A stretch of DNA of 64,000 bases, taken from assembly GCF_003148645.1 (NCBI RefSeq), contig NZ_QGGP01000001.1:62001-126000 (forward strand), written 5' to 3'. The notes under the pieces were generated by a model. The model was given only the letters and a program-made list of their open reading frames with translations. It was not told the DNA's origin and did not search any database. Below are positions 1-64,000 of the stretch, piece after piece. Origin of the DNA: Xanthomarina spongicola. Lineage in GTDB: Bacteria > Bacteroidota > Bacteroidia > Flavobacteriales > Flavobacteriaceae. Both the position numbers and the translations under genes were made by a program. Position 1 is the stretch's first letter. Every line of letters begins with the position of its first letter.

Positions 1-22
1 TTTTGCTATAATAAAGATTAAA

Positions 23-55
23 AAAACCTGCTAACTTTAAAGATTAGCAGGTTTT
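23..55 (-). terminator. Rho-independent terminator of the DUF5689 lipoprotein gene
   Basis: A 12-bp perfect stem (23-34 with 44-55) closes a 9-nt loop. Read on the minus strand it ends in a run of T. It lies 25 bases past the stop codon of the lipoprotein gene, so it probably ends the TonB receptor-lipoprotein transcript. Confidence 0.85.
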
Positions 56-79
56 AGGATATTTAATTAATAACTAAAA

Positions 80-1480
80 TTAATTAGCTAATATTTTATA
101 ATCGTCTATTTGGTATGCTCCATCAAGATCTAAGTCTGTACCAGAACCTACAACTTTAAAAGCTACGTAAAGTGTTCCAGAATATTCAGAGATATCAATT
201 AAACCTGAATCTACAAACTCATACCAAGAATTTGCTTGAGAAGGTAGATTAGCAGCAACTGGCTCCCAAGTAGCACCTAATACATTTGTTCCATCAAAAT
301 CTGTAGAAACAAAAACCTCTAGAGTATTTTCTTCAGAATCTAAATGGTGTTGTGCTGCTTTGAAGTTTAAGAATACATTATCTAATCCAGTCATATCAAT
401 GCTAGGAGTTACTAACCAAGCAATATTTTCTGCATCTCCAGAACCATACGTACTAAATTCAGTATAACCATTTCCTGAAAATGTTTTTTCACGCCATATA
501 CGAGATCCTACTTCAGAAAAATTAGTCCAGCCTGGAAAATCAAAATCAGTATTATTTACAGCAGATTGGAAATCTTCATCAACAACTACAGTAAAATCGC
601 TAATGTCTAAAGGAGTACATTTTGCTTGATCGAAATTAATATCGTCTGTAGAGTTTAATGCTAATACTAGATTACTTCCGTTATACGTTTTAGAAACAAT
701 ACCAGCAATAGTACCTCCAAAATCTGTTGGTAAAGGTTGTTGAGCAAAATTGGCAAAAGAACTAGTTTCTAATGGAAAATAAGAATATCCAAAACCTTCA
801 CAACTTTCAATAGGTCTAGATGAATCGAAATCATCCATTGGATCTACAAAAAATTCTCCATCTAAACTACTAGAAAATTGAGCATTTTCAATTTCAATAA
901 ACATTCCAATATTGGCATCGCTAATTTGAGATATTGATAATGTTAATGGCATTAATGCTTCTGTTACTTGAGATCTTAATACATGTGTTGGAATTTGATT
1001 AGCAGTTAATGCTTCAACTTCATTATCTAAATTTGGTTTTCCTCCAATAGCAATAACATCGTCTCCAGATCTAGCTTCACCAATAAACAAGCCATTTAAA
1101 TTTACATAAGTTTCTCTACCAAGATTAAACTGGTTGTATGAATCAACCTGATTTAAAATAATTTTAATTGCTGCTGTTGGGTTTGATGGACTATCTTGAA
1201 TAAAGAATTCTTTATAAAAGTTTCCTGTTTGGTCTGAAGAAGACACATAACCTTTTACATACACATTTGTTACAATTGGTGTTACTTCACCAGGAACAAA
1301 ATATGTTAAAGCTTCAGCAATTGTTACTTCTGTAGAGCTTGCAATTAAAGAATTTAAATTTGTGTTCTCCTCATCTCCCATACTAGATGGAACTGTATAA
1401 TCATCATCTTGTACACATGATACAACAGCGAAAGTCACCATTAAACCAAGTACTACTTTTAAAAATTTATTTGTTTTCAT
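80..1480 (-). CDS. DUF5689 / choice-of-anchor J surface lipoprotein
   Basis: A 466-residue lipoprotein. The signal peptide ends in the lipobox FAVVSC with Cys22, so the mature protein is lipid-anchored, probably to the outer membrane. Residues of about 55-290 match the DUF5689 pattern seen in Bacteroidota: a strand run like VYVKGYVSSSD, then FFIQDSP and a late YVNLNGL, which resembles an OB-fold of the kind attached to extracellular nucleases. The C-terminal part of about 300-466 (GWTNFSEVGSRIW, then ENIAWLVTPSIDM) looks like a choice-of-anchor J, jelly-roll type domain. It lies 37 bases downstream of a TonB receptor gene and is followed by a terminator, so the two are likely one transcript. 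Inference: a surface binding partner of that receptor. The ligand is not shown by the sequence. Confidence 0.85.
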   Translation of the reverse strand: MKTNKFLKVVLGLMVTFAVVSCVQDDDYTVPSSMGDEENTNLNSLIASSTEVTIAEALTYFVPGEVTPIVTNVYVKGYVSSSDQTGNFYKEFFIQDSPSNPTAAIKIILNQVDSYNQFNLGRETYVNLNGLFIGEARSGDDVIAIGGKPNLDNEVEALTANQIPTHVLRSQVTEALMPLTLSISQISDANIGMFIEIENAQFSSSLDGEFFVDPMDDFDSSRPIESCEGFGYSYFPLETSSFANFAQQPLPTDFGGTIAGIVSKTYNGSNLVLALNSTDDINFDQAKCTPLDISDFTVVVDEDFQSAVNNTDFDFPGWTNFSEVGSRIWREKTFSGNGYTEFSTYGSGDAENIAWLVTPSIDMTGLDNVFLNFKAAQHHLDSEENTLEVFVSTDFDGTNVLGATWEPVAANLPSQANSWYEFVDSGLIDISEYSGTLYVAFKVVGSGTDLDLDGAYQIDDYKILAN

Positions 1481-1517
1481 GAGTAATAATTTTAATTAAT
1501 TTTTTCTTTTTCTTTTT

Positions 1518-4307
1518 TTAGAATCTAAAGTTAACATTTAAAAAATAAGTTGTTCCACGTCCATACCAATATTTTGATCCGAACACTGGTTTATCATTGC
1601 TTTTATCTGCTAATAGTTCTTCGTAATTAGCATTTCTTCCTTGCTCAAAACCACCTGTTTTATAAAGCTCGTCTAATAAGTTGTTAACACTTGCAAAGAA
1701 ACCAATATAATAATCACCTATTTTCCACGATTTTCCACCTGTAAGGTTTACAACCATGTAACTGTCAAATTTTTCTTGTTTTAATAATTGATTAGCAACA
1801 TCTTCATCGTAATTGTTAAATGGTAATCCATCGCTATCTAGATAGAAATTTTCTGTTCTAGTTAATGGACTAACATCTACATATGTATTAGAGAAGAAGT
1901 TTGCAGTTGCACCAAACCACCAATAATCTGGATCTCTATATTCGAAACCTATAGAATATGCTTGTTGTGGTCCACCAGCTACTTTATAATCTTTTAAGTT
2001 AGATGTAAATGTGTCTGATCTTCCATTTCCTTCAAAACTTGATGATGTTAAATATAAATCTGGATTGTTAGAGTAAGTATATTGACCTACAGATGCAACA
2101 CCTTTTAATAAAATAGTTGGTGTAACTTGAGCCTGAATTCCTAATTCACCTCCAATATGTTGTTTATCTACACCTTGTAAAATTTCTTGAACAAAAGCAG
2201 ACGTTTCATTTAATTCTATATTGGCATTTGTTAAACCATCTGCATAATAGAATGAAATTTCGTTTGCATCTTCGATTTTAGTATAATATCCTGTAAGTTT
2301 TGCTTTTATTATTGGAGATCTAAAAATATAGCTAATATCTGCAGATGTTATTTTTTCTTCAGTAATATTATCTACTATGTTATTATTCTCTCTTGAATTT
2401 GAAAAGGTATTTCTAATAGAAGGTGCTTGAGTAATATAACCTGCATTAAAATCAATTAAGTGTTTCCCCGTAATTTTATAAGTTAATCCACCTTTAGCTC
2501 CAACACCTGTAAAAGATAATTTTTCGCCTTTACCTGATGAATTATCTGTAAGCACGTTACCTGCATCATCAGTTGTAATATAGGCTTCATTTTGCCATAA
2601 TCCATCTCTTTGGTAAGTAGTATTAGTTACACTACCTGATAAGTAAAAGTCTACTTTACTATATTTAAATTGAGCTTGAGCATAACCTGAAATAACATCA
2701 GATGAAATATTATAATTATATCTATACTTATCTCCTTCTCCTAAAACTCTATTTGGATTTTGGTAATCGTATTGAAAGCCGTCAAAAGAATCTACGTTAA
2801 GATAACCAACACTAGAACCTAATAAGTCAATAATCTCACCGAAGTTTTCAGATTTATAATCTTTATAAGTAATAGCAGCATTTAACATGATGTTTTCGTT
2901 AATCTCTGAATTTAAAATTGAATTAATAGATAATTGCTTATCATCATTTCTGTCTTCATAAAGCACATAAGCTCCATTTAACCCAACTGATGAATTTGTA
3001 AGGTTAGCATCTAAAATTCTGTCCCAATTAATTTGACCACCATTCATAAAATTCTGTTCAGCTTCATAGGCTCCAGCATAATCTGGTCCATCTGGATCTG
3101 CTAAGAAATAACTAGGTAATAATTGGTAATAAGCTGGACTAGGATTTGCTCCACCTCCATAATCTAAACGACTATTACCTATTTTACCAAATTGGTAACC
3201 TACGTTTGTGTTTAAACTTGTTTTACTGTTAATATCCCAATAGTGATTTAACATTAATATAGGCTCTTCTACTTCTTTGATACGTGAATTTTTCTTTTCA
3301 CCATCTAACCATCCCCAATATTCATTATATCTAATATCTTTTAAATCGTAAACCTCTTGCGTATTTGGAGAAGATTTACCTCTACGATTAGGTGTGTAAA
3401 TAGACGTAAAGTTTAAGCTGTGTTTTTCGTTAATTACTTTTTCTACAGAAGCAAAAAACGAGTTAGCATCATAAAGAGTAGCATCTTGATATCCTTCTTT
3501 ACCCCAACGTCTTCCTGCCATAATAGTATATGCCCAGCCTCCATCTAATAATCCAGATGAATAACTTCCCATAACTCTATTTGTATAACTTCTATTGGAA
3601 GAAGAATAAGTAACACGACCACCTTCTCTATATTTAGAAGCTCTAACAATCATGTTTGTTGTTCCTAAAATTCCACCAAAATTATAACTAGATGGTTGTA
3701 GCCCTGTAGTTAATTCTTGATTTCTAAGAACATCGTTTAAACCTCCCCAATCACTCCATTGAGGTCTCCCATCATATAATTTATTCATTTCAATTCCATT
3801 AATTAAAACAGAACCATTTTCTGAATTTAATCCTCTAACTTTAAAGAAAGATGAGCTAAACTCAAAAGCTGCAGTACGTTGAAAAACATCTAATGAAGAT
3901 TGTAGAAGTCCAGAAATATTATCTAAACCACTATCGTCATTATCAAGTTCGTCGTCTGTTAATGTAATTGTAAACAAATCAGCTTCAGAAACATCTTTAG
4001 ATAAAGTCATATCTGTAATGTTAACCGTTTGTCCTTCGTTTACAACAATTGGGTATCTCTTTGAAAAGTAGCCACTTTTAGAAATAGTTAGAACTTGCTC
4101 TCCTAATGGTACTTCCACTAAGAATTCAAATTCTCCTAAATCGTTAGTTTCTACAGAGATTACTGTGCCTTCAATGGCTACAGTTACATTTGGAATAGGT
4201 TCAAAAGAAATGGCTTCAGTAACACTTCCTTTTACAACAGTTTCTTGAGCTAGTGCTGAAACAGATGAAAAAATCCCAAATAGAAAAATAAATAAACCTT
4301 TTTTCAT
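1518..4307 (-). CDS. TonB-dependent outer-membrane receptor
   Basis: A 929-residue receptor. It has a signal peptide ending SVSALAQ, a carboxypeptidase-regulatory-like beta-sandwich (about 24-110, VVKGSVTEAISFEPIPNVTV), a plug domain (about 120-245, with FKVRGLNSENGSVLINGIEM) and a long aromatic-rich beta-barrel ending in NVNFRF. An upstream ATG at 4367 would add 20 residues before the signal peptide, but it lies inside a promoter -7 box at 4364-4372, so the start at 4307 is chosen. The plug and barrel show TonB-powered import of a large or scarce ligand. No SusD-type partner is present; the DUF5689 lipoprotein just downstream and the divergent secreted nuclease/phosphatase suggest a nucleic acid or phosphate-ester ligand (inference). 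Confidence 0.9.
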   Translation of the reverse strand: MKKGLFIFLFGIFSSVSALAQETVVKGSVTEAISFEPIPNVTVAIEGTVISVETNDLGEFEFLVEVPLGEQVLTISKSGYFSKRYPIVVNEGQTVNITDMTLSKDVSEADLFTITLTDDELDNDDSGLDNISGLLQSSLDVFQRTAAFEFSSSFFKVRGLNSENGSVLINGIEMNKLYDGRPQWSDWGGLNDVLRNQELTTGLQPSSYNFGGILGTTNMIVRASKYREGGRVTYSSSNRSYTNRVMGSYSSGLLDGGWAYTIMAGRRWGKEGYQDATLYDANSFFASVEKVINEKHSLNFTSIYTPNRRGKSSPNTQEVYDLKDIRYNEYWGWLDGEKKNSRIKEVEEPILMLNHYWDINSKTSLNTNVGYQFGKIGNSRLDYGGGANPSPAYYQLLPSYFLADPDGPDYAGAYEAEQNFMNGGQINWDRILDANLTNSSVGLNGAYVLYEDRNDDKQLSINSILNSEINENIMLNAAITYKDYKSENFGEIIDLLGSSVGYLNVDSFDGFQYDYQNPNRVLGEGDKYRYNYNISSDVISGYAQAQFKYSKVDFYLSGSVTNTTYQRDGLWQNEAYITTDDAGNVLTDNSSGKGEKLSFTGVGAKGGLTYKITGKHLIDFNAGYITQAPSIRNTFSNSRENNNIVDNITEEKITSADISYIFRSPIIKAKLTGYYTKIEDANEISFYYADGLTNANIELNETSAFVQEILQGVDKQHIGGELGIQAQVTPTILLKGVASVGQYTYSNNPDLYLTSSSFEGNGRSDTFTSNLKDYKVAGGPQQAYSIGFEYRDPDYWWFGATANFFSNTYVDVSPLTRTENFYLDSDGLPFNNYDEDVANQLLKQEKFDSYMVVNLTGGKSWKIGDYYIGFFASVNNLLDELYKTGGFEQGRNANYEELLADKSNDKPVFGSKYWYGRGTTYFLNVNFRF

Positions 4308-4363
4308 ACTTGAATTTATAGTTAATAATTCTTTTTGCATTAAATAATAATTAATTAAAGCGT

Positions 4364-4372
4364 GCAAATTTA
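4364..4372 (-). promoter_or_regulatory. Bacteroidota -7 box (TAAATTTGC) for the TonB receptor operon
   Basis: On the minus strand this reads TAAATTTGC, matching the TAnnTTTG consensus of the Bacteroidota primary sigma factor. It lies 57-65 bases before the chosen receptor start. No clear -33 TTG was found at a usual distance. Confidence 0.5.
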
Positions 4373-4392
4373 CATTATTTATAATAAATATT

Positions 4393-4400
4393 TACTTTTG
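4393..4400 (+). promoter_or_regulatory. -7 box (TACTTTTG) for the secreted nuclease/phosphatase gene
   Basis: TACTTTTG matches TAnnTTTG and lies 46 bases before the ATG at 4446. It sits back to back with the receptor's -7 box, so the two transcription units diverge from about 30 bases of DNA. Confidence 0.45.
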
Positions 4401-4445
4401 GCAAAGGTTTTGTATTAACATAATAATAACATAACATTCTAATAA

Positions 4446-5498
4446 ATGAAAAACTTGAAATTCTGGGTTATAACGTTACTTATAACTTCCTTTTTAAACG
4501 TTAATGCCCAAGAGAAAAAGAAATTTAAAATCCATACTGTTGCTTTTTATAATTTAGAAAATTTATTTGACACCATAAACGACACAACTAAATTTGATGA
4601 AGCGAGTCCGATTATGGAAATGAAAGGCGACGTTCAAGCAGTTTACAAAAAGAAAGTGCAAAATATGGCTCGTGTATTATCTGATATTGGAGCTGATGTA
4701 TCTAACAATTCTCCTGTAATAATTGGTGTCTCAGAAGTTGAGAACAGAGAAGTTATGGAAGATGTTATAAACGATCCATTATTGATAGATAAAGATTATG
4801 GCATCGTGCATTATGATTCTCCAGACCGACGTGGTATTGATGTTGGATTATTTTATCAGAAAAAATTATTCACGCCTTTGTACACTAGTAGTCATGAGCT
4901 AATTATCTACGACGATGATTCTAGGGAACGAGTTTATACCAGAGATCAATTACTTGTAAGTGGAAAACTTGAAGACGAGATGATTCATGTTATAGTTAAT
5001 CATTGGCCTTCAAGACGTGGTGGAGAAGCCAGAAGCAGACCAAAACGTGTTGCAGCAGCTAAGTTGAATAAAAAGATTATTGATTCGTTACAAACTATAG
5101 ATCCTTATGCTAAAATATTTATCATGGGAGATTTAAATGACGATCCAACCAATGCAAGTGTTAAAGATGTTTTAAAAGCAGAAAAAGACAAAGAAGATGT
5201 TGGTCTAAAAGGTATTTACAACCCAATGGAGAGCTTCTTTAAAATGGGATTAGGCACTAACGCTTATAGAGATAGCTGGAGTTTATTCGATCAAATTTTG
5301 GTTACACAACCATTAATTGAAAAAGATTATTCTTCATTTAGATTTTATAAGGCTGGTATTTACAACAAGAACTATTTAGTAAATAAAAAAGGAAGATGGA
5401 AAGGTTATCCATTACGTAGTTTTGCCGATGGAGGCTTTACAGGTGGATTTAGCGACCACTTTCCTGTATATGTTTTTGTAATTAAAGAAGTGGAATAA
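4446..5498 (+). CDS. Secreted endonuclease/exonuclease/phosphatase family protein
   Basis: A 350-residue protein with a signal peptide cleaved after about residue 21 (NVNA-Q), so it acts in the periplasm or outside the cell. The full EEP-fold set is visible: FYNLENLFD (34-42), SEVEN with the metal-binding Glu near 97, DRRGIDVG, NHWPSRRGG near 185, GDLNDDP near 228 and SDHFP near 336. An intact set argues for an active Mg-dependent phosphodiesterase or phosphatase. The family covers nucleases and lipid/sugar phosphatases, so the substrate is open. It diverges from a TonB receptor and a DUF5689 lipoprotein; since extracellular nucleases such as ExeM join an OB-fold and an EEP domain in one chain, this locus may hold the same parts as separate proteins (inference). 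Confidence 0.85.
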   Translation: MKNLKFWVITLLITSFLNVNAQEKKKFKIHTVAFYNLENLFDTINDTTKFDEASPIMEMKGDVQAVYKKKVQNMARVLSDIGADVSNNSPVIIGVSEVENREVMEDVINDPLLIDKDYGIVHYDSPDRRGIDVGLFYQKKLFTPLYTSSHELIIYDDDSRERVYTRDQLLVSGKLEDEMIHVIVNHWPSRRGGEARSRPKRVAAAKLNKKIIDSLQTIDPYAKIFIMGDLNDDPTNASVKDVLKAEKDKEDVGLKGIYNPMESFFKMGLGTNAYRDSWSLFDQILVTQPLIEKDYSSFRFYKAGIYNKNYLVNKKGRWKGYPLRSFADGGFTGGFSDHFPVYVFVIKEVE

Positions 5499-5513
5499 GT
5501 CTTACTATAATAC

Positions 5514-5547
5514 AAAAAAAAGCGACTCAATTGAGTCGCTTTTTTTA
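5514..5547. terminator. Bidirectional terminator
   Basis: A perfect self-complementary stem (centre at 5530/5531, AGCGACTCAA and its complement) is flanked by A on the left and T on the right. It lies between the convergent nuclease/phosphatase gene and the small membrane protein gene and could end both transcripts. Confidence 0.85.
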
Positions 5548-5556
5548 TGAATTATT

Positions 5557-5997
5557 TTATCCTAACCAAGTATTCCAAGGAATTCTCGATAAAAATAATA
5601 TTAATGCAATAGTATAAAACACTGATAGGGTTTTGAATTTTGCTTCAGAAAGTAATTTCTTTTTATGTTTAGAATAACCTATAGTAATTAAGACAATTGC
5701 TATAATGTTAACCAAAGGGTGTTCTACTAAATAAAGTCTATCTATAGAATTTTTCATTATTTCTCCCATTCCAGATTCGCTAAACAAACTAAATCTTGGT
5801 GATACAAAGTATAAGATTAAACCTAATAACAATTGAATATGAGATACAATTAATGAGAATAAAGCTATTCTAAAATCTTTTGCTTCATATTCTTTTTTAC
5901 TTGCTTTTTTTATTATGCTATTAAATACAGCTAAAACTAAAATTAAAAGCACTAAATATGCCCAATAAGAGTGAAGCGTTTTTACCATGTCGTACAT
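5557..5997 (-). CDS. Small four-helix membrane protein (cytochrome b-like annotation in relatives)
   Basis: A 146-residue integral membrane protein with about four hydrophobic segments: near 10-28 (YLVLLILVLAVF), 45-65 (FSLIVSHIQLLLGLILYFV), 93-110 and 122-140. The start at 5997 (MYDMVKTLHSYWAYL) is preferred over the ATG at 6048, because the longer form begins with a polar stretch that abuts the neighbouring terminator. Two His (HSYWAY near the N-terminus, VSHIQ in helix 2) and a third (VEHPLVN) sit at helix ends, which is why similar flavobacterial proteins are sometimes labelled cytochrome b. Haem binding is not shown here. It stands alone between two terminators. Confidence 0.65.
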   Translation of the reverse strand: MYDMVKTLHSYWAYLVLLILVLAVFNSIIKKASKKEYEAKDFRIALFSLIVSHIQLLLGLILYFVSPRFSLFSESGMGEIMKNSIDRLYLVEHPLVNIIAIVLITIGYSKHKKKLLSEAKFKTLSVFYTIALILFLSRIPWNTWLG

Positions 5998-6048
5998 ACT
6001 ATTATAGATTTTATGATTAAAAAAGCAAATGTAGTAATTAAAACGCAT

Positions 6049-6080
6049 AAAAAAACCTCTTCGATATGAAGAGGTTTTTT
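6049..6080 (-). terminator. Terminator of the second TonB receptor gene
   Basis: A stem of about 13 bp (around 6050-6062 with 6068-6080) with a GATAT loop and A/T flanks lies 20 bases past the receptor's stop codon. Read on the minus strand it ends in a T-run. Its far arm sits just upstream of the small membrane protein gene. Confidence 0.8.
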
Positions 6081-6100
6081 AAAATATTATTTAAATAATA

Positions 6101-8659
6101 CTAGAAGTTAAAACGGATACTTGTATTCCAAGTTCTTCCGTAACCAAAACGACCTGTATTACTTGTATTAACACCTTTGTAGTTCTCATCCGGATTCATT
6201 GAAGCTGCAGTATTTCCGTTTACAGACTCTAAATAAACTTCTCCGAAAACGTTGTTAACATTCACTCTAAATTGTAATGAATTTCTATCGTCTTTTCCAA
6301 CTAACATTTTGTAAGATAAACCAGTATCAACCATATCGTAAGAAGGCATAGCTATTGTAGGCTCTTCTAAAGACCCTGTAGAATACATGTCGTTATACCA
6401 ATTCCATGCACCATCTACACTTAATCTTGGTAAAAACTCAAAACTAGCATTAATACCTGCAGTTACTTGAGCAGCACCACCAACATTAAACCCATCTATT
6501 TCAACTACTACATCATCACCTACTTGGTTACCATCTTCATTGAAGGTTCTTTGAGTTGCGTTGTCTTTATATTGCCAATCACCTAAAGAAAGGAAACCGT
6601 TTACTCTTAAATTATCTAATGGTTGCGTAAATACTTCTAACTCCACTCCCATGTGTACTTGTTTAATACCTTGAGTTTGAAAACTTAAAAAATCTACTCC
6701 ATCTTCACCATTTGTAAATCCTTGCGATACATTTGCCCAAGTTGTATGATATAAGTTTAGATTCGCTTGAATACGCTCTCCACCAAATTGGTAACCAGCT
6801 TCTATACCAGTAATTTCTTGGTTTTCAACTTCAGGTTGTAATAATTCGTTACTATTTCTATCATCTTTATATAAAGTATCATGGAAAGGTTGACGAGAAT
6901 AATATCCTAAGTTAACAAAAACTTTATGCATATCAGAAATTTCGTATGCAGCTCCAACTTTTGCATTGAAACCAATATTATTTACTTTATCACCTTCTTC
7001 TCCTTGACCTGGAGTTGATGTGTTTAAAAATTCAGTTCTTACATGAGATTGGTTAGAAAGTGCTCCTTGAAAAAATGCTGATAATTGATCTTTAGAATAT
7101 TCTAATTGTGCAAAGATTCCTGCATAGTTTATTTGCTCTTCGTAATCATATCCAAAACGTTGTAAATGATCTGTGTTAGGGTTAAAGAAAACTGTCCAAG
7201 GGTTAATTCCACCTGCTTCAGTTAAATAATAAGTTTCTCCACCACTATAGTCTGAACTATTACTTACAGAATCTACAGTCATAAATTCTCTTACGTCTCT
7301 AAAGTGGATTCCGTTATATAAACGTACATCTGCTCCAACATTAAAGTTTAAAGTCTCAGTTAATTGGTTGTTATAGTTAGTTACTAAACCAAACCAGTTG
7401 TGGTTATTGTTTGATCCTCTTGCATAAGTAACATCTCCTCCAGATGTTCTTGCTTGAGCAAAACTACCTCTACCCATAGAACCATATAATACCGTAGAAA
7501 GTTCAGATTTGTCATTAATCGTCCAATCCCAACTTAAGTTTGCTACTGGTTTATGGTAAATATTTCTACCTCCAGGATACACACCTCCATTTAAATTATT
7601 TGGGCTATCCACTCCTGTAAAGTTCCAAGAATTATATCTTCTACCTCTACCTTCATTTACGGCTGGATCTAAGAAATCAGATATTTTTCCACCACCTGCA
7701 GCTGCATGCCATTGTGGTGCACCTGTTAACATGAAATTTAAAGCATGATTATCGTTAGGTTGGTAACCTACAGAAATATAGTAAGTTTGTCCTTGACCTT
7801 GCGTATAATCTACATAACCATCACCTTGCCAGTGTCCAAATAAAACACCTAAAGACCATCCTTTTTCGTTTACTCCAGTAGAGTAATATGCAGTCGATTT
7901 AATGTAGTTATCGTTTCCAACCATTTGTTGTACAAAACCACCTTCTCTTCTATCTATTGTTTTAGTTACAATGTTTACAGTTCCACCAACAGATGAAATT
8001 GCTAATTTAGAAGCTCCTAAACCACGTTGTACTTGTACAGCGTTAGCAACATCTAAAACACCAGACCAGTTAGACCAGTACATTTTACCATCTTCCATTC
8101 CATTAATTGGTTGTCCATTTAATAAGAATGCTGTGTTTGTTTGGTCGAAACCACGTAAAAACATCTGTCCATCACCAAATCCACCAGCTTGTACACTTTG
8201 TACAGAAGGTGTTGATTTTAAAACTTCTGGTAAATCTGAGTTACCAGCTCTTTCTCTAATTTGGTTTGCAGTAATAGTAGAAACAGCCACAGGCGTTTTT
8301 CTATCTTCTGCTAAATCGATAATACCACTACCAATAATAACAACTTCTTCTAAAGAGTTATCTGAAGAAAGAGTTATTTCACCTAGGCTAGTACTACCAC
8401 TATATTTTACTAATACTTTACCATAACCAACATAAGAGATTTCAATTTCTCCTTCTGTAGATTCTGTTATTAAAGTAAAATAACCATTGAAATCTGAAGA
8501 CACACCGTTAGTAGTCCCTTTTTCAACGATGTTAGCACCTGGAAGTGGTGCACCCATTTCGGCATCCATAATTGTACCTGTTACAGTAGTTTGTGCCATT
8601 GAAAAAGCAGTAAACATGAATGTTCCTGCTAAAAATAATAATCTTGTAATTTTTTTCAT
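6101..8659 (-). CDS. TonB-dependent outer-membrane receptor
   Basis: An 852-residue receptor. The signal peptide ends FSMAQ at about residue 23. A carboxypeptidase-like domain follows (about 24-105, TVTGTIMDAEMGAPLPGANI), then a plug (about 118-235, TPVAVSTITANQIRERAG and FLRGFDQTNTAFLLNGQPI) and a beta-barrel ending in TSIRFNF. It is single: a terminator lies just below it, its own -7 box just above, and no SusD-like lipoprotein is nearby. That points to a small ligand such as a metal chelate, cofactor or peptide rather than glycan, but the sequence gives no specific clue. Barrel residues are rich in Asn, Gly and Tyr as usual for the family. Confidence 0.9.
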   Translation of the reverse strand: MKKITRLLFLAGTFMFTAFSMAQTTVTGTIMDAEMGAPLPGANIVEKGTTNGVSSDFNGYFTLITESTEGEIEISYVGYGKVLVKYSGSTSLGEITLSSDNSLEEVVIIGSGIIDLAEDRKTPVAVSTITANQIRERAGNSDLPEVLKSTPSVQSVQAGGFGDGQMFLRGFDQTNTAFLLNGQPINGMEDGKMYWSNWSGVLDVANAVQVQRGLGASKLAISSVGGTVNIVTKTIDRREGGFVQQMVGNDNYIKSTAYYSTGVNEKGWSLGVLFGHWQGDGYVDYTQGQGQTYYISVGYQPNDNHALNFMLTGAPQWHAAAGGGKISDFLDPAVNEGRGRRYNSWNFTGVDSPNNLNGGVYPGGRNIYHKPVANLSWDWTINDKSELSTVLYGSMGRGSFAQARTSGGDVTYARGSNNNHNWFGLVTNYNNQLTETLNFNVGADVRLYNGIHFRDVREFMTVDSVSNSSDYSGGETYYLTEAGGINPWTVFFNPNTDHLQRFGYDYEEQINYAGIFAQLEYSKDQLSAFFQGALSNQSHVRTEFLNTSTPGQGEEGDKVNNIGFNAKVGAAYEISDMHKVFVNLGYYSRQPFHDTLYKDDRNSNELLQPEVENQEITGIEAGYQFGGERIQANLNLYHTTWANVSQGFTNGEDGVDFLSFQTQGIKQVHMGVELEVFTQPLDNLRVNGFLSLGDWQYKDNATQRTFNEDGNQVGDDVVVEIDGFNVGGAAQVTAGINASFEFLPRLSVDGAWNWYNDMYSTGSLEEPTIAMPSYDMVDTGLSYKMLVGKDDRNSLQFRVNVNNVFGEVYLESVNGNTAASMNPDENYKGVNTSNTGRFGYGRTWNTSIRFNF

Positions 8660-8690
8660 TGTATTAATAAGATTGGTTTCTAAATTTTTT

Positions 8691-8699
8691 GCAAAATTA
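8691..8699 (-). promoter_or_regulatory. -7 box (TAATTTTGC) of the TonB receptor gene
   Basis: The minus strand reads TAATTTTGC, a full match to TAnnTTTGC, 32 bases before the ATG at 8659. No convincing -33 element is seen. Confidence 0.5.
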
Positions 8700-8821
8700 C
8701 ATTTAATTAATTGATAATTATATTGTAATTGATAAGAATTTTAATACAATGAAGGTATACATTAAAAAAGCTGTTATGACTTTAACAACAAAAAAGCTAT
8801 TAACATGGTTTTCAACATATT

Positions 8822-10465
8822 TTATGTTAAATTTTTATAATAATGCAATAAATTTAAGGTAGAAACATCATGATTGTTAAAAGTGTTATTTTTTATATCT
8901 TTTAAAATATTTCCAGCTAACTTCTTTCCTAATTCTACTCCAAACTGATCAAAACTAAAAATATTCCAAATAATCCCTTGGACAAATATTTTGTGTTCAT
9001 ATAATGAGATTAATTTACCAAGACTCTCTGGAGTTAATTTTTTAATGAAGATTGTATTTGTAGGCTTGTTTCCTTCAAAAACTTTATAAGGCAATAACTT
9101 GTTTATTTCTTCTGCAGATAGTTTCTGCTCTTTTAATTCTTTTAAAACGTCTTCTTTTGATTTTCCTTTTAACAAAGCTTCTGTTTGAGCTATAAAATTT
9201 GATATTAATTTATCTTGATGCTCTTTGTTTTCATGAAGGCTTTCAGCAAAACCAATAAAATCGGCAGGAATTAGCTTAGTCCCTTGATGCATTAATTGAA
9301 AAAATGCATGTTGCGAATTAGTTCCAGGTTGTCCCCAAACAACAGATCCTGTTTGATAGTTAATTGTATTCCCATTTCTATCAATACTCTTTCCATTACT
9401 TTCCATAATGCTCTGCTGCAAATATGTTGAAAACCTATTTAGGTATTGAGAATACGGAATAATAGCTTCTGTTTCGGTTTTAAAAAAGTTATTGTACCAA
9501 ATACTTATTAGCGCCAAAACAACTGGCATATTCTTCTCGAAAGCTGCAGTCTTAAAATGACTATCCATTTTATTAGCTCCTAAAAGTAATTTGCTAAAAT
9601 TACGATAACCAATAGTTAGACTTATGGATAGACCAACAGCGCTCCAAAGAGAAAACCTGCCTCCAACCCAATTCCAAATTGGAAAAATGTTGTTTTCGTT
9701 TATTCCAAATTCTCTAGCCTTTTCAATATTTGTAGAAACAGCTACAAAATGTTTTGAAATATCTTCGGCCTTTGCAGATTGTAGAAACCAACTTTTAATA
9801 GTTTCTGCATTTGTAAGTGTTTCTTGAGTAGAAAAGGTTTTTGAAACAACAATAAAAAGCGTGGTTTCTGGATCTAGTTTTTTTATGACTTCATTTACAT
9901 GATCGCCATCAATATTACTTACAAAATGTGATTTTAAATGATTTTTGTAAAACTCCAAAGAACTAACCACCATTGAAGGACCAAGGTCTGAACCTCCAAT
10001 TCCTATATTTACAACATCTGTAAATGCTTTTCCTGAAAATCCCTTTTTAGAACCATTTACAATTTGATTAGTAAAGTTTTCAATTTTATTTTTTACTTCA
10101 GAAATTTTAGGAATTATGTTTTTCCCATCCACAGAAATGTTTGTATCTTCTTTTGCCCTTAAAGCTGTATGAAGCACTGCTCGATTTTCTGTTTCATTAA
10201 TAGCTTCACCTGAAAAATAGCTTTCAATAGCTTTTTTAAGTTTCGTTTCTTGGGCTAGTTCTAATAACAGATTAAGTGTTTCTTCGGTTATTCTGTTTTT
10301 AGAATAATCAACATAGAAATCTTCCCATTGAATGGTCATTTTATTTGCTCTTTCTGCATCTTGAGCAAATAAATCTTCCATATGAATACCATTAATAGAT
10401 TGAAAATGTTCCTGTAGTTTTTTCCAGGCAACTGTAGATGTTGGATCAATCTTTGGTAAAGCCAT
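8822..10465 (-). CDS. pgi: Glucose-6-phosphate isomerase
   Basis: A 547-residue enzyme of usual PGI length, interconverting glucose 6-phosphate and fructose 6-phosphate in the cytoplasm. Visible family marks are NIGIGGSDLGPSMV (sugar-phosphate binding), VSKTFSTQET, WVGGRFSLWSAVG (signature 1), the SQHAFFQLMHQGTK segment and FDQFGVELGKKLA with the late catalytic Lys. One feature is odd: the segment that normally reads WGEPGTN reads WGQPGTN, so the Glu used as catalytic base in characterised PGIs (Glu355 in E. coli) is Gln379 here, a single base change (CAA for GAA). The rest of the protein looks intact. It lies 5 bases downstream of the M23 peptidase gene and is the last gene of the run. The family call is firm; activity should not be taken for granted. 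Confidence 0.93.
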   Translation of the reverse strand: MALPKIDPTSTVAWKKLQEHFQSINGIHMEDLFAQDAERANKMTIQWEDFYVDYSKNRITEETLNLLLELAQETKLKKAIESYFSGEAINETENRAVLHTALRAKEDTNISVDGKNIIPKISEVKNKIENFTNQIVNGSKKGFSGKAFTDVVNIGIGGSDLGPSMVVSSLEFYKNHLKSHFVSNIDGDHVNEVIKKLDPETTLFIVVSKTFSTQETLTNAETIKSWFLQSAKAEDISKHFVAVSTNIEKAREFGINENNIFPIWNWVGGRFSLWSAVGLSISLTIGYRNFSKLLLGANKMDSHFKTAAFEKNMPVVLALISIWYNNFFKTETEAIIPYSQYLNRFSTYLQQSIMESNGKSIDRNGNTINYQTGSVVWGQPGTNSQHAFFQLMHQGTKLIPADFIGFAESLHENKEHQDKLISNFIAQTEALLKGKSKEDVLKELKEQKLSAEEINKLLPYKVFEGNKPTNTIFIKKLTPESLGKLISLYEHKIFVQGIIWNIFSFDQFGVELGKKLAGNILKDIKNNTFNNHDVSTLNLLHYYKNLT

Positions 10466-10470
10466 AAAAA

Positions 10471-11766
10471 TTAATTTCCTTGAGTAATAAAAGCTTTTGT
10501 AGGCTTTTTATCATCTTCAAATTTAATATAATCTAATTGAATTTTTAATGGAGCAATATAATCTAAATATCTAGTCTTTAAACTATCTGAAATAGGCTCT
10601 GCTTCAGGCAATTTTTCTTTAAATGGATCAACTTGCTTTCTGTTTTTCCAAAATCTATAACATACATGTGGTCCAGAGGTATTACCTGTCATACCTACCC
10701 AACCTATAACATCGCCTTGTTTTACATACTGACCAACCTTTACATTTTGTTTTTTCATGTGAAGGTATTGTGTTTCATAAGTTGAGTTGTGCTTTATTTT
10801 TACATAATTCCCATTCCCTCTTGTATAAGCAGATTTAATAACTGTACCATTTGCAGTTGCTCGAATTGGTGTTCCTACATTTGCTGAAAAATCTGTTCCT
10901 TTATGTGGTCTAATTTTATTACCATATAAAGCAATACGCCTTCTAAGGTTATATCTAGATGAAATACGCTTGTATTCTACTGGAGCTTTTAAAAAGGCTC
11001 TTCGTAAATTATTAGCTTCTTCGTTAAAATAATCACTTAACCCTTTTACACTATCTGTTTCAAATTCGAATGCATAAAAGTCTTCTTTTTTATGTTCGAA
11101 GAAAGCAGCTTTAATATTATCTACTCCAGCATAAATAGTATCGTCTATATATTTATCTGTGTAAATTACTTTAAACCTATCGCCTTTTTGTAGTCTTGTA
11201 AAGTCTATGGTCCAAGCATAAATATCAGACATTTTATAGGCTAAAACAAAGCTAATGCCTTTTTCGTCTAAGGTTTCGGAAATATTGCTAGTAATAACAC
11301 CAGACACTTCTTTCTCTACATATTTAATTGGCTTTCTGCTTGAGTAGGCATGAATAGAGTCTTGGAAATTTAATACAATATATTCTTCTCTATTTGGCTG
11401 ATAAATAAAGCATTTTGGCTCTTGTAAAGTATCTTTAGAGCATAGTATGGTGTATGGTTTCCCAATTTGGAGTTTTCTAATATCGAAACTATCTTTTGCT
11501 TTTTCGGCAATTTGAAAAATTCTAGGATAGCCAATGTTATTACGTTGCATAATTTCGCCAAAACTATCTCCAGCTCTAACGGTATCTCTTTTTACGTAAA
11601 AATCGTTTAAATTAAAACCAAATTCGTAGATATCTTCTGGCACCACAACTGCCAATTCTTCTTGAACAATTAGAGGCTTTTCTTCTTTGCAACTATTTAA
11701 TCCAAAAACAATTGCAAAAATAATTAGACATTTTTTCCCCAATCTTCTAACTCTTGTTTGGTCCAT
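10471..11766 (-). CDS. M23 family peptidoglycan metallopeptidase lipoprotein
   Basis: A 431-residue lipoprotein (lipobox FGLNSC) with a long N-terminal region and a LysM-like or OapA-like segment (AGDSFGEIMQRN), then a C-terminal LasA/M23 domain. Zinc-site residues are H288 and D292 (HKGTDFS). YLHM supplies the middle His, and the last motif is GPHVC with H367 and C369, where most M23 enzymes have His-x-His. The enzyme would cut peptidoglycan cross-links in the envelope if active. An ATG at 11820 is possible, but the start at 11766 gives a sensible short n-region before the hydrophobic core. Even so, the gene overlaps the last 43 bases of the tryptophan dioxygenase gene in another frame, which points to coupled translation. 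Confidence 0.85.
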   Translation of the reverse strand: MDQTRVRRLGKKCLIIFAIVFGLNSCKEEKPLIVQEELAVVVPEDIYEFGFNLNDFYVKRDTVRAGDSFGEIMQRNNIGYPRIFQIAEKAKDSFDIRKLQIGKPYTILCSKDTLQEPKCFIYQPNREEYIVLNFQDSIHAYSSRKPIKYVEKEVSGVITSNISETLDEKGISFVLAYKMSDIYAWTIDFTRLQKGDRFKVIYTDKYIDDTIYAGVDNIKAAFFEHKKEDFYAFEFETDSVKGLSDYFNEEANNLRRAFLKAPVEYKRISSRYNLRRRIALYGNKIRPHKGTDFSANVGTPIRATANGTVIKSAYTRGNGNYVKIKHNSTYETQYLHMKKQNVKVGQYVKQGDVIGWVGMTGNTSGPHVCYRFWKNRKQVDPFKEKLPEAEPISDSLKTRYLDYIAPLKIQLDYIKFEDDKKPTKAFITQGN

Positions 11767-12647
11767 AGTTCTGGAAAAAATATTCTTCTTTGATATTTTG
11801 GATGCATATATTTTACCCATTCACTTCCTCCTGTTGCTTCAGCTGTTTTTCCACCAATATTTAAGTAGTGATTTGCTGTGTTATAATGTGCCATGACCCA
11901 TTTTATGTTTACAGTGTAATCATAATGACGCATGGCTTTTACTAGATCTTTATTTTCTCTAACGTCTTGTGGCAGTTCTTTAAACTTAGTCCACAAATTA
12001 TTAGTGTTATAGAACTTGGCAAATCTAATAAATTCATCTTTGTATCTTTCTTCAAAAACTGTTAATAAATAACTTTTTTTGCCAGTTTTATAGTCTTTAC
12101 CAGCTGCTTGCCAATATAGATGATTAAATGCGTGCTCGAAAGATGTGTTTCTATCTATTGTTTCTCTAAACCTATTGTCTATTAGATTGATAAGCTCTGT
12201 TGAGGCTAATTCAATTTTTCTGTATTGCGCACTTTGAAAACCACTTGCTGGTGTTAAAGTGTTTCTAAATTTGTTGTATTGTTCTACTTCCATGCCTTCT
12301 CTCATAATTTCGAAAGAAGAGGTTAGCATATCGAAATACCTGCTAACACGCATTAATTTTGTTGAAAAGAATTCAGGCTCGATATGAACTGTATTCGCTA
12401 CTTGGTCTATTTCCCAAAGTATCATTTTAAACAACAATTCGTTGATTTGATGATACATGATAAAAACCATTTCGTCTGGTAACACTGTACGTTGTGTTTG
12501 AAGGTCTAGGAGAGCATCTGTTTGAACATAATCCCAATAGTTAATTGGTTTACTGTATAACAATCCTTTTAAGTGAACATCTAAATCTTGCCCAATGGCA
12601 TCGAATTTTTCTTTTAATTGGCTGGTTAATTCTTTGTCTAATTCCAT
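11724..12647 (-). CDS. kynA: Tryptophan 2,3-dioxygenase family protein
   Basis: A 307-residue haem enzyme that opens the indole ring of L-tryptophan to N-formylkynurenine. The active-site pattern is present: YHQINELLFKMILWEID with the distal His, SGFQSAQYRKIE with the Arg that binds the carboxylate, MAHYNTANHYLNIGG containing the likely proximal haem His, and the TGGSEWVKYM loop. Length is somewhat above the short bacterial enzymes. Its start codon shares one base with the stop of the DUF3108 gene, and its 3' end overlaps the M23 peptidase gene. No other kynurenine pathway gene lies next to it, but the tyrosine degradation genes hppD-hmgA are just upstream. Confidence 0.88.
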   Translation of the reverse strand: MELDKELTSQLKEKFDAIGQDLDVHLKGLLYSKPINYWDYVQTDALLDLQTQRTVLPDEMVFIMYHQINELLFKMILWEIDQVANTVHIEPEFFSTKLMRVSRYFDMLTSSFEIMREGMEVEQYNKFRNTLTPASGFQSAQYRKIELASTELINLIDNRFRETIDRNTSFEHAFNHLYWQAAGKDYKTGKKSYLLTVFEERYKDEFIRFAKFYNTNNLWTKFKELPQDVRENKDLVKAMRHYDYTVNIKWVMAHYNTANHYLNIGGKTAEATGGSEWVKYMHPKYQRRIFFPELWTKQELEDWGKNV

Positions 12648-13429
12648 TAGTTTTCTACTACTATTTTAAATGGGTATTTTAATCCTTTAAATGCGTCTAA
12701 ATCTGCTCTTAAAGAGCCAACAGCTAAATCTGCTTGGATACGTAAAGGTACTTTATTTTTATCATTTGAAACCCATAACGTCAAGCTTTCTTCTTCTTTA
12801 AAAACTCTTCCTGCCATTACATAAGGCCTAAATTTTAAAGCATTTATTTTTCCAAATTCAGTATCAATTTTTTCCTGCCCTAAATATTTTAATTTAAAAC
12901 CATAGTTTTCATCATCAAAAAACATATCTACATGAACCTCATTACCAACTTTTAAATTAATAATATCAAGATTATCTCTTAAATAATAAAAAGTAGAAAT
13001 CATATCTTGAATGTTCGGTTTTGTATCGAAAACCGACTGTCTGTTATGCTTTATGTTATTTACATGAGCTTTATTTTTGTCTTGATCGAATGTAATTTCT
13101 ATGTTTTTAGTATGACCGCCTTCATTTATGTTGCGTACAAACTTATAAGGAACTATTTTTTCTTTATCAAAATAGCTTTCATATCTATCTTCAACTTTAA
13201 AAAACCACGATATAGCTCCAGTAGTCCAGCCTTTACCAACTACATGATAGACAGGTTTGTTTTTATACATGGCATCATTAACGGTAATTGTAGCTTCTCC
13301 AGCTTTTAAAAATCCACTATAACTCATTTCAAAACGAAACCATTCTCCAACACCAAAAGAGCTTTCAGTTTGTGCTGAAACTGTTTGTACTATAAAAATG
13401 GTTAAAAGTATTAGAAGTGGTTTTTTCAT
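12647..13429 (-). CDS. Secreted DUF3108 domain protein
   Basis: A 260-residue protein with a signal peptide ending TVSAQ at about residue 20 and no further membrane helix, so it is periplasmic or outer-membrane associated. The body fits DUF3108: WFRFEMSYSGFLKAGEATITV, a ..WFFKVEDRYESYFD stretch, then LTLWVSNDKNKVPLRIQADL. The pattern implies a beta-sheet-rich fold similar to LolA/LolB-like envelope proteins, but no function is established. It is the first gene of a run with kynA, the M23 peptidase and pgi, each overlapping or within a few bases. A -7 box and an inverted repeat precede it. Confidence 0.8.
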   Translation of the reverse strand: MKKPLLILLTIFIVQTVSAQTESSFGVGEWFRFEMSYSGFLKAGEATITVNDAMYKNKPVYHVVGKGWTTGAISWFFKVEDRYESYFDKEKIVPYKFVRNINEGGHTKNIEITFDQDKNKAHVNNIKHNRQSVFDTKPNIQDMISTFYYLRDNLDIINLKVGNEVHVDMFFDDENYGFKLKYLGQEKIDTEFGKINALKFRPYVMAGRVFKEEESLTLWVSNDKNKVPLRIQADLAVGSLRADLDAFKGLKYPFKIVVEN

Positions 13430-13443
13430 AATTTTATATCTGT

Positions 13444-13467
13444 AAATGTAACTAATTGATTACATTT
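13444..13467. repeat. Inverted repeat in the leader of the DUF3108-kynA operon
   Basis: Arms of 8 bp (AAATGTAA at 13444-13451 and TTACATTT at 13460-13467) are separated by 8 bases. The element lies between the -7 box and the start codon, where an operator or an RNA hairpin could act. No protein is assigned. Confidence 0.4.
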
Positions 13468-13501
13468 TTATTGTCTGTTTTCAATATTACAATTACCATT
13501 C

Positions 13502-13509
13502 CAAATGTA
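13502..13509 (-). promoter_or_regulatory. -7 box (TACATTTG) for the DUF3108-kynA-M23-pgi operon
   Basis: The minus strand reads TACATTTGG, matching TAnnTTTG, about 73 bases before the DUF3108 start codon. Confidence 0.45.
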
Positions 13510-13517
13510 TAAAACAA

Positions 13518-13550
13518 AAAAACTCTATCATTGGTTTTGATAGAGTTTTT
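13518..13550 (-). terminator. Terminator of the hmgA-hppD operon
   Basis: A 13-bp perfect stem (13518-13530 with 13538-13550) has a 7-nt loop and ends in T on the minus strand. It lies 26 bases past the hppD stop codon and separates hppD from the DUF3108 operon. Confidence 0.85.
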
Positions 13551-13575
13551 AGATATTTATTTAGTTAAATATTTG

Positions 13576-14736
13576 TTATAATGTTCCTCTTAATTCCTGT
13601 TCACGTTCTATAGACTCGAAAAGGGCTTTAAAATTCCCAGCTCCAAAACCACGAGCTCCCATTCGTTGGATAATCTCAAAGAAAAGCGTTGGTCTATCTT
13701 CTAAAGGTTTTGTAAAGATTTGAAGTAAATATCCTTCCTCATCTGCATCAATCATAATGGATAGTTTTTGAAGTTCGTTAATGTCTTCTTTCATCATATC
13801 CATATGTTCTCCTAAGCGCCTAGGAATATCGTCGTAATAAGCTTGAGGTGGAGGTGGTAAAAACTCGATTCCTCTTGCTTTAAGTTGTGAGACAGTTTTA
13901 ATAATATCGTCTGTAGCTACTGCTATATGTTGCACTCCAGAGTCTTCATAAAAATCTAAATACTCTTCTATTTGAGACTTTTTAGCAGCTTTTGCAGGTT
14001 CGTTTATTGGAAATTTAATTCTTCCATTTCCATTGCTCATTACTTTACTCATTAGTGCTGAATATTCTGTATGGATTTGTTTATCATCAAAAGACAAAAA
14101 GTTAACAAATCCCATAACATCTTCATACCATTTAACCCATTTATTCATTTGTCCCCAACCTACATTACCAACCATGTGGTCAATATATTTTAAACCTACA
14201 GGTTCTGGATTATAATCTGATTTCCATTCTCTAAATCCTGGCATAAATGTGCCTTTGTAATTCTTGCGTTCTACAAACATATGAACTGTTTCTCCATAAG
14301 TATAGATTCCTGCACGAACTACTTCTCCATGCTCGTCTGTTTCTACTTTAGGTTCCATATATGATTTTGCTCCACGCTTTGTTGTCTCTTCGTATGCGCT
14401 TCTTGCATCATCTACCCAAAGAGCAATTACTTTTACACCATCTCCATGTTTTACAATATGGTCGTTTATTGGAGATTTACTGTTTAGTGGTGTTGTTAAT
14501 ACCAATCTTATTTTGTCTTGTTTTAAAACATAGCTAACCTCATCTCTAGATCCTGTTTCTAAGCCTTTATAGGCAAATGATTGAAAGCCGAATGCTGTTT
14601 TATAAAAATGTGCTGCTTGTTTAGCGTTTCCTACATAGAATTCTACATAGTCGGTTCCTAATAATGGAAGAAAATCTTGAGCTCCTTCAAATATTTTCTC
14701 CAATCCGTATTCTACTGATTTTACTTCTTTACTCAT
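13576..14736 (-). CDS. hppD: 4-hydroxyphenylpyruvate dioxygenase
   Basis: A 386-residue Fe(II) enzyme turning 4-hydroxyphenylpyruvate into homogentisate, second step of tyrosine breakdown. Two vicinal-oxygen-chelate halves are visible: DYVEFYVGNAKQAAHFY near the N-terminus and YIDHMVGNVG in the second half. The facial triad is the His of IDHMV, the His of SGVQHIAVAT and the Glu of FFEIIQRMG. The C-terminal gating region (GARGFGAGNFKALFESIE) is complete. The ATG at 14736 begins 14 bases after the hmgA stop; an ATG at 14760 would overlap hmgA. Order hmgA-hppD followed by a terminator suggests one operon supplying and using homogentisate. Confidence 0.95.
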   Translation of the reverse strand: MSKEVKSVEYGLEKIFEGAQDFLPLLGTDYVEFYVGNAKQAAHFYKTAFGFQSFAYKGLETGSRDEVSYVLKQDKIRLVLTTPLNSKSPINDHIVKHGDGVKVIALWVDDARSAYEETTKRGAKSYMEPKVETDEHGEVVRAGIYTYGETVHMFVERKNYKGTFMPGFREWKSDYNPEPVGLKYIDHMVGNVGWGQMNKWVKWYEDVMGFVNFLSFDDKQIHTEYSALMSKVMSNGNGRIKFPINEPAKAAKKSQIEEYLDFYEDSGVQHIAVATDDIIKTVSQLKARGIEFLPPPPQAYYDDIPRRLGEHMDMMKEDINELQKLSIMIDADEEGYLLQIFTKPLEDRPTLFFEIIQRMGARGFGAGNFKALFESIEREQELRGTL

Positions 14737-14750
14737 GTTGTTTTGTTTTA

Positions 14751-15905
14751 TTATAACCAAGATTTATAATAATCTTCGTCTGCTATTTTTAATGCGTCTT
14801 CTGTTACTTTTAATGGTTTAAATGTATCTACCATAACTGCTAATTCGTCTGTTTTTACTTTTCCAATACTACGTTCTGCAGCTCCTGGATGTGGCCCATG
14901 AGCAATACCTGCTGGATGTAAGGAAATATGTCCTGCATCAATATCATTTCTGCTCATAAAATCCCCATCAACGTAATACAACACCTCATCGCTATCTATA
15001 TTACTATGGTTATAAGGTGCAGGAATACTTTCTGGATGATAATCATACAAACGTGGTACAAAACTGCATATCACAAAAGCATCAGACTCAAAAGTTTGAT
15101 GTATTGGAGGTGGTAAATGAATACGTCCTGTAATAGGTTCGAAATCGTGAATTGAAAAGGCATAAGGATAACTGTAACCATCATAACCTACCACATCGAA
15201 TGGATGTGATGCATAAACCATTTCGAAAATATCGTCTTGTTTTTTAACTTTCATTAAAAAATCTCCAGACTCGTTATATGTTTCTAATTCTTGTGGCTGA
15301 CGAAGGTCTCTTTCGCAGAATGGTGAATGTTCCAATAATTGTCCAAACCAGTTTCTATATCTTTTTGGTGTGTAAATAGGTCTTCTGGATTCAACAATAA
15401 ACAATCTGTTATCTTCTGTATCGAAATCCATTTTATAAATTGTACCTCTTGGTACTATTAGATAATCGCCATATTTAAAGTCTAAATTTCCAAGATGTGT
15501 TCTTAGCTTTCCAGTACCTTTATGAATGAATATTAATTCGTCTGCATCAGAATTTTTATAAAAATAATCTGTAGTGGATTGTTTTGGTGCAGCAAGAATA
15601 ATACTGCAATCGCTATTTGTTAATACTGTTTTTCTGCTTTCTAAATAGTCGTTTTCTGGTTTTACTTGAAACCCTCTAAATCGATACGATTGTATGCTGT
15701 TTTCTTTAGCAATTTTTGGAGCAACACTGTATTGCTTATTAATAGCTTTTACTTTTGTTGGTCTTTGTTCGTGATACGAATTTGTAGACATTCCGTCGAA
15801 ACCAACAGTCCCAAAAAGCTGCTCGCTATAAAGACTTCCGTCTTGTTTTCTAAATTGAATGTGTCTTTTAGGAGGTATGTTTCCTAACTTATGATAAAAT
15901 GGCAT
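14751..15905 (-). CDS. hmgA: Homogentisate 1,2-dioxygenase
   Basis: A 384-residue cupin enzyme that opens the ring of homogentisate to maleylacetoacetate. It is shorter than the roughly 430-residue proteobacterial and animal forms, as usual for the Bacteroidota version. Conserved parts are the N-terminal HKLGNIPPKRHIQFR, the cupin strand GDYLIVPRGTIYKMDF, PPPIHQTFES, and HPAGIAHGPHPGAAERSIG, which holds the iron-binding His and Glu region. It is the first gene of the hmgA-hppD pair. Later pathway genes (maleylacetoacetate isomerase, fumarylacetoacetase) are not in this window. Confidence 0.93.
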   Translation of the reverse strand: MPFYHKLGNIPPKRHIQFRKQDGSLYSEQLFGTVGFDGMSTNSYHEQRPTKVKAINKQYSVAPKIAKENSIQSYRFRGFQVKPENDYLESRKTVLTNSDCSIILAAPKQSTTDYFYKNSDADELIFIHKGTGKLRTHLGNLDFKYGDYLIVPRGTIYKMDFDTEDNRLFIVESRRPIYTPKRYRNWFGQLLEHSPFCERDLRQPQELETYNESGDFLMKVKKQDDIFEMVYASHPFDVVGYDGYSYPYAFSIHDFEPITGRIHLPPPIHQTFESDAFVICSFVPRLYDYHPESIPAPYNHSNIDSDEVLYYVDGDFMSRNDIDAGHISLHPAGIAHGPHPGAAERSIGKVKTDELAVMVDTFKPLKVTEDALKIADEDYYKSWL

Positions 15906-16130
15906 TTTTTTAAAATTAAAAAAGTTAATAATAAAAGCCTAGAGGCTTAACTTAAAAAAGTTATTTAAAGATACAATAACCTCTACTTATTCTGGATTTC
16001 TTTTTATAAGAAATTGAAGATGTCTTAATAAATCTTTCCAAAATGGTTTCATAGTTCTACAAATATCGGAAAAATATATGATATTTAAACTTAGTTAGAA
16101 TACTCTATTTTATTCAAAAAGAATGATACA

Positions 16131-18362
16131 CTAAAACCAAAATCCGAGGTTAAAAAACCAAATACTTTGATCTGCTTCTGGCGAATAGGTGTATTTTAAT
16201 TCTATAGGCCCAATAATGGTTTCTACAGAATATCCTATAGCATATCCAGAATAATCTGGAGAAGTAATCCATTCGCCATCATCAAAAATATTATCTGCAA
16301 TATTCGAATAGTTTGCAGCAATATTAATATGGTTTTTTCTAAAAATCTCGTAATCTAAAGTGATAACTCCTTTTACAAAACTATTTCCAGAGATAGAAAT
16401 AAAATCATAACCATAAAAAGATTCGAAATTATTTATAAAATCGTTTCCATAGCCTCCAAGTGCAAAATTTAGGTAAGGATTATCGTTTTCTCCAATATTA
16501 AATCCACCTTGCGCAGTAATGTTTGCTGTAAATTTATCTGAAAAACTATACGCATAACCCATAGTTGCTTTAGCAATTGAAAATTGACTGAAATTTTTGT
16601 TGAAATCTGAAGAGTACAAATACCAATGAAAATCACCATCAAAAAACACCCCTTCATTTGGAAAATACTTATTATCGTAAGTATCGATTTTTATTTTACC
16701 AAAGAGACTTAAATAGTCGCTATCTTCAAAAATAGTTTCATCCTCATTATCACCTGTCAATACGGTTTCCGTTGTGATATGCAATTTTTTATGTTCAGCT
16801 CCTAACGTAAGCGACATGTCTTTTCTAAAAAGTGTTTGCAAGTAGAACTGATTAGTAAGATCGTCTAATTCTACATCTAATTTATTAACATTAATAATCT
16901 CTAATTCTTCATCTGTTAACAATGCTGTAGCAGGAATAACTTTTTTAAACTGATTAAACTTAGATTTTAACCCTATACTCCAGTAAAACCCTTTGTCTAT
17001 ATAGTATTCAAAATTATACCTAATATTATCTCCAACAATAAAATCGAAAGAAAGGACGTCGTTTTTAAATAGCAACTGTTTTTTAGTTAAGTTTACTAAA
17101 GCTGCCGTTTTATACAAGTCGTCATAGTGAACAGCAAACTTAAAAAAAGTTGTTATTGTACTTTCTTTTAAATTAATATACATATCGTAACCATCAACAC
17201 CTGTAGATGGTTTTAATTGATTAATAACACTTTCAAAATTATTTGTTGCTGCTAAATTATTAACACCATCTACGTACTGTTTGTATTTTATTTTTACGTT
17301 TTGTTTAAACTGAAGTTTACCAATAACATAAGCATTTGTATATTTTTCGTTTCCCGAAATAAATATGGAATTTATTTGAATACTATCTACAGGTTTTATT
17401 TGAATAGGATTATCTGGTTTTTGAATTTGCATTGATGCTATATGTTTTAAAGCATCGCTTTTTTTTATTGCAGCTATTTCTCCATTTTCTATTATTTTTC
17501 TTCCATCACTAAATGAAATAACCGTATAATCTGTAATATCTGGTTTTATATAAACATCTGTTTCTTTAGCTTTCTTCTTCATATCATTAATTGTTCGATA
17601 ATTATTGATTTGAAGTAAAATGTCTGGAGCAGATTTTAGATCTTCTCTTGTTGCTAAACCATCTTGAACATCTACACCAATTATTAAATTCATTCCTTTT
17701 GCTTTTAATTCATCGATAGGATAATTATTAATAACACCTCCATCTATTAAAAGTTGATTGTCTATCATAACAGGCTGAAATAAGGATGGGAATGCGCCAC
17801 TTGCAGTTATTGCTAATGGCAAGCTACCTTTGTCTAAAATAACTGCCTGTCCAGTCTCGACATTGGTTGCCATACAGAAAAATGGAATTGGCAGTTTACT
17901 AAAATCATCAATATCACTAACATGTAATGTTAGTTTAGACAGTAAACTAAGCATGTTTTGACCACGAGATAAAGCAGAAGGTAATTTTATTTTAAAATGT
18001 TCGAATGGTAATGTTAGAGCATATTTTTCCGAATTATCTCTTTCGTAAAATGTTTTAGCTGCTCTAGGTAAATCGTCGTTTATAATTTTATCGAAATTTA
18101 CATCCTTAAATATAGAATCGATGTCTTTTCCCGAATATCCAGAAGCATATAATGAACCAACTATTGCTCCCATGCTTGTTCCAGCTATATAATCTATTTT
18201 TATTCCTAAACTATCAATAACTTTTAAGACACCAATATGCGCTAAGCCTTTTGCACCACCACCACTTAAGACTAACCCAACCTTAACATCCTCAGTTTTT
18301 TGATCTTGAGAAAAGGTGTTAAATGGTATTATTAATAGTAATATTAGGATTAAATACTTCAT
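16131..18362 (-). CDS. Patatin-like phospholipase with C-terminal Omp85-type barrel (type Vd autotransporter-like)
   Basis: A 743-residue two-part protein. After a signal peptide (about 1-19) comes a patatin domain with the oxyanion loop GGGAKG (34-39), the nucleophile Ser63 in GTSMG and the partner Asp in DGGVINNYP near 205, so the Ser-Asp dyad is intact. A POTRA-like segment (about 325-395, IQINSIFISGNEKYTNAYVIGKL) leads into a beta-barrel of the D15/Omp85 kind that ends in a Phe (NLGFWF), typical of outer-membrane barrels. The layout matches PlpD-type proteins, in which the barrel moves or holds a lipase at the cell surface. Its start codon shares one base with the uvrC stop codon, so translation is probably coupled. 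Confidence 0.88.
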   Translation of the reverse strand: MKYLILILLLIIPFNTFSQDQKTEDVKVGLVLSGGGAKGLAHIGVLKVIDSLGIKIDYIAGTSMGAIVGSLYASGYSGKDIDSIFKDVNFDKIINDDLPRAAKTFYERDNSEKYALTLPFEHFKIKLPSALSRGQNMLSLLSKLTLHVSDIDDFSKLPIPFFCMATNVETGQAVILDKGSLPLAITASGAFPSLFQPVMIDNQLLIDGGVINNYPIDELKAKGMNLIIGVDVQDGLATREDLKSAPDILLQINNYRTINDMKKKAKETDVYIKPDITDYTVISFSDGRKIIENGEIAAIKKSDALKHIASMQIQKPDNPIQIKPVDSIQINSIFISGNEKYTNAYVIGKLQFKQNVKIKYKQYVDGVNNLAATNNFESVINQLKPSTGVDGYDMYINLKESTITTFFKFAVHYDDLYKTAALVNLTKKQLLFKNDVLSFDFIVGDNIRYNFEYYIDKGFYWSIGLKSKFNQFKKVIPATALLTDEELEIINVNKLDVELDDLTNQFYLQTLFRKDMSLTLGAEHKKLHITTETVLTGDNEDETIFEDSDYLSLFGKIKIDTYDNKYFPNEGVFFDGDFHWYLYSSDFNKNFSQFSIAKATMGYAYSFSDKFTANITAQGGFNIGENDNPYLNFALGGYGNDFINNFESFYGYDFISISGNSFVKGVITLDYEIFRKNHINIAANYSNIADNIFDDGEWITSPDYSGYAIGYSVETIIGPIELKYTYSPEADQSIWFFNLGFWF

Positions 18363-20152
18363 TATTTGTGATAGTAATTATATATTTTATTAGCTCTTGA
18401 AACTCCAACAACATCTTCAAGTTCATCTAATTTAGCATTAGCAATACGTTTGGCAGATTTAAATTCTTTTAACAATTCTACTATTGTTTTTTCACCAATT
18501 CCAGGAATGGTTTCCAACTCTGTATTTAGTGCGCTTTTACTTCTTTTATTTCTGTGATGCTCAATACCAAATCTATGGGCTTCGTTTCTTAATTGTTGAA
18601 TTATTTTTAAAGTTTCACTTTTTTTATCTAAATATAATGGAATTGGATCGTCTGGATAAAATAATTCTTCCAAACGTTTCGCAATTCCGATAATTGCAAT
18701 TTTTTTCCTCAAATCTAAAACATCTAAACTCTTTAAAGCAGAAGAAAGTTGTCCTTTTCCTCCATCGATAATAATTAATTGTGGTAATGTGCTTCCTTCG
18801 TCCAACATTCTTTTGTAACGTCTGTAAACCACTTCTTCCATAGAGGCAAAATCGTCAGGTCCTTCAACAGTTTTAATATTAAAATGCCTGTAATCTTTTT
18901 TACTTGGTTTCCCGTTTTTAAAAACCACACAAGCAGCTACTGGATGTGTACCTTGAATATTAGAGTTATCGAAACACTCTATATGTCTTGGCTCTTCTTT
19001 TAAACGCAAGTCGGCTTTCATCTGCGCCATAATTCTATTGGCATGTCTATCAGGATCCACTATCTTTACTTGTTTTAACTGCTCTAATCTATGGTATTTA
19101 GCATTTCTAATAGACAAATCTAAAATGTGTTTTTTATCGCCTAATTGTGGAACAAACACTTTTACATCTTCACCTAAATTTATTTTAAATGGCACATATA
19201 TTTCTTTGGAATTGGAATGAAAACGTTGCCTTAATTCTATAACTGCTAATTCTAATAAATCCTTATCTGCCTCTTGCAATTTTTTCTTAATCTCTAAGGT
19301 ATGTGAACGGATTATTGAACCATAAGATAATTGTAAAAAATTGACATAGGCATAACTTTCGTCACTAACAATTGAGAATACATCCACATTGCTGATTTTA
19401 GGATTTACAATGGTAGATTTTGCTTGATAATTTTCTAATACCTCAATTTTTTCTTTTATTATTTGAGCCTCTTCAAACTGCATTGCTTCAGCAAAATGTT
19501 TCATTTGCTGTTTGAATTGTATTAGCGAATCTTTAAAGTTTCCTTTTAATATTTCTCTTATTGTTTTAATACCTTCATTATAATCTTCAAGCGTTTGAAA
19601 TCCTTCGCATGGACCTAAACAGTTCCCTAAATGATACTCCAAACACACTTTATATTTTCCTGCATTTATTTTTTCGTTAGACAAATCATATTTACATGTT
19701 CTTAATTTAAAAAGTCCTTTTATTAAATCTAATAACGTGGAAACGGTCTTCATGCTTGTATAAGGTCCAAAATATTCACTGCCATCTTTAACAACTCTTC
19801 TAGTAGAAAAAACTCTAGAAAACCGTTCGTTTTTTATACAAATCCAAGGATACGACTTGTCGTCTTTTAACATGACATTGTATCTAGGTTGGTGCTTTTT
19901 TATCAAGTTATTTTCTAAAAGCAAGGCATCTGTTTCAGAGTTTACTACAATATGCTTGATGCTAGCTATTTTTTTTACAAGAACTTTAGTTTTTCCGTAA
20001 TCGTGTTGTTTTGTGAAGTAAGAGCTTACGCGTTTTTTTAAATTTTTTGCTTTCCCAACGTATAGAATTTTACCTTCTGCATCAAAATATTGATACACTC
20101 CTGGCTGATTAGGCAAGGTTTTAAGTTGAATTTCTAAGGTAGGCTTACTCAT
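18362..20152 (-). CDS. uvrC: Excinuclease ABC subunit C
   Basis: A 596-residue nucleotide-excision-repair nuclease making both incisions after UvrAB loading. Domain order is as expected: GIY-YIG nuclease near 16-95 (GVYQYFDAEGKILYVGKAKNL), a Cys-bearing segment (CKYDLSNEKINAGKYKVCLEYHLGNCLGPC in several pieces), the UvrB-interacting UVR motif near 205-240, the RNase H-like second nuclease (IECFDNSNIQGTHPVAACVV, then IIDGGKGQLSSA) and terminal helix-hairpin-helix motifs (IPGIGEKTIVELL). Nothing is missing. A patatin/Omp85 gene is coupled to its 3' end, with no evident functional link. Confidence 0.96.
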   Translation of the reverse strand: MSKPTLEIQLKTLPNQPGVYQYFDAEGKILYVGKAKNLKKRVSSYFTKQHDYGKTKVLVKKIASIKHIVVNSETDALLLENNLIKKHQPRYNVMLKDDKSYPWICIKNERFSRVFSTRRVVKDGSEYFGPYTSMKTVSTLLDLIKGLFKLRTCKYDLSNEKINAGKYKVCLEYHLGNCLGPCEGFQTLEDYNEGIKTIREILKGNFKDSLIQFKQQMKHFAEAMQFEEAQIIKEKIEVLENYQAKSTIVNPKISNVDVFSIVSDESYAYVNFLQLSYGSIIRSHTLEIKKKLQEADKDLLELAVIELRQRFHSNSKEIYVPFKINLGEDVKVFVPQLGDKKHILDLSIRNAKYHRLEQLKQVKIVDPDRHANRIMAQMKADLRLKEEPRHIECFDNSNIQGTHPVAACVVFKNGKPSKKDYRHFNIKTVEGPDDFASMEEVVYRRYKRMLDEGSTLPQLIIIDGGKGQLSSALKSLDVLDLRKKIAIIGIAKRLEELFYPDDPIPLYLDKKSETLKIIQQLRNEAHRFGIEHHRNKRSKSALNTELETIPGIGEKTIVELLKEFKSAKRIANAKLDELEDVVGVSRANKIYNYYHK

Positions 20153-20233
20153 ATGCTCAAAGATAAGATATATCTGTAAAAACTATTCATTTTAATACTA
20201 TTTTAGAAGGTGTATTAGCATTCGTTTTTTTAT

Positions 20234-20241
20234 TACCTTGC
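20234..20241 (+). promoter_or_regulatory. Possible -7 box (TACCTTGC) for the retropepsin-rimK operon
   Basis: TACCTTGC is one T short of the TAnnTTTGC consensus and lies 23-31 bases before the ATG at 20265. The same variant occurs before the esterase gene at 31768-31775. Confidence 0.3.
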
Positions 20242-20264
20242 AAGCCTGAATAATTCCATTTTTA

Positions 20265-20687
20265 ATGCCTAAAAAAGTAATTGGTAGAGTAGATAAAGCA
20301 GATTTCCCTTTACTCGATTTATATGATATAGATATTAAGATTGACTCAGGAGCTTATACCTCTTCAATACATTGTCATCAAGTAAAAGTAGAAGACGGAT
20401 TGCTTAAGTGTACATTTTATGATAAAGATCATCCACTTTATAATGGAAAAGAAATTGTATTTAAAACCTACGATACTGCTAAAGTTAAAAGCAGTAACGG
20501 CATTGTACAAGAACGCTATAAAGTAAAAACTACCATTATAATTTTTAATAAAAAATACAAAATAAATTTAACCCTAAGCACCAGAGACGACATGAAGTAT
20601 CCTATATTAATTGGGAGACGTTTTTTAAATAAAAAGTTTGTGGTCGATGTAAGTTTGAAAAACTTATCTTATCTAAAAAAGAATTAA
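20265..20687 (+). CDS. RimB-like retropepsin-type aspartic protease (ATP-dependent zinc protease family, PF05618)
   Basis: A 140-residue cytoplasmic protein of the family named ATP-dependent zinc protease but with a retropepsin-like fold. The active Asp lies in [12 protein letters not shown] (about 27-38), the equivalent of the DTGA/DSGA motif of aspartic proteases, and the flap and C-terminal [18 protein letters not shown] match the second conserved block. One such domain per chain implies a dimer. Its stop overlaps the ATG of rimK. In Pseudomonas a comparable protein, RimB, is encoded with RimK and tunes ribosome modification; the same role here is inference from context. Confidence 0.85.
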
Positions 20688-21559
20688 TGAATATTGTAAT
20701 ATTATCTAGAAATCCTCATTTATACTCCACTAAGCGTTTAGTAGAAGCTGCTCAACAACGTAAACATCATGTTGAAGTAATAGATCCTTTAAAGTGTGAA
20801 ATTATTATTGAGAAAAAAAATCCAGCTATTTTATATAAAGGAAGAACCTTAGAGAAAATAGACGCAATTATTCCAAGAGTAGGAGCTTCGGTTACATTTT
20901 ATGGAACTGCAGTTGTAAGACAATTTGAAATGATGAAAGTTTTCTCGACTGTAGAATCTCAAGCCTTAGTTAGATCTAGGGACAAATTAAGAAGCTTACA
21001 AGTATTATCTCGTGCTGGATTAGGAATGCCAAAAACTGTGTTTTCAAATTACACGAAAGATGTAGCAGAAGTTATTGAATATGTTGGTGGCGCACCATTA
21101 GTGATTAAGTTATTAGAAGGAACTCAAGGATTAGGTGTTGTATTAGCCGAAACTAATAATGCAGCCGAATCTGTTCTAGAAGCTTTCAATGGTTTACAAG
21201 CAAGAGTTATTGTACAGGAATTTATAAAAGAATCTAAGGGAGCAGATATTAGAGCATTTGTTGTAGATGGTAATGTTGTTGGCGCTATGAAACGTCAAGG
21301 TAAAGAAGGTGAATTTAGATCTAATTTACATAGAGGTGGAAGTGCACAAATTATTCAATTAACTGATGAAGAAGAAAATGCTGCTTTAAAAGCAGCCAAA
21401 GCTTTAGGCTTAGGTATTTGTGGTGTAGACATGTTACAATCTGCTCGTGGTCCATTAATTTTAGAGGTAAATTCTTCACCTGGATTAGAAGGAATTGAAG
21501 CAGCAACTAAAAAAGATATTGCCAAATCCATTATTCGTTTTATTGAACGAAATGTTTAA
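20687..21559 (+). CDS. rimK: RimK family ATP-grasp ligase (ribosomal protein S6 glutamylase-like)
   Basis: A 290-residue ATP-grasp enzyme close in length to E. coli RimK (300), which adds Glu residues to the C-terminus of ribosomal protein S6. Visible elements are the N-terminal [11 protein letters not shown] fold, [19 protein letters not shown], the ATP-binding [16 protein letters not shown], the acceptor segment [22 protein letters not shown], and the Mg-site [14 protein letters not shown]. It overlaps the protease gene by one base and precedes an AstE-like deacylase by 5 bases. Related enzymes ligate other amino acids to other acceptors, so S6 is the likely but not proven target. Confidence 0.9.
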
Positions 21560-21564
21560 TTTTT

Positions 21565-22539
21565 ATGACTTCTGATTACAAAAAAATAATATCAATCTTA
21601 GGACATGAAATTCCATTAGGAACTTCAAAAGAAATAAATTTTAATATTGCTAAACTTCATACTGCTACAAAAATTGAAGTTCCTGTTATTATTGAACGTT
21701 CTAAAAAACCTGGTCCTACTATTTTATTTACTGCTGGACTTCATGGCGATGAGATAAATGGAGTAGATATTGTAAGACAACTTATTTCTAGAAAAATTAA
21801 TAAACCCAAAAGAGGAACCATCATTTGTATTCCTATTCTTAATGTGTTTGGTTTTTTAAATGGCTCACGTAATTTTCCTGATGGTCGCGATTTAAATAGG
21901 TCGTTTCCTGGTTCCGAAAATGGTTCTTTAGCAAGCAGAGTGGCTCACAGATTAATGAATGAGCTTATACCTGAAGTGGATTTAGTTATTGATTTTCATA
22001 CTGGAGGAGCCAGCCGATTTAATGCAGCTCAAATACGTATTGTAAATAACCAACCTCAACTTGATGAATTGGCAAAAGTCTTTGCAGCTCCTTTTGTTTT
22101 ATATTCAAAACATATTGTAAAATCGTTTAGAAACGCATGTTTCCAATTAGGGAAACCTGTTTTATTATATGAAGGAGGAAAATCTTCATTTGTAAACGAT
22201 AATATTTCTAAAGTTGGTGTAGAAGGTGTGAAACGAATTTTGTCTCATTTTGAAATGCTTAATTCTCAAGTAAAAGCAAATCCACCTAAATTAGAAACTG
22301 TTTTTGTAGAAAAAAGCAAATGGATACGTGCTAAAAAATCTGGGATGTTTAAAGCTAAAGTCGCTATAAATACAAAAGTAAAAGTGGATGATATTTTAGG
22401 ACAAATTACAGACCCTTACGGAAAAGTACACCATACAGTAAAATCTACAATAGAAGGCTACATTATTAATGTAAATGAAGCTTCATTAGTTTATCAAGGT
22501 GATGCTTTATTCCACGTAACCAAAATATTAAAGAGCTAA
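21565..22539 (+). CDS. Succinylglutamate desuccinylase/aspartoacylase (AstE/AspA) family zinc deacylase
   Basis: A 324-residue M14-fold zinc enzyme. Zinc ligands are the His and Glu in GLHGDEINGVD (about residues 60-70) and the third His in IDFHTGG near 143. The substrate-binding GSRNFPDGRDLNRSFPG segment and a C-terminal beta-rich cap (about 255-324) are present. Members remove acyl or aminoacyl groups from amino acids. It lacks the other arginine-succinyltransferase pathway genes around it and lies in the RimB-RimK run, so a role in trimming or recycling the products of the ligase is a fair guess but unproven. Confidence 0.85.
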   Translation: MTSDYKKIISILGHEIPLGTSKEINFNIAKLHTATKIEVPVIIERSKKPGPTILFTAGLHGDEINGVDIVRQLISRKINKPKRGTIICIPILNVFGFLNGSRNFPDGRDLNRSFPGSENGSLASRVAHRLMNELIPEVDLVIDFHTGGASRFNAAQIRIVNNQPQLDELAKVFAAPFVLYSKHIVKSFRNACFQLGKPVLLYEGGKSSFVNDNISKVGVEGVKRILSHFEMLNSQVKANPPKLETVFVEKSKWIRAKKSGMFKAKVAINTKVKVDDILGQITDPYGKVHHTVKSTIEGYIINVNEASLVYQGDALFHVTKILKS

Positions 22540-22549
22540 TTTTTTACTA

Positions 22550-23113
22550 ATGACTAAAGCAGAATTACGAAAAAACTATAAGCAAAAACGTAAGGAGCTT
22601 TCTTTAGAAATTATTGAAGATTTAAGCCTGCAAATTGCAAATAGGTTGTTAACATTACCTGTTTGGGATTTTTCTTTTTACCATCTCTTCCTTTCTATTG
22701 AAGAGCAAAAAGAAATAAACACCGATTTTATATTAAATATCCTTTCTGGAAAGGATAAAAATATCGTGATTTCTAAAAGTGATTTTTCTACTGGAAAGAT
22801 GACTCATTTTCTTTTAACTGATAATACAATTATCAAAAAAAACAACTACAACATTCCAGAACCAGTTGATGGAATAGAGATTCCTTGTCAAAAAATAGAT
22901 GTGGTATTTGTGCCTCTTTTAGCGTTTGATATACAAGGACACAGAGTTGGATATGGAAAAGGATTTTACGATAGGTTTTTAGCCGAATGTAAACCTGAAA
23001 CTATAAAAATTGGTTTGTCCTTTTTTGAAGCAGAAACTATAATAGAAGATGTTTTTGAAAGCGATATGGCTTTGGATTATTGTGTGACACCAAAGCAGGT
23101 TTATAGGTTTTAA
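22550..23113 (+). CDS. 5-formyltetrahydrofolate cyclo-ligase
   Basis: A 187-residue enzyme of usual length that makes 5,10-methenyl-THF from 5-formyl-THF with ATP, a folate salvage step. The N-terminal basic helix (TKAELRKNYKQKRKEL) and the C-terminal signature VPLLAFDIQGHRVGYGKGFYDRF, a glycine-rich ATP/folate site, are clear. It lies 10 bases after the deacylase gene on the same strand and meets lspA tail to tail with no gap at 23113/23114. Confidence 0.92.
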   Translation: MTKAELRKNYKQKRKELSLEIIEDLSLQIANRLLTLPVWDFSFYHLFLSIEEQKEINTDFILNILSGKDKNIVISKSDFSTGKMTHFLLTDNTIIKKNNYNIPEPVDGIEIPCQKIDVVFVPLLAFDIQGHRVGYGKGFYDRFLAECKPETIKIGLSFFEAETIIEDVFESDMALDYCVTPKQVYRF

Positions 23114-23734
23114 TTAGTCTTTAGAAAACGCTTTCTTATTAAAGAAAATAAGCAGACAAAAACCTGTACTAATAGCAACATCTGCTACATTAAAAACAGG
23201 TTCGAAAAAGGTAAAATATTGTCCTCCATAAATTGGTAACCATTCTGGCAAATAGCCTTTCCAAATTGGAAAATACAACATATCTACTACTTTACCATGC
23301 AACAAACTATCATAACCTCCTTCTGCTGGTAAAAACGAAGCCACTTGTCCGTAACTATCGTTAAACAAAACGCCATAAAACACAGAATCTAATATATTGC
23401 CTAAAGCTCCAGCAAAAATGAAAACTATGGCCCAAGTTAATACCTTTGGGCTTTGTTTTTTAACAGAATCGTACAACCAATAACCAATGCCAAAAATGGC
23501 TATAATTCTAAAAATGGTTAAAGATAATTTGGCTGTTCTGTCTGAAATAAAAGAAATAAAATCGCTTAGTTTAGTTCCCCAAGCCATGCCATCGTTTTCT
23601 ACAAAATATATCTTAAACCATGATAACACTTCTAACTCTTCGCCAATAACAAAATGTGTTTTAATATATATTTTGCTTATTTGGTCTATTAAAAGAATAA
23701 GAATAATGAAAAGAATGGATTTTTTTATGGTCAT
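23114..23734 (-). CDS. lspA: Lipoprotein signal peptidase (signal peptidase II)
   Basis: A 206-residue inner-membrane aspartyl protease that removes signal peptides from prolipoproteins, several of which are encoded in this window. The two catalytic Asp are in NILDSVFYG (preceded by AGALG) and FNVADVAISTG; the conserved Asn-Asp pair FVENDGMAWG marks the N-terminal substrate loop. It is longer than the roughly 160-residue proteobacterial form because of an extra periplasmic stretch between the two Asp, common in Flavobacteriaceae. It follows the DUF4097-like gene on the same strand. Confidence 0.93.
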   Translation of the reverse strand: MTIKKSILFIILILLIDQISKIYIKTHFVIGEELEVLSWFKIYFVENDGMAWGTKLSDFISFISDRTAKLSLTIFRIIAIFGIGYWLYDSVKKQSPKVLTWAIVFIFAGALGNILDSVFYGVLFNDSYGQVASFLPAEGGYDSLLHGKVVDMLYFPIWKGYLPEWLPIYGGQYFTFFEPVFNVADVAISTGFCLLIFFNKKAFSKD

Positions 23735-23800
23735 ATTATTTCCAACAACAGTAGATGTCTTTTAAATTAGGCGTAGTAATTTTTTTCAAAAATAGACATA

Positions 23801-24421
23801 TTATTCAGTTTTAGAAACAGTAATATTACCATTTATAGAATTTAATGATATGCTATTTTTTCCGTTTGTTATAACTTCTTCATTTATTAATCCATGTTTA
23901 CTTGAAACCTCAACTGTAGCCTGGTTTGTTTCTAAATGGATATCTCCATGAATGGTATTTACTACTAAATTTCCAAGAAATTTAGTAGCATTAAAAGAAC
24001 CATTAATTAGTTCTGTAGTCACTTGATTATAACTCCCAATCATAAAAACCGAAGCAATATTGCTAGAAATCGATACATCTAAATGCTCTGGAACAACTAT
24101 TTTAAACTCAATTGAAATATATTTATGAACACTTAACTTATCATTAGCATCAACGTACAGTGGTTGATATTTACTTGAAACATGTAGTTGCTTATCTTTA
24201 ATTGCAGCCAACAATATAACATGTTCATAATTTTCGCCTTCTATTAAAGACTGAATAGAAACCGTTTTAGCTTTTGTTGTTTCAACTGAAATTTTAAAAA
24301 CAGAACTACCGTCAATTACAAGTGTCGAAATTCCCTCAGAAGGAAACGACTTGTTAATTGTTTTTTGTGCTTGAACATGAAAAACAAAAAATAGAATTCC
24401 AATATAAATTATATGCTTCAT
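23801..24421 (-). CDS. Secreted DUF4097-like beta-repeat protein
   Basis: A 206-residue secreted protein. The signal peptide ends VQAQ near residue 19. The rest is built of short beta-strand repeats (LVIDGSSVFKISVET, VEVSSKHGLINEEV, ISLNSINGNITVSK), a pattern like the DUF4097 or head-GIN adhesin families that form beta-helices. The start at 24421 is chosen because an ATG at 24469 falls inside the terminator stem of the dksA-like gene. Function unknown. It lies between the ileS-dksA unit and lspA. Confidence 0.65.
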   Translation of the reverse strand: MKHIIYIGILFFVFHVQAQKTINKSFPSEGISTLVIDGSSVFKISVETTKAKTVSIQSLIEGENYEHVILLAAIKDKQLHVSSKYQPLYVDANDKLSVHKYISIEFKIVVPEHLDVSISSNIASVFMIGSYNQVTTELINGSFNATKFLGNLVVNTIHGDIHLETNQATVEVSSKHGLINEEVITNGKNSISLNSINGNITVSKTE

Positions 24422-24457
24422 TGTGGATTCTTGACTAAAGAAAAATAGGTTAAAAAA

Positions 24458-24487
24458 GAAACGCTTCAAAAAAATTGAAGCGTTTCT
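24458..24487 (-). terminator. Terminator of the ileS-dksA operon
   Basis: The arms AGAAACGCTTCAA (24458-24470) and TTGAAGCGTTTCT (24475-24487) form a 13-bp stem with a tight A-rich loop, followed on the minus strand by a T-run. It lies about 35 bases past the dksA-like stop codon. Confidence 0.85.
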
Positions 24488-24520
24488 ATAAGTTATATTA
24501 GTTCCTAAATGTTTAGGATT

Positions 24521-24901
24521 TTATTGCATGTTTTTTGCTTCAATACTTAAGGTAGCATGAGGCACTAATTTTAGGCGATCTTTGTTAATTAATTTACCTG
24601 TAACACGACAAACACCATATGTTTTGTTTTCTATTCTAATAAGCGCATTTTTTAAATCACGAATAAATTTTTCTTGTCTAATTGCTAATTGCGAATTTGC
24701 TTCTTTACTCATGGTTTCACTACCTTCTTCGAATGCTTTAAATGTAGGAGACGTATCGTCTGTACCATTGTTATGATCATTCATATAAGCACTTTTAATA
24801 AGTTCTAAATCGTGCTGTGCTTTACCTATTTTCTCTTGAATAAGTCCTTTAAATTCAGCTAAATCTTTATCTGAATATCTTACGTTTAATTCTTCCGCCA
24901 T
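24521..24901 (-). CDS. TraR/DksA family protein with degenerate zinc site
   Basis: A 126-residue protein with an N-terminal coiled coil (about 9-80) and a C-terminal globular part that aligns with the DksA zinc finger, YGVCRVTGKLINKDRL then VPHATLSIEAK. At the four positions that carry zinc-binding Cys in E. coli DksA it has C98, T101, S119 and A122, so zinc is probably not bound. The acidic tip of the coiled coil reads NDHNNGTDDTS, which keeps Asp residues as in factors that enter the RNA polymerase secondary channel. A role in growth-rate or starvation control is inferred from family. It starts 4 bases after ileS and is probably co-transcribed with it. Confidence 0.85.
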   Translation of the reverse strand: MAEELNVRYSDKDLAEFKGLIQEKIGKAQHDLELIKSAYMNDHNNGTDDTSPTFKAFEEGSETMSKEANSQLAIRQEKFIRDLKNALIRIENKTYGVCRVTGKLINKDRLKLVPHATLSIEAKNMQ

Positions 24902-24905
24902 TTTC

Positions 24906-27900
24906 TTAATGTTTTTGAATAAATAATTTGGTGTTTACATTGTCGAATACAATTTCTATACCAGTATTTATTTGGTCTTTAATTTCTAATTCTTCTGTTA
25001 ATGTTTCAGCTTTTATATACGCCATATTGGTATTAACTGCATCAACAATATTTTCATCTTTTTGAAGTATAACATCAATTCTATCTGTTACTTCAAATCC
25101 TGAATCTTTACGTAAATTTTGAATACGATTAACGAGCTCACGAGCAATCCCTTCTTTTCGTAAATCATCAGAAATAGTAACATCTAAAGCAACAGTTAAA
25201 GCGCCTTCATTAGCCACTAACCAACCTTCGATATCTTGAGATGTTATCTCTACATCTTCAAGTCCTAAAGTAATACTTTTTCCGTTAATTACAACCTCAA
25301 TTTCACCACTTTGCTCGATTTTTTTAATATCACTAGAGGTAAATTGCATAATCGTATTGGCAATCAATTTCATATCCTTACCAAATCGAGGTCCTAAAGC
25401 TTTAAAATTAGGTTTAATTTGTTTTACTAAAATATCTGACGCGTCTTCTAAAAGCTCTATTTCTTTAACGTTTACTTCGTGTTTAATTAAATTGGCAACT
25501 GCTAAAATTTCTTCCTTTTGTTGTTTAGAATCAATAGGAATCATGATTTTTTGTAGTGGCTGACGTACTTTAATCTTCTCTTTAGCTCTTAACGATAATA
25601 CCAAAGATGATATTGTTTGAGCAGCTTCCATTTTGCGTTCTAAACTCTTATTTACAAAAGCAGCATCAAAAACTGGAAAATCTGCTAAATGCACACTTTC
25701 AAACGATTCATTCTTAGTTACTGAATTTAAGTCTAAGTACAATCTATCCATAAAGAAAGGCGCAATTGGTGCTCCTAACTTAGCAATAGTTACCATACAC
25801 GTATATAATGTTTGGTAAGCCGAAATTTTATCTTGCTGATAATCGCCTTTCCAAAAACGCCTTCTGCTTAAACGTACAAACCAGTTACTTACATAATCTT
25901 GTGTAAAATCTGAAATAGCTCTGGCAGCTTTTGTAGGCTCGTAATCTGCATAAAACGTATCTACTTTCTGAATTAAAGTATGTAATTCTGAAAGAATCCA
26001 TCTATCAATTTCAGGTCTTTCGTTTAAAGGAATATCTGCTTCAGCATAACTAAAATTATCCAGATTTGAATATAAAGTAAAGAAGGAATAGGTGTTGTAA
26101 AGTGTTCCGAAGAACTTGCGTTTTACTTCTTCAATACCATCCACATCAAATTTTAAGTTATCCCAAGGATTTGCATTGGCAATCATATACCAACGTGTGG
26201 CATCTGCTCCATAAGTCGATAAAGTCTCAAAAGGATCTGTGGCATTCCCAAGACGTTTGGACATTTTCTGTCCGTTTTTGTCAAGAACCAAACCATTTGA
26301 AACCACATTTTTATAAGCAACCGAGTCGAAAACCATCGTTCCAATGGCATGAAGCGTATAGAACCATCCACGAGTTTGGTCGACACCTTCTGCAATGAAA
26401 TCGGCTGGAAAAGCCTTTTTGTCATCAATTAAGTCGGCGTTTTCAAACGGATAATGCCATTGTGCATAAGGCATAGACCCAGAATCGAACCAGACATCTA
26501 TTAAATCTGCTTCACGTTTCATGGGTTGCCCGCTTTTTGAAACTAGAACAATTTCATCTACAATGTTCTTATGTAAATCTATTTTTGCATAGTTTTCTTC
26601 GGAATTGTTTCCAATTTCAAAACTCTGGAAGATATCAGCCTTCATCATTCCTGCCTGAACAGCAAGTTTCATTTCAGCTTTTAATTCTTCAACAGAACCA
26701 ACACATATTTCCTCTTTCCCATCTTCGGTTCTCCAAATTGGTAATGGAATTCCCCAATAACGTGAACGCGATAAGTTCCAATCGTTAGCATTTGCTAACC
26801 AGTTTCCAAAACGACCTGTACCAGTAGATTTTGGTTTCCAGTTAATGGTTTCATTAAGTTCAAACATTCTGTCTTTTATGTCTGTTACTTTAATAAACCA
26901 AGAGTCTAATGGATAATACAGAATTGGCTTATCTGTTCTCCAGCAATTTGGATAGCTGTGTTTATATTTTTCAACCTTAAAGGCTTTGTTTTCTTCTTTT
27001 AATTTAATGGCAAGTTCAACATCTACAGAACGTTCTGGAGCTTCACCATCGTTGTAATATTCGTTTTTTACGTATTTGCCAGCATATTCGCCCATTTCTG
27101 GTCTGAATCTACCTTGTAAATCTACAAGAGGCACCAAGTTTCCATTCTCATCTTTTACTAACATAGGAGGCACTTCTGGTGTTGCTTGTTTTGCAACCAT
27201 AGCATCATCTGCTCCAAAGGTTGGTGCTGTATGCACAATTCCTGTTCCATCTTCAGTCGTAACGAAATCTCCTGAAATAACTCTAAATGCATTTTCCGGA
27301 TTATCATTTGGCAACGTATAAGGCAACAACTGTTCATAAGTAATTCCTACTAAATCTTTCCCTTTAAATTCTTTTACAACGTAATAAGGAATTTTTTTAT
27401 CTCCAGATTTATAGTCTAATAATTCTGGTTTAGTTTCAACTCTATTGAATTTACCATCAAATTGATTATTAACTAAAGGCTTTGCTAAAACAACATTTAT
27501 AGGTTCAAAAGTATATTGGTTGTATGTTTCAACTAAAACATAGTCGATTTTTGGTCCAACCGTTAATGCTGTATTACTAGGCAACGTCCATGGCGTAGTT
27601 GTCCAAGCTAGAAAATAAATAGTTCCTTCGTTTTGTAAAAAGTCTGGAAGCGATTTTTCATTGGCTTTAAACTGAGCAACAACCGTTGTATCTGTTACGT
27701 CTTGATAGGTTCCAGGTTGGTTTAACTCATGCGAGCTCAATCCAGTTCCAGCTTTTGGTGAATATGGTTGGATAGTATAACCTTTATAAAGCAAACTTTT
27801 ATTGTAGATTTCCTTTAATAACCACCAAACAGATTCCATGTATTTAGGCTCGTAAGTAATATATGGATCATCCATATCTACCCAATAACCCATTTTTTGA

Positions 27901-28310
27901 GTTAGGTCGTTCCAAACGTCTGTATATCGCATAACGGCTTTTCTACAAGCTGCATTGTAATCTTCAACTGAAATGGTTTTCCCAATATCTTCTTTGGTTA
28001 TTCCTAATTCTTTTTCTACACCAAGTTCAATAGGTAGACCATGTGTATCCCAACCAGCTTTACGCTTTACTTGGAATCCTTTCATGGTTTTATATCGAGG
28101 AAAGATATCTTTAATAGCACGAGCTAACACGTGATGCACTCCTGGAAGTCCATTTGCTGAAGGAGGTCCTTCGAAAAACACAAAGGGTTTGTTGCCTTCT
28201 CTGGTGGTAACGCTCTTTTCAAAGATGTTGTTTTCTTGCCAGTAGTTGCTTATTTCATTTGCTACATTTGGCAAGTCAAGTCCTTTATATTCAGGGAATT
28301 TTGTACTCAT
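24906..28310 (-). CDS. ileS: Isoleucine--tRNA ligase, IleRS2-like with GxHH signature
   Basis: A 1134-residue class I synthetase that charges tRNA-Ile, of the long type shared with eukaryotes and resistant bacteria. Motifs include EGPPSANGLPGVHHVL, the editing-domain WTTTPWTLPSNTALTVG, GTGIVHTAPTFGADD, the DVWFDSGSMPYAQ block and the KMSKRLGN loop; the C-terminal tRNA-binding domain follows. The HIGH motif is altered: positions 57-60 read GVHH, the first and third residues of HxGH being exchanged. Published work on IleRS2 links this GxHH swap to extreme mupirocin resistance. An ATG at 28322 would add four residues. The dksA-like gene follows 4 bases after the stop. Confidence 0.95.
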   Translation of the reverse strand: MSTKFPEYKGLDLPNVANEISNYWQENNIFEKSVTTREGNKPFVFFEGPPSANGLPGVHHVLARAIKDIFPRYKTMKGFQVKRKAGWDTHGLPIELGVEKELGITKEDIGKTISVEDYNAACRKAVMRYTDVWNDLTQKMGYWVDMDDPYITYEPKYMESVWWLLKEIYNKSLLYKGYTIQPYSPKAGTGLSSHELNQPGTYQDVTDTTVVAQFKANEKSLPDFLQNEGTIYFLAWTTTPWTLPSNTALTVGPKIDYVLVETYNQYTFEPINVVLAKPLVNNQFDGKFNRVETKPELLDYKSGDKKIPYYVVKEFKGKDLVGITYEQLLPYTLPNDNPENAFRVISGDFVTTEDGTGIVHTAPTFGADDAMVAKQATPEVPPMLVKDENGNLVPLVDLQGRFRPEMGEYAGKYVKNEYYNDGEAPERSVDVELAIKLKEENKAFKVEKYKHSYPNCWRTDKPILYYPLDSWFIKVTDIKDRMFELNETINWKPKSTGTGRFGNWLANANDWNLSRSRYWGIPLPIWRTEDGKEEICVGSVEELKAEMKLAVQAGMMKADIFQSFEIGNNSEENYAKIDLHKNIVDEIVLVSKSGQPMKREADLIDVWFDSGSMPYAQWHYPFENADLIDDKKAFPADFIAEGVDQTRGWFYTLHAIGTMVFDSVAYKNVVSNGLVLDKNGQKMSKRLGNATDPFETLSTYGADATRWYMIANANPWDNLKFDVDGIEEVKRKFFGTLYNTYSFFTLYSNLDNFSYAEADIPLNERPEIDRWILSELHTLIQKVDTFYADYEPTKAARAISDFTQDYVSNWFVRLSRRRFWKGDYQQDKISAYQTLYTCMVTIAKLGAPIAPFFMDRLYLDLNSVTKNESFESVHLADFPVFDAAFVNKSLERKMEAAQTISSLVLSLRAKEKIKVRQPLQKIMIPIDSKQQKEEILAVANLIKHEVNVKEIELLEDASDILVKQIKPNFKALGPRFGKDMKLIANTIMQFTSSDIKKIEQSGEIEVVINGKSITLGLEDVEITSQDIEGWLVANEGALTVALDVTISDDLRKEGIARELVNRIQNLRKDSGFEVTDRIDVILQKDENIVDAVNTNMAYIKAETLTEELEIKDQINTGIEIVFDNVNTKLFIQKH

Positions 28311-28389
28311 GATATCATTCATTCTTTTCGACCTGCGAAAATAATGATTTTTAGGAAAATAGGCGTTGAAAATGTCTTGAAATCCCTAA

Positions 28390-29022
28390 TTAATAATCTA
28401 ATCTGGTTACTATTGGCAAAAACATGGGTCCCAAATAAAAAAACCAAACTATAAAACTGATTATTGATACCGGAAAAACTATGAACAGAATTTGTTTTTT
28501 CATATTTACATTACAGACTTTAAAGAAGAAATATCCAGCTAAAAATAGGATGAATCCATTTTTAATAATTCGGATAAAGTGCTTATTAATATCAGTCATA
28601 TAAGCAGAAAAATTATTAAATAAATTCAATAAAAAATCTAGACTGTCAACTAACGAAAAACTAAATACAGCTAACAATATCCAATCGGTATAATTAAAAT
28701 TATGTTTATCTGAAACCCTTCTTTTTAGGAAAAACCAACTTACAATAGATAACAAAAAAAAGAATGAAATAGCCGTAGAATTAAAAATTTCAGACTTAAA
28801 ACCCAAAGTTTCCTTTAATTCTTGAATTTCAAGGCATCCAAGCAAAAATCCTAAATAGTTATAGGTAAAAACTTTTGATATTTCGCCTCTAGTTATTAAA
28901 GTATCTAGAAGAAAATAAATGAGATTATAGAATTGCGTTTTCAAGGGAAAAAACAACAGAAATAATACAAATGCAAAAATGATTTGATTTGTAATCCATG
29001 ATTGTTTTTTGGCATGATTCAT
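28390..29022 (-). CDS. Unknown multi-spanning membrane protein
   Basis: A 210-residue protein I do not recognise. Five hydrophobic segments can be seen at about 12-28 (IIFAFVLFLLFFPL), 82-98, 113-130, 150-165 and 176-196. Loops carry many Lys, Asn and Asp, and there is no signal peptide, lipobox or known motif. It stands alone between ileS and a dispersed repeat downstream of radA. Base and codon use are like the neighbours. A lineage-specific gene is likely. Confidence 0.6.
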   Translation of the reverse strand: MNHAKKQSWITNQIIFAFVLFLLFFPLKTQFYNLIYFLLDTLITRGEISKVFTYNYLGFLLGCLEIQELKETLGFKSEIFNSTAISFFFLLSIVSWFFLKRRVSDKHNFNYTDWILLAVFSFSLVDSLDFLLNLFNNFSAYMTDINKHFIRIIKNGFILFLAGYFFFKVCNVNMKKQILFIVFPVSIISFIVWFFYLGPMFLPIVTRLDY

Positions 29023-29063
29023 TTATTTATATTGATTTTTAAAAATGAGATTAATTTTTTGGA

Positions 29064-29143
29064 GTTGCATATTGCGACTTCAAGAGTCTGATTTATTACA
29101 AACAATAAACAGATTGCCACGACCTAAAGGTCTCGCAATGACG
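29064..29143. repeat. Dispersed GTCATTGCGAG-type palindromic repeat
   Basis: On the minus strand this begins with CGTCATTGCGAGACC. Two hairpins are visible: ATTGC...GCAAT arms (29113-29117 with 29135-29139) enclosing GACCT-AA-AGGTC (29121-29132), and GACT/AGTC (29076-29079 with 29085-29088). ATTGCGACTT at 29071-29080 looks like a decayed second copy of the outer arm. The core is the widespread bacterial intergenic repeat family starting GTCATTGCGAG. It abuts the radA stop codon and may help end the radA transcript. Confidence 0.65.
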
Positions 29144-30502
29144 CTAAACAATAAATCCAACTAAATCCTCAATCTTAGAAATCAATTGGATTTTAATAAC
29201 TGTGTTTTTCAAGGCTATTTTATTGTATTTAGAAACAAATATGGTTGAAAATCCTAATTTTTCGGCTTCAAGGATACGTTGTTCTACACGTTGCACAGGA
29301 CGGATTTCTCCTGATAAACCAACCTCGGCTGCAAAACAAATATCTTTTTGTAAAGCTTCGTCTTCATTAGAAGATAAAATGGCTGCAACTACTGCTAAAT
29401 CAATTGCTGGATCGTCCACTGTAATACCTCCAGTAATATTTAAAAAGACATCTTTTGCTCCAAGTTTAAATCCTGCTCGTTTTTCTAAAACAGCTAATAG
29501 CATGTTTAAACGTTTTGCGTTAAAACCTGTAGCAGAACGTTGTGGAGTTCCGTAAACTGCAGTACTAACTAAGGCTTGTACTTCAATCATTAATGGTCGC
29601 ATACCTTCTAGAGTTGCGGCTACGGCATTTCCTGAAAGCTCATCGTCTTTTTTGGAGATTAAGATTTCACTTGGATTTGACACTTCACGCAATCCAGAAC
29701 CTTGCATTTCGTAAATACCTAATTCGTTGGTAGAACCAAATCGGTTTTTATTGGCTCTAAGAATTCTGAACACATGATTTCTGTCGCCTTCAAACTGTAG
29801 AACCGTATCGACCATGTGTTCTAAAATTTTTGGCCCTGCAATGTTACCATCTTTAGTTATATGACCAATTAGAATTACTGGAGTTGCAGTTTCTTTTGCA
29901 AATTTTATTAGTTCTGTAGTGCACTCTTTTATTTGAGAAATGCTTCCTGAAGAAGACTCAATATAATCGCTATGTAAAGTTTGAATAGAATCTATGACAA
30001 TGATGTCTGGTTCCAGATCCTCAATTTGCTTGAAAATGTTTTGAGTTTTTGTTTCAGTTAAAATGTAACAATTACTACTATTTGGATTGATGCGTTCAGC
30101 ACGCATTTTTATTTGCTTCTGGCTTTCTTCACCAGAAACGTATAAGGTTTTATAAGGTAATTTTAAAGCTATTTGAAGTAATAAGGTACTTTTTCCAATA
30201 CCAGGTTCGCCTCCCAACAATATTAATGAACCAGGAACAATACCTCCACCAAGTACACGATTAAATTCTTGGTCGCTAGTTGCCATTCTCGCATCTTGAG
30301 ATGCGTCAATCTCATTAATTAATAAGGGTTTTGAAACACGTTTTGATGCTGAAGTTGGTGTTTTCCAATCGCTTTTTTCAGCTTTTTGAATGACTTCTTC
30401 TGCAATAGTATTCCACTCTTTACAAGCCGTACATTGTCCTTGCCATTTAGAATATTGCGAGCCACAATTTTGACAAAAAAAAGTTGTTTTTACTTTAGCC
30501 AT
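29144..30502 (-). CDS. radA: DNA repair protein RadA/Sms
   Basis: A 452-residue hexameric branch-migration helicase used in recombination repair. The N-terminal zinc finger (CQNCG and CTACKEW, residues about 9-31) is followed by the RecA-like core with Walker A GGEPGIGKSTLLLQ near 92-105, Walker B LEPDIIVIDSIQTL, and the RadA-specific KNRFGS loop. A C-terminal Lon-like domain (GTPQRSATGFNAKR then VDDPAIDLAVVAAI) completes it. A perfect hairpin repeat lies 7 bases above its start codon and a dispersed repeat right after its stop. Confidence 0.95.
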   Translation of the reverse strand: MAKVKTTFFCQNCGSQYSKWQGQCTACKEWNTIAEEVIQKAEKSDWKTPTSASKRVSKPLLINEIDASQDARMATSDQEFNRVLGGGIVPGSLILLGGEPGIGKSTLLLQIALKLPYKTLYVSGEESQKQIKMRAERINPNSSNCYILTETKTQNIFKQIEDLEPDIIVIDSIQTLHSDYIESSSGSISQIKECTTELIKFAKETATPVILIGHITKDGNIAGPKILEHMVDTVLQFEGDRNHVFRILRANKNRFGSTNELGIYEMQGSGLREVSNPSEILISKKDDELSGNAVAATLEGMRPLMIEVQALVSTAVYGTPQRSATGFNAKRLNMLLAVLEKRAGFKLGAKDVFLNITGGITVDDPAIDLAVVAAILSSNEDEALQKDICFAAEVGLSGEIRPVQRVEQRILEAEKLGFSTIFVSKYNKIALKNTVIKIQLISKIEDLVGFIV

Positions 30503-30508
30503 GTTTAC

Positions 30509-30526
30509 TTCCTGCGAAAGCAGGAA
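30509..30526. repeat. Perfect hairpin repeat in the radA leader
   Basis: TTCCTGC, a GAAA loop on the plus strand and GCAGGAA form a perfect 7-bp stem. Sequences of this kind (TTCCTGC..GCAGGAAT) recur between genes in Flavobacteriaceae. Here it would sit in the radA 5' leader, 7 bases before the ATG at 30502, close enough to affect ribosome access. Confidence 0.55.
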
Positions 30527-30595
30527 TCTTATTTTTTAGATTTAATACTTTTCTTGTTTAGAATTTTACAAGGTTTTTTCGATTTTTCAAGTGGT

Positions 30596-31744
30596 TTAAT
30601 ATCCGAAATCTGCTTTAATTTCATCTGCCTTTTCAAGAACTAAATCTTTTGTAATGCCTCCAATTTCTTTTAAAGAGTAAGCAGATTGATAGGTTTTCAT
30701 AGCTTTTTTAGGCTCTCCTGTTTCTTCATAAAATCTTGCTAGATAGAACGTTCCTAACATAGTTTCAGGATATTGCTTTCTTGCTATTTTACCTAAGTCT
30801 TCAAAATACTGAAACTGTTCTGTTTTTTCAATAGCAGCTTCAATAGCTTTAAAATCGTTTATTAAAATTTGTTTATCGATTCCAAATAAATCTAAAATCG
30901 TTTGATATTTTTCTTCTAGATATACAACTGGTGATGAATCAAGCTTTAATATGGCATCTTTGTATTCCTTTTTACTGATTGGTTGATACACAAAAAAGAT
31001 TTTCTGTAAAGCATCTGGAATAACATAAGCTGGCAAAGAATAATGAGAAGGCTCTTCTAGCTTTTTAAAATTGTAAAGAATATTCTTATTATCAATTCCA
31101 GAAATGGCAGTATTTAAAGCTTCTGAACTCGCTTTTATAGCTGTAACGTCATTATCTGAAGTTGCTAAGTAATAAAATATTTTTGTTTGAAATTTTGTAA
31201 GTCTTTCCGGAATATACGAAATCATATCTGGAGCCAAATCTGGACTAATTGCTATGTAGGCTTTGAATAATGGATCGCCTTTTAATAAATAATAATTTAT
31301 AAAATTGGCAGTTTCTCCATGACCAATTGCAACTCTAAAATTTTCAGTTCTATAATTATTTTCTAAATGAGGGATTAATTCCATTCCTATAAATTCGAAG
31401 AATGCAGCTCCAGATTCAATTGGCAGAGAATTTTGTTCTGAATAATACACGTCTGAATTTCTTGTGTCTACTTGATTAACACCAACAACAATTGCATCTG
31501 GCATGTCTTCCCAATAAGAATAATAATCTACATTTCCTGCAACTGCTTCAAACATATAATCGCCATCGAACACCATAATTATTGGGTATTTTTTATCTGG
31601 ATGGTCATCATAACCTCTTGGCAATTGAATTTTTACTTCACGAGTTTCTGATAATTTTGCAGAATTAAACGGTTCGTAAATGAATTGCGCATTTGCAAAT
31701 TGGATACAAATAAAAAAGACTAGTAAATAGATGTATTTTTTCAT
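30596..31744 (-). CDS. Esterase-fold protein lacking the catalytic serine, with C-terminal TPR
   Basis: A 382-residue secreted protein. A signal peptide (1-20, ending FANAQ) precedes a putative-esterase (PF00756-like) alpha/beta-hydrolase domain: YPIIMVFDGDYMFE, VVGVNQVDTRNSD, then the nucleophile elbow. The elbow reads AIGHGETANF, so Gly143 replaces the Ser of GHSxG. A later His (EPSHYSLPAYV) is kept. The last 100 residues (GTFYLARFYEETGEPKKAMKTY) look like a TPR. The fold therefore may bind rather than cut. The start at 31744 is chosen because an ATG at 31771 lies within a probable -7 box. It lies upstream of radA and downstream of the flippase-like gene. Confidence 0.75.
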   Translation of the reverse strand: MKKYIYLLVFFICIQFANAQFIYEPFNSAKLSETREVKIQLPRGYDDHPDKKYPIIMVFDGDYMFEAVAGNVDYYSYWEDMPDAIVVGVNQVDTRNSDVYYSEQNSLPIESGAAFFEFIGMELIPHLENNYRTENFRVAIGHGETANFINYYLLKGDPLFKAYIAISPDLAPDMISYIPERLTKFQTKIFYYLATSDNDVTAIKASSEALNTAISGIDNKNILYNFKKLEEPSHYSLPAYVIPDALQKIFFVYQPISKKEYKDAILKLDSSPVVYLEEKYQTILDLFGIDKQILINDFKAIEAAIEKTEQFQYFEDLGKIARKQYPETMLGTFYLARFYEETGEPKKAMKTYQSAYSLKEIGGITKDLVLEKADEIKADFGY

Positions 31745-31767
31745 TTTCACATGGTTAAGGTTGCCAT

Positions 31768-31775
31768 GCAAGGTA
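31768..31775 (-). promoter_or_regulatory. Possible -7 box (TACCTTGC) for the esterase-like gene
   Basis: The minus strand reads TACCTTGC, one T short of TAnnTTTGC, 24-32 bases before the chosen start at 31744. The longer ORF start at 31771 falls inside it. Confidence 0.3.
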
Positions 31776-31809
31776 ATAAATTACAAATAAGATTTAAAAT
31801 ATATCTTAT

Positions 31810-32796
31810 TTAAACTTCATCTTTATTATTGCTTATTTTAACGCTTCTATTCTTGTTAAAAACAGGCAATAGTATTAATGATAATCCTCCACCTAAAACA
31901 AGTAGCAATGTTTGAGATGTCCAAACAATCCAACCAAAAGCTATACTTGGGGCTTCTGGTATAGCAAAAAGTGAAAAAGCTGCGTAAACAGCAATAGGAT
32001 AAGAACCAATACCTCCATTAGTTGCTGCAATACTGAAGCTGGCTGAAATGAATCCTATTAATATTGCTCCAAAAGGGATGTTATCTAACTCGGTTAATGA
32101 AAATGATGTTACGTAGAACATAGCAATATACATGCTCCAAATAAAAAAGGTATGACCAATAAAAGCCCATTTCTTTTTCATTTTAAAAATACTTAAAACT
32201 CCTTCTAAAAGGCCAGAAACAAAGGTTCTTATTTTAAGAGCAAATGTGGTTTTGCTTGATTTAATAAAATTCATGCCAACAAAAGCAAGAACTGACAAAA
32301 CAATCAAACCAATAGCAATATGTAAAGTGTTAAATTTTTCAACAAAAAACTGATAGATAAAATCGAATTGAATAAAAAGCGTGATGGCAATAATAAAAAC
32401 CATAACTAATAGGTCTGCAATACGTTCGGACACAATAGTTCCAAAACCTTTTTCGAAAGGAACATCTTCGTAAGTAGTTAATACAGATGCTCTGGCAACT
32501 TCTCCAGCTCTAGGTATGGTATAATTAATTAAGTAGGCCGCAAAAACAGCCATAATACTATTACTTAAACGAACTTTATAACCTAAAGGTTCTAATAGAA
32601 ACTGCCATCTATAAGCTCTAGATAAATGACTAAGCAAACCAAAACTCATACCTAGTATTATCCAACTGTAATTAGCATTTTTAAAATAGGCTAGAAGTTC
32701 TGTTAAAGGGACTTTAGATAAAGAATACCATATTAAAAAAACTCCCAACAATATTGGGAGTAGGATTTTAAGGTATTTTTTTATCGATGGATTCAA
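31810..32796 (-). CDS. Lysylphosphatidylglycerol synthase transmembrane-type (UPF0104) flippase-like protein
   Basis: A 328-residue inner-membrane protein with about eight hydrophobic segments (for instance LLPILLGVFLIWYSL near 11-25 and LPVFNK-adjacent TLLLVLGGGLSLILL near 295-310). The pattern fits the LPG_synthase_TM family: SRAYRWQFLLEPLGY, IPRAGEVARASVLTTYE with the conserved RxGE core, SERIADLLVM and NGGIGSYPIAVYA. Members flip lipids or lipid-linked precursors; there is no lysyl-transferase domain here. It starts 2 bases before the end of panD and is likely part of the panC-panD operon. Confidence 0.85.
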   Translation of the reverse strand: MNPSIKKYLKILLPILLGVFLIWYSLSKVPLTELLAYFKNANYSWIILGMSFGLLSHLSRAYRWQFLLEPLGYKVRLSNSIMAVFAAYLINYTIPRAGEVARASVLTTYEDVPFEKGFGTIVSERIADLLVMVFIIAITLFIQFDFIYQFFVEKFNTLHIAIGLIVLSVLAFVGMNFIKSSKTTFALKIRTFVSGLLEGVLSIFKMKKKWAFIGHTFFIWSMYIAMFYVTSFSLTELDNIPFGAILIGFISASFSIAATNGGIGSYPIAVYAAFSLFAIPEAPSIAFGWIVWTSQTLLLVLGGGLSLILLPVFNKNRSVKISNNKDEV

Positions 32797-32798
32797 CT

Positions 32799-33149
32799 TT
32801 ATATAAGTCTATTCGTCGCTTCGTCTGGGAACACTAATGAAGGCTTAAACACTTTGGCTTCTTCAATGTCCATAAATGCATACGTAATTAAAATAAGTGT
32901 GTCACCTACAGCTACTTTTCTAGCTGCTGCACCATTTAGCGTGATTTCTCCACTTTTTCTAGGGCCTGGAATTACGTATGTTTCTAAACGTTCTCCATTA
33001 TCGTTATTTACAATCTGGACTTTTTCACCTTGAATAATATTGGCAGCATCCATTAAATCTTCATCGATAGTAATACTACCTATGTAATTAAGGTCTGCAC
33101 CTGTACACTTTACTCTGTGAATTTTAGATTTTACAACTTGTATTTGCAT
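32799..33149 (-). CDS. panD: Aspartate 1-decarboxylase
   Basis: A 116-residue pyruvoyl enzyme making beta-alanine from aspartate for pantothenate. It is made as a proenzyme cut between Gly and Ser to form the pyruvoyl group: the site is YIGSITID with Ser25. The conserved [14 protein letters not shown] start and [15 protein letters not shown] block are present. It lies 13 bases after panC and just before the flippase-like gene. Confidence 0.95.
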
Positions 33150-33162
33150 GTGGCAAAGGTAA

Positions 33163-34011
33163 TTAATTTAGTGCGATATTATCAATTAATCTGATATCGT
33201 CTGCATAAACAGCAATAAACGCACGATATGTTTTTTTCTTTGTTTTTCTTTTAACAGGTTTTAATGTTTTAGCATCAGAAATAATAAAATACTCTAATGT
33301 TAATAATTTGTGGTTAGCAAATTCATTTTCAACCCATTCCGTAACCTTATTAGCACTTTTTGTGCCAAACTTTTTCTTGGCAGTCTTTAATGTTTTGTAT
33401 ATAAATGGTGCTGCTTGTTTATAGTCTTCTTTTAATCTCACATTTCTGGAACTCATGGCTAAACCACTTTGTTCTCTATGGATATTGCAACCAATAATAT
33501 TAACTGGAATCTGGTGTTTTTCAACCAGTTTTTTAATAATCATTAATTGTTGATAATCTTTCTTTCCAAAATAAGCATAATCAGGAGTTACAATTTCAAA
33601 CAAGCGCTTTACTATAGTTCCAACACCATTAAAGTGTCCAGCTCTAAATTTACCTTCCATTTCAAATTCCAATCCATCAAAATAAAAATTCTCAGAAATT
33701 GTATCTCCTTCGTATATATCTTTTACTGTTGGTGCATAGATTATGATGTTTTTAGAGAAATTAGCTAACAATTTAGTGTCTGCTTCTAATGTTCTAGGGT
33801 ATTTTTTTAAATCTTCTTGATTATCAAACTGGGTTGGATTTACAAAAATACTTACAACAACAATGTCATTTTTTATAAAAGCTTCTTTTACTAAAGATAA
33901 ATGACCTTCATGTAAAGCTCCCATAGTGGGAACGAAGCCTATAGACAATTTTTTTGTCTTGATTTGCTTGATGTATTTTTGAATTTGTATTTTTTCAGAA
34001 AAAATCTTCAC
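33163..34011 (-). CDS. panC: Pantothenate synthetase
   Basis: A 282-residue enzyme joining pantoate and beta-alanine with ATP. Visible are [16 protein letters not shown] (HIGH-like ATP site), [18 protein letters not shown], the [16 protein letters not shown] loop and MSSRNVRL. Together with panD it supplies the last steps of pantothenate synthesis. It is the first gene of the run, with its own -7 box, and diverges from the GT5-domain gene. Confidence 0.95.
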
Positions 34012-34033
34012 CTTTAATAAAATATTAACGCGT

Positions 34034-34042
34034 GCAAACTTA
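34034..34042 (-). promoter_or_regulatory. -7 box (TAAGTTTGC) for the panC operon
   Basis: The minus strand reads TAAGTTTGC, a full TAnnTTTGC match, 23-31 bases before the panC ATG at 34011. Confidence 0.55.
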
Positions 34043-34073
34043 ATATTTTACAATGAATCTGCATAAAATTTTG

Positions 34074-34082
34074 TACTTTTGC
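34074..34082 (+). promoter_or_regulatory. -7 box (TACTTTTGC) for the GT5-DUF4270-glmS operon
   Basis: TACTTTTGC matches TAnnTTTGC and lies 38-46 bases before the ATG at 34120. It is divergent from and 31 bases away from the panC box. Confidence 0.55.
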
Positions 34083-34119
34083 GTGTTTTTTATTTTGAAT
34101 TACTAAAAGCAATAAGTTT

Positions 34120-34929
34120 ATGAAAGATAAGAGGATATTATACGTATCATCTGAAGTTGTACCATATTTACCAGAAACCGAAATTTCTTCTATGTCGTTT
34201 GAAACGCCTAGAATGGTAAATCAACAAGGAGGGCAAATTCGAATTTTTATGCCTAGATATGGGAATATTAATGAGAGAAGACACCAATTGCATGAAGTAA
34301 TTAGACTTTCTGGAATTAATCTAGTTATTAATGATTTAGATATGCCACTAATAATTAAGGTAGCATCTATTCCAAAAGAACGCATTCAGGTTTATTTTAT
34401 TGATAACGACGAGTATTTTAAAAGAAAAGCTACTTTAACAGATGAAGATGGAAACTTGTTTCCAGATAATGACGAACGAGCTATTTTCTTTGCAAAAGGA
34501 GTTATTGAAACGGTAAAAAAATTAAACTGGTCTCCAGATATTATTCATGTTCATGGTTGGTTGGCATCGTTATTGCCAATGTATTTGAAACAATATTATA
34601 AAGACGAACCTTTGTTTAACGAAAGTAAAATAGTTACCTCTATTTACAATCAAAGCTTCGAAGGGACGTTAAATAAGGATATGATAAATAAAGTAAAGTT
34701 TGATAACATAGACGAGAGTCATATAAAAGAACTTGAAAAACCATCTTATAATAGTTTAATGAAAGTTGCAATCGACCATTCTGATGCGTTAATTATTGGC
34801 TCGGAAGAGATACCAGAAGAATTAAACAAACACTTAAAAAAGTCCAAAAAACCTGTTTTAGATTATAAATCAAAAGATGAATTTGGAGAAGCATATGTTG
34901 AATTTTATAATACTCAAGTCTTAGGCTAA
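34120..34929 (+). CDS. GT5 (glycogen/starch synthase N-terminal) domain protein without the second lobe
   Basis: A 269-residue protein that matches only the N-terminal Rossmann lobe of GT5 glycogen synthases: RILYVSSEVVPYLPETE, FETPRMVNQQGGQIRIFMPRYG, DIIHVHGWLASLLPMYLKQYY. True glycogen synthases have about 480 residues and a Lys-x-Gly-Gly ADP-glucose loop near the start; here that loop reads PETEIS, and the ADP-glucose-binding second lobe is absent. Enzyme activity as glycogen synthase is therefore unlikely. Such short forms occur widely in Bacteroidota next to panC and glmS, hinting at a conserved sensing or structural role. First gene of a probable operon with a DUF4270 lipoprotein and glmS. 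Confidence 0.8.
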   Translation: MKDKRILYVSSEVVPYLPETEISSMSFETPRMVNQQGGQIRIFMPRYGNINERRHQLHEVIRLSGINLVINDLDMPLIIKVASIPKERIQVYFIDNDEYFKRKATLTDEDGNLFPDNDERAIFFAKGVIETVKKLNWSPDIIHVHGWLASLLPMYLKQYYKDEPLFNESKIVTSIYNQSFEGTLNKDMINKVKFDNIDESHIKELEKPSYNSLMKVAIDHSDALIIGSEEIPEELNKHLKKSKKPVLDYKSKDEFGEAYVEFYNTQVLG

Positions 34930-34953
34930 ACCCTAAATCATCCTAATTAAATT

Positions 34954-36534
34954 ATGAAAAGAAAAATTGAAGCCTTTAAATATTTAGGCGTTTTAGCCTT
35001 TGTGTTATTTACTTTTTTTGCTTGCGAAAATGATTACAACTCATTAGAAAGCGATATTCAAGGTATTGAGAATTTTTATACAGATAGTGATGTATTCCCT
35101 ATAGTTGCATATAATAAAAAATTGAATCCTGTTCAAACTAATGGTTTGCCTTCCAGTTTTTTAGGCGTATACACAGATCCAATTTATGGCCAAACTGTAA
35201 CAAATATTATTACTCAAGCATTCCCTTCATCCTCTAGTGGTTATGACCCAGATTTTGGAATTAACCCTGAGTTTAAACAAGCCTATTTAACTATTCCTTA
35301 TTATTCAGAAGAAATTAGTGATGAAATATATAAATTAGACTCTCTATATGGAGATTCTCCTGTAAAACTAACTATCTATAGAACAAATTATTTCTTAAGA
35401 GATTACAGTCCTGATACAGACGATTTGGTAGCGCAATTATATTATTCAAATAACCATGATTACGATAATTATTTAGGTGAAATACTCTATGAAGAAGACG
35501 AATTCTACCCAAGTAATTCATATCAAATAATTGAAGAAGAAGATGAAGATGGACAGCTAGAAGAGGTAGATAGAATTGCTCCTGCATTAAGAGTCCCTTT
35601 ATTAAATCCAGGTGGTAATTTTTGGGAAAGTTTATTATTTGACAAACAAGGCATGCCAGAGTTAAGTAATGCCAACAACTTTAAAGATTATTTTAGAGGA
35701 TTATATTTTAAAGTAGAACCAGTAAATGGAGAAGGAAATACTATCATGTTAAACTTTTTAAGTTCGGTAGCCAATTTAACCGTTTATTATAACAATGAAG
35801 ATGAAGATGGTGAAATAGTTAGAAACAATAAATTTATCATGGGCTTTAGAGGAAACAGAGCAAATGCAATTTATAATGACCCTACAAATACAGTAATCGA
35901 TGATGCCGATAACAATGCAGATGTTGTTAATGGAGATCAAAATTTATATTTAAAAGGTGGCGAAGGTTCAATTGCCGTTGTTAATTTATTTGAAGACCCA
36001 GATGTTCTTGAAGAATTTAAATTACTTTATAAAGACAATGATGGGAATCCTAGTCGGTTAATTAATGAAGCTAATTTAATTTTTTACGTAGATCAGGCTG
36101 CAACTATTAATAATTTAGAAGATCAAGAGCCAAACAGAGTCATTCTGTACGACATGAAAAACAACATTCCAATAGTTGATTTCTTTTTTGATTTAACAAC
36201 TAATACAGTAGATCCAATAAATTCTAAATTAAACTATTCATCTATTTTAGAAAGAGATGCAAGTGGAAAAGGTGTAAAGTATAAAATTAGACTTACTGAA
36301 CATATGAATAATATTTTATTAAAAGATTCAACTAATTTTGAATTAGGATTGTATCTTACAACAAATATTAATGAAATTAGTAACTCTGATGTGTTAAATT
36401 TAGAAAAACCAGAAGGATTACCAATGGGAACAGTGCTTTCTCCAAAAGGGACTGTTTTGCATGGCAGTAACCTTAACGTACCTGAAAACAAAAGAGTTCA
36501 ATTAGAAATATATTACACAGAACCAGATAATTAA
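34954..36534 (+). CDS. DUF4270 surface lipoprotein
   Basis: A 526-residue lipoprotein. The hydrophobic N-terminus ends in FTFFAC, giving a lipobox Cys near 24. The mature part (residues about 45-510) has the DUF4270 pattern of paired beta-strand stretches (ADLNFLSSVANLTVYY-like and INEANLIFYVDQ), acidic loops (DDADNNADVVNGDQN) and a conserved LGVYTDPIYGQTVT block near the start. DUF4270 proteins occur in Bacteroidota and have no settled function; outer-membrane surface location is likely. It lies between a GT5-domain gene and glmS, 25 and 6 bases away. Confidence 0.85.
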   Translation: MKRKIEAFKYLGVLAFVLFTFFACENDYNSLESDIQGIENFYTDSDVFPIVAYNKKLNPVQTNGLPSSFLGVYTDPIYGQTVTNIITQAFPSSSSGYDPDFGINPEFKQAYLTIPYYSEEISDEIYKLDSLYGDSPVKLTIYRTNYFLRDYSPDTDDLVAQLYYSNNHDYDNYLGEILYEEDEFYPSNSYQIIEEEDEDGQLEEVDRIAPALRVPLLNPGGNFWESLLFDKQGMPELSNANNFKDYFRGLYFKVEPVNGEGNTIMLNFLSSVANLTVYYNNEDEDGEIVRNNKFIMGFRGNRANAIYNDPTNTVIDDADNNADVVNGDQNLYLKGGEGSIAVVNLFEDPDVLEEFKLLYKDNDGNPSRLINEANLIFYVDQAATINNLEDQEPNRVILYDMKNNIPIVDFFFDLTTNTVDPINSKLNYSSILERDASGKGVKYKIRLTEHMNNILLKDSTNFELGLYLTTNINEISNSDVLNLEKPEGLPMGTVLSPKGTVLHGSNLNVPENKRVQLEIYYTEPDN

Positions 36535-36540
36535 AATACT

Positions 36541-38388
36541 ATGTGTGGAATTGTAGGATACATTGGTCATCGTGATGCCTTCCCTATTATTATTGAAGGG
36601 CTTAAAAGATTAGAATATCGAGGATATGATAGTGCAGGTATTGCATTATTTGACGGAACAGATCTTAAAGTTTCTAAAACTAAAGGTAAAGTTGTCGATC
36701 TTGAAGATCGAATTAAAAAAGAAATCACTACCAATGGAACTCTAGGAATTGGCCATACACGTTGGGCAACTCATGGTGTTCCAAACGATGTTAATGCACA
36801 TCCACACTATTCTAATTCTGGCGATTTAGTAATTATTCATAATGGAATTATTGAAAATTACGAATCTTTAAGAAAAGAGCTTTCAAAAAGAGGATATACT
36901 TTTAAATCTGACACAGATACTGAAGTACTTATCAACTTAATTGAGGATGTTAAACTAAAAGAAAACGTTAAATTAGGGAAAGCTGTTCAGGTTGCTTTAA
37001 ACCAGGTTGTTGGAGCTTACTCCATTGCTGTTTTTGATAAAAATAAACCAGACGAGATTGTAATTGCTAGACTAGGCAGCCCATTAGCTGTTGGAATTGG
37101 TGATAATGAATTTTTTATTGCAAGTGATGCTTCTCCTTTTTTAGAATACACTAAAAATGCTATTTATTTAGAAGATGAAGAAATGGCTATTATTAGAGCC
37201 AATAAAGGAATTAAAATTCGAAAAATTAAAGACGATTCTTTAGTAGACCCTTATGTTCAGGAATTACAAATGAATCTAGAGCAAATAGAAAAAGGTGGTT
37301 ACGACCACTTTATGCTTAAAGAAATTCACGAACAACCAAGTGCTATTAGAGATACTTATCGAGGACGAATGCTTGTAAAAGAAGGCATTATTAGAATGGC
37401 TGGAGTTGACGACAATATTGAAAAATTTATAAATGCAAACAGAATAATTATTGTTGCATGTGGAACTTCTTGGCATGCAGGTCTTGTAGCAGAATATATT
37501 TTTGAAGACATTGCAAGAATTCCTGTTGAAGTTGAATATGCCTCAGAATTTAGATATAGAAATCCAGTAATTACAAATAAAGATGTTGTTATAGCTATAT
37601 CACAATCTGGTGAAACGGCAGATACCTTAGCTGCAATTAAACTTGCTAAAGCAAATGGTGCATTTGTTTTTGGTGTTTGTAATGTAGTTGGATCTTCTAT
37701 TGCAAGAGAAACTCATGCAGGTGCTTATACTCATGCAGGACCAGAAATTGGCGTTGCTTCAACTAAAGCTTTTACTACTCAAATTACAGTTTTAACTTTA
37801 ATAGCCTTAAAACTAGCCAAAGTTAAAGGAGAAATTTCCAATTCAAATTATAGATATCATCTACAGGAATTAGAATTAATTCCTGAAAAAGTACAAAAAG
37901 CTCTTGAGTCTGATGAGCATATTAAGACAGTAGCTAATATTTATAAAAATGCTAGAAACTGTTTATATTTAGGAAGAGGCTATAATTTTCCAGTTGCTCT
38001 TGAAGGCGCTTTAAAGCTTAAAGAGATTTCTTATATTCATGCTGAAGGTTATCCTGCTGCTGAAATGAAACATGGACCAATTGCTTTAATAGATGAAAAC
38101 ATGCCTATTGTTGTAATTGCAACAAAAAAAGGACACTACGAAAAAGTTGTTAGTAATATTGAAGAAATTAAAGCTAGACAAGGTAAAATTATTGGTATTG
38201 TTACAGAAGGTGACACCAATGTTAAAAGACTAGCTGATCATGTTATAGAAGTTCCTGAAACGTTAGAATCTTTATCACCATTGCTTACTACTATTCCATT
38301 ACAACTATTATCTTACCATATAGCAGTAATGCTAGATAAAAATGTGGATCAACCAAGAAACTTGGCAAAATCAGTTACTGTAGAATAA
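36541..38388 (+). CDS. glmS: Glucosamine-6-phosphate synthase (isomerizing)
   Basis: A 615-residue enzyme making glucosamine 6-phosphate from fructose 6-phosphate and glutamine, the entry to peptidoglycan and lipopolysaccharide sugars. Cys2 (MCGIVGYIG) is the glutaminase nucleophile; GHTRWATHG and NGIIENYESL belong to the same domain. Two SIS sugar-isomerase domains follow (ACGTSWHAGL near 303 and LGRGYNFPVALEGALKLKE near 485), and the C-terminus ends in NLAKSVTVE. It is last in the GT5-DUF4270-glmS run and meets the sulfotransferase gene tail to tail with 10 bases between. No glmS ribozyme lies ahead of it, in keeping with the phylum. Confidence 0.97.
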   Translation: MCGIVGYIGHRDAFPIIIEGLKRLEYRGYDSAGIALFDGTDLKVSKTKGKVVDLEDRIKKEITTNGTLGIGHTRWATHGVPNDVNAHPHYSNSGDLVIIHNGIIENYESLRKELSKRGYTFKSDTDTEVLINLIEDVKLKENVKLGKAVQVALNQVVGAYSIAVFDKNKPDEIVIARLGSPLAVGIGDNEFFIASDASPFLEYTKNAIYLEDEEMAIIRANKGIKIRKIKDDSLVDPYVQELQMNLEQIEKGGYDHFMLKEIHEQPSAIRDTYRGRMLVKEGIIRMAGVDDNIEKFINANRIIIVACGTSWHAGLVAEYIFEDIARIPVEVEYASEFRYRNPVITNKDVVIAISQSGETADTLAAIKLAKANGAFVFGVCNVVGSSIARETHAGAYTHAGPEIGVASTKAFTTQITVLTLIALKLAKVKGEISNSNYRYHLQELELIPEKVQKALESDEHIKTVANIYKNARNCLYLGRGYNFPVALEGALKLKEISYIHAEGYPAAEMKHGPIALIDENMPIVVIATKKGHYEKVVSNIEEIKARQGKIIGIVTEGDTNVKRLADHVIEVPETLESLSPLLTTIPLQLLSYHIAVMLDKNVDQPRNLAKSVTVE

Positions 38389-38398
38389 TTATTTAAAT

Positions 38399-39787
38399 TT
38401 AATATTTAAGTTTTCTAAATTTAAGTTTTTGATAAATAGCATCCGTTGTTTCTAAGAGTTTTGGGTTGCAATTAGTGGTGTCTATTTCTCTTGTATTTGT
38501 AAATGGAATAATGTTAGAGAAATTAAAAGTCATGTTCATTTCTCCTTCTATATATTGTAATACTTCTTTGGGTTTATTTAAGTAGTCTTCATATTCAATA
38601 AGCATATAGTCTTTATCTTCCATATTTGTTAAATAATTGTAGTAATTTAACCAAACACTTAACCAATAATCTAATGTACTTTTGTCGTATGGAATAAGAA
38701 GTTCTTCATTATTAAACTTAAATACTTTCTGGTTTTGTCCAAATTCATGATGTCCTAACCAATTTAAATACGTTTGCATAAACTCATCTTCATTTTGAAA
38801 TTCTGAAAATCTTTGGTGTTGATTTAATAAAGAATAGGCATGCTCTACTGGCTTCCTGAATAAGAAAATAATTTTAAAAGATTTATTAAGTTTTCTTAAC
38901 GATTCATATCGTAAAATAATATTATTATTTTTCGAAAGATATGTTGATTCGTTGTCTTGTCTAATTAACGATTGGTATTTAATATAATTCGTATAAACAT
39001 TATCAGTAATTTCATGTTTTTCCAAATAAGCATCAGAAATAAAACTATCATTTAAAAACACTTTAAAAAAATATTCTTCAAGCGCTTCAATGGTATTTAA
39101 CCCAAACAACATTTTGTCTCCATGTTTGCGTTCCTTTAAATCTGTTTTTTTTGGATTATACATTTTTTTCCAAAGATTTGGAGCTAACAATAAAGGCATG
39201 TTCGAATAATCCAATGAACTAAATGCACCTGCTTTAAAAAGTTGATCTGTTAGACTTGTTGTGCCTGCTCTAGCTAATCCTGAAACTATTAAAAATGTAT
39301 TTTTATCTTGTATCTTTTCACCTTTTTTAAACTTACGATCGAAAGAAAATAACATTTTAGATAAGTTGTAATTATTTAAAATGAGTTTGTGAAAAAGTAT
39401 AGATGCTTCAGAATAGTCTTCAATAGGTTTTTTTCTTTTTATTAAAAACGGAATAATAGTTCCAATTGAAAAACTTACAATTACCCAAATAGAACCTAAA
39501 TCTAATTCTTGAGTGGCTACATTTTTAATCAACTTAAAAATATAAACTGGTAAACATGTTAATACAACTATAACACAAATTAAGCCTATTGTAATTGCTA
39601 ATGAAATTAACATAGCTTTTAAAGCCACTACTAATTTTTTTTGTTTTACAGTTTCGTCTTCATTAGATAGAACAGCATTCGCTAAAGCCAGAGTAGCCTC
39701 TAATGCTAAAAAAAAATGCTTTCTGAAATATATAAGTAGACTAGAAAATATAATCCCTGAGAAGCCTAAAATTAGAAAGTAAATCAT
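38399..39787 (-). CDS. Membrane-anchored sulfotransferase
   Basis: A 462-residue protein with three hydrophobic segments (about 3-20, 58-86 and 99-116) before a cytoplasmic sulfotransferase domain. The 5'-phosphosulfate loop is SGLARAGTTSL (169-179), of the (P/G)xxGTTxL kind, and the 3'-phosphate site is FRKPVEHAYS (310-319), so PAPS is the likely sulfate donor. The acceptor is not shown; Golgi-type sulfotransferases of this kind act on carbohydrate or lipid. Its ATG shares one base with the stop of a 47-residue membrane protein gene, itself 6 bases past an arylsulfotransferase-like gene, so all three are likely one translationally coupled operon. Convergent with glmS. Confidence 0.8.
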   Translation of the reverse strand: MIYFLILGFSGIIFSSLLIYFRKHFFLALEATLALANAVLSNEDETVKQKKLVVALKAMLISLAITIGLICVIVVLTCLPVYIFKLIKNVATQELDLGSIWVIVSFSIGTIIPFLIKRKKPIEDYSEASILFHKLILNNYNLSKMLFSFDRKFKKGEKIQDKNTFLIVSGLARAGTTSLTDQLFKAGAFSSLDYSNMPLLLAPNLWKKMYNPKKTDLKERKHGDKMLFGLNTIEALEEYFFKVFLNDSFISDAYLEKHEITDNVYTNYIKYQSLIRQDNESTYLSKNNNIILRYESLRKLNKSFKIIFLFRKPVEHAYSLLNQHQRFSEFQNEDEFMQTYLNWLGHHEFGQNQKVFKFNNEELLIPYDKSTLDYWLSVWLNYYNYLTNMEDKDYMLIEYEDYLNKPKEVLQYIEGEMNMTFNFSNIIPFTNTREIDTTNCNPKLLETTDAIYQKLKFRKLKY

Positions 39788-39930
39788 TAATTTTTTCTAA
39801 ATATTTTTCGGAAAAATTGTTTTATTGGAATCCATAAAACGACTCCAAATGCAAAAAGCACTAATAAAATAATAAAGACAATAATTAAAAGTGTGCCCAA
39901 ACCTATTCCTGGACCAATGTATAATATCAT
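39787..39930 (-). CDS. Small single-span membrane protein (47 residues) in the sulfotransferase operon
   Basis: A 47-residue product starting MILYIGPGIGLG, with one hydrophobic helix (about 9-34) and a basic tail (KQFFRKIFRKN), so it is probably an inner-membrane protein with the tail in the cytoplasm. The stop TAA shares its last A with the ATG of the sulfotransferase gene, and its start lies 6 bases after the arylsulfotransferase-like stop. The tight spacing on both sides and the plausible membrane pattern support a real gene, though it is short and no family was recognised. A helper or linker for the two sulfur-transfer proteins is a guess from context. Confidence 0.65.
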   Translation of the reverse strand: MILYIGPGIGLGTLLIIVFIILLVLFAFGVVLWIPIKQFFRKIFRKN

Positions 39931-39936
39931 AATTTT

Positions 39937-41250
39937 TTATTTTAAGGAATTCAACTCATCTTCTAAATAAGTTGTTGTCCAATTAGGTAAATAATGATAG
40001 CCTTCAATATCACTTTTTAGGGTTGTTTTTAAAACCACACCAGATTGATTTATAACCCACAATATACCAGAGCCTTGTTCTTCAAAAAACATATCTCCAT
40101 TAGGAAATATGCGATACAACCCTTCTGCTCCTGTAAAAATATTATGCTTTATAAAATGTTCTTCATATAAAGGCCTATAAGTATCTTCCTCAAAGTTATA
40201 AATAAGTACATTTGAATGACTTATTTTTCGCTCAACCGATTGATTTGTTGGTTTAAATTCAATTTCACTATAACTTACTTGAGTTACAATGGTATTATTG
40301 TTTAAAATAGCAATAGAATTGGGCGAGATAATATCTACATCATGCTGAAAAGTAAATGGTCCTTCAATAATTTTTTCAACAGTATTTGTTGAAGGCCTAT
40401 ATTGAATAACAAGTGAAGAACTTCTAAAGCTAAGAAACAAATCGCCTTCTTTAAAATAATTAGAACTTTCTAGAACTGGTTGAATATCGTTTAAATGAAA
40501 AGGATCATTTACATAAGGGCTCTTATTTAATAAAGATTCTAAGTCGTTTTCTAAAAAAATGTCAGTTAAGGATTTACTATAAAGTGTTTCCCCTGTATTA
40601 GCATCTACTTTTACTATCAGGTCATCTCTATAGCTGGTAGTGTGACCTTCTAATAAAACTTTCATTGGCACAATAATACCATTGTCATGTTTCACGGCCG
40701 GAATCCACATATTCCCAATAGAATCCAGATTCATAGCATGATGAAAAATAAAGTCACTGTTAAACCACTTTTCTTTGGAATTTGAATCCATTCTAAGTAG
40801 TCCAGGTCTTTCATTACAAGATACTATTATATCAAAATCCTGCATGAGTGTTGCTGGATATAATCTATCATTTCCATCTACTTCATAATCCTCAGATAAC
40901 CTATTTACAGGAACATTCCATTCATGTTTTAAAGTATTGTCTTTAAAATTTTTTAATTCTATTTTAAAGGCATCACCATTTCTATATGAATACAAGCCAT
41001 AGAGATTATAGCTTAAACTATTAATATCTAAAGCGTCTGCATCTTTTGTTTTAATATAATATTCTGGTGCCTTAAATATATATGTGTAAGTCTTTTTTAT
41101 ATTAGACAGTGTTTCAGAAAAAGTTTTAACAGGTTCTGTTAATACGCCTAAACTACGCTCCCCTAAACTAACATTTCTTACAATGCCACTCCATACCATC
41201 AATAAAAAAAGGAGGATTATTATTATAGCTATCTTTTTAACAAATTTCAT
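39937..41250 (-). CDS. Membrane-anchored arylsulfotransferase (ASST)-like beta-propeller protein
   Basis: A 437-residue protein with an uncleaved N-terminal anchor (about 6-25, IAIIIILLFLLMVW) and a large periplasmic part. It matches the ASST pattern: DPFHLNDIQPVLESS, then FLSFRSSSLVIQYRPST, then FTFQHDVDIISPNSIAILNNN, and late NGDMFFEEQGSGILWVI. In bacterial ASST enzymes equivalent His residues form the active site and take sulfate from a phenolic sulfate donor. Here the signature His and Asn are present, but activity and substrate are untested. It is the first gene of a three-gene run with a small membrane protein and a PAPS-type sulfotransferase. Confidence 0.75.
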   Translation of the reverse strand: MKFVKKIAIIIILLFLLMVWSGIVRNVSLGERSLGVLTEPVKTFSETLSNIKKTYTYIFKAPEYYIKTKDADALDINSLSYNLYGLYSYRNGDAFKIELKNFKDNTLKHEWNVPVNRLSEDYEVDGNDRLYPATLMQDFDIIVSCNERPGLLRMDSNSKEKWFNSDFIFHHAMNLDSIGNMWIPAVKHDNGIIVPMKVLLEGHTTSYRDDLIVKVDANTGETLYSKSLTDIFLENDLESLLNKSPYVNDPFHLNDIQPVLESSNYFKEGDLFLSFRSSSLVIQYRPSTNTVEKIIEGPFTFQHDVDIISPNSIAILNNNTIVTQVSYSEIEFKPTNQSVERKISHSNVLIYNFEEDTYRPLYEEHFIKHNIFTGAEGLYRIFPNGDMFFEEQGSGILWVINQSGVVLKTTLKSDIEGYHYLPNWTTTYLEDELNSLK

Positions 41251-41271
41251 ATCAATACATCTTTATTCTAA

Positions 41272-41279
41272 CAAATATA
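41272..41279 (-). promoter_or_regulatory. -7 box (TATATTTG) for the sulfotransferase operon
   Basis: The minus strand reads TATATTTG, a full TAnnTTTG match, 22-29 bases before the arylsulfotransferase-like ATG. A TTTG lies 15 bases further upstream, rather close for a -33 element. Confidence 0.5.
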
Positions 41280-41450
41280 TAATAAAATATAACTCAAATA
41301 ATTATGCAATAAAATTCATACTAGCAACTATCCTTTAATTTTAATAATACAGCAATTGACTACGTTCAATTTTGTTAAAACTTATTATGCGTGCATAATT
41401 TTCTAAAAAACTTCTTAAAGTTTTCATAATATTAATTATATTGCCTTTAT

Positions 41451-41484
41451 ATAATTAACTAAAATTATTAATAATTAACTAAAA
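41451..41484. repeat. 14-bp direct repeat ahead of a TonB receptor gene
   Basis: ATAATTAACTAAAA occurs at 41451-41464 and again at 41471-41484, a 20-base period, just before the ATG at 41492. It may be a local duplication or a pair of operator half-turns. No promoter box is evident within it. Confidence 0.5.
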
Positions 41485-41491
41485 CTATAAA

Positions 41492-44242
41492 ATGAAATCA
41501 ATCCTTTCACTTTTATTGTTGTTTATGTGTACCGTATCATACTCACAAACAACAATTTCTGGGATGGTAACGGACGAAAACAGTCAACCTATTCCTGGAG
41601 CAAACGTAATTTTGGTTGGGACCTCAACAGGTACTTCAACAGATTTCGATGGAAACTTCTTTTTAACTGTCAGTCAAGAACCTCCTTTTTCACTTCAAGC
41701 AAGTAATGTAGGATTTAGTACTGAGGTATTAGAAGTTACAGCAAACAATCAAACCGTTAATTTTATTTTAAAAGAAGGAACTTCTCTAGACGAAGTAGTA
41801 ATATCTGCCTCTAGAACTCCTGAACGAATATTCGAATCTCCTGTAACAGTAGAGCGATTTGGTCTAAAAGAATTAAAAACAACCGCTTCTGCAGATTTTT
41901 ATAATGGTTTAGAGAACTTAAAAGGTGTCGACATAAACACAAACAGTTTGACATTCAATTCAATAAACACTAGAGGTTTTGCCACTTTTGCTAATACCCG
42001 ATTTATGCAATTGGTAGATGGCATGGACAACTCAACTCCAGCATTAAACTTCCCTATTGGAAACTTAGTTGGTATGATTGAAACTGATGTTATGAGTGTT
42101 GAGTTATTGCCAGGTGCATCTTCTGCTTTATATGGAGCTAATGCTTTTAACGGAATACTTTTCATGAGAAGTAAAAACCCTTTCGACGTACAAGGTATTA
42201 GTGCTTATTACAAACAAGGAATCACCTCTCAAGATGCTGCTGGAGACAACACATACAGGGATTTAGGAGTTAGATTTGCTGCTAAATTCAGCGATAAATT
42301 TGCTGCAAAAGTAAACTTTGGTTGGTTAAAAGGAACCGATTGGTATGCTAATAATTATCAAGGGAAACCAGGTACAGGAGATACAAGAGCAAGTGTAGGT
42401 TATGATGGATATAATGTCTATGGTGATGAAGTAGCTACCAACATAAAAGCAGCTTCTGGTGGATTAGGTATTATTCCTAATGTAGTAGTAAGTAGAACTG
42501 GATATAACGAGGAAGACCTAACAGACTATAATGCAGAAAGCGTTAAAGCTGATTGGGGATTATATTTCCGACCATGGGCAGACGATTTCGAGATTGCTTA
42601 TGTTGGAAAAGTAGGAACAGGTTCTACTATATATCAAGGATCTAACCGTTATAATATTGACAATTTCTTCCAACAACAACATAAAATTGAATTTAGAAAC
42701 GATAATTTCTTTATAAGAGGTTATGTTGTAGCAGATAAAGCTGGTGATTCTTATGATATGACAGTAACTGGTATTCAAATTAACAGAGCTTGGAAAAGTG
42801 ATACAGATTGGTTTAGTGAATATATAGGCGCTTTTGCAGCAGCTACTCTAGGTGGAGCAACAGAAGATCAAGCACATTCTGCTGCTAGAGCACAAGCAGA
42901 AACTGGTCGTTTTGAACCTGGTTCTGAAGGATTTAATAATGCCTTTAATAGAAGCATCAACGACCCTGATTTAACAACTGGATCTAAATTCCAAGATGCT
43001 TCAAAATACTACCATGCAGATGCTAATTATAATTTCACTCATCTTTGGGATGTAGTTGAAGTTCAAGCTGGTGGTTCTTTTAGACAATACGATTTGAATT
43101 CTTCGGGAACAATATATACAGATTATGATGCTTCAATCCCTTATTCAGAATATGGTATTTATACACAATTACAAAAACAATTTGATTTAAACGAAAGTTT
43201 AGAATTAAAGCTAACAGGTTCTGTGCGATATGACAAATCAGAATTTTTTGATGGCTTTGTGTCTCCAAGAATTTCAGCTGGTTTAACTGTAAATAGAAAT
43301 CATAATATTAGAGCATCATTCCAAACTGGATTTAGAAATCCAACAACTCAAGATTTATTTATTGGTCTTGATGCTGGACCATATGTCTTAATTGGCGCTG
43401 CTCCAGATAACTTAGACAGATTTTCTAGAGATTATTCTGTAAGTGCTGCTGGTCAAATTAACTTTGGGCAACCAAATAGCATTACACAAACAGGTGCTGC
43501 AGCTTATAACAATTCTTATTCACAATCCTCAGTTGAAGCATTTGCAGAATCTGGAAATCCAGATGATTTAGAAATGGAAAATCCTGATCTTGTTAAGCCA
43601 GAACAAGTATCTTCTTTTGAATTAGGTTATAGAGGGAAATTAGATATAGTAACTGTAGATTTAAGTGTGTATTATAATAAGTATAAAGACTTTATTTCTA
43701 ACGAGTATGTTATTGCTCCTTTATATGGTACTATTGGAGATAATTCTTTATCTGTTGGAGCAGTTGTCAATGGAGATTACCAAGTGTATCAAACTTATAC
43801 CAATTCGCCTGCCGATGTAAAATCTTTTGGTGGATCTATTGGAGTTGGTGTTAATGTATTTGGTGGTTTTGATTTATATGGAAGTTATACTTATGCAAAA
43901 GAAGATTTTGATAATGAAACTTATCCAGACTTTAGAACAAGTTTTAACACACCAGAGAACAAAGTAAAAGTGTCTTTTGGTCATACAGAAGTAGTTAAGA
44001 ATTTTGGTTTTAATGTAGCTTGGAGATGGAGTGATGCTTACTTATGGCAAGCTAGTTTTGGAGATGGAGATATCCCTTCATACCATAACGTAGATGCTCA
44101 AATTAATTACACAGTTCCAAAAATTAAATCAACATTTAAAGTAGGTGCTTCAAATGTTTTAGGTCAAGAATATTACACAGCAATTGGTGTTGGTAGTATT
44201 GGTTCTATCTATTATGCATCTTGGACTATTAATAACTTATAA
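41492..44242 (+). CDS. TonB-dependent receptor paired with an SGNH lipoprotein
   Basis: A 916-residue outer-membrane receptor: signal peptide to about 19 (VSYSQ), a carboxypeptidase-like domain (about 20-105, TISGMVTDENSQPIPGANVI), a plug (about 110-230, TPERIFESPVTVERFGL then VELLPGASSALYGANAFNG) and a barrel. Asn/Gln-rich loops are seen around 530-620. The stop at 44242 is followed after 19 bases by an SGNH-hydrolase lipoprotein, so receptor and hydrolase are likely co-expressed; a plausible arrangement is release of an acyl or aryl ester by the lipoprotein and uptake of the product by the receptor (inference). Confidence 0.9.
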   Translation: MKSILSLLLLFMCTVSYSQTTISGMVTDENSQPIPGANVILVGTSTGTSTDFDGNFFLTVSQEPPFSLQASNVGFSTEVLEVTANNQTVNFILKEGTSLDEVVISASRTPERIFESPVTVERFGLKELKTTASADFYNGLENLKGVDINTNSLTFNSINTRGFATFANTRFMQLVDGMDNSTPALNFPIGNLVGMIETDVMSVELLPGASSALYGANAFNGILFMRSKNPFDVQGISAYYKQGITSQDAAGDNTYRDLGVRFAAKFSDKFAAKVNFGWLKGTDWYANNYQGKPGTGDTRASVGYDGYNVYGDEVATNIKAASGGLGIIPNVVVSRTGYNEEDLTDYNAESVKADWGLYFRPWADDFEIAYVGKVGTGSTIYQGSNRYNIDNFFQQQHKIEFRNDNFFIRGYVVADKAGDSYDMTVTGIQINRAWKSDTDWFSEYIGAFAAATLGGATEDQAHSAARAQAETGRFEPGSEGFNNAFNRSINDPDLTTGSKFQDASKYYHADANYNFTHLWDVVEVQAGGSFRQYDLNSSGTIYTDYDASIPYSEYGIYTQLQKQFDLNESLELKLTGSVRYDKSEFFDGFVSPRISAGLTVNRNHNIRASFQTGFRNPTTQDLFIGLDAGPYVLIGAAPDNLDRFSRDYSVSAAGQINFGQPNSITQTGAAAYNNSYSQSSVEAFAESGNPDDLEMENPDLVKPEQVSSFELGYRGKLDIVTVDLSVYYNKYKDFISNEYVIAPLYGTIGDNSLSVGAVVNGDYQVYQTYTNSPADVKSFGGSIGVGVNVFGGFDLYGSYTYAKEDFDNETYPDFRTSFNTPENKVKVSFGHTEVVKNFGFNVAWRWSDAYLWQASFGDGDIPSYHNVDAQINYTVPKIKSTFKVGASNVLGQEYYTAIGVGSIGSIYYASWTINNL

Positions 44243-44261
44243 TATCATGAAACAAATTATT

Positions 44262-45779
44262 ATGAAAACTAAATATATATGGTTACTTGCTGTTCTGTTA
44301 AGTTTTACAGCTTGTAATAACGATGATGATTCTTCATCTTCAATGGATGAAACTTTACCAGCTCTTACAGCTGGTGATGCAGATTTTTCAAATTATGTGG
44401 CTGTAGGAGCTTCTTTTACTGCTGGTTTCTCAGATAACGCATTATTTATTGCTACTCAAGAAAATTCGTTTCCAAACATTTTATCAATGAAATTTGATAT
44501 GCTTGGAGGGAGTAGTTTTTCACAACCACTTATGAGCGATAATGTTGGAGGGTTACTTTTTAACGGGATGCAATTGCCAGATGGAAGTTTTGGACCAAGA
44601 TTATATTTTAATGGTTCAGGACCAGCTGTATTACCAGGAATGTCATCTACAGAAGCTTACAGTGTTTTAGGAGGCACTTTTAACAATGTTGGAGTTCCAG
44701 GTGCAAAAAGTTTCCATTTAGGAGTTGAAGGATATGGTTTTGTCAACCCTTATTTTGGACGTATGGCATCCAACCCAATGGCTTCGATGATTGGTGATGC
44801 TGTAGGACAAAGCCCAACGTTTTTTACCTTATCTGAAATAGGTGGAAACGACGTATTATCCTATGCAACATCAGGTGGAACAGGGGTTGACCAAACAGGA
44901 AATTATAATCCTGCAACTTATGGTAATAATGACATTACAGACCCTAATGTTTTTGCAGGAGCATTTACAGCCTCTGTAGATGCCTTAGTTTTAAATGGTG
45001 CTAAAGGTGTAGTTGCTAATGTACCTTATATTACAAGTTTACCACACTTTACAACGGTTCCTTATAATCCAATTCCATTAGATGCAGGTACTGCTGCTGT
45101 AGTAAATAACGCTTATGCTCCATATAATGGAGGTATTGTTCAGGCATTTGCTTATTTAGTAGGCGTTGGTGCTATGACTCAAGAAGATGCAGATGCTGAA
45201 ATTGCACAAAGAACCATCATGTTTGAAGCGTCAGAAACAAATGCTGTTGTTATCATGGATGAAGATTTAACAGATTTAACAGGAATTAATCCTCAATTAG
45301 TGAGTATGAGACAAGCAACAGCAGATGATTTATTTGTTTTACCTGCTTCTAACTTTATAGGTACAGAAGCTGTGCCAGGAAATCCTTTAACAGTAAATGG
45401 TGTTGCAATTCCATTAGCTGACAAATGGGTTTTAACTCCAGAAGAGCAACAAGCAATTAAAACTGCAACAGATGCCTACAATGCAACTATAGAGTCTGTA
45501 GCAACAGCAAATGGACTTGCATTGGTTGATTTTAAAAGCATTTTAATACAAGCATCAACAACTGGCTTTTCTAGTGGTAATTATATTTTAAATACACAAT
45601 TAGTTACTGGTGGTTTAGTTAGTTTAGATGGTATACATCTTACTTCTAGAGGATATGCTGTTATGGCAAATGAAATGATGAGAGCTATTGATGACACCTA
45701 TGGTTCAAACTTTGAAGCTTCAGGTAACTTTGTAGATTGTGGAGATTATCCAACTAACTACTCTCCTACATTACAATAG
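44262..45779 (+). CDS. SGNH/GDSL-family lipoprotein hydrolase
   Basis: A 505-residue lipoprotein (lipobox LSFTAC, Cys18). SGNH blocks are visible: the nucleophile Ser in VAVGASFTAG, the Asn of block III in IGGNDVLS, and the Asp-His pair in DGIHLTSRGYAVMANEM, all present, so an active esterase, lipase or deacetylase is likely. A long insertion lies between the blocks. ATG at 44247 is also possible and would add 5 residues; the start at 44262 gives the more usual signal peptide. It follows the TonB receptor gene and ends at a clear terminator. Confidence 0.82.
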   Translation: MKTKYIWLLAVLLSFTACNNDDDSSSSMDETLPALTAGDADFSNYVAVGASFTAGFSDNALFIATQENSFPNILSMKFDMLGGSSFSQPLMSDNVGGLLFNGMQLPDGSFGPRLYFNGSGPAVLPGMSSTEAYSVLGGTFNNVGVPGAKSFHLGVEGYGFVNPYFGRMASNPMASMIGDAVGQSPTFFTLSEIGGNDVLSYATSGGTGVDQTGNYNPATYGNNDITDPNVFAGAFTASVDALVLNGAKGVVANVPYITSLPHFTTVPYNPIPLDAGTAAVVNNAYAPYNGGIVQAFAYLVGVGAMTQEDADAEIAQRTIMFEASETNAVVIMDEDLTDLTGINPQLVSMRQATADDLFVLPASNFIGTEAVPGNPLTVNGVAIPLADKWVLTPEEQQAIKTATDAYNATIESVATANGLALVDFKSILIQASTTGFSSGNYILNTQLVTGGLVSLDGIHLTSRGYAVMANEMMRAIDDTYGSNFEASGNFVDCGDYPTNYSPTLQ

Positions 45780-45802
45780 TATAACCAAAATATAATATTT
45801 TT

Positions 45803-45841
45803 AACACCTTCTACTAATGTATTGGAAGAAGGTGTTTTTTA
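45803..45841 (+). terminator. Terminator of the TonB receptor-SGNH operon
   Basis: The arms AACACCTTC (45803-45811) and GAAGGTGTT (45828-45836) form a 9-bp stem with a 16-nt loop, followed by T. It lies 24 bases after the SGNH stop codon. Confidence 0.8.
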
Positions 45842-45890
45842 TGTTTAAAAAAGGCGAAAAAAATTGCTGTTATTTTTAAATTAAAAGGCA

Positions 45891-45899
45891 TATATTTGC
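45891..45899 (+). promoter_or_regulatory. -7 box (TATATTTGC) for atpD-atpC
   Basis: TATATTTGC is a perfect match to TAnnTTTGC. It lies 63 bases before the atpD ATG, leaving a leader of roughly 55 bases that contains a GCGCG-AAAAACTAGGTGTTTTTC stretch. A TTG lies about 25 bases upstream, rather far for a -33 element. Confidence 0.55.
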
Positions 45900-45946
45900 A
45901 GCGCGAAAAACTAGGTGTTTTTCATATTTAAAAATTTAGTAAATAA

Positions 45947-47469
<1,523 letters not shown>

Positions 47470-47470
<1 letters not shown>

Positions 47471-47486
47471 TCAAGCAAAGCTTGAT
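47470..47486 (+). other. Hairpin between atpD and atpC
   Basis: ATCAAGC, an AAA loop and GCTTGAT make a perfect 7-bp hairpin directly at the atpD stop codon. It has no T-run, so it is more likely a transcript-processing or stability element that sets atpD to atpC ratio than a terminator. Confidence 0.45.
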
Positions 47487-47567
47487 AAATTCCAAAAACA
47501 AAAAGTCTAAATTCCAATACGTGATAATTTCGGGATTTAGTTTTTTAAAATTGAAATTTTAGATAAT

Positions 47568-47861
47568 ATGTATTTAGAAATTGTATCACCAGAAGCAACA
47601 TTGTTTAGTTCAGAAGTAGATTCTGTAGTTGTTCCTGGAGTTAATGGCGAGTTTGAAATGTTAAATAATCACGCTCCTATTGTCTCCCTTTTAAAAGAAG
47701 GAACTGTAAAAATTCATACACATACACAAAGCCATTTGGTATTTGATGAATTACATGCTGAAGTTATTCCTCATAACGATAATGATAAAATCTTAACCTT
47801 AAAGATTAAATCTGGTACGATTGAAATGAAAGATAATAAAGTGATTGTTTTAGCAGATTAA
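47568..47861 (+). CDS. atpC: F0F1 ATP synthase subunit epsilon (short form)
   Basis: A 97-residue protein matching the N-terminal beta-sandwich of epsilon (LEIVSPEATLFSSEVDSVVVPGVNGEFEML, in pieces, then NNHAPIVSLL). The usual C-terminal helical pair that brakes ATP hydrolysis in other bacteria is missing, as is common in Bacteroidota. It lies 97 bases after atpD with an intervening hairpin and is followed by a terminator. Confidence 0.92.
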   Translation: MYLEIVSPEATLFSSEVDSVVVPGVNGEFEMLNNHAPIVSLLKEGTVKIHTHTQSHLVFDELHAEVIPHNDNDKILTLKIKSGTIEMKDNKVIVLAD

Positions 47862-47887
47862 CAAGCTTATAATCTATTATATATTAT

Positions 47888-47927
47888 AAGATCGCCTAAA
47901 AAGTTATTTTTAGACGATCTTCTTTTT
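47888..47927 (+). terminator. Terminator of atpD-atpC
   Basis: AAGATCG (47888-47894) pairs with CGATCTT (47915-47921), and an inner CTAAAAA/TTTTTAG stem extends it, followed by CTTTTT. It lies 26 bases past atpC. Confidence 0.8.
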
Positions 47928-47944
47928 ATACAATCTTTTAAAAT

Positions 47945-48421
47945 TTATCCTGAAGTTGTTCTTTTACAATCTGCTGTATTAAAATCGCATGGTGAACAAT
48001 AATTGCCATCTGGTACACAACCACAACAACTTGCACAAGAAGTAGTTGTACAAACTGTTTCTCCAATAGCATATCTACCATTACTATCTTCAATGTCTTT
48101 TAATAAGGCTACTGTAGATACAGATCCTCCTTTATTAAAAAATCGAATATAATCCTTGTTATCAATTTCTTCAAGCTGTAAAGAAACAGCACTTAAACCT
48201 AAGCCTAATTTTTTACTATAATTATTAAAAGACTCTAACAGTTTATTGTCTTTAATTCCTAACTTAACTTCATTATTCTTTTGAAAAGCAACAATATTTC
48301 CAACAAATTGTTTGGTTGAAAAATTGGATGTATCAAACTTATCCAATGTGCTATATGTATCTTCATTACTACAAGAAAAAACAAATACAGATAAAAAACT
48401 TATTATAAATAATTTCTTCAT
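47945..48421 (-). CDS. Unknown lipoprotein with an eight-cysteine tail
   Basis: A 158-residue lipoprotein, lipobox VFSC with Cys17. The middle part has no recognised domain. The last 35 residues carry eight Cys at 124, 129, 132, 133, 135, 142, 145 and 152 (CTTTSCASCCGC and YCSPCDFNTADC), which outside the cytoplasm would form four disulfides or bind metal. It stands alone with a possible TACCTTTA -7 box at 48452-48459 on its strand. Function unknown; I do not recognise the family. Confidence 0.65.
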   Translation of the reverse strand: MKKLFIISFLSVFVFSCSNEDTYSTLDKFDTSNFSTKQFVGNIVAFQKNNEVKLGIKDNKLLESFNNYSKKLGLGLSAVSLQLEEIDNKDYIRFFNKGGSVSTVALLKDIEDSNGRYAIGETVCTTTSCASCCGCVPDGNYCSPCDFNTADCKRTTSG

Positions 48422-48543
48422 GTTTTTTATATTTACTGATTAACAATGTTTTAAAGGTAAAAAAAAAAAAATCATTCTAACCTAATACAACTATATTGAC
48501 CTTTAAATGGATAAACTAGAAGTTATTCATTTAAAGTTTTTAT

Positions 48544-50355
48544 CTATAAAACATTCACCTTTATTTTTTTCCAAAGTTTTATAAGTATAAATCCAAAAAC
48601 AGCAGTCGCTCCAGTTAATAATAAAGCATTAGTGTATTCGCCATATATCCAATATCCAGTTGCAAACATGATACTATAAATTAAAGCACATCCTACCAAC
48701 ATTGCAAGAATACCTGAAGGCACGCTCCAACCTTCTTTTGCATCTACCAGTTCTATATTTTCTTCTCTTGCTTCTGTAACAATTTTATGCCATCCTGGAC
48801 CTCCTGGTTGAATTCTCTTATAAAAATTCTGTAATACTGTTTTACTTTCTGCTTGGGTTAAAAATGTCACAGCTACCCAAACAATAGTTGTTACTAATAC
48901 AACAGTTGGAAATTTTGCCCAAGAAGGGAAAAGACCCTCAGCTCCAAAATAATAAGCTCCTAAATCTGTAAAGTTTAATAGTATAGAAACTATTCCTGAC
49001 ACAAACATAGCTGATATTTCACTCCAAGCATTGATTCTCCACCAAAACCAACGTAGAATAAAGATCAATCCAGTTCCTGCACCAAACATTAAAATAATAT
49101 CGAATAACTGTAGAGCATTTGTAAGTACTAAAGCCAATAAAGCACTACAAACCATTAGTACAATAGTTGCAATTCTACCAACAGCTACCAATTGTTTTTC
49201 AGATGCTTCTGGATTAATTTGCTGTTTATAATAGTCATTAACTATATATGATGCTCCCCAATTTAAGTGTGTAGAAATGGTGCTCATATAAGCTGCTACA
49301 AGAGATGCAAGAACCAATCCTAATAACCCACTTGGAAGTTTAGTTAACATAGCAGAATAAGCTAAATCATGACCTAATTTATCTTCGGCTACTAAAGGAA
49401 AAGCTTCATGTATACTTGAAATATCTGGAAAAACGACTAATGAAGCTAATGCCACAATTATCCATGGCCAAGGACGTAATGCATAGTGCATGATATTAAA
49501 AAAGAAGGTAGCTCCAATAGCATGATTCTCGTTTTTTGCAGCCAACATACGCTGTGCTATATATCCTCCTCCTCCAGGTTCTGCTCCTGGATACCATGAA
49601 CTCCACCATTGAACAGCTAGAGGAATAATCAATAAAGTTATTAGTGCTTCCGTATTACTAAAATCTGGCAAGATGTTTAATTTATCCACAACATTTTCAT
49701 GTTGAAGAAGCGCTTCTAAGCCACCTACTTCTGGCAAGCCAACTAAATAATAAGCAGCTCCTAGTGCGCCAGCCATTGCTGTAAAAAATAAAATAAAATC
49801 GGTATAAACAACTCCTTTAAAACCTCCTAGCGCACTAAATATAACCGTAATTGTTCCAGCATAAATAACTGTCTCCCATGGTTGTAAACCTAACATAATG
49901 GCTCCAATTTTTATAGCAGCTAACGTCACTGCAGACATAGCAAGGATATTAAATATAATACCAAGATAGATAGCTCTAAACCCTCTTAAAAAACGAGCTG
50001 GAGCACCTCCATAACGCAATTCGTAGAATTCAATATCTGTATTTACGTTAGATTTTCGCCATAATTTAGCATACACAAAAACTGTAAGTAAGCCTGTTAG
50101 TAAAAAAGCCCACCAGACCCAGTTTCCTGAAACACCATTAGTTCTTACAATGTCTGTAACTAAGTTTGGCGTGTCTGTAGAAAAAGTGGTGGCCACCATA
50201 GAAACACCTAATAACCACCAAGGCATATTTCTTCCAGATAGAAAATACTCTGCAGCACTTTTTCCTGATTGTTTTGAAACATAGATGCCTATAAAAAGAG
50301 TAATTGCAAAAAATATAACGATAAGTGAGATATCTAGCGTGGATAGATTTACCAT
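48544..50355 (-). CDS. Sodium:solute symporter family protein
   Basis: A 603-residue membrane transporter with 13-14 hydrophobic segments and the SSS family marks: SGKSAAEYFLSGRNMPWWLLG near the N-terminus and GFKGVVYTDFILFF in the middle. The Na-coupled core is complete, and length and the C-terminal extension of about 70 residues (GPGWHKIVTEAREENIELVD) resemble the larger, sugar- or vinyl-type members. Substrate is not evident. It lies 29 bases after umuD; whether it shares that transcript is open. Confidence 0.88.
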   Translation of the reverse strand: MVNLSTLDISLIVIFFAITLFIGIYVSKQSGKSAAEYFLSGRNMPWWLLGVSMVATTFSTDTPNLVTDIVRTNGVSGNWVWWAFLLTGLLTVFVYAKLWRKSNVNTDIEFYELRYGGAPARFLRGFRAIYLGIIFNILAMSAVTLAAIKIGAIMLGLQPWETVIYAGTITVIFSALGGFKGVVYTDFILFFTAMAGALGAAYYLVGLPEVGGLEALLQHENVVDKLNILPDFSNTEALITLLIIPLAVQWWSSWYPGAEPGGGGYIAQRMLAAKNENHAIGATFFFNIMHYALRPWPWIIVALASLVVFPDISSIHEAFPLVAEDKLGHDLAYSAMLTKLPSGLLGLVLASLVAAYMSTISTHLNWGASYIVNDYYKQQINPEASEKQLVAVGRIATIVLMVCSALLALVLTNALQLFDIILMFGAGTGLIFILRWFWWRINAWSEISAMFVSGIVSILLNFTDLGAYYFGAEGLFPSWAKFPTVVLVTTIVWVAVTFLTQAESKTVLQNFYKRIQPGGPGWHKIVTEAREENIELVDAKEGWSVPSGILAMLVGCALIYSIMFATGYWIYGEYTNALLLTGATAVFGFILIKLWKKIKVNVL

Positions 50356-50384
50356 AAGGATTTTGTGTTTTCTTTAAATTAAAG

Positions 50385-50825
50385 TTATACCTTCTTAATT
50401 ACGTTGGTTACTATTCCCCAAATTACAAAATCGTTTTCTTCTGTGATTTTTATTGGCTGATATTTAGAATTTTCTGGTTGTAACCATACACCATCTTTTT
50501 CTACACGTAACCGTTTTACAGTAAATTCTCCATCTAAAAAACATACAGCAATTCTATTGTGCTCTGGCTCTAAACTTCTGTCGATTACTAATAAATCGTT
50601 ATCATCTAGTCCAGCATCTATCATACTTTGCCCACTAACACGAGCATAAAACGTAGCTAGCTTGTTTTTTACTAGTATGTTGTCTAACGAAAGACGTTCT
50701 TCTTTAAAATCTTCAGCTGGTGATGGAAATCCAGCCGAAATTCCTGTGTCGAAGAAAATGGCTCCTGAATAATCTGCAAATTCAGGAGTGAAAAAAGTTA
50801 AAGTCTTAGATGTATGTAGTAGCAT
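50385..50825 (-). CDS. umuD: UmuD/LexA-type S24 autoproteolytic protein
   Basis: A 146-residue S24 peptidase-fold protein. The cut site is SAGFPSPAED (Ala-Gly), the Ser is in SGQSMIDAGL and the Lys in GEFTVKRLRVE, so RecA-stimulated self-cleavage is possible. There is no DNA-binding helix-turn-helix domain, which separates it from LexA. With umuC it would make a translesion polymerase after DNA damage. It lies 6 bases downstream of umuC, the reverse of the usual umuD-umuC order. Confidence 0.88.
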   Translation of the reverse strand: MLLHTSKTLTFFTPEFADYSGAIFFDTGISAGFPSPAEDFKEERLSLDNILVKNKLATFYARVSGQSMIDAGLDDNDLLVIDRSLEPEHNRIAVCFLDGEFTVKRLRVEKDGVWLQPENSKYQPIKITEENDFVIWGIVTNVIKKV

Positions 50826-50831
50826 AATGTT

Positions 50832-52088
50832 TTATTTCACCTTTAAAATGTCGTTAATATTAGTTGTATACCTTGGTGAGAGCCTTTCTTGACGCATCTT
50901 CCATGTACGTTCTAAATCTTGATTACCAAGTTTTATTTTATAATCCTTATACTTTTCATTAATCCCATCGATGGCTAACATTAAAGGTTTGTGTTTCGGA
51001 TTTTCTTGTTCAAATATATTTAATTGATGGTTGTAAGTTGGTACCAAACCAGTAACAATAACTCCTGCTCGTTTATATTCTATTCCTTTTTTAAAAATTG
51101 ACGTAGCAGCTTTTACTGCATACTTACAAATAGTTAAGGTTGAATCTGTAGGATAGGACAATTTTACTGTTTTACTAACACGATGCTGCTCTAAGTCTTT
51201 TTTGTGTCTATCACTACTTAGTATAACTATTATCATGTAACAACTAGACTCTTGTTTACGTAATTTTTCAGCACAACTTGTTGCAAATGTTGATATGCGT
51301 TCTTTTATGTTTTCAATATCAGAAAAAGTGTTTTCAAAGCTTCGTGTTGTAGCTATAGCTTTTTTAGACTTGACTTCGTCTAAGGTAATTTTCGATATGC
51401 CTTCTAAATCTTTTTTAAGCTTCCATTCTGTAATTGAAAAATTCTTTCGAACCCAATCATCTGATAATTGTGTGAAATCAAATGCTTTTTTACATCCTTT
51501 TTCTGCTAATTGTTTTTGCAATCCACGACCAATTCCCCAAACATCACCTAACAGAATCCACTTTAAGGCTTTTAATCTTTTTTCTTCTGAATCAATTATA
51601 TAAACTCCTTTCGTTTCATTTGGAAATTTTCTAGCAATTTTATTTGCTACTTTACTAAGCGCTTTTGTTGGCGCAATACCTACGCTCGTTGGAATTCCTG
51701 TCCATTTTAAAATACGCTTTCTAATTTGTGTTCCGTAATCATCAAAATTATAGGCTTCAAAGCCTTTAAATTCTAAAAAAGCTTCATCTATGCTATAGAC
51801 TTCCACATCTGGTGAAAATTGTTGTAAAATAGACATAACACGACTACTCATGTCTCCATACAAAGGATAGTTTGACGATAAAACTTTTATATTATTCTTT
51901 TTACAGAATGCTTCCCATTTAAAAATTGGTGCTCCAAATGGAAGCCCTAATGCTTTAGCTTCATCACTCATAGAGATAACACAACCGTCATTATTGCTTA
52001 AAATAGCAATGGGTTTTTGTCGCAAACTTGGATTAAAAACCCGTTCGCAAGAAGCATAAAAATTATTGCAATCTACAAGAGCATACAT
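50832..52088 (-). CDS. umuC: Y-family DNA polymerase (UmuC)
   Basis: A 418-residue translesion polymerase. Catalytic residues lie in VDCNNFYASCERVFNPSL and YSIDEAFLEF (SIDE motif); the fingers/palm core is followed by the thumb with helix-hairpin-helix (WGIGRGLQKQLAEKG), the little finger region and a C-terminal tail that could hold the clamp contact (KHKPLMLAIDGINEKY). It is the first gene of the pair, with umuD after it. No LexA-type box could be recognised in the 69 bases ahead of it. Confidence 0.93.
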   Translation of the reverse strand: MYALVDCNNFYASCERVFNPSLRQKPIAILSNNDGCVISMSDEAKALGLPFGAPIFKWEAFCKKNNIKVLSSNYPLYGDMSSRVMSILQQFSPDVEVYSIDEAFLEFKGFEAYNFDDYGTQIRKRILKWTGIPTSVGIAPTKALSKVANKIARKFPNETKGVYIIDSEEKRLKALKWILLGDVWGIGRGLQKQLAEKGCKKAFDFTQLSDDWVRKNFSITEWKLKKDLEGISKITLDEVKSKKAIATTRSFENTFSDIENIKERISTFATSCAEKLRKQESSCYMIIVILSSDRHKKDLEQHRVSKTVKLSYPTDSTLTICKYAVKAATSIFKKGIEYKRAGVIVTGLVPTYNHQLNIFEQENPKHKPLMLAIDGINEKYKDYKIKLGNQDLERTWKMRQERLSPRYTTNINDILKVK

Positions 52089-52157
52089 GGTTTAAAGATA
52101 TTGAATATTCCATTTTGATTATAACGGATTTCAACAATTTTTAAACATTATTTTTAT

Positions 52158-53600
52158 TTATAAATTGCAACTTGTAATTTCAGTTACTCGCAAGGTGTTG
52201 ACCATCCCTTTTGCTTGAATTGGCATAGCCGCCAAACTAACAAGCATGTCTCCTGCATCTAAATATCCTTTTTTACAAGCTATAGCATTAACATCCTCAA
52301 TGGTTTCGTCTGTACTTACAAACTTGTCGTAATAAAATGCTTTAACTCCCCAAAGTAAACTTAATTGTGTTAGAATACGTTTGTTAGAGGTAAATACTAA
52401 AATATGTGCACTTGGTCTCCATGCAGATATTTGAAAAGCTGTATATCCACTATTGGTTAAAGTTGAAATAGCTTTAGCATCAATCTCGTTAGCCATGTTA
52501 GCAGCGTGATAACAAATAGATTTAGTGATGTATCTTTTAGTACGAATATGTGGAGGGATTTGAGGTACTTTTATTAATGATGAGTCTTCAACACTTTTAA
52601 TAATGTTAGACATTTGCTTAATAACCTGAACTGGATAACTACCAACTGAAGTTTCGCCAGATAACATAACTGCATCTGCTCCATCCATAACCGAGTTTGC
52701 TACATCGTTTACTTCTGCACGTGTTGGTGTTAAACTGGAAATCATGGTTTCCATCATTTGAGTAGCGATAATAACAGGTATTCTAGCTTGTTTAGCTCTT
52801 AAGACTAGTTTCTTTTGAATTAATGGAACTTCTTCAGCAGGAATTTCAACACCTAAATCGCCTCGAGCTACCATTAAGCCATCGCAATAAGCAACAATTT
52901 TGTCAATATTTTCTACTGCTTCAGGTTTTTCTATTTTAGCAATAATTGGTATTTTATGATCGCTATGCGTATTTATTAACTCTTCCAGTTGCATTAAATC
53001 TTCTGCATGTCTTACAAAGGATAAAGCCATCCAATCTACCTTTTGTTCTATTGCAAATAGGGCGTCTTCAATATCTTTTTCTGTAAGTGCAGGTTGCGAA
53101 ATATTAGTGTTTGGTAAATTAACTCCTTTTTTAGAACGCAATGGTCCACCTTGAATTACTTTTGCTTTTACTTTGCTTTTTTTATCTGTCGAAATAACTT
53201 CAAAAATTAATTTCCCATCGTCTAATAGAATTCTTTCACCAGGTTTTGCGTCTTGAGGAAACTTATCGTAAGTCATGTATACGCGTTCTTTAGTTCCTTC
53301 AAAACGTTTACCAGTTTCGAATATAATTTCATCGCCTTCGTTAACAAAAACCTCACCTTTCATGGTTCCTACTCGAAGCTTTGGGCCTTGTAAATCGGCA
53401 AGAATAGCAGCATTATAATCAAATTCTTCATTTAATTCACGTATCATTTTAATACGTTCTTTCACGTCATTATAATCTGCATGAGAAAAGTTTATTCTAA
53501 ACACGTTAACACCTTCATCTAGCATGCCCTTTAGTATTTCTTTCGTGCTAGTTGCTGGTCCTAATGTGGCTACAATTTTTGTTTTTTTTCTTTTTAACAT
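52158..53600 (-). CDS. pyk: Pyruvate kinase
   Basis: A 480-residue glycolytic enzyme making pyruvate and ATP from phosphoenolpyruvate. Seen are KIVATLGPATSTKE, the substrate Lys segment IPIIAKIEKPEAVENID, MVARGDLGVEIPAEEVP (Mg-binding) and DAVMLSGETSVGSYPV. The C-terminal allosteric domain is present (ILVFTSNKRILTQLSLLWG). Its ATG overlaps the stop of the IPExxxVDY gene by one base. Confidence 0.97.
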   Translation of the reverse strand: MLKRKKTKIVATLGPATSTKEILKGMLDEGVNVFRINFSHADYNDVKERIKMIRELNEEFDYNAAILADLQGPKLRVGTMKGEVFVNEGDEIIFETGKRFEGTKERVYMTYDKFPQDAKPGERILLDDGKLIFEVISTDKKSKVKAKVIQGGPLRSKKGVNLPNTNISQPALTEKDIEDALFAIEQKVDWMALSFVRHAEDLMQLEELINTHSDHKIPIIAKIEKPEAVENIDKIVAYCDGLMVARGDLGVEIPAEEVPLIQKKLVLRAKQARIPVIIATQMMETMISSLTPTRAEVNDVANSVMDGADAVMLSGETSVGSYPVQVIKQMSNIIKSVEDSSLIKVPQIPPHIRTKRYITKSICYHAANMANEIDAKAISTLTNSGYTAFQISAWRPSAHILVFTSNKRILTQLSLLWGVKAFYYDKFVSTDETIEDVNAIACKKGYLDAGDMLVSLAAMPIQAKGMVNTLRVTEITSCNL

Positions 53601-54085
53601 TAATTAAATATTAAATTGTTTTTTGATTTAAGCTGGTTAACATCTATTATATAAGCTGTAACAATGTGAGCAATATCTTGAATTTGACTTACAATTCTTT
53701 GATTCTTTTTGGAACTTAGTTGGTCGTCGTTAATCTTTAATATATAGTTCACTTTTTTAAATTCTGGCAGTAAATAAAACGTTTCAGTTACTTTACCTGT
53801 ATCATTAAATAAACTATTACCTATTACTGGATTATTAGTCTCAATCTTACATATATTAGAAACCAAGTTCCATGTATTAAGTTGTTTATTGTCTTCCCAT
53901 TCAAATATTGGGAATTTAGAAGTATTACTGAAGTCTAAATCCTTTTTTCTACGTTTAAGATTTAAATTTAATTTAGTGTTTAATAAATAAGCAAGTCTGT
54001 AATCTTCAATAGAAGTGTGAATGCCGATAAGAGTGAAATCTGCTTCATCAAAAAAGTCTTCTAAACTAAGTTTCTTAATTGCCAT
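53600..54085 (-). CDS. IPExxxVDY family protein
   Basis: A 161-residue protein that fits the Bacteroidota IPExxxVDY family: FTLIGIHTSIEDYRLAYLLN (about 17-36), then SNTSKFPIFEWEDNKQLNTW. There is no signal peptide, so it is cytoplasmic. Function unknown; the conserved position just upstream of pyk, with a one-base overlap here, suggests co-expression with that enzyme. Confidence 0.8.
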   Translation of the reverse strand: MAIKKLSLEDFFDEADFTLIGIHTSIEDYRLAYLLNTKLNLNLKRRKKDLDFSNTSKFPIFEWEDNKQLNTWNLVSNICKIETNNPVIGNSLFNDTGKVTETFYLLPEFKKVNYILKINDDQLSSKKNQRIVSQIQDIAHIVTAYIIDVNQLKSKNNLIFN

Positions 54086-54186
54086 AACTCACATTGTTTT
54101 GTAAAGATAAGACTTCCCCTTTTATTAATATTAAGTTTTGATTAATCTTAACACAATAGTAATTATTGCATTTTTTGAAATAAAGC

Positions 54187-54927
54187 TTAGTAATCTTTAG
54201 AAATTTGCTTTTGAAATACAAAAAAAGCGCGTTTTGAAGCTTTTTCTTCTGCTTTCTTTTTGGAGGTCGCTCTAGCTTTTGAAACTACTTTATCATCTAT
54301 CGATAATTTCACTGAAAAATGTCTTACATCATCGTTTCCTGTATCCTCGTACACATTGTAATCGAATGTTTTCTTTTCTTTTTGACACCATTCAATAAGC
54401 AAACTTTTATAGCTTATTACTTTTCCTTCTAATTTTTCAATATCTACATAAGGGATAATAACTTTTTTGTAGATAAATTTTTCACTGTATTTATAACCCT
54501 TATCAAGAAAAATAGCTCCTACCAAAGCTTCAAAAAGATTACCATGAATGTTATCTCCAAATTGCCCTTTCGGAATTTTACTTTCAACTAGGCTAATTAA
54601 GTTTAAATCTTTACCAAGTTCATTTAAATGTTCTCGACTTACAATTTTAGAACGCATTTTAGTAAGGTAGCCTTCGTCTCCACTTGGTACTTCTACGTAT
54701 AAATGAGAAGCAATAACTGCTCCTAACATAGCATCTCCTAAAAACTCTAGTCGCTCGTAATTAACAATATGGCCTTCACTATCTTTAATATTCATAGAAC
54801 GATGCGTAAATGCTGTTTTATAAATATTTAAAGATTTTGGTTTGAACCCTAAAATTTTATTAATAGACACAAAAAAATTCCCGTCAATTTTTGAACGGGA
54901 ATTTAATATGTTTCGAATGTTCTTCAT
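54187..54927 (-). CDS. rnc: Ribonuclease III
   Basis: A 246-residue double-strand RNA endonuclease for rRNA and mRNA processing. The RNase III domain has the signature ERLEFLGDAMLGAVIA (Mg-binding Glu and Asp) and the late FEALVGAIFLD; a dsRNA-binding domain follows (SYKSLLIEWCQ to KKKAEEKASKRAF). The start at 54927 is chosen since an ATG at 54963 overlaps fabF by 28 bases. It lies 8 bases after fabF, and acpP-fabF-rnc forms a conserved unit. Confidence 0.95.
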   Translation of the reverse strand: MKNIRNILNSRSKIDGNFFVSINKILGFKPKSLNIYKTAFTHRSMNIKDSEGHIVNYERLEFLGDAMLGAVIASHLYVEVPSGDEGYLTKMRSKIVSREHLNELGKDLNLISLVESKIPKGQFGDNIHGNLFEALVGAIFLDKGYKYSEKFIYKKVIIPYVDIEKLEGKVISYKSLLIEWCQKEKKTFDYNVYEDTGNDDVRHFSVKLSIDDKVVSKARATSKKKAEEKASKRAFFVFQKQISKDY

Positions 54928-54935
54928 TCGTTTGT

Positions 54936-56186
54936 TTAATCTAATTTTTTGAATAATACACAAGCATTGTGTCCTCCAAAACCAAATGTATTACTCATGG
55001 CAACTTTAACGTTTCGTTTTTGTGCTTTGTTTAATGTTAAATTAAGTTCAGGATCAATATTCTCATCAACAACCTCATGGTTAATTGTAGGAGGAACAAT
55101 ACCATGTTCCATAGCTAAAATTGCAGCAATTGATTCAATGGCTCCAGCAGCTCCTAACAAATGTCCTGTCATAGATTTTGTTGAGTTAATATTAATATTT
55201 TTTGCATGGTCTCCAAACACTTCAGAAATGGCTTTTAATTCAGCAACATCTCCTAGAGGTGTTGATGTTCCATGTGTGTTGATATGATCAACTTCTTCAG
55301 GTTTAACACCAGCATTTTCTAAACAATTTTTCATTACAGCAATAACGCCTATTCCTTCAGGATGTGGTGCAGTCATATGGTAAGCATCGGAAGATAAACC
55401 TCCTCCAAGAACTTCAGCATATATTTTTGCTCCTCTTGCTTTAGCATGTTCGTAATCTTCAAGAATAATTGCTCCTGCTCCTTCTCCTAATACAAAACCA
55501 TCTCTGGTTGCATCAAAAGGTCTTGAAGCTGTTTCTGGGCTTTCATTTCTTGTTGATAAAGCATGCATGGCATTAAATCCACCCATTCCAGCTATGGTTA
55601 CAGCTGCTTCACTTCCACCAGTAACCACCACATCGCAATGTCCTAAACGTATATAGTTTAGAGCATCAATCATAGCATTTGCCGATGAAGCACAAGCTGA
55701 TACAGTTGTATAGTTAGGACCCATAAACCCATGTTTAATGGAAATGTTTCCTGGCGCTATATCTGCAATCATTTTAGGAATAAAGAATGGGTTAAATCTT
55801 GGCGTTCCGTCTCCAGCTGCAAAGTTTAAAACTTCATCCTGAAACGTTTCCAAGCCACCAATTCCTGCTCCCCAAATAACACCTACTCTTAATTTATTGA
55901 TAGCATCTAGATCTAATTTAGAGTCTGCAATGGCTTCATCTGAAGCCACCATAGCATACTGAGTAAATCGATCCATTTTTCGTGCTTCTTTTCTATCAAG
56001 AAAATCGGTGGCATTAAAGTTTTTTAATTCACAAGCGAATTTAGTCTTGAACTTTTCAGTATCAAAATAGGTTATTGGTGCAGCTCCACTTTTTCCACTT
56101 AATAGAGCCTCCCAATATTCGTCTTTGGTATTGCCTATAGGTGTTAGTGCTCCTAAACCAGTAATTACAACTCGCTTTAATTCCAT
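54936..56186 (-). CDS. fabF: 3-oxoacyl-ACP synthase II
   Basis: A 416-residue condensing enzyme that lengthens acyl chains bound to ACP. The catalytic Cys is in SACASSANAM near 164, and the two His in NTHGTSTPLGD and TGHLLGAAGAIE; the KS loop NTFGFGGHNACVLF ends it. It lies 13 bases downstream of acpP and just ahead of rnc. Confidence 0.97.
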   Translation of the reverse strand: MELKRVVITGLGALTPIGNTKDEYWEALLSGKSGAAPITYFDTEKFKTKFACELKNFNATDFLDRKEARKMDRFTQYAMVASDEAIADSKLDLDAINKLRVGVIWGAGIGGLETFQDEVLNFAAGDGTPRFNPFFIPKMIADIAPGNISIKHGFMGPNYTTVSACASSANAMIDALNYIRLGHCDVVVTGGSEAAVTIAGMGGFNAMHALSTRNESPETASRPFDATRDGFVLGEGAGAIILEDYEHAKARGAKIYAEVLGGGLSSDAYHMTAPHPEGIGVIAVMKNCLENAGVKPEEVDHINTHGTSTPLGDVAELKAISEVFGDHAKNININSTKSMTGHLLGAAGAIESIAAILAMEHGIVPPTINHEVVDENIDPELNLTLNKAQKRNVKVAMSNTFGFGGHNACVLFKKLD

Positions 56187-56199
56187 AAATTTGTGTGAA

Positions 56200-56433
56200 T
56201 TATTTTGCTGCTTCTATATAAGAGATAGCTTGACCAACTGTAGCAATATTTTCTGCTTGATCGTCTGGAATTTGGATATCAAATTCTTTTTCGAATTCCA
56301 TTATTAATTCTACAGTGTCTAATGAATCTGCTCCTAAATCGTTTGTGAAGCTAGCTTCAGTTACAACCTCGTTTTCATCAACACCTAATTTGTCTACGAT
56401 AATCGCTTTTACTCTTGATGCAATGTCTGACAT
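56200..56433 (-). CDS. acpP: Acyl carrier protein
   Basis: A 77-residue acidic protein carrying acyl chains on a 4'-phosphopantetheine arm. The attachment Ser37 is in [12 protein letters not shown]. It is the first gene of the acpP-fabF-rnc run and has a -7 box about 30 bases ahead of its start codon. Confidence 0.98.
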
Positions 56434-56463
56434 AATCTTTTAATTTTAAGTTTTAATTAGTTG

Positions 56464-56472
56464 GCAAAAATA
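56464..56472 (-). promoter_or_regulatory. -7 box (TATTTTTGC) for acpP-fabF-rnc
   Basis: The minus strand reads TATTTTTGC, matching TAnnTTTGC, 31-39 bases before the acpP ATG. Confidence 0.55.
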
Positions 56473-56654
56473 AAAAACTTTATTTTTAAAACACACCTTT
56501 ACTTTAAAAATGTGCAGGTAATTTACTAAAATAACCTTGAAGTATTTCAATTTTGCCTTCTAATTGTTAATTTTTATTCTTTTTTTTGTCTGAATAATTA
56601 ACTTTTTATTATCTGTAAAATGAAATGAGCTTGATAATTTTGCTGAACATTGTT

Positions 56655-56669
56655 GTAAATTCAATTTAC
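56655..56669. promoter_or_regulatory. 15-bp palindrome ahead of purN
   Basis: GTAAATT-C-AATTTAC (56655-56669) is a perfect odd palindrome 42 bases before the purN ATG, in the divergent acpP/purN gap. It is a possible operator; no regulator can be named. Confidence 0.35.
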
Positions 56670-56710
56670 GAATTACATCTGACATTAATTTTTAAAATAA
56701 AAACTAACAG

Positions 56711-57277
56711 ATGAAACGTATTGTAATTTTTGCGTCCGGAAGTGGTACTAATGCTGAAAATTTAATTACTTTTTTTCACAACAGAAAAAATGTGTCTGTT
56801 ATTCAAGTATTGACTAACAATCCTCATGCCAAAGTTTTAGACCGAGCAAAAAAATTAAGTGTTAGCGCTCTATCTTTCAATAAAATAGCTTTTACAGAAA
56901 CAAATGATGTTTTAAATATCTTAAAAGCAAACAATCCTGATTTAATAGTTCTTGCTGGCTTTTTATGGAAATTTCCAGAAACCATATTAAAAGAATTCCC
57001 TAACAGAGTCATTAATATTCACCCAGCATTATTGCCAAAATATGGTGGAAAAGGCATGTATGGCAAATTTGTACATGAAGCAGTTGTTGCTAATAAAGAA
57101 AAAGAAACAGGTATAACAATTCATTATGTAAATGAAAATTATGATGAAGGTGCTATTATTTTTCAAGCTAAGTGTGAAGTAAAACCTTCTGATTCTGCTG
57201 AAGATGTAGCTGCTAAAATCCATGACTTAGAAATGAACCATTTTCCAGAGGTTGTTAATTCCCTAATTAATGGCTAA
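56711..57277 (+). CDS. purN: Phosphoribosylglycinamide formyltransferase
   Basis: A 188-residue enzyme that formylates glycinamide ribonucleotide with 10-formyl-THF, step 3 of purine synthesis. FASGSGTNAENL starts it; the catalytic Asn-His pair is in INIHPALLPKYGG near 106-108, and HYVNENYDEGAII holds the third catalytic Asp near 144. The 3' end overlaps rnhA by 8 bases. Confidence 0.95.
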   Translation: MKRIVIFASGSGTNAENLITFFHNRKNVSVIQVLTNNPHAKVLDRAKKLSVSALSFNKIAFTETNDVLNILKANNPDLIVLAGFLWKFPETILKEFPNRVINIHPALLPKYGGKGMYGKFVHEAVVANKEKETGITIHYVNENYDEGAIIFQAKCEVKPSDSAEDVAAKIHDLEMNHFPEVVNSLING

Positions 57278-57911
57278 AAAGAAAAAAAAATACTACACAG
57301 TCTGGAAAGGGCATCACACTGGTGTTTTTGAATCTTGGGATGACTGCAAAGCACAAATAAAAGATTTTGAAGGCGCACAATACAAATCTTTTGAAACCTT
57401 TGATGCAGCTAAAAAAGCTTTAAACGGAAACTACAAAGACTATATTGGTAAAAACAAAAAATTCGCTTCAAGTCTTTCTAATGAACAACTAAAAAAAATT
57501 GGTCAACCTAACTACCATTCCATTTCTGTTGATGCTGCATCTTCTGGAAATCCAGGAGTCATGGAATATAGAGGCGTGGATACCAAAACAAAAAAACAAC
57601 TTTTTATTCAAGGCCCTTTTGAAGAAGGCACTAATAATATTGGCGAGTTTTTAGCTATTGTACATGGATTAGCCTTTTTAAAACAAAACAATAGTGATAG
57701 ACTAATTTACACAGATTCCAAAACAGCCATAAGTTGGATAAAAAAGAAAACCTGTAACACCAAACTGGAGCGCCACGATAAAAACAAAGCCTTATTTGAA
57801 TTGGTTGACAGAGCTGTAAAATGGCTTAAAACAAACAGTTATAAAACAACCATTGTAAAATGGGAAACCAAGGCTTGGGGAGAAATACCTGCTGACTTTG
57901 GGAGAAAGTGA
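57270..57911 (+). CDS. rnhA: Ribonuclease HI with N-terminal hybrid-binding domain
   Basis: A 213-residue enzyme cutting RNA in RNA-DNA hybrids. The N-terminal caulimovirus-viroplasmin-type hybrid-binding domain (about 5-47, YYTVWKGHHTGVFESWDDCK) is followed by the catalytic domain: Asp in SVDAASSGNPG, Glu in NNIGEFLAIVHG, Asp in YTDSKTAISW and the last Asp in WGEIPADFGRK. All four are present. Its start overlaps the 3' end of purN. Confidence 0.95.
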   Translation: MAKKKKKYYTVWKGHHTGVFESWDDCKAQIKDFEGAQYKSFETFDAAKKALNGNYKDYIGKNKKFASSLSNEQLKKIGQPNYHSISVDAASSGNPGVMEYRGVDTKTKKQLFIQGPFEEGTNNIGEFLAIVHGLAFLKQNNSDRLIYTDSKTAISWIKKKTCNTKLERHDKNKALFELVDRAVKWLKTNSYKTTIVKWETKAWGEIPADFGRK

Positions 57912-57956
57912 TTATTTATTTCAAAAAAACTTTCGTGTATTAGAGGCTAAATACCT

Positions 57957-57965
57957 TATATTTGC
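57957..57965 (+). promoter_or_regulatory. -7 box (TATATTTGC) for the PfkB kinase gene
   Basis: TATATTTGC matches TAnnTTTGC fully and lies 22-30 bases before the ATG at 57987. A TTTCG rather than TTTG lies about 21 bases upstream. Confidence 0.55.
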
Positions 57966-57986
57966 ACCAAATTTTCAAACCTCAAT

Positions 57987-58913
57987 ATGAGCAAATTAGT
58001 AATAGTAGGAACCGTAGCTTTTGATGCTATTGAAACACCATTTGGTAAAACAGATAAAATTCTAGGGGGAGCAGCAACATTTATTGGTCTAGCAGCTTCA
58101 CATTTTAATATAGATTCTTCTGTAGTATCTATAATTGGTGGAGATTTTCCTCAAAAATATTTAGACTTACTATCAAATAGAAATATCGACATTTCTGGTG
58201 TTGAAATAGTAAAAGAAGGCAAAACATTTTTCTGGAGTGGAAAATATCATAACGATATGAATTCTCGCGATACTTTAGCTACAGAACTTAACGTTCTTGC
58301 AGACTTTAACCCTGTAGTACCATCAAATTACAGAAATTCGGACATCGTTATGTTAGGAAACTTACATCCTATCGTCCAAATGAGTGTACTTGAGCAAATG
58401 GAATCAAAACCAAAACTTGTTATATTAGACACAATGAATTTTTGGATGGATTGTGCTCTAAAAGAGCTTCATGAGGTCATTAAAAAAGTGAACGTAATTA
58501 CTATTAACGACGAAGAAGCCAGACAATTAACTGGTGAATATTCTTTAGTTGTAGCAGCACGTAAAATTCATGAAATGGGACCAAAATATGTAGTAATAAA
58601 GAAAGGAGAACATGGTGCTTTATTATTTCATGATGACAATGTTTTTTATGCTCCTGCTTTACCATTAGAAGAAGTATTTGATCCAACTGGTGCTGGAGAT
58701 ACTTTTGCTGGAGGTTTTGCTGGATATTTAGCAAAAACTGAAGATGTGTCTTTTGAAAATATGAAAAATGCTGTAATATATGGATCGACCTTAGCTTCGT
58801 TTTGTGTAGAAAAATTTGGTACAGAACGAATGGTTGCATTAAAAAGTAGCGAAGTTCATCAACGCTTACAACAATTTAAGAATTTAACACAATTCGATAT
58901 AGAATTAAGATAA
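57987..58913 (+). CDS. PfkB-family carbohydrate kinase
   Basis: A 308-residue kinase of the ribokinase fold. Conserved are the N-terminal GGAATFIGLAASHF, the internal DTMNFWMDCALKEL, NDEEARQLTGE, and the C-terminal catalytic DPTGAGDTFAGGFAGYLA with the base Asp and anion hole. The substrate is a sugar or nucleoside and cannot be named. The monogenic unit has its own -7 box and terminator and lies between purN-rnhA and a PurF-type gene. Confidence 0.9.
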   Translation: MSKLVIVGTVAFDAIETPFGKTDKILGGAATFIGLAASHFNIDSSVVSIIGGDFPQKYLDLLSNRNIDISGVEIVKEGKTFFWSGKYHNDMNSRDTLATELNVLADFNPVVPSNYRNSDIVMLGNLHPIVQMSVLEQMESKPKLVILDTMNFWMDCALKELHEVIKKVNVITINDEEARQLTGEYSLVVAARKIHEMGPKYVVIKKGEHGALLFHDDNVFYAPALPLEEVFDPTGAGDTFAGGFAGYLAKTEDVSFENMKNAVIYGSTLASFCVEKFGTERMVALKSSEVHQRLQQFKNLTQFDIELR

Positions 58914-58915
58914 AC

Positions 58916-58946
58916 AAACGCGCTCCATTATTTGAGCGCGTTTTTT
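58916..58946 (+). terminator. Terminator of the PfkB kinase gene
   Basis: AAACGCGCTC and GAGCGCGTTT form a 10-bp stem with an 8-nt loop, followed by T. It begins 2 bases after the kinase stop codon. Confidence 0.85.
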
Positions 58947-58982
58947 GATTATTAAACAACAACTACAACAATATAACTAACA

Positions 58983-60881
58983 ATGAGCGACGCTTTAAAA
59001 CATGAATGTGGTATTGCACAAATAAGACTTTTAAAACCCTTAGAGTTTTATAAAGAAAAGTATGGTAGTGCTTTTTATGGAGTGAATAAAATGTACTTAA
59101 TGATGGAAAAACAGCACAATCGTGGTCAAGATGGTGCAGGATTTGCAAGCATTAAGTTAGACACCAGCCCAGGAGATCGTTATATAAGTCGTGTACGCTC
59201 TATTGCACAACAACCTATACAAGATATTTTTGCTCAAATAAACGACAGAATTAATAAAGAAATGCTTGAACATCCTGAATATAAAGAGGATGTATCTCTG
59301 CAAAAAAAGCACTTACCATATATTGGGGAAGTTTTACTTGGACATGTTAGATATGGAACTTATGGTAAAAATAGTGTTGAAAACGTACATCCATTTTTAA
59401 GACAAAACAATTGGATGCATAGAAATCTCATTCTAGCAGGAAACTTTAATATGACTAATGTTGATAAGCTGTTTAAAGAGCTTGTTAGAATTGGACAACA
59501 TCCAAAGGAAATGGCAGATACCATAACCATAATGGAAAAAATTGGTCATTTTTTAGATGATGCTGTTGCAAAAAAATACAAACAACTTAAAAAAGAAGGC
59601 TATAGTAAAATTGAATGCTCTCCTTTAATTGCAGAACGACTTAATGTGGCTAAAATATTAAAACGCTCGTCAAAAAACTGGGATGGTGGCTATGCTATGG
59701 CTGGACTTCTTGGTCATGGAGATTCTTTTGTTTTAAGAGATCCAGCAGGAATAAGACCAGTTTATTATTATAAAGATGATGAAGTTGTTGTAGTAGCTTC
59801 AGAAAGGCCAGTAATTCAAACAGTTTTTAATGTCGATTTTGAAGATGTTAAAGAATTAGAACCTGGACATGCTATTATTACTAAAAAATCAGGCAAAGTC
59901 TCTATAGTTAAAATAATAGAGCCATTAGAGAGAAAAGCTTGTTCTTTTGAACGCATTTATTTCTCTAGAGGAAGTGATGCAGAAATCTATCAAGAAAGAA
60001 AAAAACTAGGAAAATTATTAATGCCAAAAGTGTTACAAGCTATTAATAATGACACAAAAAACACCGTATTTTCTTATATTCCAAATACTGCAGAAACATC
60101 TTTTTTTGGAATGATTGAGACTGTTGAAGAACATTTGAACGAGAAAAAAACCCAAGCTATTTTAGATGGTAAAGGAGGCCTTTCAGCAGAAAGAGTTACA
60201 GAAATTTTAAGCGAAAGACCTCGTATTGAAAAAATTGCCATTAAAGATGTTAAATTAAGAACATTTATTACAGAGGATAGTAGCAGAAACGACTTAGTAG
60301 CACATGTTTATGATGTTACCTATGGAGTTATAAAACCTACTGATAACCTTGTTATTATAGACGATAGTATTGTTAGAGGTACGACTCTAAAAATGAGTAT
60401 TATTAAAATGATGGACAGATTAAACCCAAAAAAGATTATTGTTGTTTCTTCTGCTCCTCAAATTCGCTATCCAGATTGTTATGGAATTGATATGGCACGA
60501 TTGGAAGATTTAATAGCTTTTAGAGCTATGTTAGAATTACTAAAAGAAAATAATAAGTATCATTTAGTCGAGGAGGTTTATAAAAAATGTAAAGCTCAAG
60601 TAGATTTAGATGATAAAGATGTTAGAAACTTTGTAAAAGACCTTTATTCTGAATTTTCGGCCGATACCATTTCAAATAAAATAGCTGAATTAATTTGCGA
60701 TAATACCATAAAATCTAAAGTAGAGACCATTTTTCAACCAATTGAAAGTTTACATAAGGCATGTCCTAAAAACTTAGGCGATTGGTATTTTACTGGCAAC
60801 TATCCAACTGTTGGAGGGAATAGAGTTGTAAACAAAGCTTTTATTAATTTTTATGAAGGAAATAAAGAAAGAGCTTACTAG
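58983..60881 (+). CDS. purF: Amidophosphoribosyltransferase (long PurF-type)
   Basis: A 632-residue enzyme of the PurF type, which makes phosphoribosylamine from PRPP and glutamine, step 1 of purine synthesis. Cys9 (HECGIAQIRL) is the glutaminase nucleophile after an 8-residue leader, with HNRGQDGAGFASI and GHVRYGTYG following. The PRPP site is VIIDDSIVRGTTLKMS. It is over 100 residues longer than E. coli PurF, with inserted or extended parts around 60-105 and a C-terminal extension. Bacteroidota often carry this long form beside or in place of the short one, so a related but different role cannot be excluded. Its own promoter is not clear. Confidence 0.88.
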   Translation: MSDALKHECGIAQIRLLKPLEFYKEKYGSAFYGVNKMYLMMEKQHNRGQDGAGFASIKLDTSPGDRYISRVRSIAQQPIQDIFAQINDRINKEMLEHPEYKEDVSLQKKHLPYIGEVLLGHVRYGTYGKNSVENVHPFLRQNNWMHRNLILAGNFNMTNVDKLFKELVRIGQHPKEMADTITIMEKIGHFLDDAVAKKYKQLKKEGYSKIECSPLIAERLNVAKILKRSSKNWDGGYAMAGLLGHGDSFVLRDPAGIRPVYYYKDDEVVVVASERPVIQTVFNVDFEDVKELEPGHAIITKKSGKVSIVKIIEPLERKACSFERIYFSRGSDAEIYQERKKLGKLLMPKVLQAINNDTKNTVFSYIPNTAETSFFGMIETVEEHLNEKKTQAILDGKGGLSAERVTEILSERPRIEKIAIKDVKLRTFITEDSSRNDLVAHVYDVTYGVIKPTDNLVIIDDSIVRGTTLKMSIIKMMDRLNPKKIIVVSSAPQIRYPDCYGIDMARLEDLIAFRAMLELLKENNKYHLVEEVYKKCKAQVDLDDKDVRNFVKDLYSEFSADTISNKIAELICDNTIKSKVETIFQPIESLHKACPKNLGDWYFTGNYPTVGGNRVVNKAFINFYEGNKERAY

Positions 60882-60982
60882 ATAAGCTATTAATAATTAA
60901 CGCTTTGTCTAAGAAATAAGTGCTTTTATCTAAAATATTTGCATTTCAACTGATATATGCAAAAGTTTAAATAAAATAAAAC

Positions 60983-61067
60983 TACTTTAGATTCACCATA
61001 ACATAAGTAGGTTAAGTTCATGGTAGATTTGGGGCAAAAAAAGGTGAACTATCGTTCGCCTTTTTTT
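60983..61067 (+). ncRNA. Candidate small RNA, tandem copy 1
   Basis: A unit with its own -7 box (TACTTTAG, 60983-60990, one mismatch to TAnnTTTG), a transcript body from about 60994 and a terminator. The body folds as ACCAT..ATGGT (60995-60999 with 61017-61025 region, plus inner AAC/GTT), a linker with GATTTGGGGC and an A-run, then GGTGAAC-TATC-GTTCGCC and T (61043-61067). An almost identical copy lies at 61189-61271. ATG-led reading of the body is not kept between copies because of a one-base indel, so it is not a peptide gene. Confidence 0.65.
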
Positions 61068-61188
61068 ATTTTACATCTAAATTTCATTTTTTATTCTAAG
61101 TTTTCATCTAATTCTTTCTTAATTACTCTTTTAGACTAATTTATAAGTAGTTTATCTAATAATTTTCTCAATTCTAAGATAACAACCA

Positions 61189-61271
61189 TATATTTGATGC
61201 ACCATAACATAAGTAGGTTAAGTTTATGGTAGATTTGGGGCAAAAAAGGTGAACTCTCGTTCACCTTTTTT
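61189..61271 (+). ncRNA. Candidate small RNA, tandem copy 2
   Basis: The second copy starts with a perfect -7 box (TATATTTG, 61189-61196), body from about 61200. It matches copy 1 over some 80 bases with five differences. The C/T change sits at the bulge of the first stem, one A is lost from the linker, one change is in the terminator loop, and G to A turns a G-U pair into A-U in the terminator stem (GGTGAAC with GTTCACC). The last difference lies after the T-run. The changes keep the fold, which argues for function at the RNA level. Confidence 0.65.
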
Positions 61272-61328
61272 CATTTTACAACAACAAGGAAAATCACTTA
61301 TTTATATATTTCTTAGAAATCACCACAT

Positions 61329-61363
61329 AAAAAAAAGCAAACGATCAAGTTTGCTTTTTTTTT
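61329..61363. terminator. Terminator of sod, possibly bidirectional
   Basis: GCAAAC (61337-61342) and GTTTGC (61349-61354), extended by A on the left and T on the right, form a strong stem with a GATCAA loop. It lies 20 bases past the superoxide dismutase stop codon on the minus strand. Confidence 0.85.
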
Positions 61364-61383
61364 ATAACAAGTAATTGCTTTAA

Positions 61384-61992
61384 CTATTTAGCTTCAGCAT
61401 AGCGTCTTTCAACTTCATTCCAGTTAATTACATTAAAAAATGCATTGATATAATCTGGTCTTCTATTTTGGTAATTTAAATAGTAAGCGTGTTCCCATAC
61501 ATCTAATCCTAAAATTGGAGTACCTCCACAAGTAACTCCTGGCATTAATGGATTATCTTGATTTGGTGTAGAACAAACTTCAACTTTTCCTCCTTTATGT
61601 ACACATAACCATGCCCAACCTGATCCAAATTGAGTTGCAGCTGCTTTACTAAATACATCTTTAAAAGCATCAACAGATCCATAGGCAGTTATAATTGCCT
61701 CTTTTAATTCTCCAGACAAATAACCTTTCCCTTCTGGATTCATAACGTCCCAAAATAAAGAATGATTATAAAAACCTCCACCATTATTTCTAACAGCTTT
61801 ATTATTCATATCTAGATTAGTAAGAATATTTTCTATTGTTTTTCCTTCTAAATCTGTTCCTGCAATTGCATTATTTAAATTATTTGTATAGCCTTGATGA
61901 TGTTTAGAATGGTGTATTTCCATTGTACGTGCATCAATATTTGGTTCTAGAGCATCATATGCATATTTTAATTTCGGTAATTCGAAAGCCAT
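61384..61992 (-). CDS. sodA: Superoxide dismutase, Mn-type
   Basis: A 202-residue Fe/Mn-family dismutase. Metal ligands are the His in [12 protein letters not shown] (His27), the His in YNHSLFWD, and Asp and His in DVWEHAYYL. The second-shell Gln in NQDNPLMPG and Gly in NGGGFYNHS favour the Mn form or a cambialistic enzyme. The start at 61992 ([10 protein letters not shown]) is chosen; an ATG at 62031 lies in a -7 box. No signal peptide, so cytoplasmic. Confidence 0.95.
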
Positions 61993-62028
61993 AATCTTAT
62001 GTTTTTTAGTGTTAATATTTAATTCTTT

Positions 62029-62036
62029 CAAATTTA
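62029..62036 (-). promoter_or_regulatory. -7 box (TAAATTTG) for sodA
   Basis: The minus strand reads TAAATTTG, a full TAnnTTTG match, 37-44 bases before the ATG at 61992. The longer ORF start at 62031 falls inside it. Confidence 0.55.
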
Positions 62037-62115
62037 CGGATAAATCAAACCAATTAAAAATAATAAATACCTATCTAATCATCAATAGTTTTTATCTTGT
62101 GTAAAATTTTAATTC

Positions 62116-64000
62116 ATGAATAATAAGAATTCTTTTCTAGTTTATAATGCTTCAGCTGGTAGTGGCAAAACATTTACGCTAGTAAAAGAATATTTAAAGA
62201 TTATATTAAAATCACCTTATAACGATACCTTTAAACAGATTCTTGCTATTACTTTTACAAATAAAGCTGCTAGTGAGATGAAAGAACGTATTATAGATAC
62301 CTTAAAATCTTTTTCATCTGAAACTATATTAAATAGCTCAAGTAGCATGTTTCATATTATTTGTGAAGAATTACATATGAAACCTTTAGATGTTCACAAA
62401 AAAGCTAAAATCTTATTAGACACCATAATTTATAATTATGCTTTTTTTGATATCTCTACCATTGATGGCTTTACACATAGAATTATACGAACTTTTGCTT
62501 ACGATTTAAAGTTACCTTTAAATTTTGAGGTAGAATTAGATCAAGAAGGACTTTTAACTGAAGCTGTAAATAGATTAATAGCAAAAGCAGGTACTGAAAA
62601 AGAATTAACAAAAATTTTAATCGACTTTGCCATAGAAAAAGCAGATGATGATAAAAGTTGGGACGTGTCCTACGATTTTAATAAAATATCTAAATTACTT
62701 ATTAATGAGAACGACATTCCTTTTATTGATAAACTTGAAGGTAAAACTCTAACCGATTTTAAAGGAATTAAATTACTATTAAAAGATAATATTAAGGAAA
62801 CTGAGAAAACTATTGTTAATACTGCACAAAAAACACTAACCCTAATTGAAGAGGCAGGTTTGCAATTTGATGATTTTTCAGGAAGTTATTTACCAAAACA
62901 CTTTCAAAAACTAGTGGACTTAAACTTCTCTGTAAATTTTACTTTAAAATGGCAAGAAGACATAGAAAACAAAACGCTTTACCCCAAACGGGTTACACAA
63001 GATATTGCTTCAATAATAGAAGACATTCAGCCTGAAATTGCATCTAGTTTTAATAAAACTAAAAAACTGTTTTACCAGCATAAGTTTCTAAAAGCATTTT
63101 ATAGAAATATAACGCCACTTTCGGTTTTAAGTTCCATTAATAAAGAATTAAACGTATTAAAGGAAGAGCAGAACAAAGTGCTTATATCAGAATTTAACAA
63201 CATGATAAGTCAAGAAATAAAAGAACAGCCAACACCTTTTGTTTATGAGCGATTAGGTGAAAAATTCAATCACTATTTTATTGATGAATTCCAAGACACT
63301 TCTGTCCTGCAATGGGAAAATTTAATTCCTTTAATAGACAATAAATTATCTCAAGAAAATTTTAATAACGAAAAAGGTTCTTTAATGATTGTTGGAGATG
63401 CTAAACAGGCTATTTATAGATGGCGTGGAGGAAGAGCAGAACAATTTATAGATCTGTTTAATGATGCTAATCCGTTTCACACAGAAAAAACTATTCTTAA
63501 TTTACCTCAAAATTTTAGAAGCTATCAAGAAATTATTAATTTCAACAATGGGTTCTTTAAATATCTAGCTGGAACTATTTTTAGTTCGGAAAGTCATGCA
63601 AACATATATAATAATGCTGAACAAGATGTTACTAAAAATAATGAAGGCTTTGTTAGTTTAGATTTTTTAGAAATAAACAAAGAAGATGATACAGATAGTA
63701 TTTATTCTGAAAAAACACTTGAGACTATAACCTTTTGTCTACAAAACGGATTTGCCCTAAGCGACATTTGTATTCTGGTTAGAAAGAATAAGCAAGGAGT
63801 TGCAATTGCAGATTATTTAAACGAACATAAAATTCCTCTAATTTCATCTGATACATTATTGCTTAACAATTCTACGGAAGTTGAATTTGTTATTAATTTT
63901 CTGAAACTCTTATTACAACCAAAAAACAACGAAATAAAAATTCAGGTATTAAATTATTTAGCATTATCACTCCATATTGATGAAAAACATCCGTTTTTCG
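62116..64000 (+). CDS. UvrD-type/AddA-like helicase-exonuclease subunit, cut by the window edge
   Basis: The first 628 codons of a large protein, open to the right edge. Motif I is ASAGSGKTFTL (12-22), Ia is ITFTNKAASEMKERI, motif II is YFIDEFQDTS near 387-396, motif III is VGDAKQAIYRWRGG near 426, and NLPQNFRSYQEI marks motif IV. The early AxAGSGKT start without a preceding domain and the long insert between Ia and II suit AddA/RecB-type DNA end-processing helicases; the nuclease domain, if present, would be beyond the window. The ATG at 62116 is the first and the motif follows at once. Confidence 0.9.
   Translation, partial: MNNKNSFLVYNASAGSGKTFTLVKEYLKIILKSPYNDTFKQILAITFTNKAASEMKERIIDTLKSFSSETILNSSSSMFHIICEELHMKPLDVHKKAKILLDTIIYNYAFFDISTIDGFTHRIIRTFAYDLKLPLNFEVELDQEGLLTEAVNRLIAKAGTEKELTKILIDFAIEKADDDKSWDVSYDFNKISKLLINENDIPFIDKLEGKTLTDFKGIKLLLKDNIKETEKTIVNTAQKTLTLIEEAGLQFDDFSGSYLPKHFQKLVDLNFSVNFTLKWQEDIENKTLYPKRVTQDIASIIEDIQPEIASSFNKTKKLFYQHKFLKAFYRNITPLSVLSSINKELNVLKEEQNKVLISEFNNMISQEIKEQPTPFVYERLGEKFNHYFIDEFQDTSVLQWENLIPLIDNKLSQENFNNEKGSLMIVGDAKQAIYRWRGGRAEQFIDLFNDANPFHTEKTILNLPQNFRSYQEIINFNNGFFKYLAGTIFSSESHANIYNNAEQDVTKNNEGFVSLDFLEINKEDDTDSIYSEKTLETITFCLQNGFALSDICILVRKNKQGVAIADYLNEHKIPLISSDTLLLNNSTEVEFVINFLKLLLQPKNNEIKIQVLNYLALSLHIDEKHPFF

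Follow-up and report, generated by a model that had tools for sequence, protein, structure and literature searches.

Multicopy small RNAs (sRNAs) have been described in Bacteroides, where PMC11697453 presents FopS (RF04319) as sRNAs of ~65-70 nt that have their own sigma promoters and a terminator hairpin, pair at the translation starts of mRNAs and target SusC transporters. The same paper names LhrC and Qrr, sibling sRNAs of which several near-identical copies act on common targets (PMC11697453). For the Flavobacteriaceae, a single dedicated transcriptome study of small RNAs was found (PMC9723704), which describes Rfp18, a structured sRNA conserved in Flavobacterium that affects metalloprotease mRNAs. 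With only this one dedicated study found, RNA regulation in the family looks little explored. Another point of comparison is offered by type I toxin-antitoxin systems, in which the toxin is a small, usually hydrophobic peptide; OhsC-ShoB and IstR-TisB are pairs of this type with separate RNA genes. Here, we describe tandem RNA units of Xanthomarina spongicola that are probably a multicopy trans-acting antisense sRNA blocking the translation of a co-regulated small protein, on the basis of in silico observations of sequence, structure, covariation, family distribution, complementarity, the coding signature of an open reading frame (ORF), a common operator and co-occurrence.

The window analyzed is a stretch of 64,000 nucleotides, positions 62001-126000 of contig C1 of a genome of 3.16 Mb in 29 contigs. 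It contains two units of ~72 nt on the + strand, copy 1 at 60995-61067 and copy 2 at 61201-61271, sited between the conserved upstream neighbour purF (58983-60881, + strand) and the conserved convergent neighbour sod (Fe/Mn superoxide dismutase; 61384-62031, − strand, likely start codon at 61989). Gene names in this work, purF and sod included, were assigned by recognizing the proteins, except where we cite a family search. A sequence-only reading of this DNA had described two copies of about 80 bases lying 206 bases apart, and a direct repeat with 206-nt spacing was indeed found in the window. Sequence and promoter profile agree with its claim of a -7 box copied at the same offset, as TACTTTAG is found at 60983-60990 and TATATTTG at 61189-61196. 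The start of copy 1 is inferred from its -7 box and its end is the T-run; copy 2 is supported by the direct repeat, folding and the covariance model. The duplication reaches upstream to 60915/61121 at 71% identity, and this part holds one operator-like direct repeat per unit: TTTTATC / TTTCAAC at 60924-60956 for copy 1 (C1:122924-122956; pattern with one mismatch) and TTTTAGAC / TTTATC at 61129-61161 for copy 2 (from the sequence), both on the + strand with their C's 20 bp apart.

In a search of the X. spongicola genome, copy 2 matched copy 1 at 93% identity (E 6.8e-30), and the two units were the only matches at E <= 0.001. Since the genome holds two copies only, the units are not a dispersed mobile repeat there, and this possibility, which the earlier reading had named as one of three findings that would speak against its proposal, is ruled out for this genome. 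Some other genomes carry extra RNA copies that adjoin other genes, outside the purF-sod interval. A coding unit was rejected as well because frames differ between the copies: when read from the ATG in the stem, copy 1 and copy 2 reach their stop codons at different places, and, as had been claimed, no frame is common to both.

Folding of both copies gave an ACCAU..AUGGU hairpin, an unpaired GAUUUGGGGC linker (also written GATTTGGGGC / AGAUUUGGGGC across both units) and a terminator, which is the ACCAT..ATGGT stem, linker and terminator hairpin that had been proposed. The folding z-scores were -4.33 for copy 1 and -4.45 for copy 2, and 0/200 shuffles were as low. In copy 1, the 5' hairpin, ACCAUAAC-A-UAA[GUAGG]UUA-A-GUU-C-AUGGU, occupies 60995-61024 (folding, profile and covariation) and is followed by the unpaired linker AGATTTGGGGC at 61025-61035, which is the main pairing segment in the duplex computations described below, and by the intrinsic terminator at 61036-61067 (folding and covariation); the terminator of copy 2, defined by folding, lies at 61242-61271. 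All of these are on the + strand. The loop of the copy 1 hairpin is nearly invariant across the RNA family, and, according to computed pairing, the hairpin may also pair with the peptide mRNA. The differences between the copies that the sequence-only reading had listed (at a bulge, in linker length, in a loop, as a G-U to A-U change in the terminator stem and beyond the T-run) are all present in the sequence.

Blastn of copy 1 detected the unit in 243 of 299 genomes sampled from its GTDB family, at 1-5 matches per genome, although four of the 243 (G015, G131, G204 and G238) had weak matches only (best E 1e-4 to 9e-4), which could be other matches. A covariance model, R1, was built from 35 non-redundant units and run against 395 genomes from the phylum under the stricter filters used for large sets. 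It reached at least 70 bits in 33 of the 41 Flavobacteriaceae genomes listed and had no strong match in the 354 sampled genomes outside this family, nine of which gave a match at E <= 0.01 (best 31.6 bits). Tandem arrays contain up to six copies. When loci were fetched via the sod protein, a pattern scan found at least one unit in 47 of 80, in every case (47/47) downstream of sod and on the opposite strand; in the other 33, the pattern found no unit and model matches did not exceed 23 bits. Among the 59 unit loci listed, that of X. spongicola included, purF lies upstream on the same strand.

The covarying homologues that the sequence-only reading had asked for do exist. The model-fitted alignment of 126 distinct sequences had standard pairs in 98.2% of pair cells, with 11 of the 22 pairs changing on both sides (0/500 shuffles as high), and sliding the pairing partners by 1-3 columns lowered the standard pairs to 59% or less. 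A MAFFT alignment of 35 sequences (A1) gave 86.9% standard pairs and 12 pairs changing on both sides. Covariation is strong for the terminator and thin for the 5' hairpin. In the model-fitted alignment, three pairs of the hairpin each show a single double change, and one of its pairs is unpaired in 41/126 sequences; in A1, five pairs of this hairpin show a double change, each in one sequence. Together with the aligned -7 boxes and the separate terminators, these covarying helices support the proposal of a structured, independently promoted tandem small RNA. The A1 columns GTAGGTT and ATTTGGG are identical in 35/35 sequences, and GTAGGTTAAG is 97-100% identical per position among 170 distinct units, conservation figures that are inflated because the units were collected by a pattern allowing two mismatches in GTAGGTTAAGTT and one in GATTTGGG.

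Two features of the arrays should be mentioned here. A paralogue class with the linker GATTTGGGACG and its own promoter type was seen in L030, L039, L041, L045, L046, L048, L049 and L061, where it is the unit nearest sod, and functional divergence among tandem copies is possible. Separately, a repeated CAAAT.....GGGGTGGYG-like element stands soon after the unit terminator in L027, L038, L097 and L099.

The sequence-only reading could assign no known RNA family, and a search of the whole window against Rfam at the gathering score, Flavo-1 included, returned no matches either. Permissive Rfam hits look terminator-driven, and several fall on both strands. The units are like FopS, as PMC11697453 describes it, in that both are multicopy Bacteroidota sRNAs with their own promoters, a terminator hairpin and pairing (here predicted) at translation starts. 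Several paralogues per genome with their own promoters are found here as in FopS, and both contain the letters UUCAUGGU..AGAUUU. Membership in FopS is nevertheless ruled out by score, partner and 5' structure. The FopS model scored copy 1 at 20.3 and 20.7 bits against a gathering score of 56. For the RRM-1 partner RbpB, no PF00076 match was found in the X. spongicola genome at E <= 0.01, whereas a control Bacteroides genome does match. Only the terminator hairpin is paired in the FopS model, and the 5' seed is single-stranded; the 5' end of the unit, in contrast, folds into a hairpin, with the thin covariation given above. The units were also absent from the matches of a FopS search of the X. 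spongicola genome, which says little because 150 of 948 candidates were scored. According to PMC11697453, FopS targets SusC transporters, whereas the predicted target of the unit is the mRNA of a small peptide.

The unit could otherwise be a flavobacterial member of the F. psychrophilum Rfp set, possibly Rfp18 of strain THC0290 itself, given that Rfp18 is likewise structured and conserved in its genus (PMC9723704) and that some units lie in loci named as Flavobacterium (e.g., L034 and L036). However, Rfp18 is described as pairing through a third stem-loop (PMC9723704), whereas the unit has two, a comparison made by description alone, and we judge this identity to be quite improbable. The presence of several near-identical sRNA copies is also reminiscent of LhrC and Qrr as portrayed in PMC11697453. 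These are found in phyla other than that of the unit. To our knowledge, they have neither a purF-tied tandem array nor one dedicated peptide target.

A profile anchored on the RNA core alone identified a TAnnTTTG box at a fixed distance from the RNA start. Upstream of it, 99 non-redundant promoters (of 228) had a self-similarity of 0.43 at a lag of 20 bp, against 0.27-0.34 at the other lags from 8 to 31, and the operator motif reads TTYAWCnAWWWW, then TTYAWCtAAAA 20 bp on. In 81 of these 99 sRNA promoters, on which the operator weights were themselves trained, the best fit to this operator is found 60-61 nt upstream of the -7 box. Paralogues of the GGGACG type showed no good operator match by eye among those listed. 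It should be noted that the extra RNA copies of L164, L166 and L167, outside purF-sod, have a different common promoter (ACTTATTTATGTTTG), so that not all copies seem to be under the common operator.

The complement of the linker (CCCCAAATC) occurs at 13 places in the X. spongicola genome, as opposed to four for the reversed control, and two of the 13 are the units themselves. One such site, L152 at C1:382700, lies between scoB and a convergent ABC-transporter gene; several complementary sites stand there in a row, and of the four 60-nt windows computed, three have duplex energies of -34 to -42 kcal/mol and the fourth has -19. At this place, between scoAB and the ABC-transporter gene, is an unannotated ORF of 42 aa. 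Other genera have matches to parts of the L152 region; at E <= 0.01 these appeared in 48 of 100 genomes, and many were short or weak. A 12-locus alignment revealed an ORF that spans 40-42 codons, varies in length in steps of three bases and precedes a terminator-like hairpin; in L174, ORF calling with a minimum of 35 codons found none. In 29 loci, the middle part of the ORF, which lies outside most of the pairing site and terminator, had an N/S of 1.06 for one-base codon differences, compared with 3.82 expected without selection, although these counts are not independent because all sequence pairs were counted. Judged by this sequence signature, the 42-aa ORF is coding. The conserved ORF, the indels in threes and the coding constraint also rule out that L152 consists of degenerate sRNA copies seen through reverse-strand similarity.

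The genomic setting of this peptide gene is conserved: scoB (mostly with scoA) and the ABC gene lie on either side of the ORF in 24 of 30 loci, and the remaining six have the ABC gene alone (five) or scoAB alone (one). Three of the peptides were compared with Pfam and NCBIfam, and none had a match. A first profile (A3), made from 11 peptides whose seeds had been found through complementarity, detected the peptide in 115 of the 299 genomes, as a single match except in two of them, with some matches covering the C-terminal half alone; 114 of these 115 genomes also carry the RNA.

Pairing between the RNA and this gene was computed for 30 loci picked by peptide profile, eight of them from profile seed genomes, with one standard RNA core and 60-nt windows on both strands of ~3.1 kb. 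In 28 of the 29 loci scored, the start-codon region of the sense strand gave the best-pairing window, at -34 to -52 kcal/mol; L200 was left unscored, and the single miss, L208, had a false ORF end picked. The target region of X. spongicola gave -44.0 kcal/mol with copy 1 and -40.9 with copy 2, while 200 shuffles had means of -19.8 / -19.9 and lowest values of -34.7 / -26.0 kcal/mol (copies 1 / 2; slightly coarser window step). One pairing site sets CAUAAG of the RNA on a CUUAUG that holds the start codon, and part of the pairing site falls within ORF codons. These energies ignore accessibility, with the exception of one dimer calculation, which yielded -74.6 vs -44.4 for the two RNAs folded apart. 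At the level of sequence, the units have the promoter, terminator, conserved segments and conserved complementary mRNA that define a trans-acting base-pairing sRNA.

These data bear on another explanation, namely that the RNA sequesters an RNA-binding protein and that the complementarity is incidental or derives from an inverted duplication. Protein-titrating RNAs are multicopy, with a conserved loop and unpaired segment, and the units can be likened to them in their multiple copies and their strongly conserved loop and linker. Incidental matching, however, does not explain a complementary site that ranks first in 28/29 loci, and no protein of the RRM_1 class, the sole class searched, was found in the X. 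spongicola genome. We therefore hold protein binding to be most improbable and retain an antisense sRNA acting on the peptide mRNA as the better account.

The operator connects the two loci. With the weights trained on the sRNA promoters, both strands of each peptide locus were scanned (about 6,180 positions per locus, L208 left unscored), and the site upstream of the peptide ORF ranked first in 29/29 loci scored. By reading, some 10 bp fewer separate this site from the -7 box than separate the two elements at the RNA genes. As the same operator is found at the array and at the peptide gene, one regulator would drive both. That this regulator may be of the LytTR or AraC type is no more than a guess from the spacing of the direct repeat. 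The operator pattern, with one mismatch allowed, had nine matches in ten genomes against two for a control pattern, and no match in four of the ten; four of the nine matches are RNA or peptide genes already known, and none of the other five lies in front of a convincing regulator gene. Of note, an operator-like direct repeat and a TATATTTA box precede an ORF of 43-49 aa with a hydrophobic stretch elsewhere in the X. spongicola genome (L220, C1:572608), which may be a second member of the regulon.

The genomes without a first-profile hit revealed a second clade of peptides. Short ORFs with an LTKKLFML-like C-terminal end were found downstream of scoB in L252, L253, L254, L262 and L265, and shorter ones in L255, L258 and L263 (two of them by eye); in L261, the operator and pairing site come beyond the downstream end of the stretch inspected. 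No such ORF was seen downstream of scoB in L257, L266 and L267, from three genomes of genus g127, which is probably Flavobacterium. These genomes do carry the RNA, and RNA-bearing genomes in which no peptide gene is visible suggest that it has additional partners. A second profile (A4) matched in 48 of 299 genomes, all 48 of which have the RNA. When both profiles are combined, the RNA occurs in 160 of 161 genomes with the ORF and in 83 of the 138 remaining genomes (Fisher p 9e-21, without phylogenetic correction). The exception, G293, is a 76%-complete genome with a weak ORF match and no RNA. In the RNA-less genomes G010, G033 and G174, the best pairing windows and operator scores were low and located elsewhere. 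The second clade pairs less clearly, as the start region was the best window in 14/30 loci (one core sequence being used for all) and the operator ranked first in 10/30. A complement search in ten genomes of the second-clade and miss groups returned the RNA genes themselves and scattered matches, and several of the ten were hardly above the reversed control.

A long, near-complete antisense pairing over the start codon of a small-protein mRNA, here known from computed pairing only, is also what a type I toxin-antitoxin system would have, and the array might be a chromosomal antitoxin RNA acting in trans from several copies. The length of the peptide (about 26-47 aa across types, the shortest read by eye), its single match per genome in nearly all genomes and the RNA in 160/161 peptide genomes would fit such a system, as would the C-terminal segment of the X. 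spongicola peptide, which is amphipathic and basic (moment 0.70, reached by 0.1% of shuffles). This same segment is, however, not hydrophobic on average (mean hydrophobicity -0.21), and the amphipathicity of the A4-type peptide is nothing unusual, with 55% of shuffles reaching it. The RNA (C1:122990-123280) neither overlaps nor adjoins its target (C1:382700), and both loci have a stable synteny, which is unusual for toxin-antitoxin modules. The likeness to OhsC-ShoB and IstR-TisB is that a small RNA forms a long antisense duplex, here a predicted one, with an mRNA encoding a very small protein; the unit differs from these pairs in its several tandem copies at a distant fixed locus, in sharing an operator with its target and in a peptide that is not clearly a membrane toxin. 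Taken as a toxin-antitoxin pair proper, the system is unlikely to be correctly described, and translational repression by an antisense sRNA, whatever the role of the peptide, is preferred.

The remaining alternative is a global trans-acting sRNA with many mRNA targets, among which the peptide mRNA would be one target or a dedicated sponge titrating the RNA. It draws on the strong model scores for the RNA in genomes in which no peptide gene was seen, on the several complementary sites in a row in the X. spongicola peptide mRNA and on the excess of CCCCAAATC over its reversed control (13 vs 4), with sites that include the nrdB 5' UTR and a secreted-protein gene. The nrdB pairing is much weaker, at about -20 to -22 kcal/mol, whereas the site at the secreted-protein gene equals that of the peptide gene in strength. 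A locus that looks like an ORF-less decoy (L212) would suit a global sRNA with a sponge, but the ORF of the peptide gene is under coding constraint, which means that the peptide mRNA is not only a sponge. A global sRNA is thus possible, though on the doubtful side, and the antisense repressor with the peptide mRNA as its main predicted target is still favoured over it.

The sites in question are as follows. The nrdB 5' UTR has a 10-nt perfect linker complement 52 nt before the ATG (L153, C1:556847). In L160 (C6 near 128105), GCCCCAAATCTATCATAAATTCAAC comes immediately after the stop codon of a gene for a predicted secreted protein, close to the end of hisS, with -39.7 and -43.3 kcal/mol for the two RNA cores; by its sequence, it is a candidate second target or relic. 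Two CTGCCCCAAATC..ACCATAACT.ACCTGCGC-like elements complementary to the RNA are found at positions 1500 and about 2140 of L228 (G018:C2:601901), one window of which gave -43.8 kcal/mol. Finally, L212 (G154:C1:265461) has an operator and -7 box resembling those of the peptide gene, then CCCTAAATCTACAATAAA and a terminator, with no ORF seen, and is possibly a decoy RNA, that is, an ORF-less copy of the target.

The transcription, repression, regulator and peptide function that we infer would combine into the following mechanism. Each ~72-nt RNA would be made from its own promoter, in most cases behind the common direct-repeat operator, and would present the conserved GUAGGUUAAG loop and the GAUUUGGGGC linker. 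It would form a duplex of roughly 25-40 nt that takes in the 5' UTR, the start codon and the initial codons of the small mRNA, so that the AUG would be covered and ribosomes blocked, and the duplex would probably be exposed to RNase III. One regulator acting through the same operator would drive both the RNA array and its target, so that repressor and target would be co-regulated, in the manner of an incoherent feed-forward loop or a two-locus type I toxin-antitoxin pair. More tentatively, and with somewhat less than even confidence, we propose a family-wide two-locus RNA-peptide module under one operator and regulator, predicted from sequence to consist of 1-6 sRNA copies by purF and one unannotated peptide gene by scoAB, which would work as a toxin-antitoxin-like or pulse-generating switch and possibly include a decoy in at least one genome.

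In the literature searched, which did not extend to subscription journals and supplements, we found no description of this RNA or peptide. The analysis yields a family-wide sRNA that has no Rfam match at the gathering score, together with its predicted main target, and a peptide family that has no Pfam or NCBIfam match, together with the common operator. With the sRNA, the predicted target, the peptide family and the operator in hand, the hypothesis is directly testable in a genetically tractable member of the family. If it is true, a peptide gene and its multicopy antisense repressor would be kept at two distant, fixed loci across a bacterial family.
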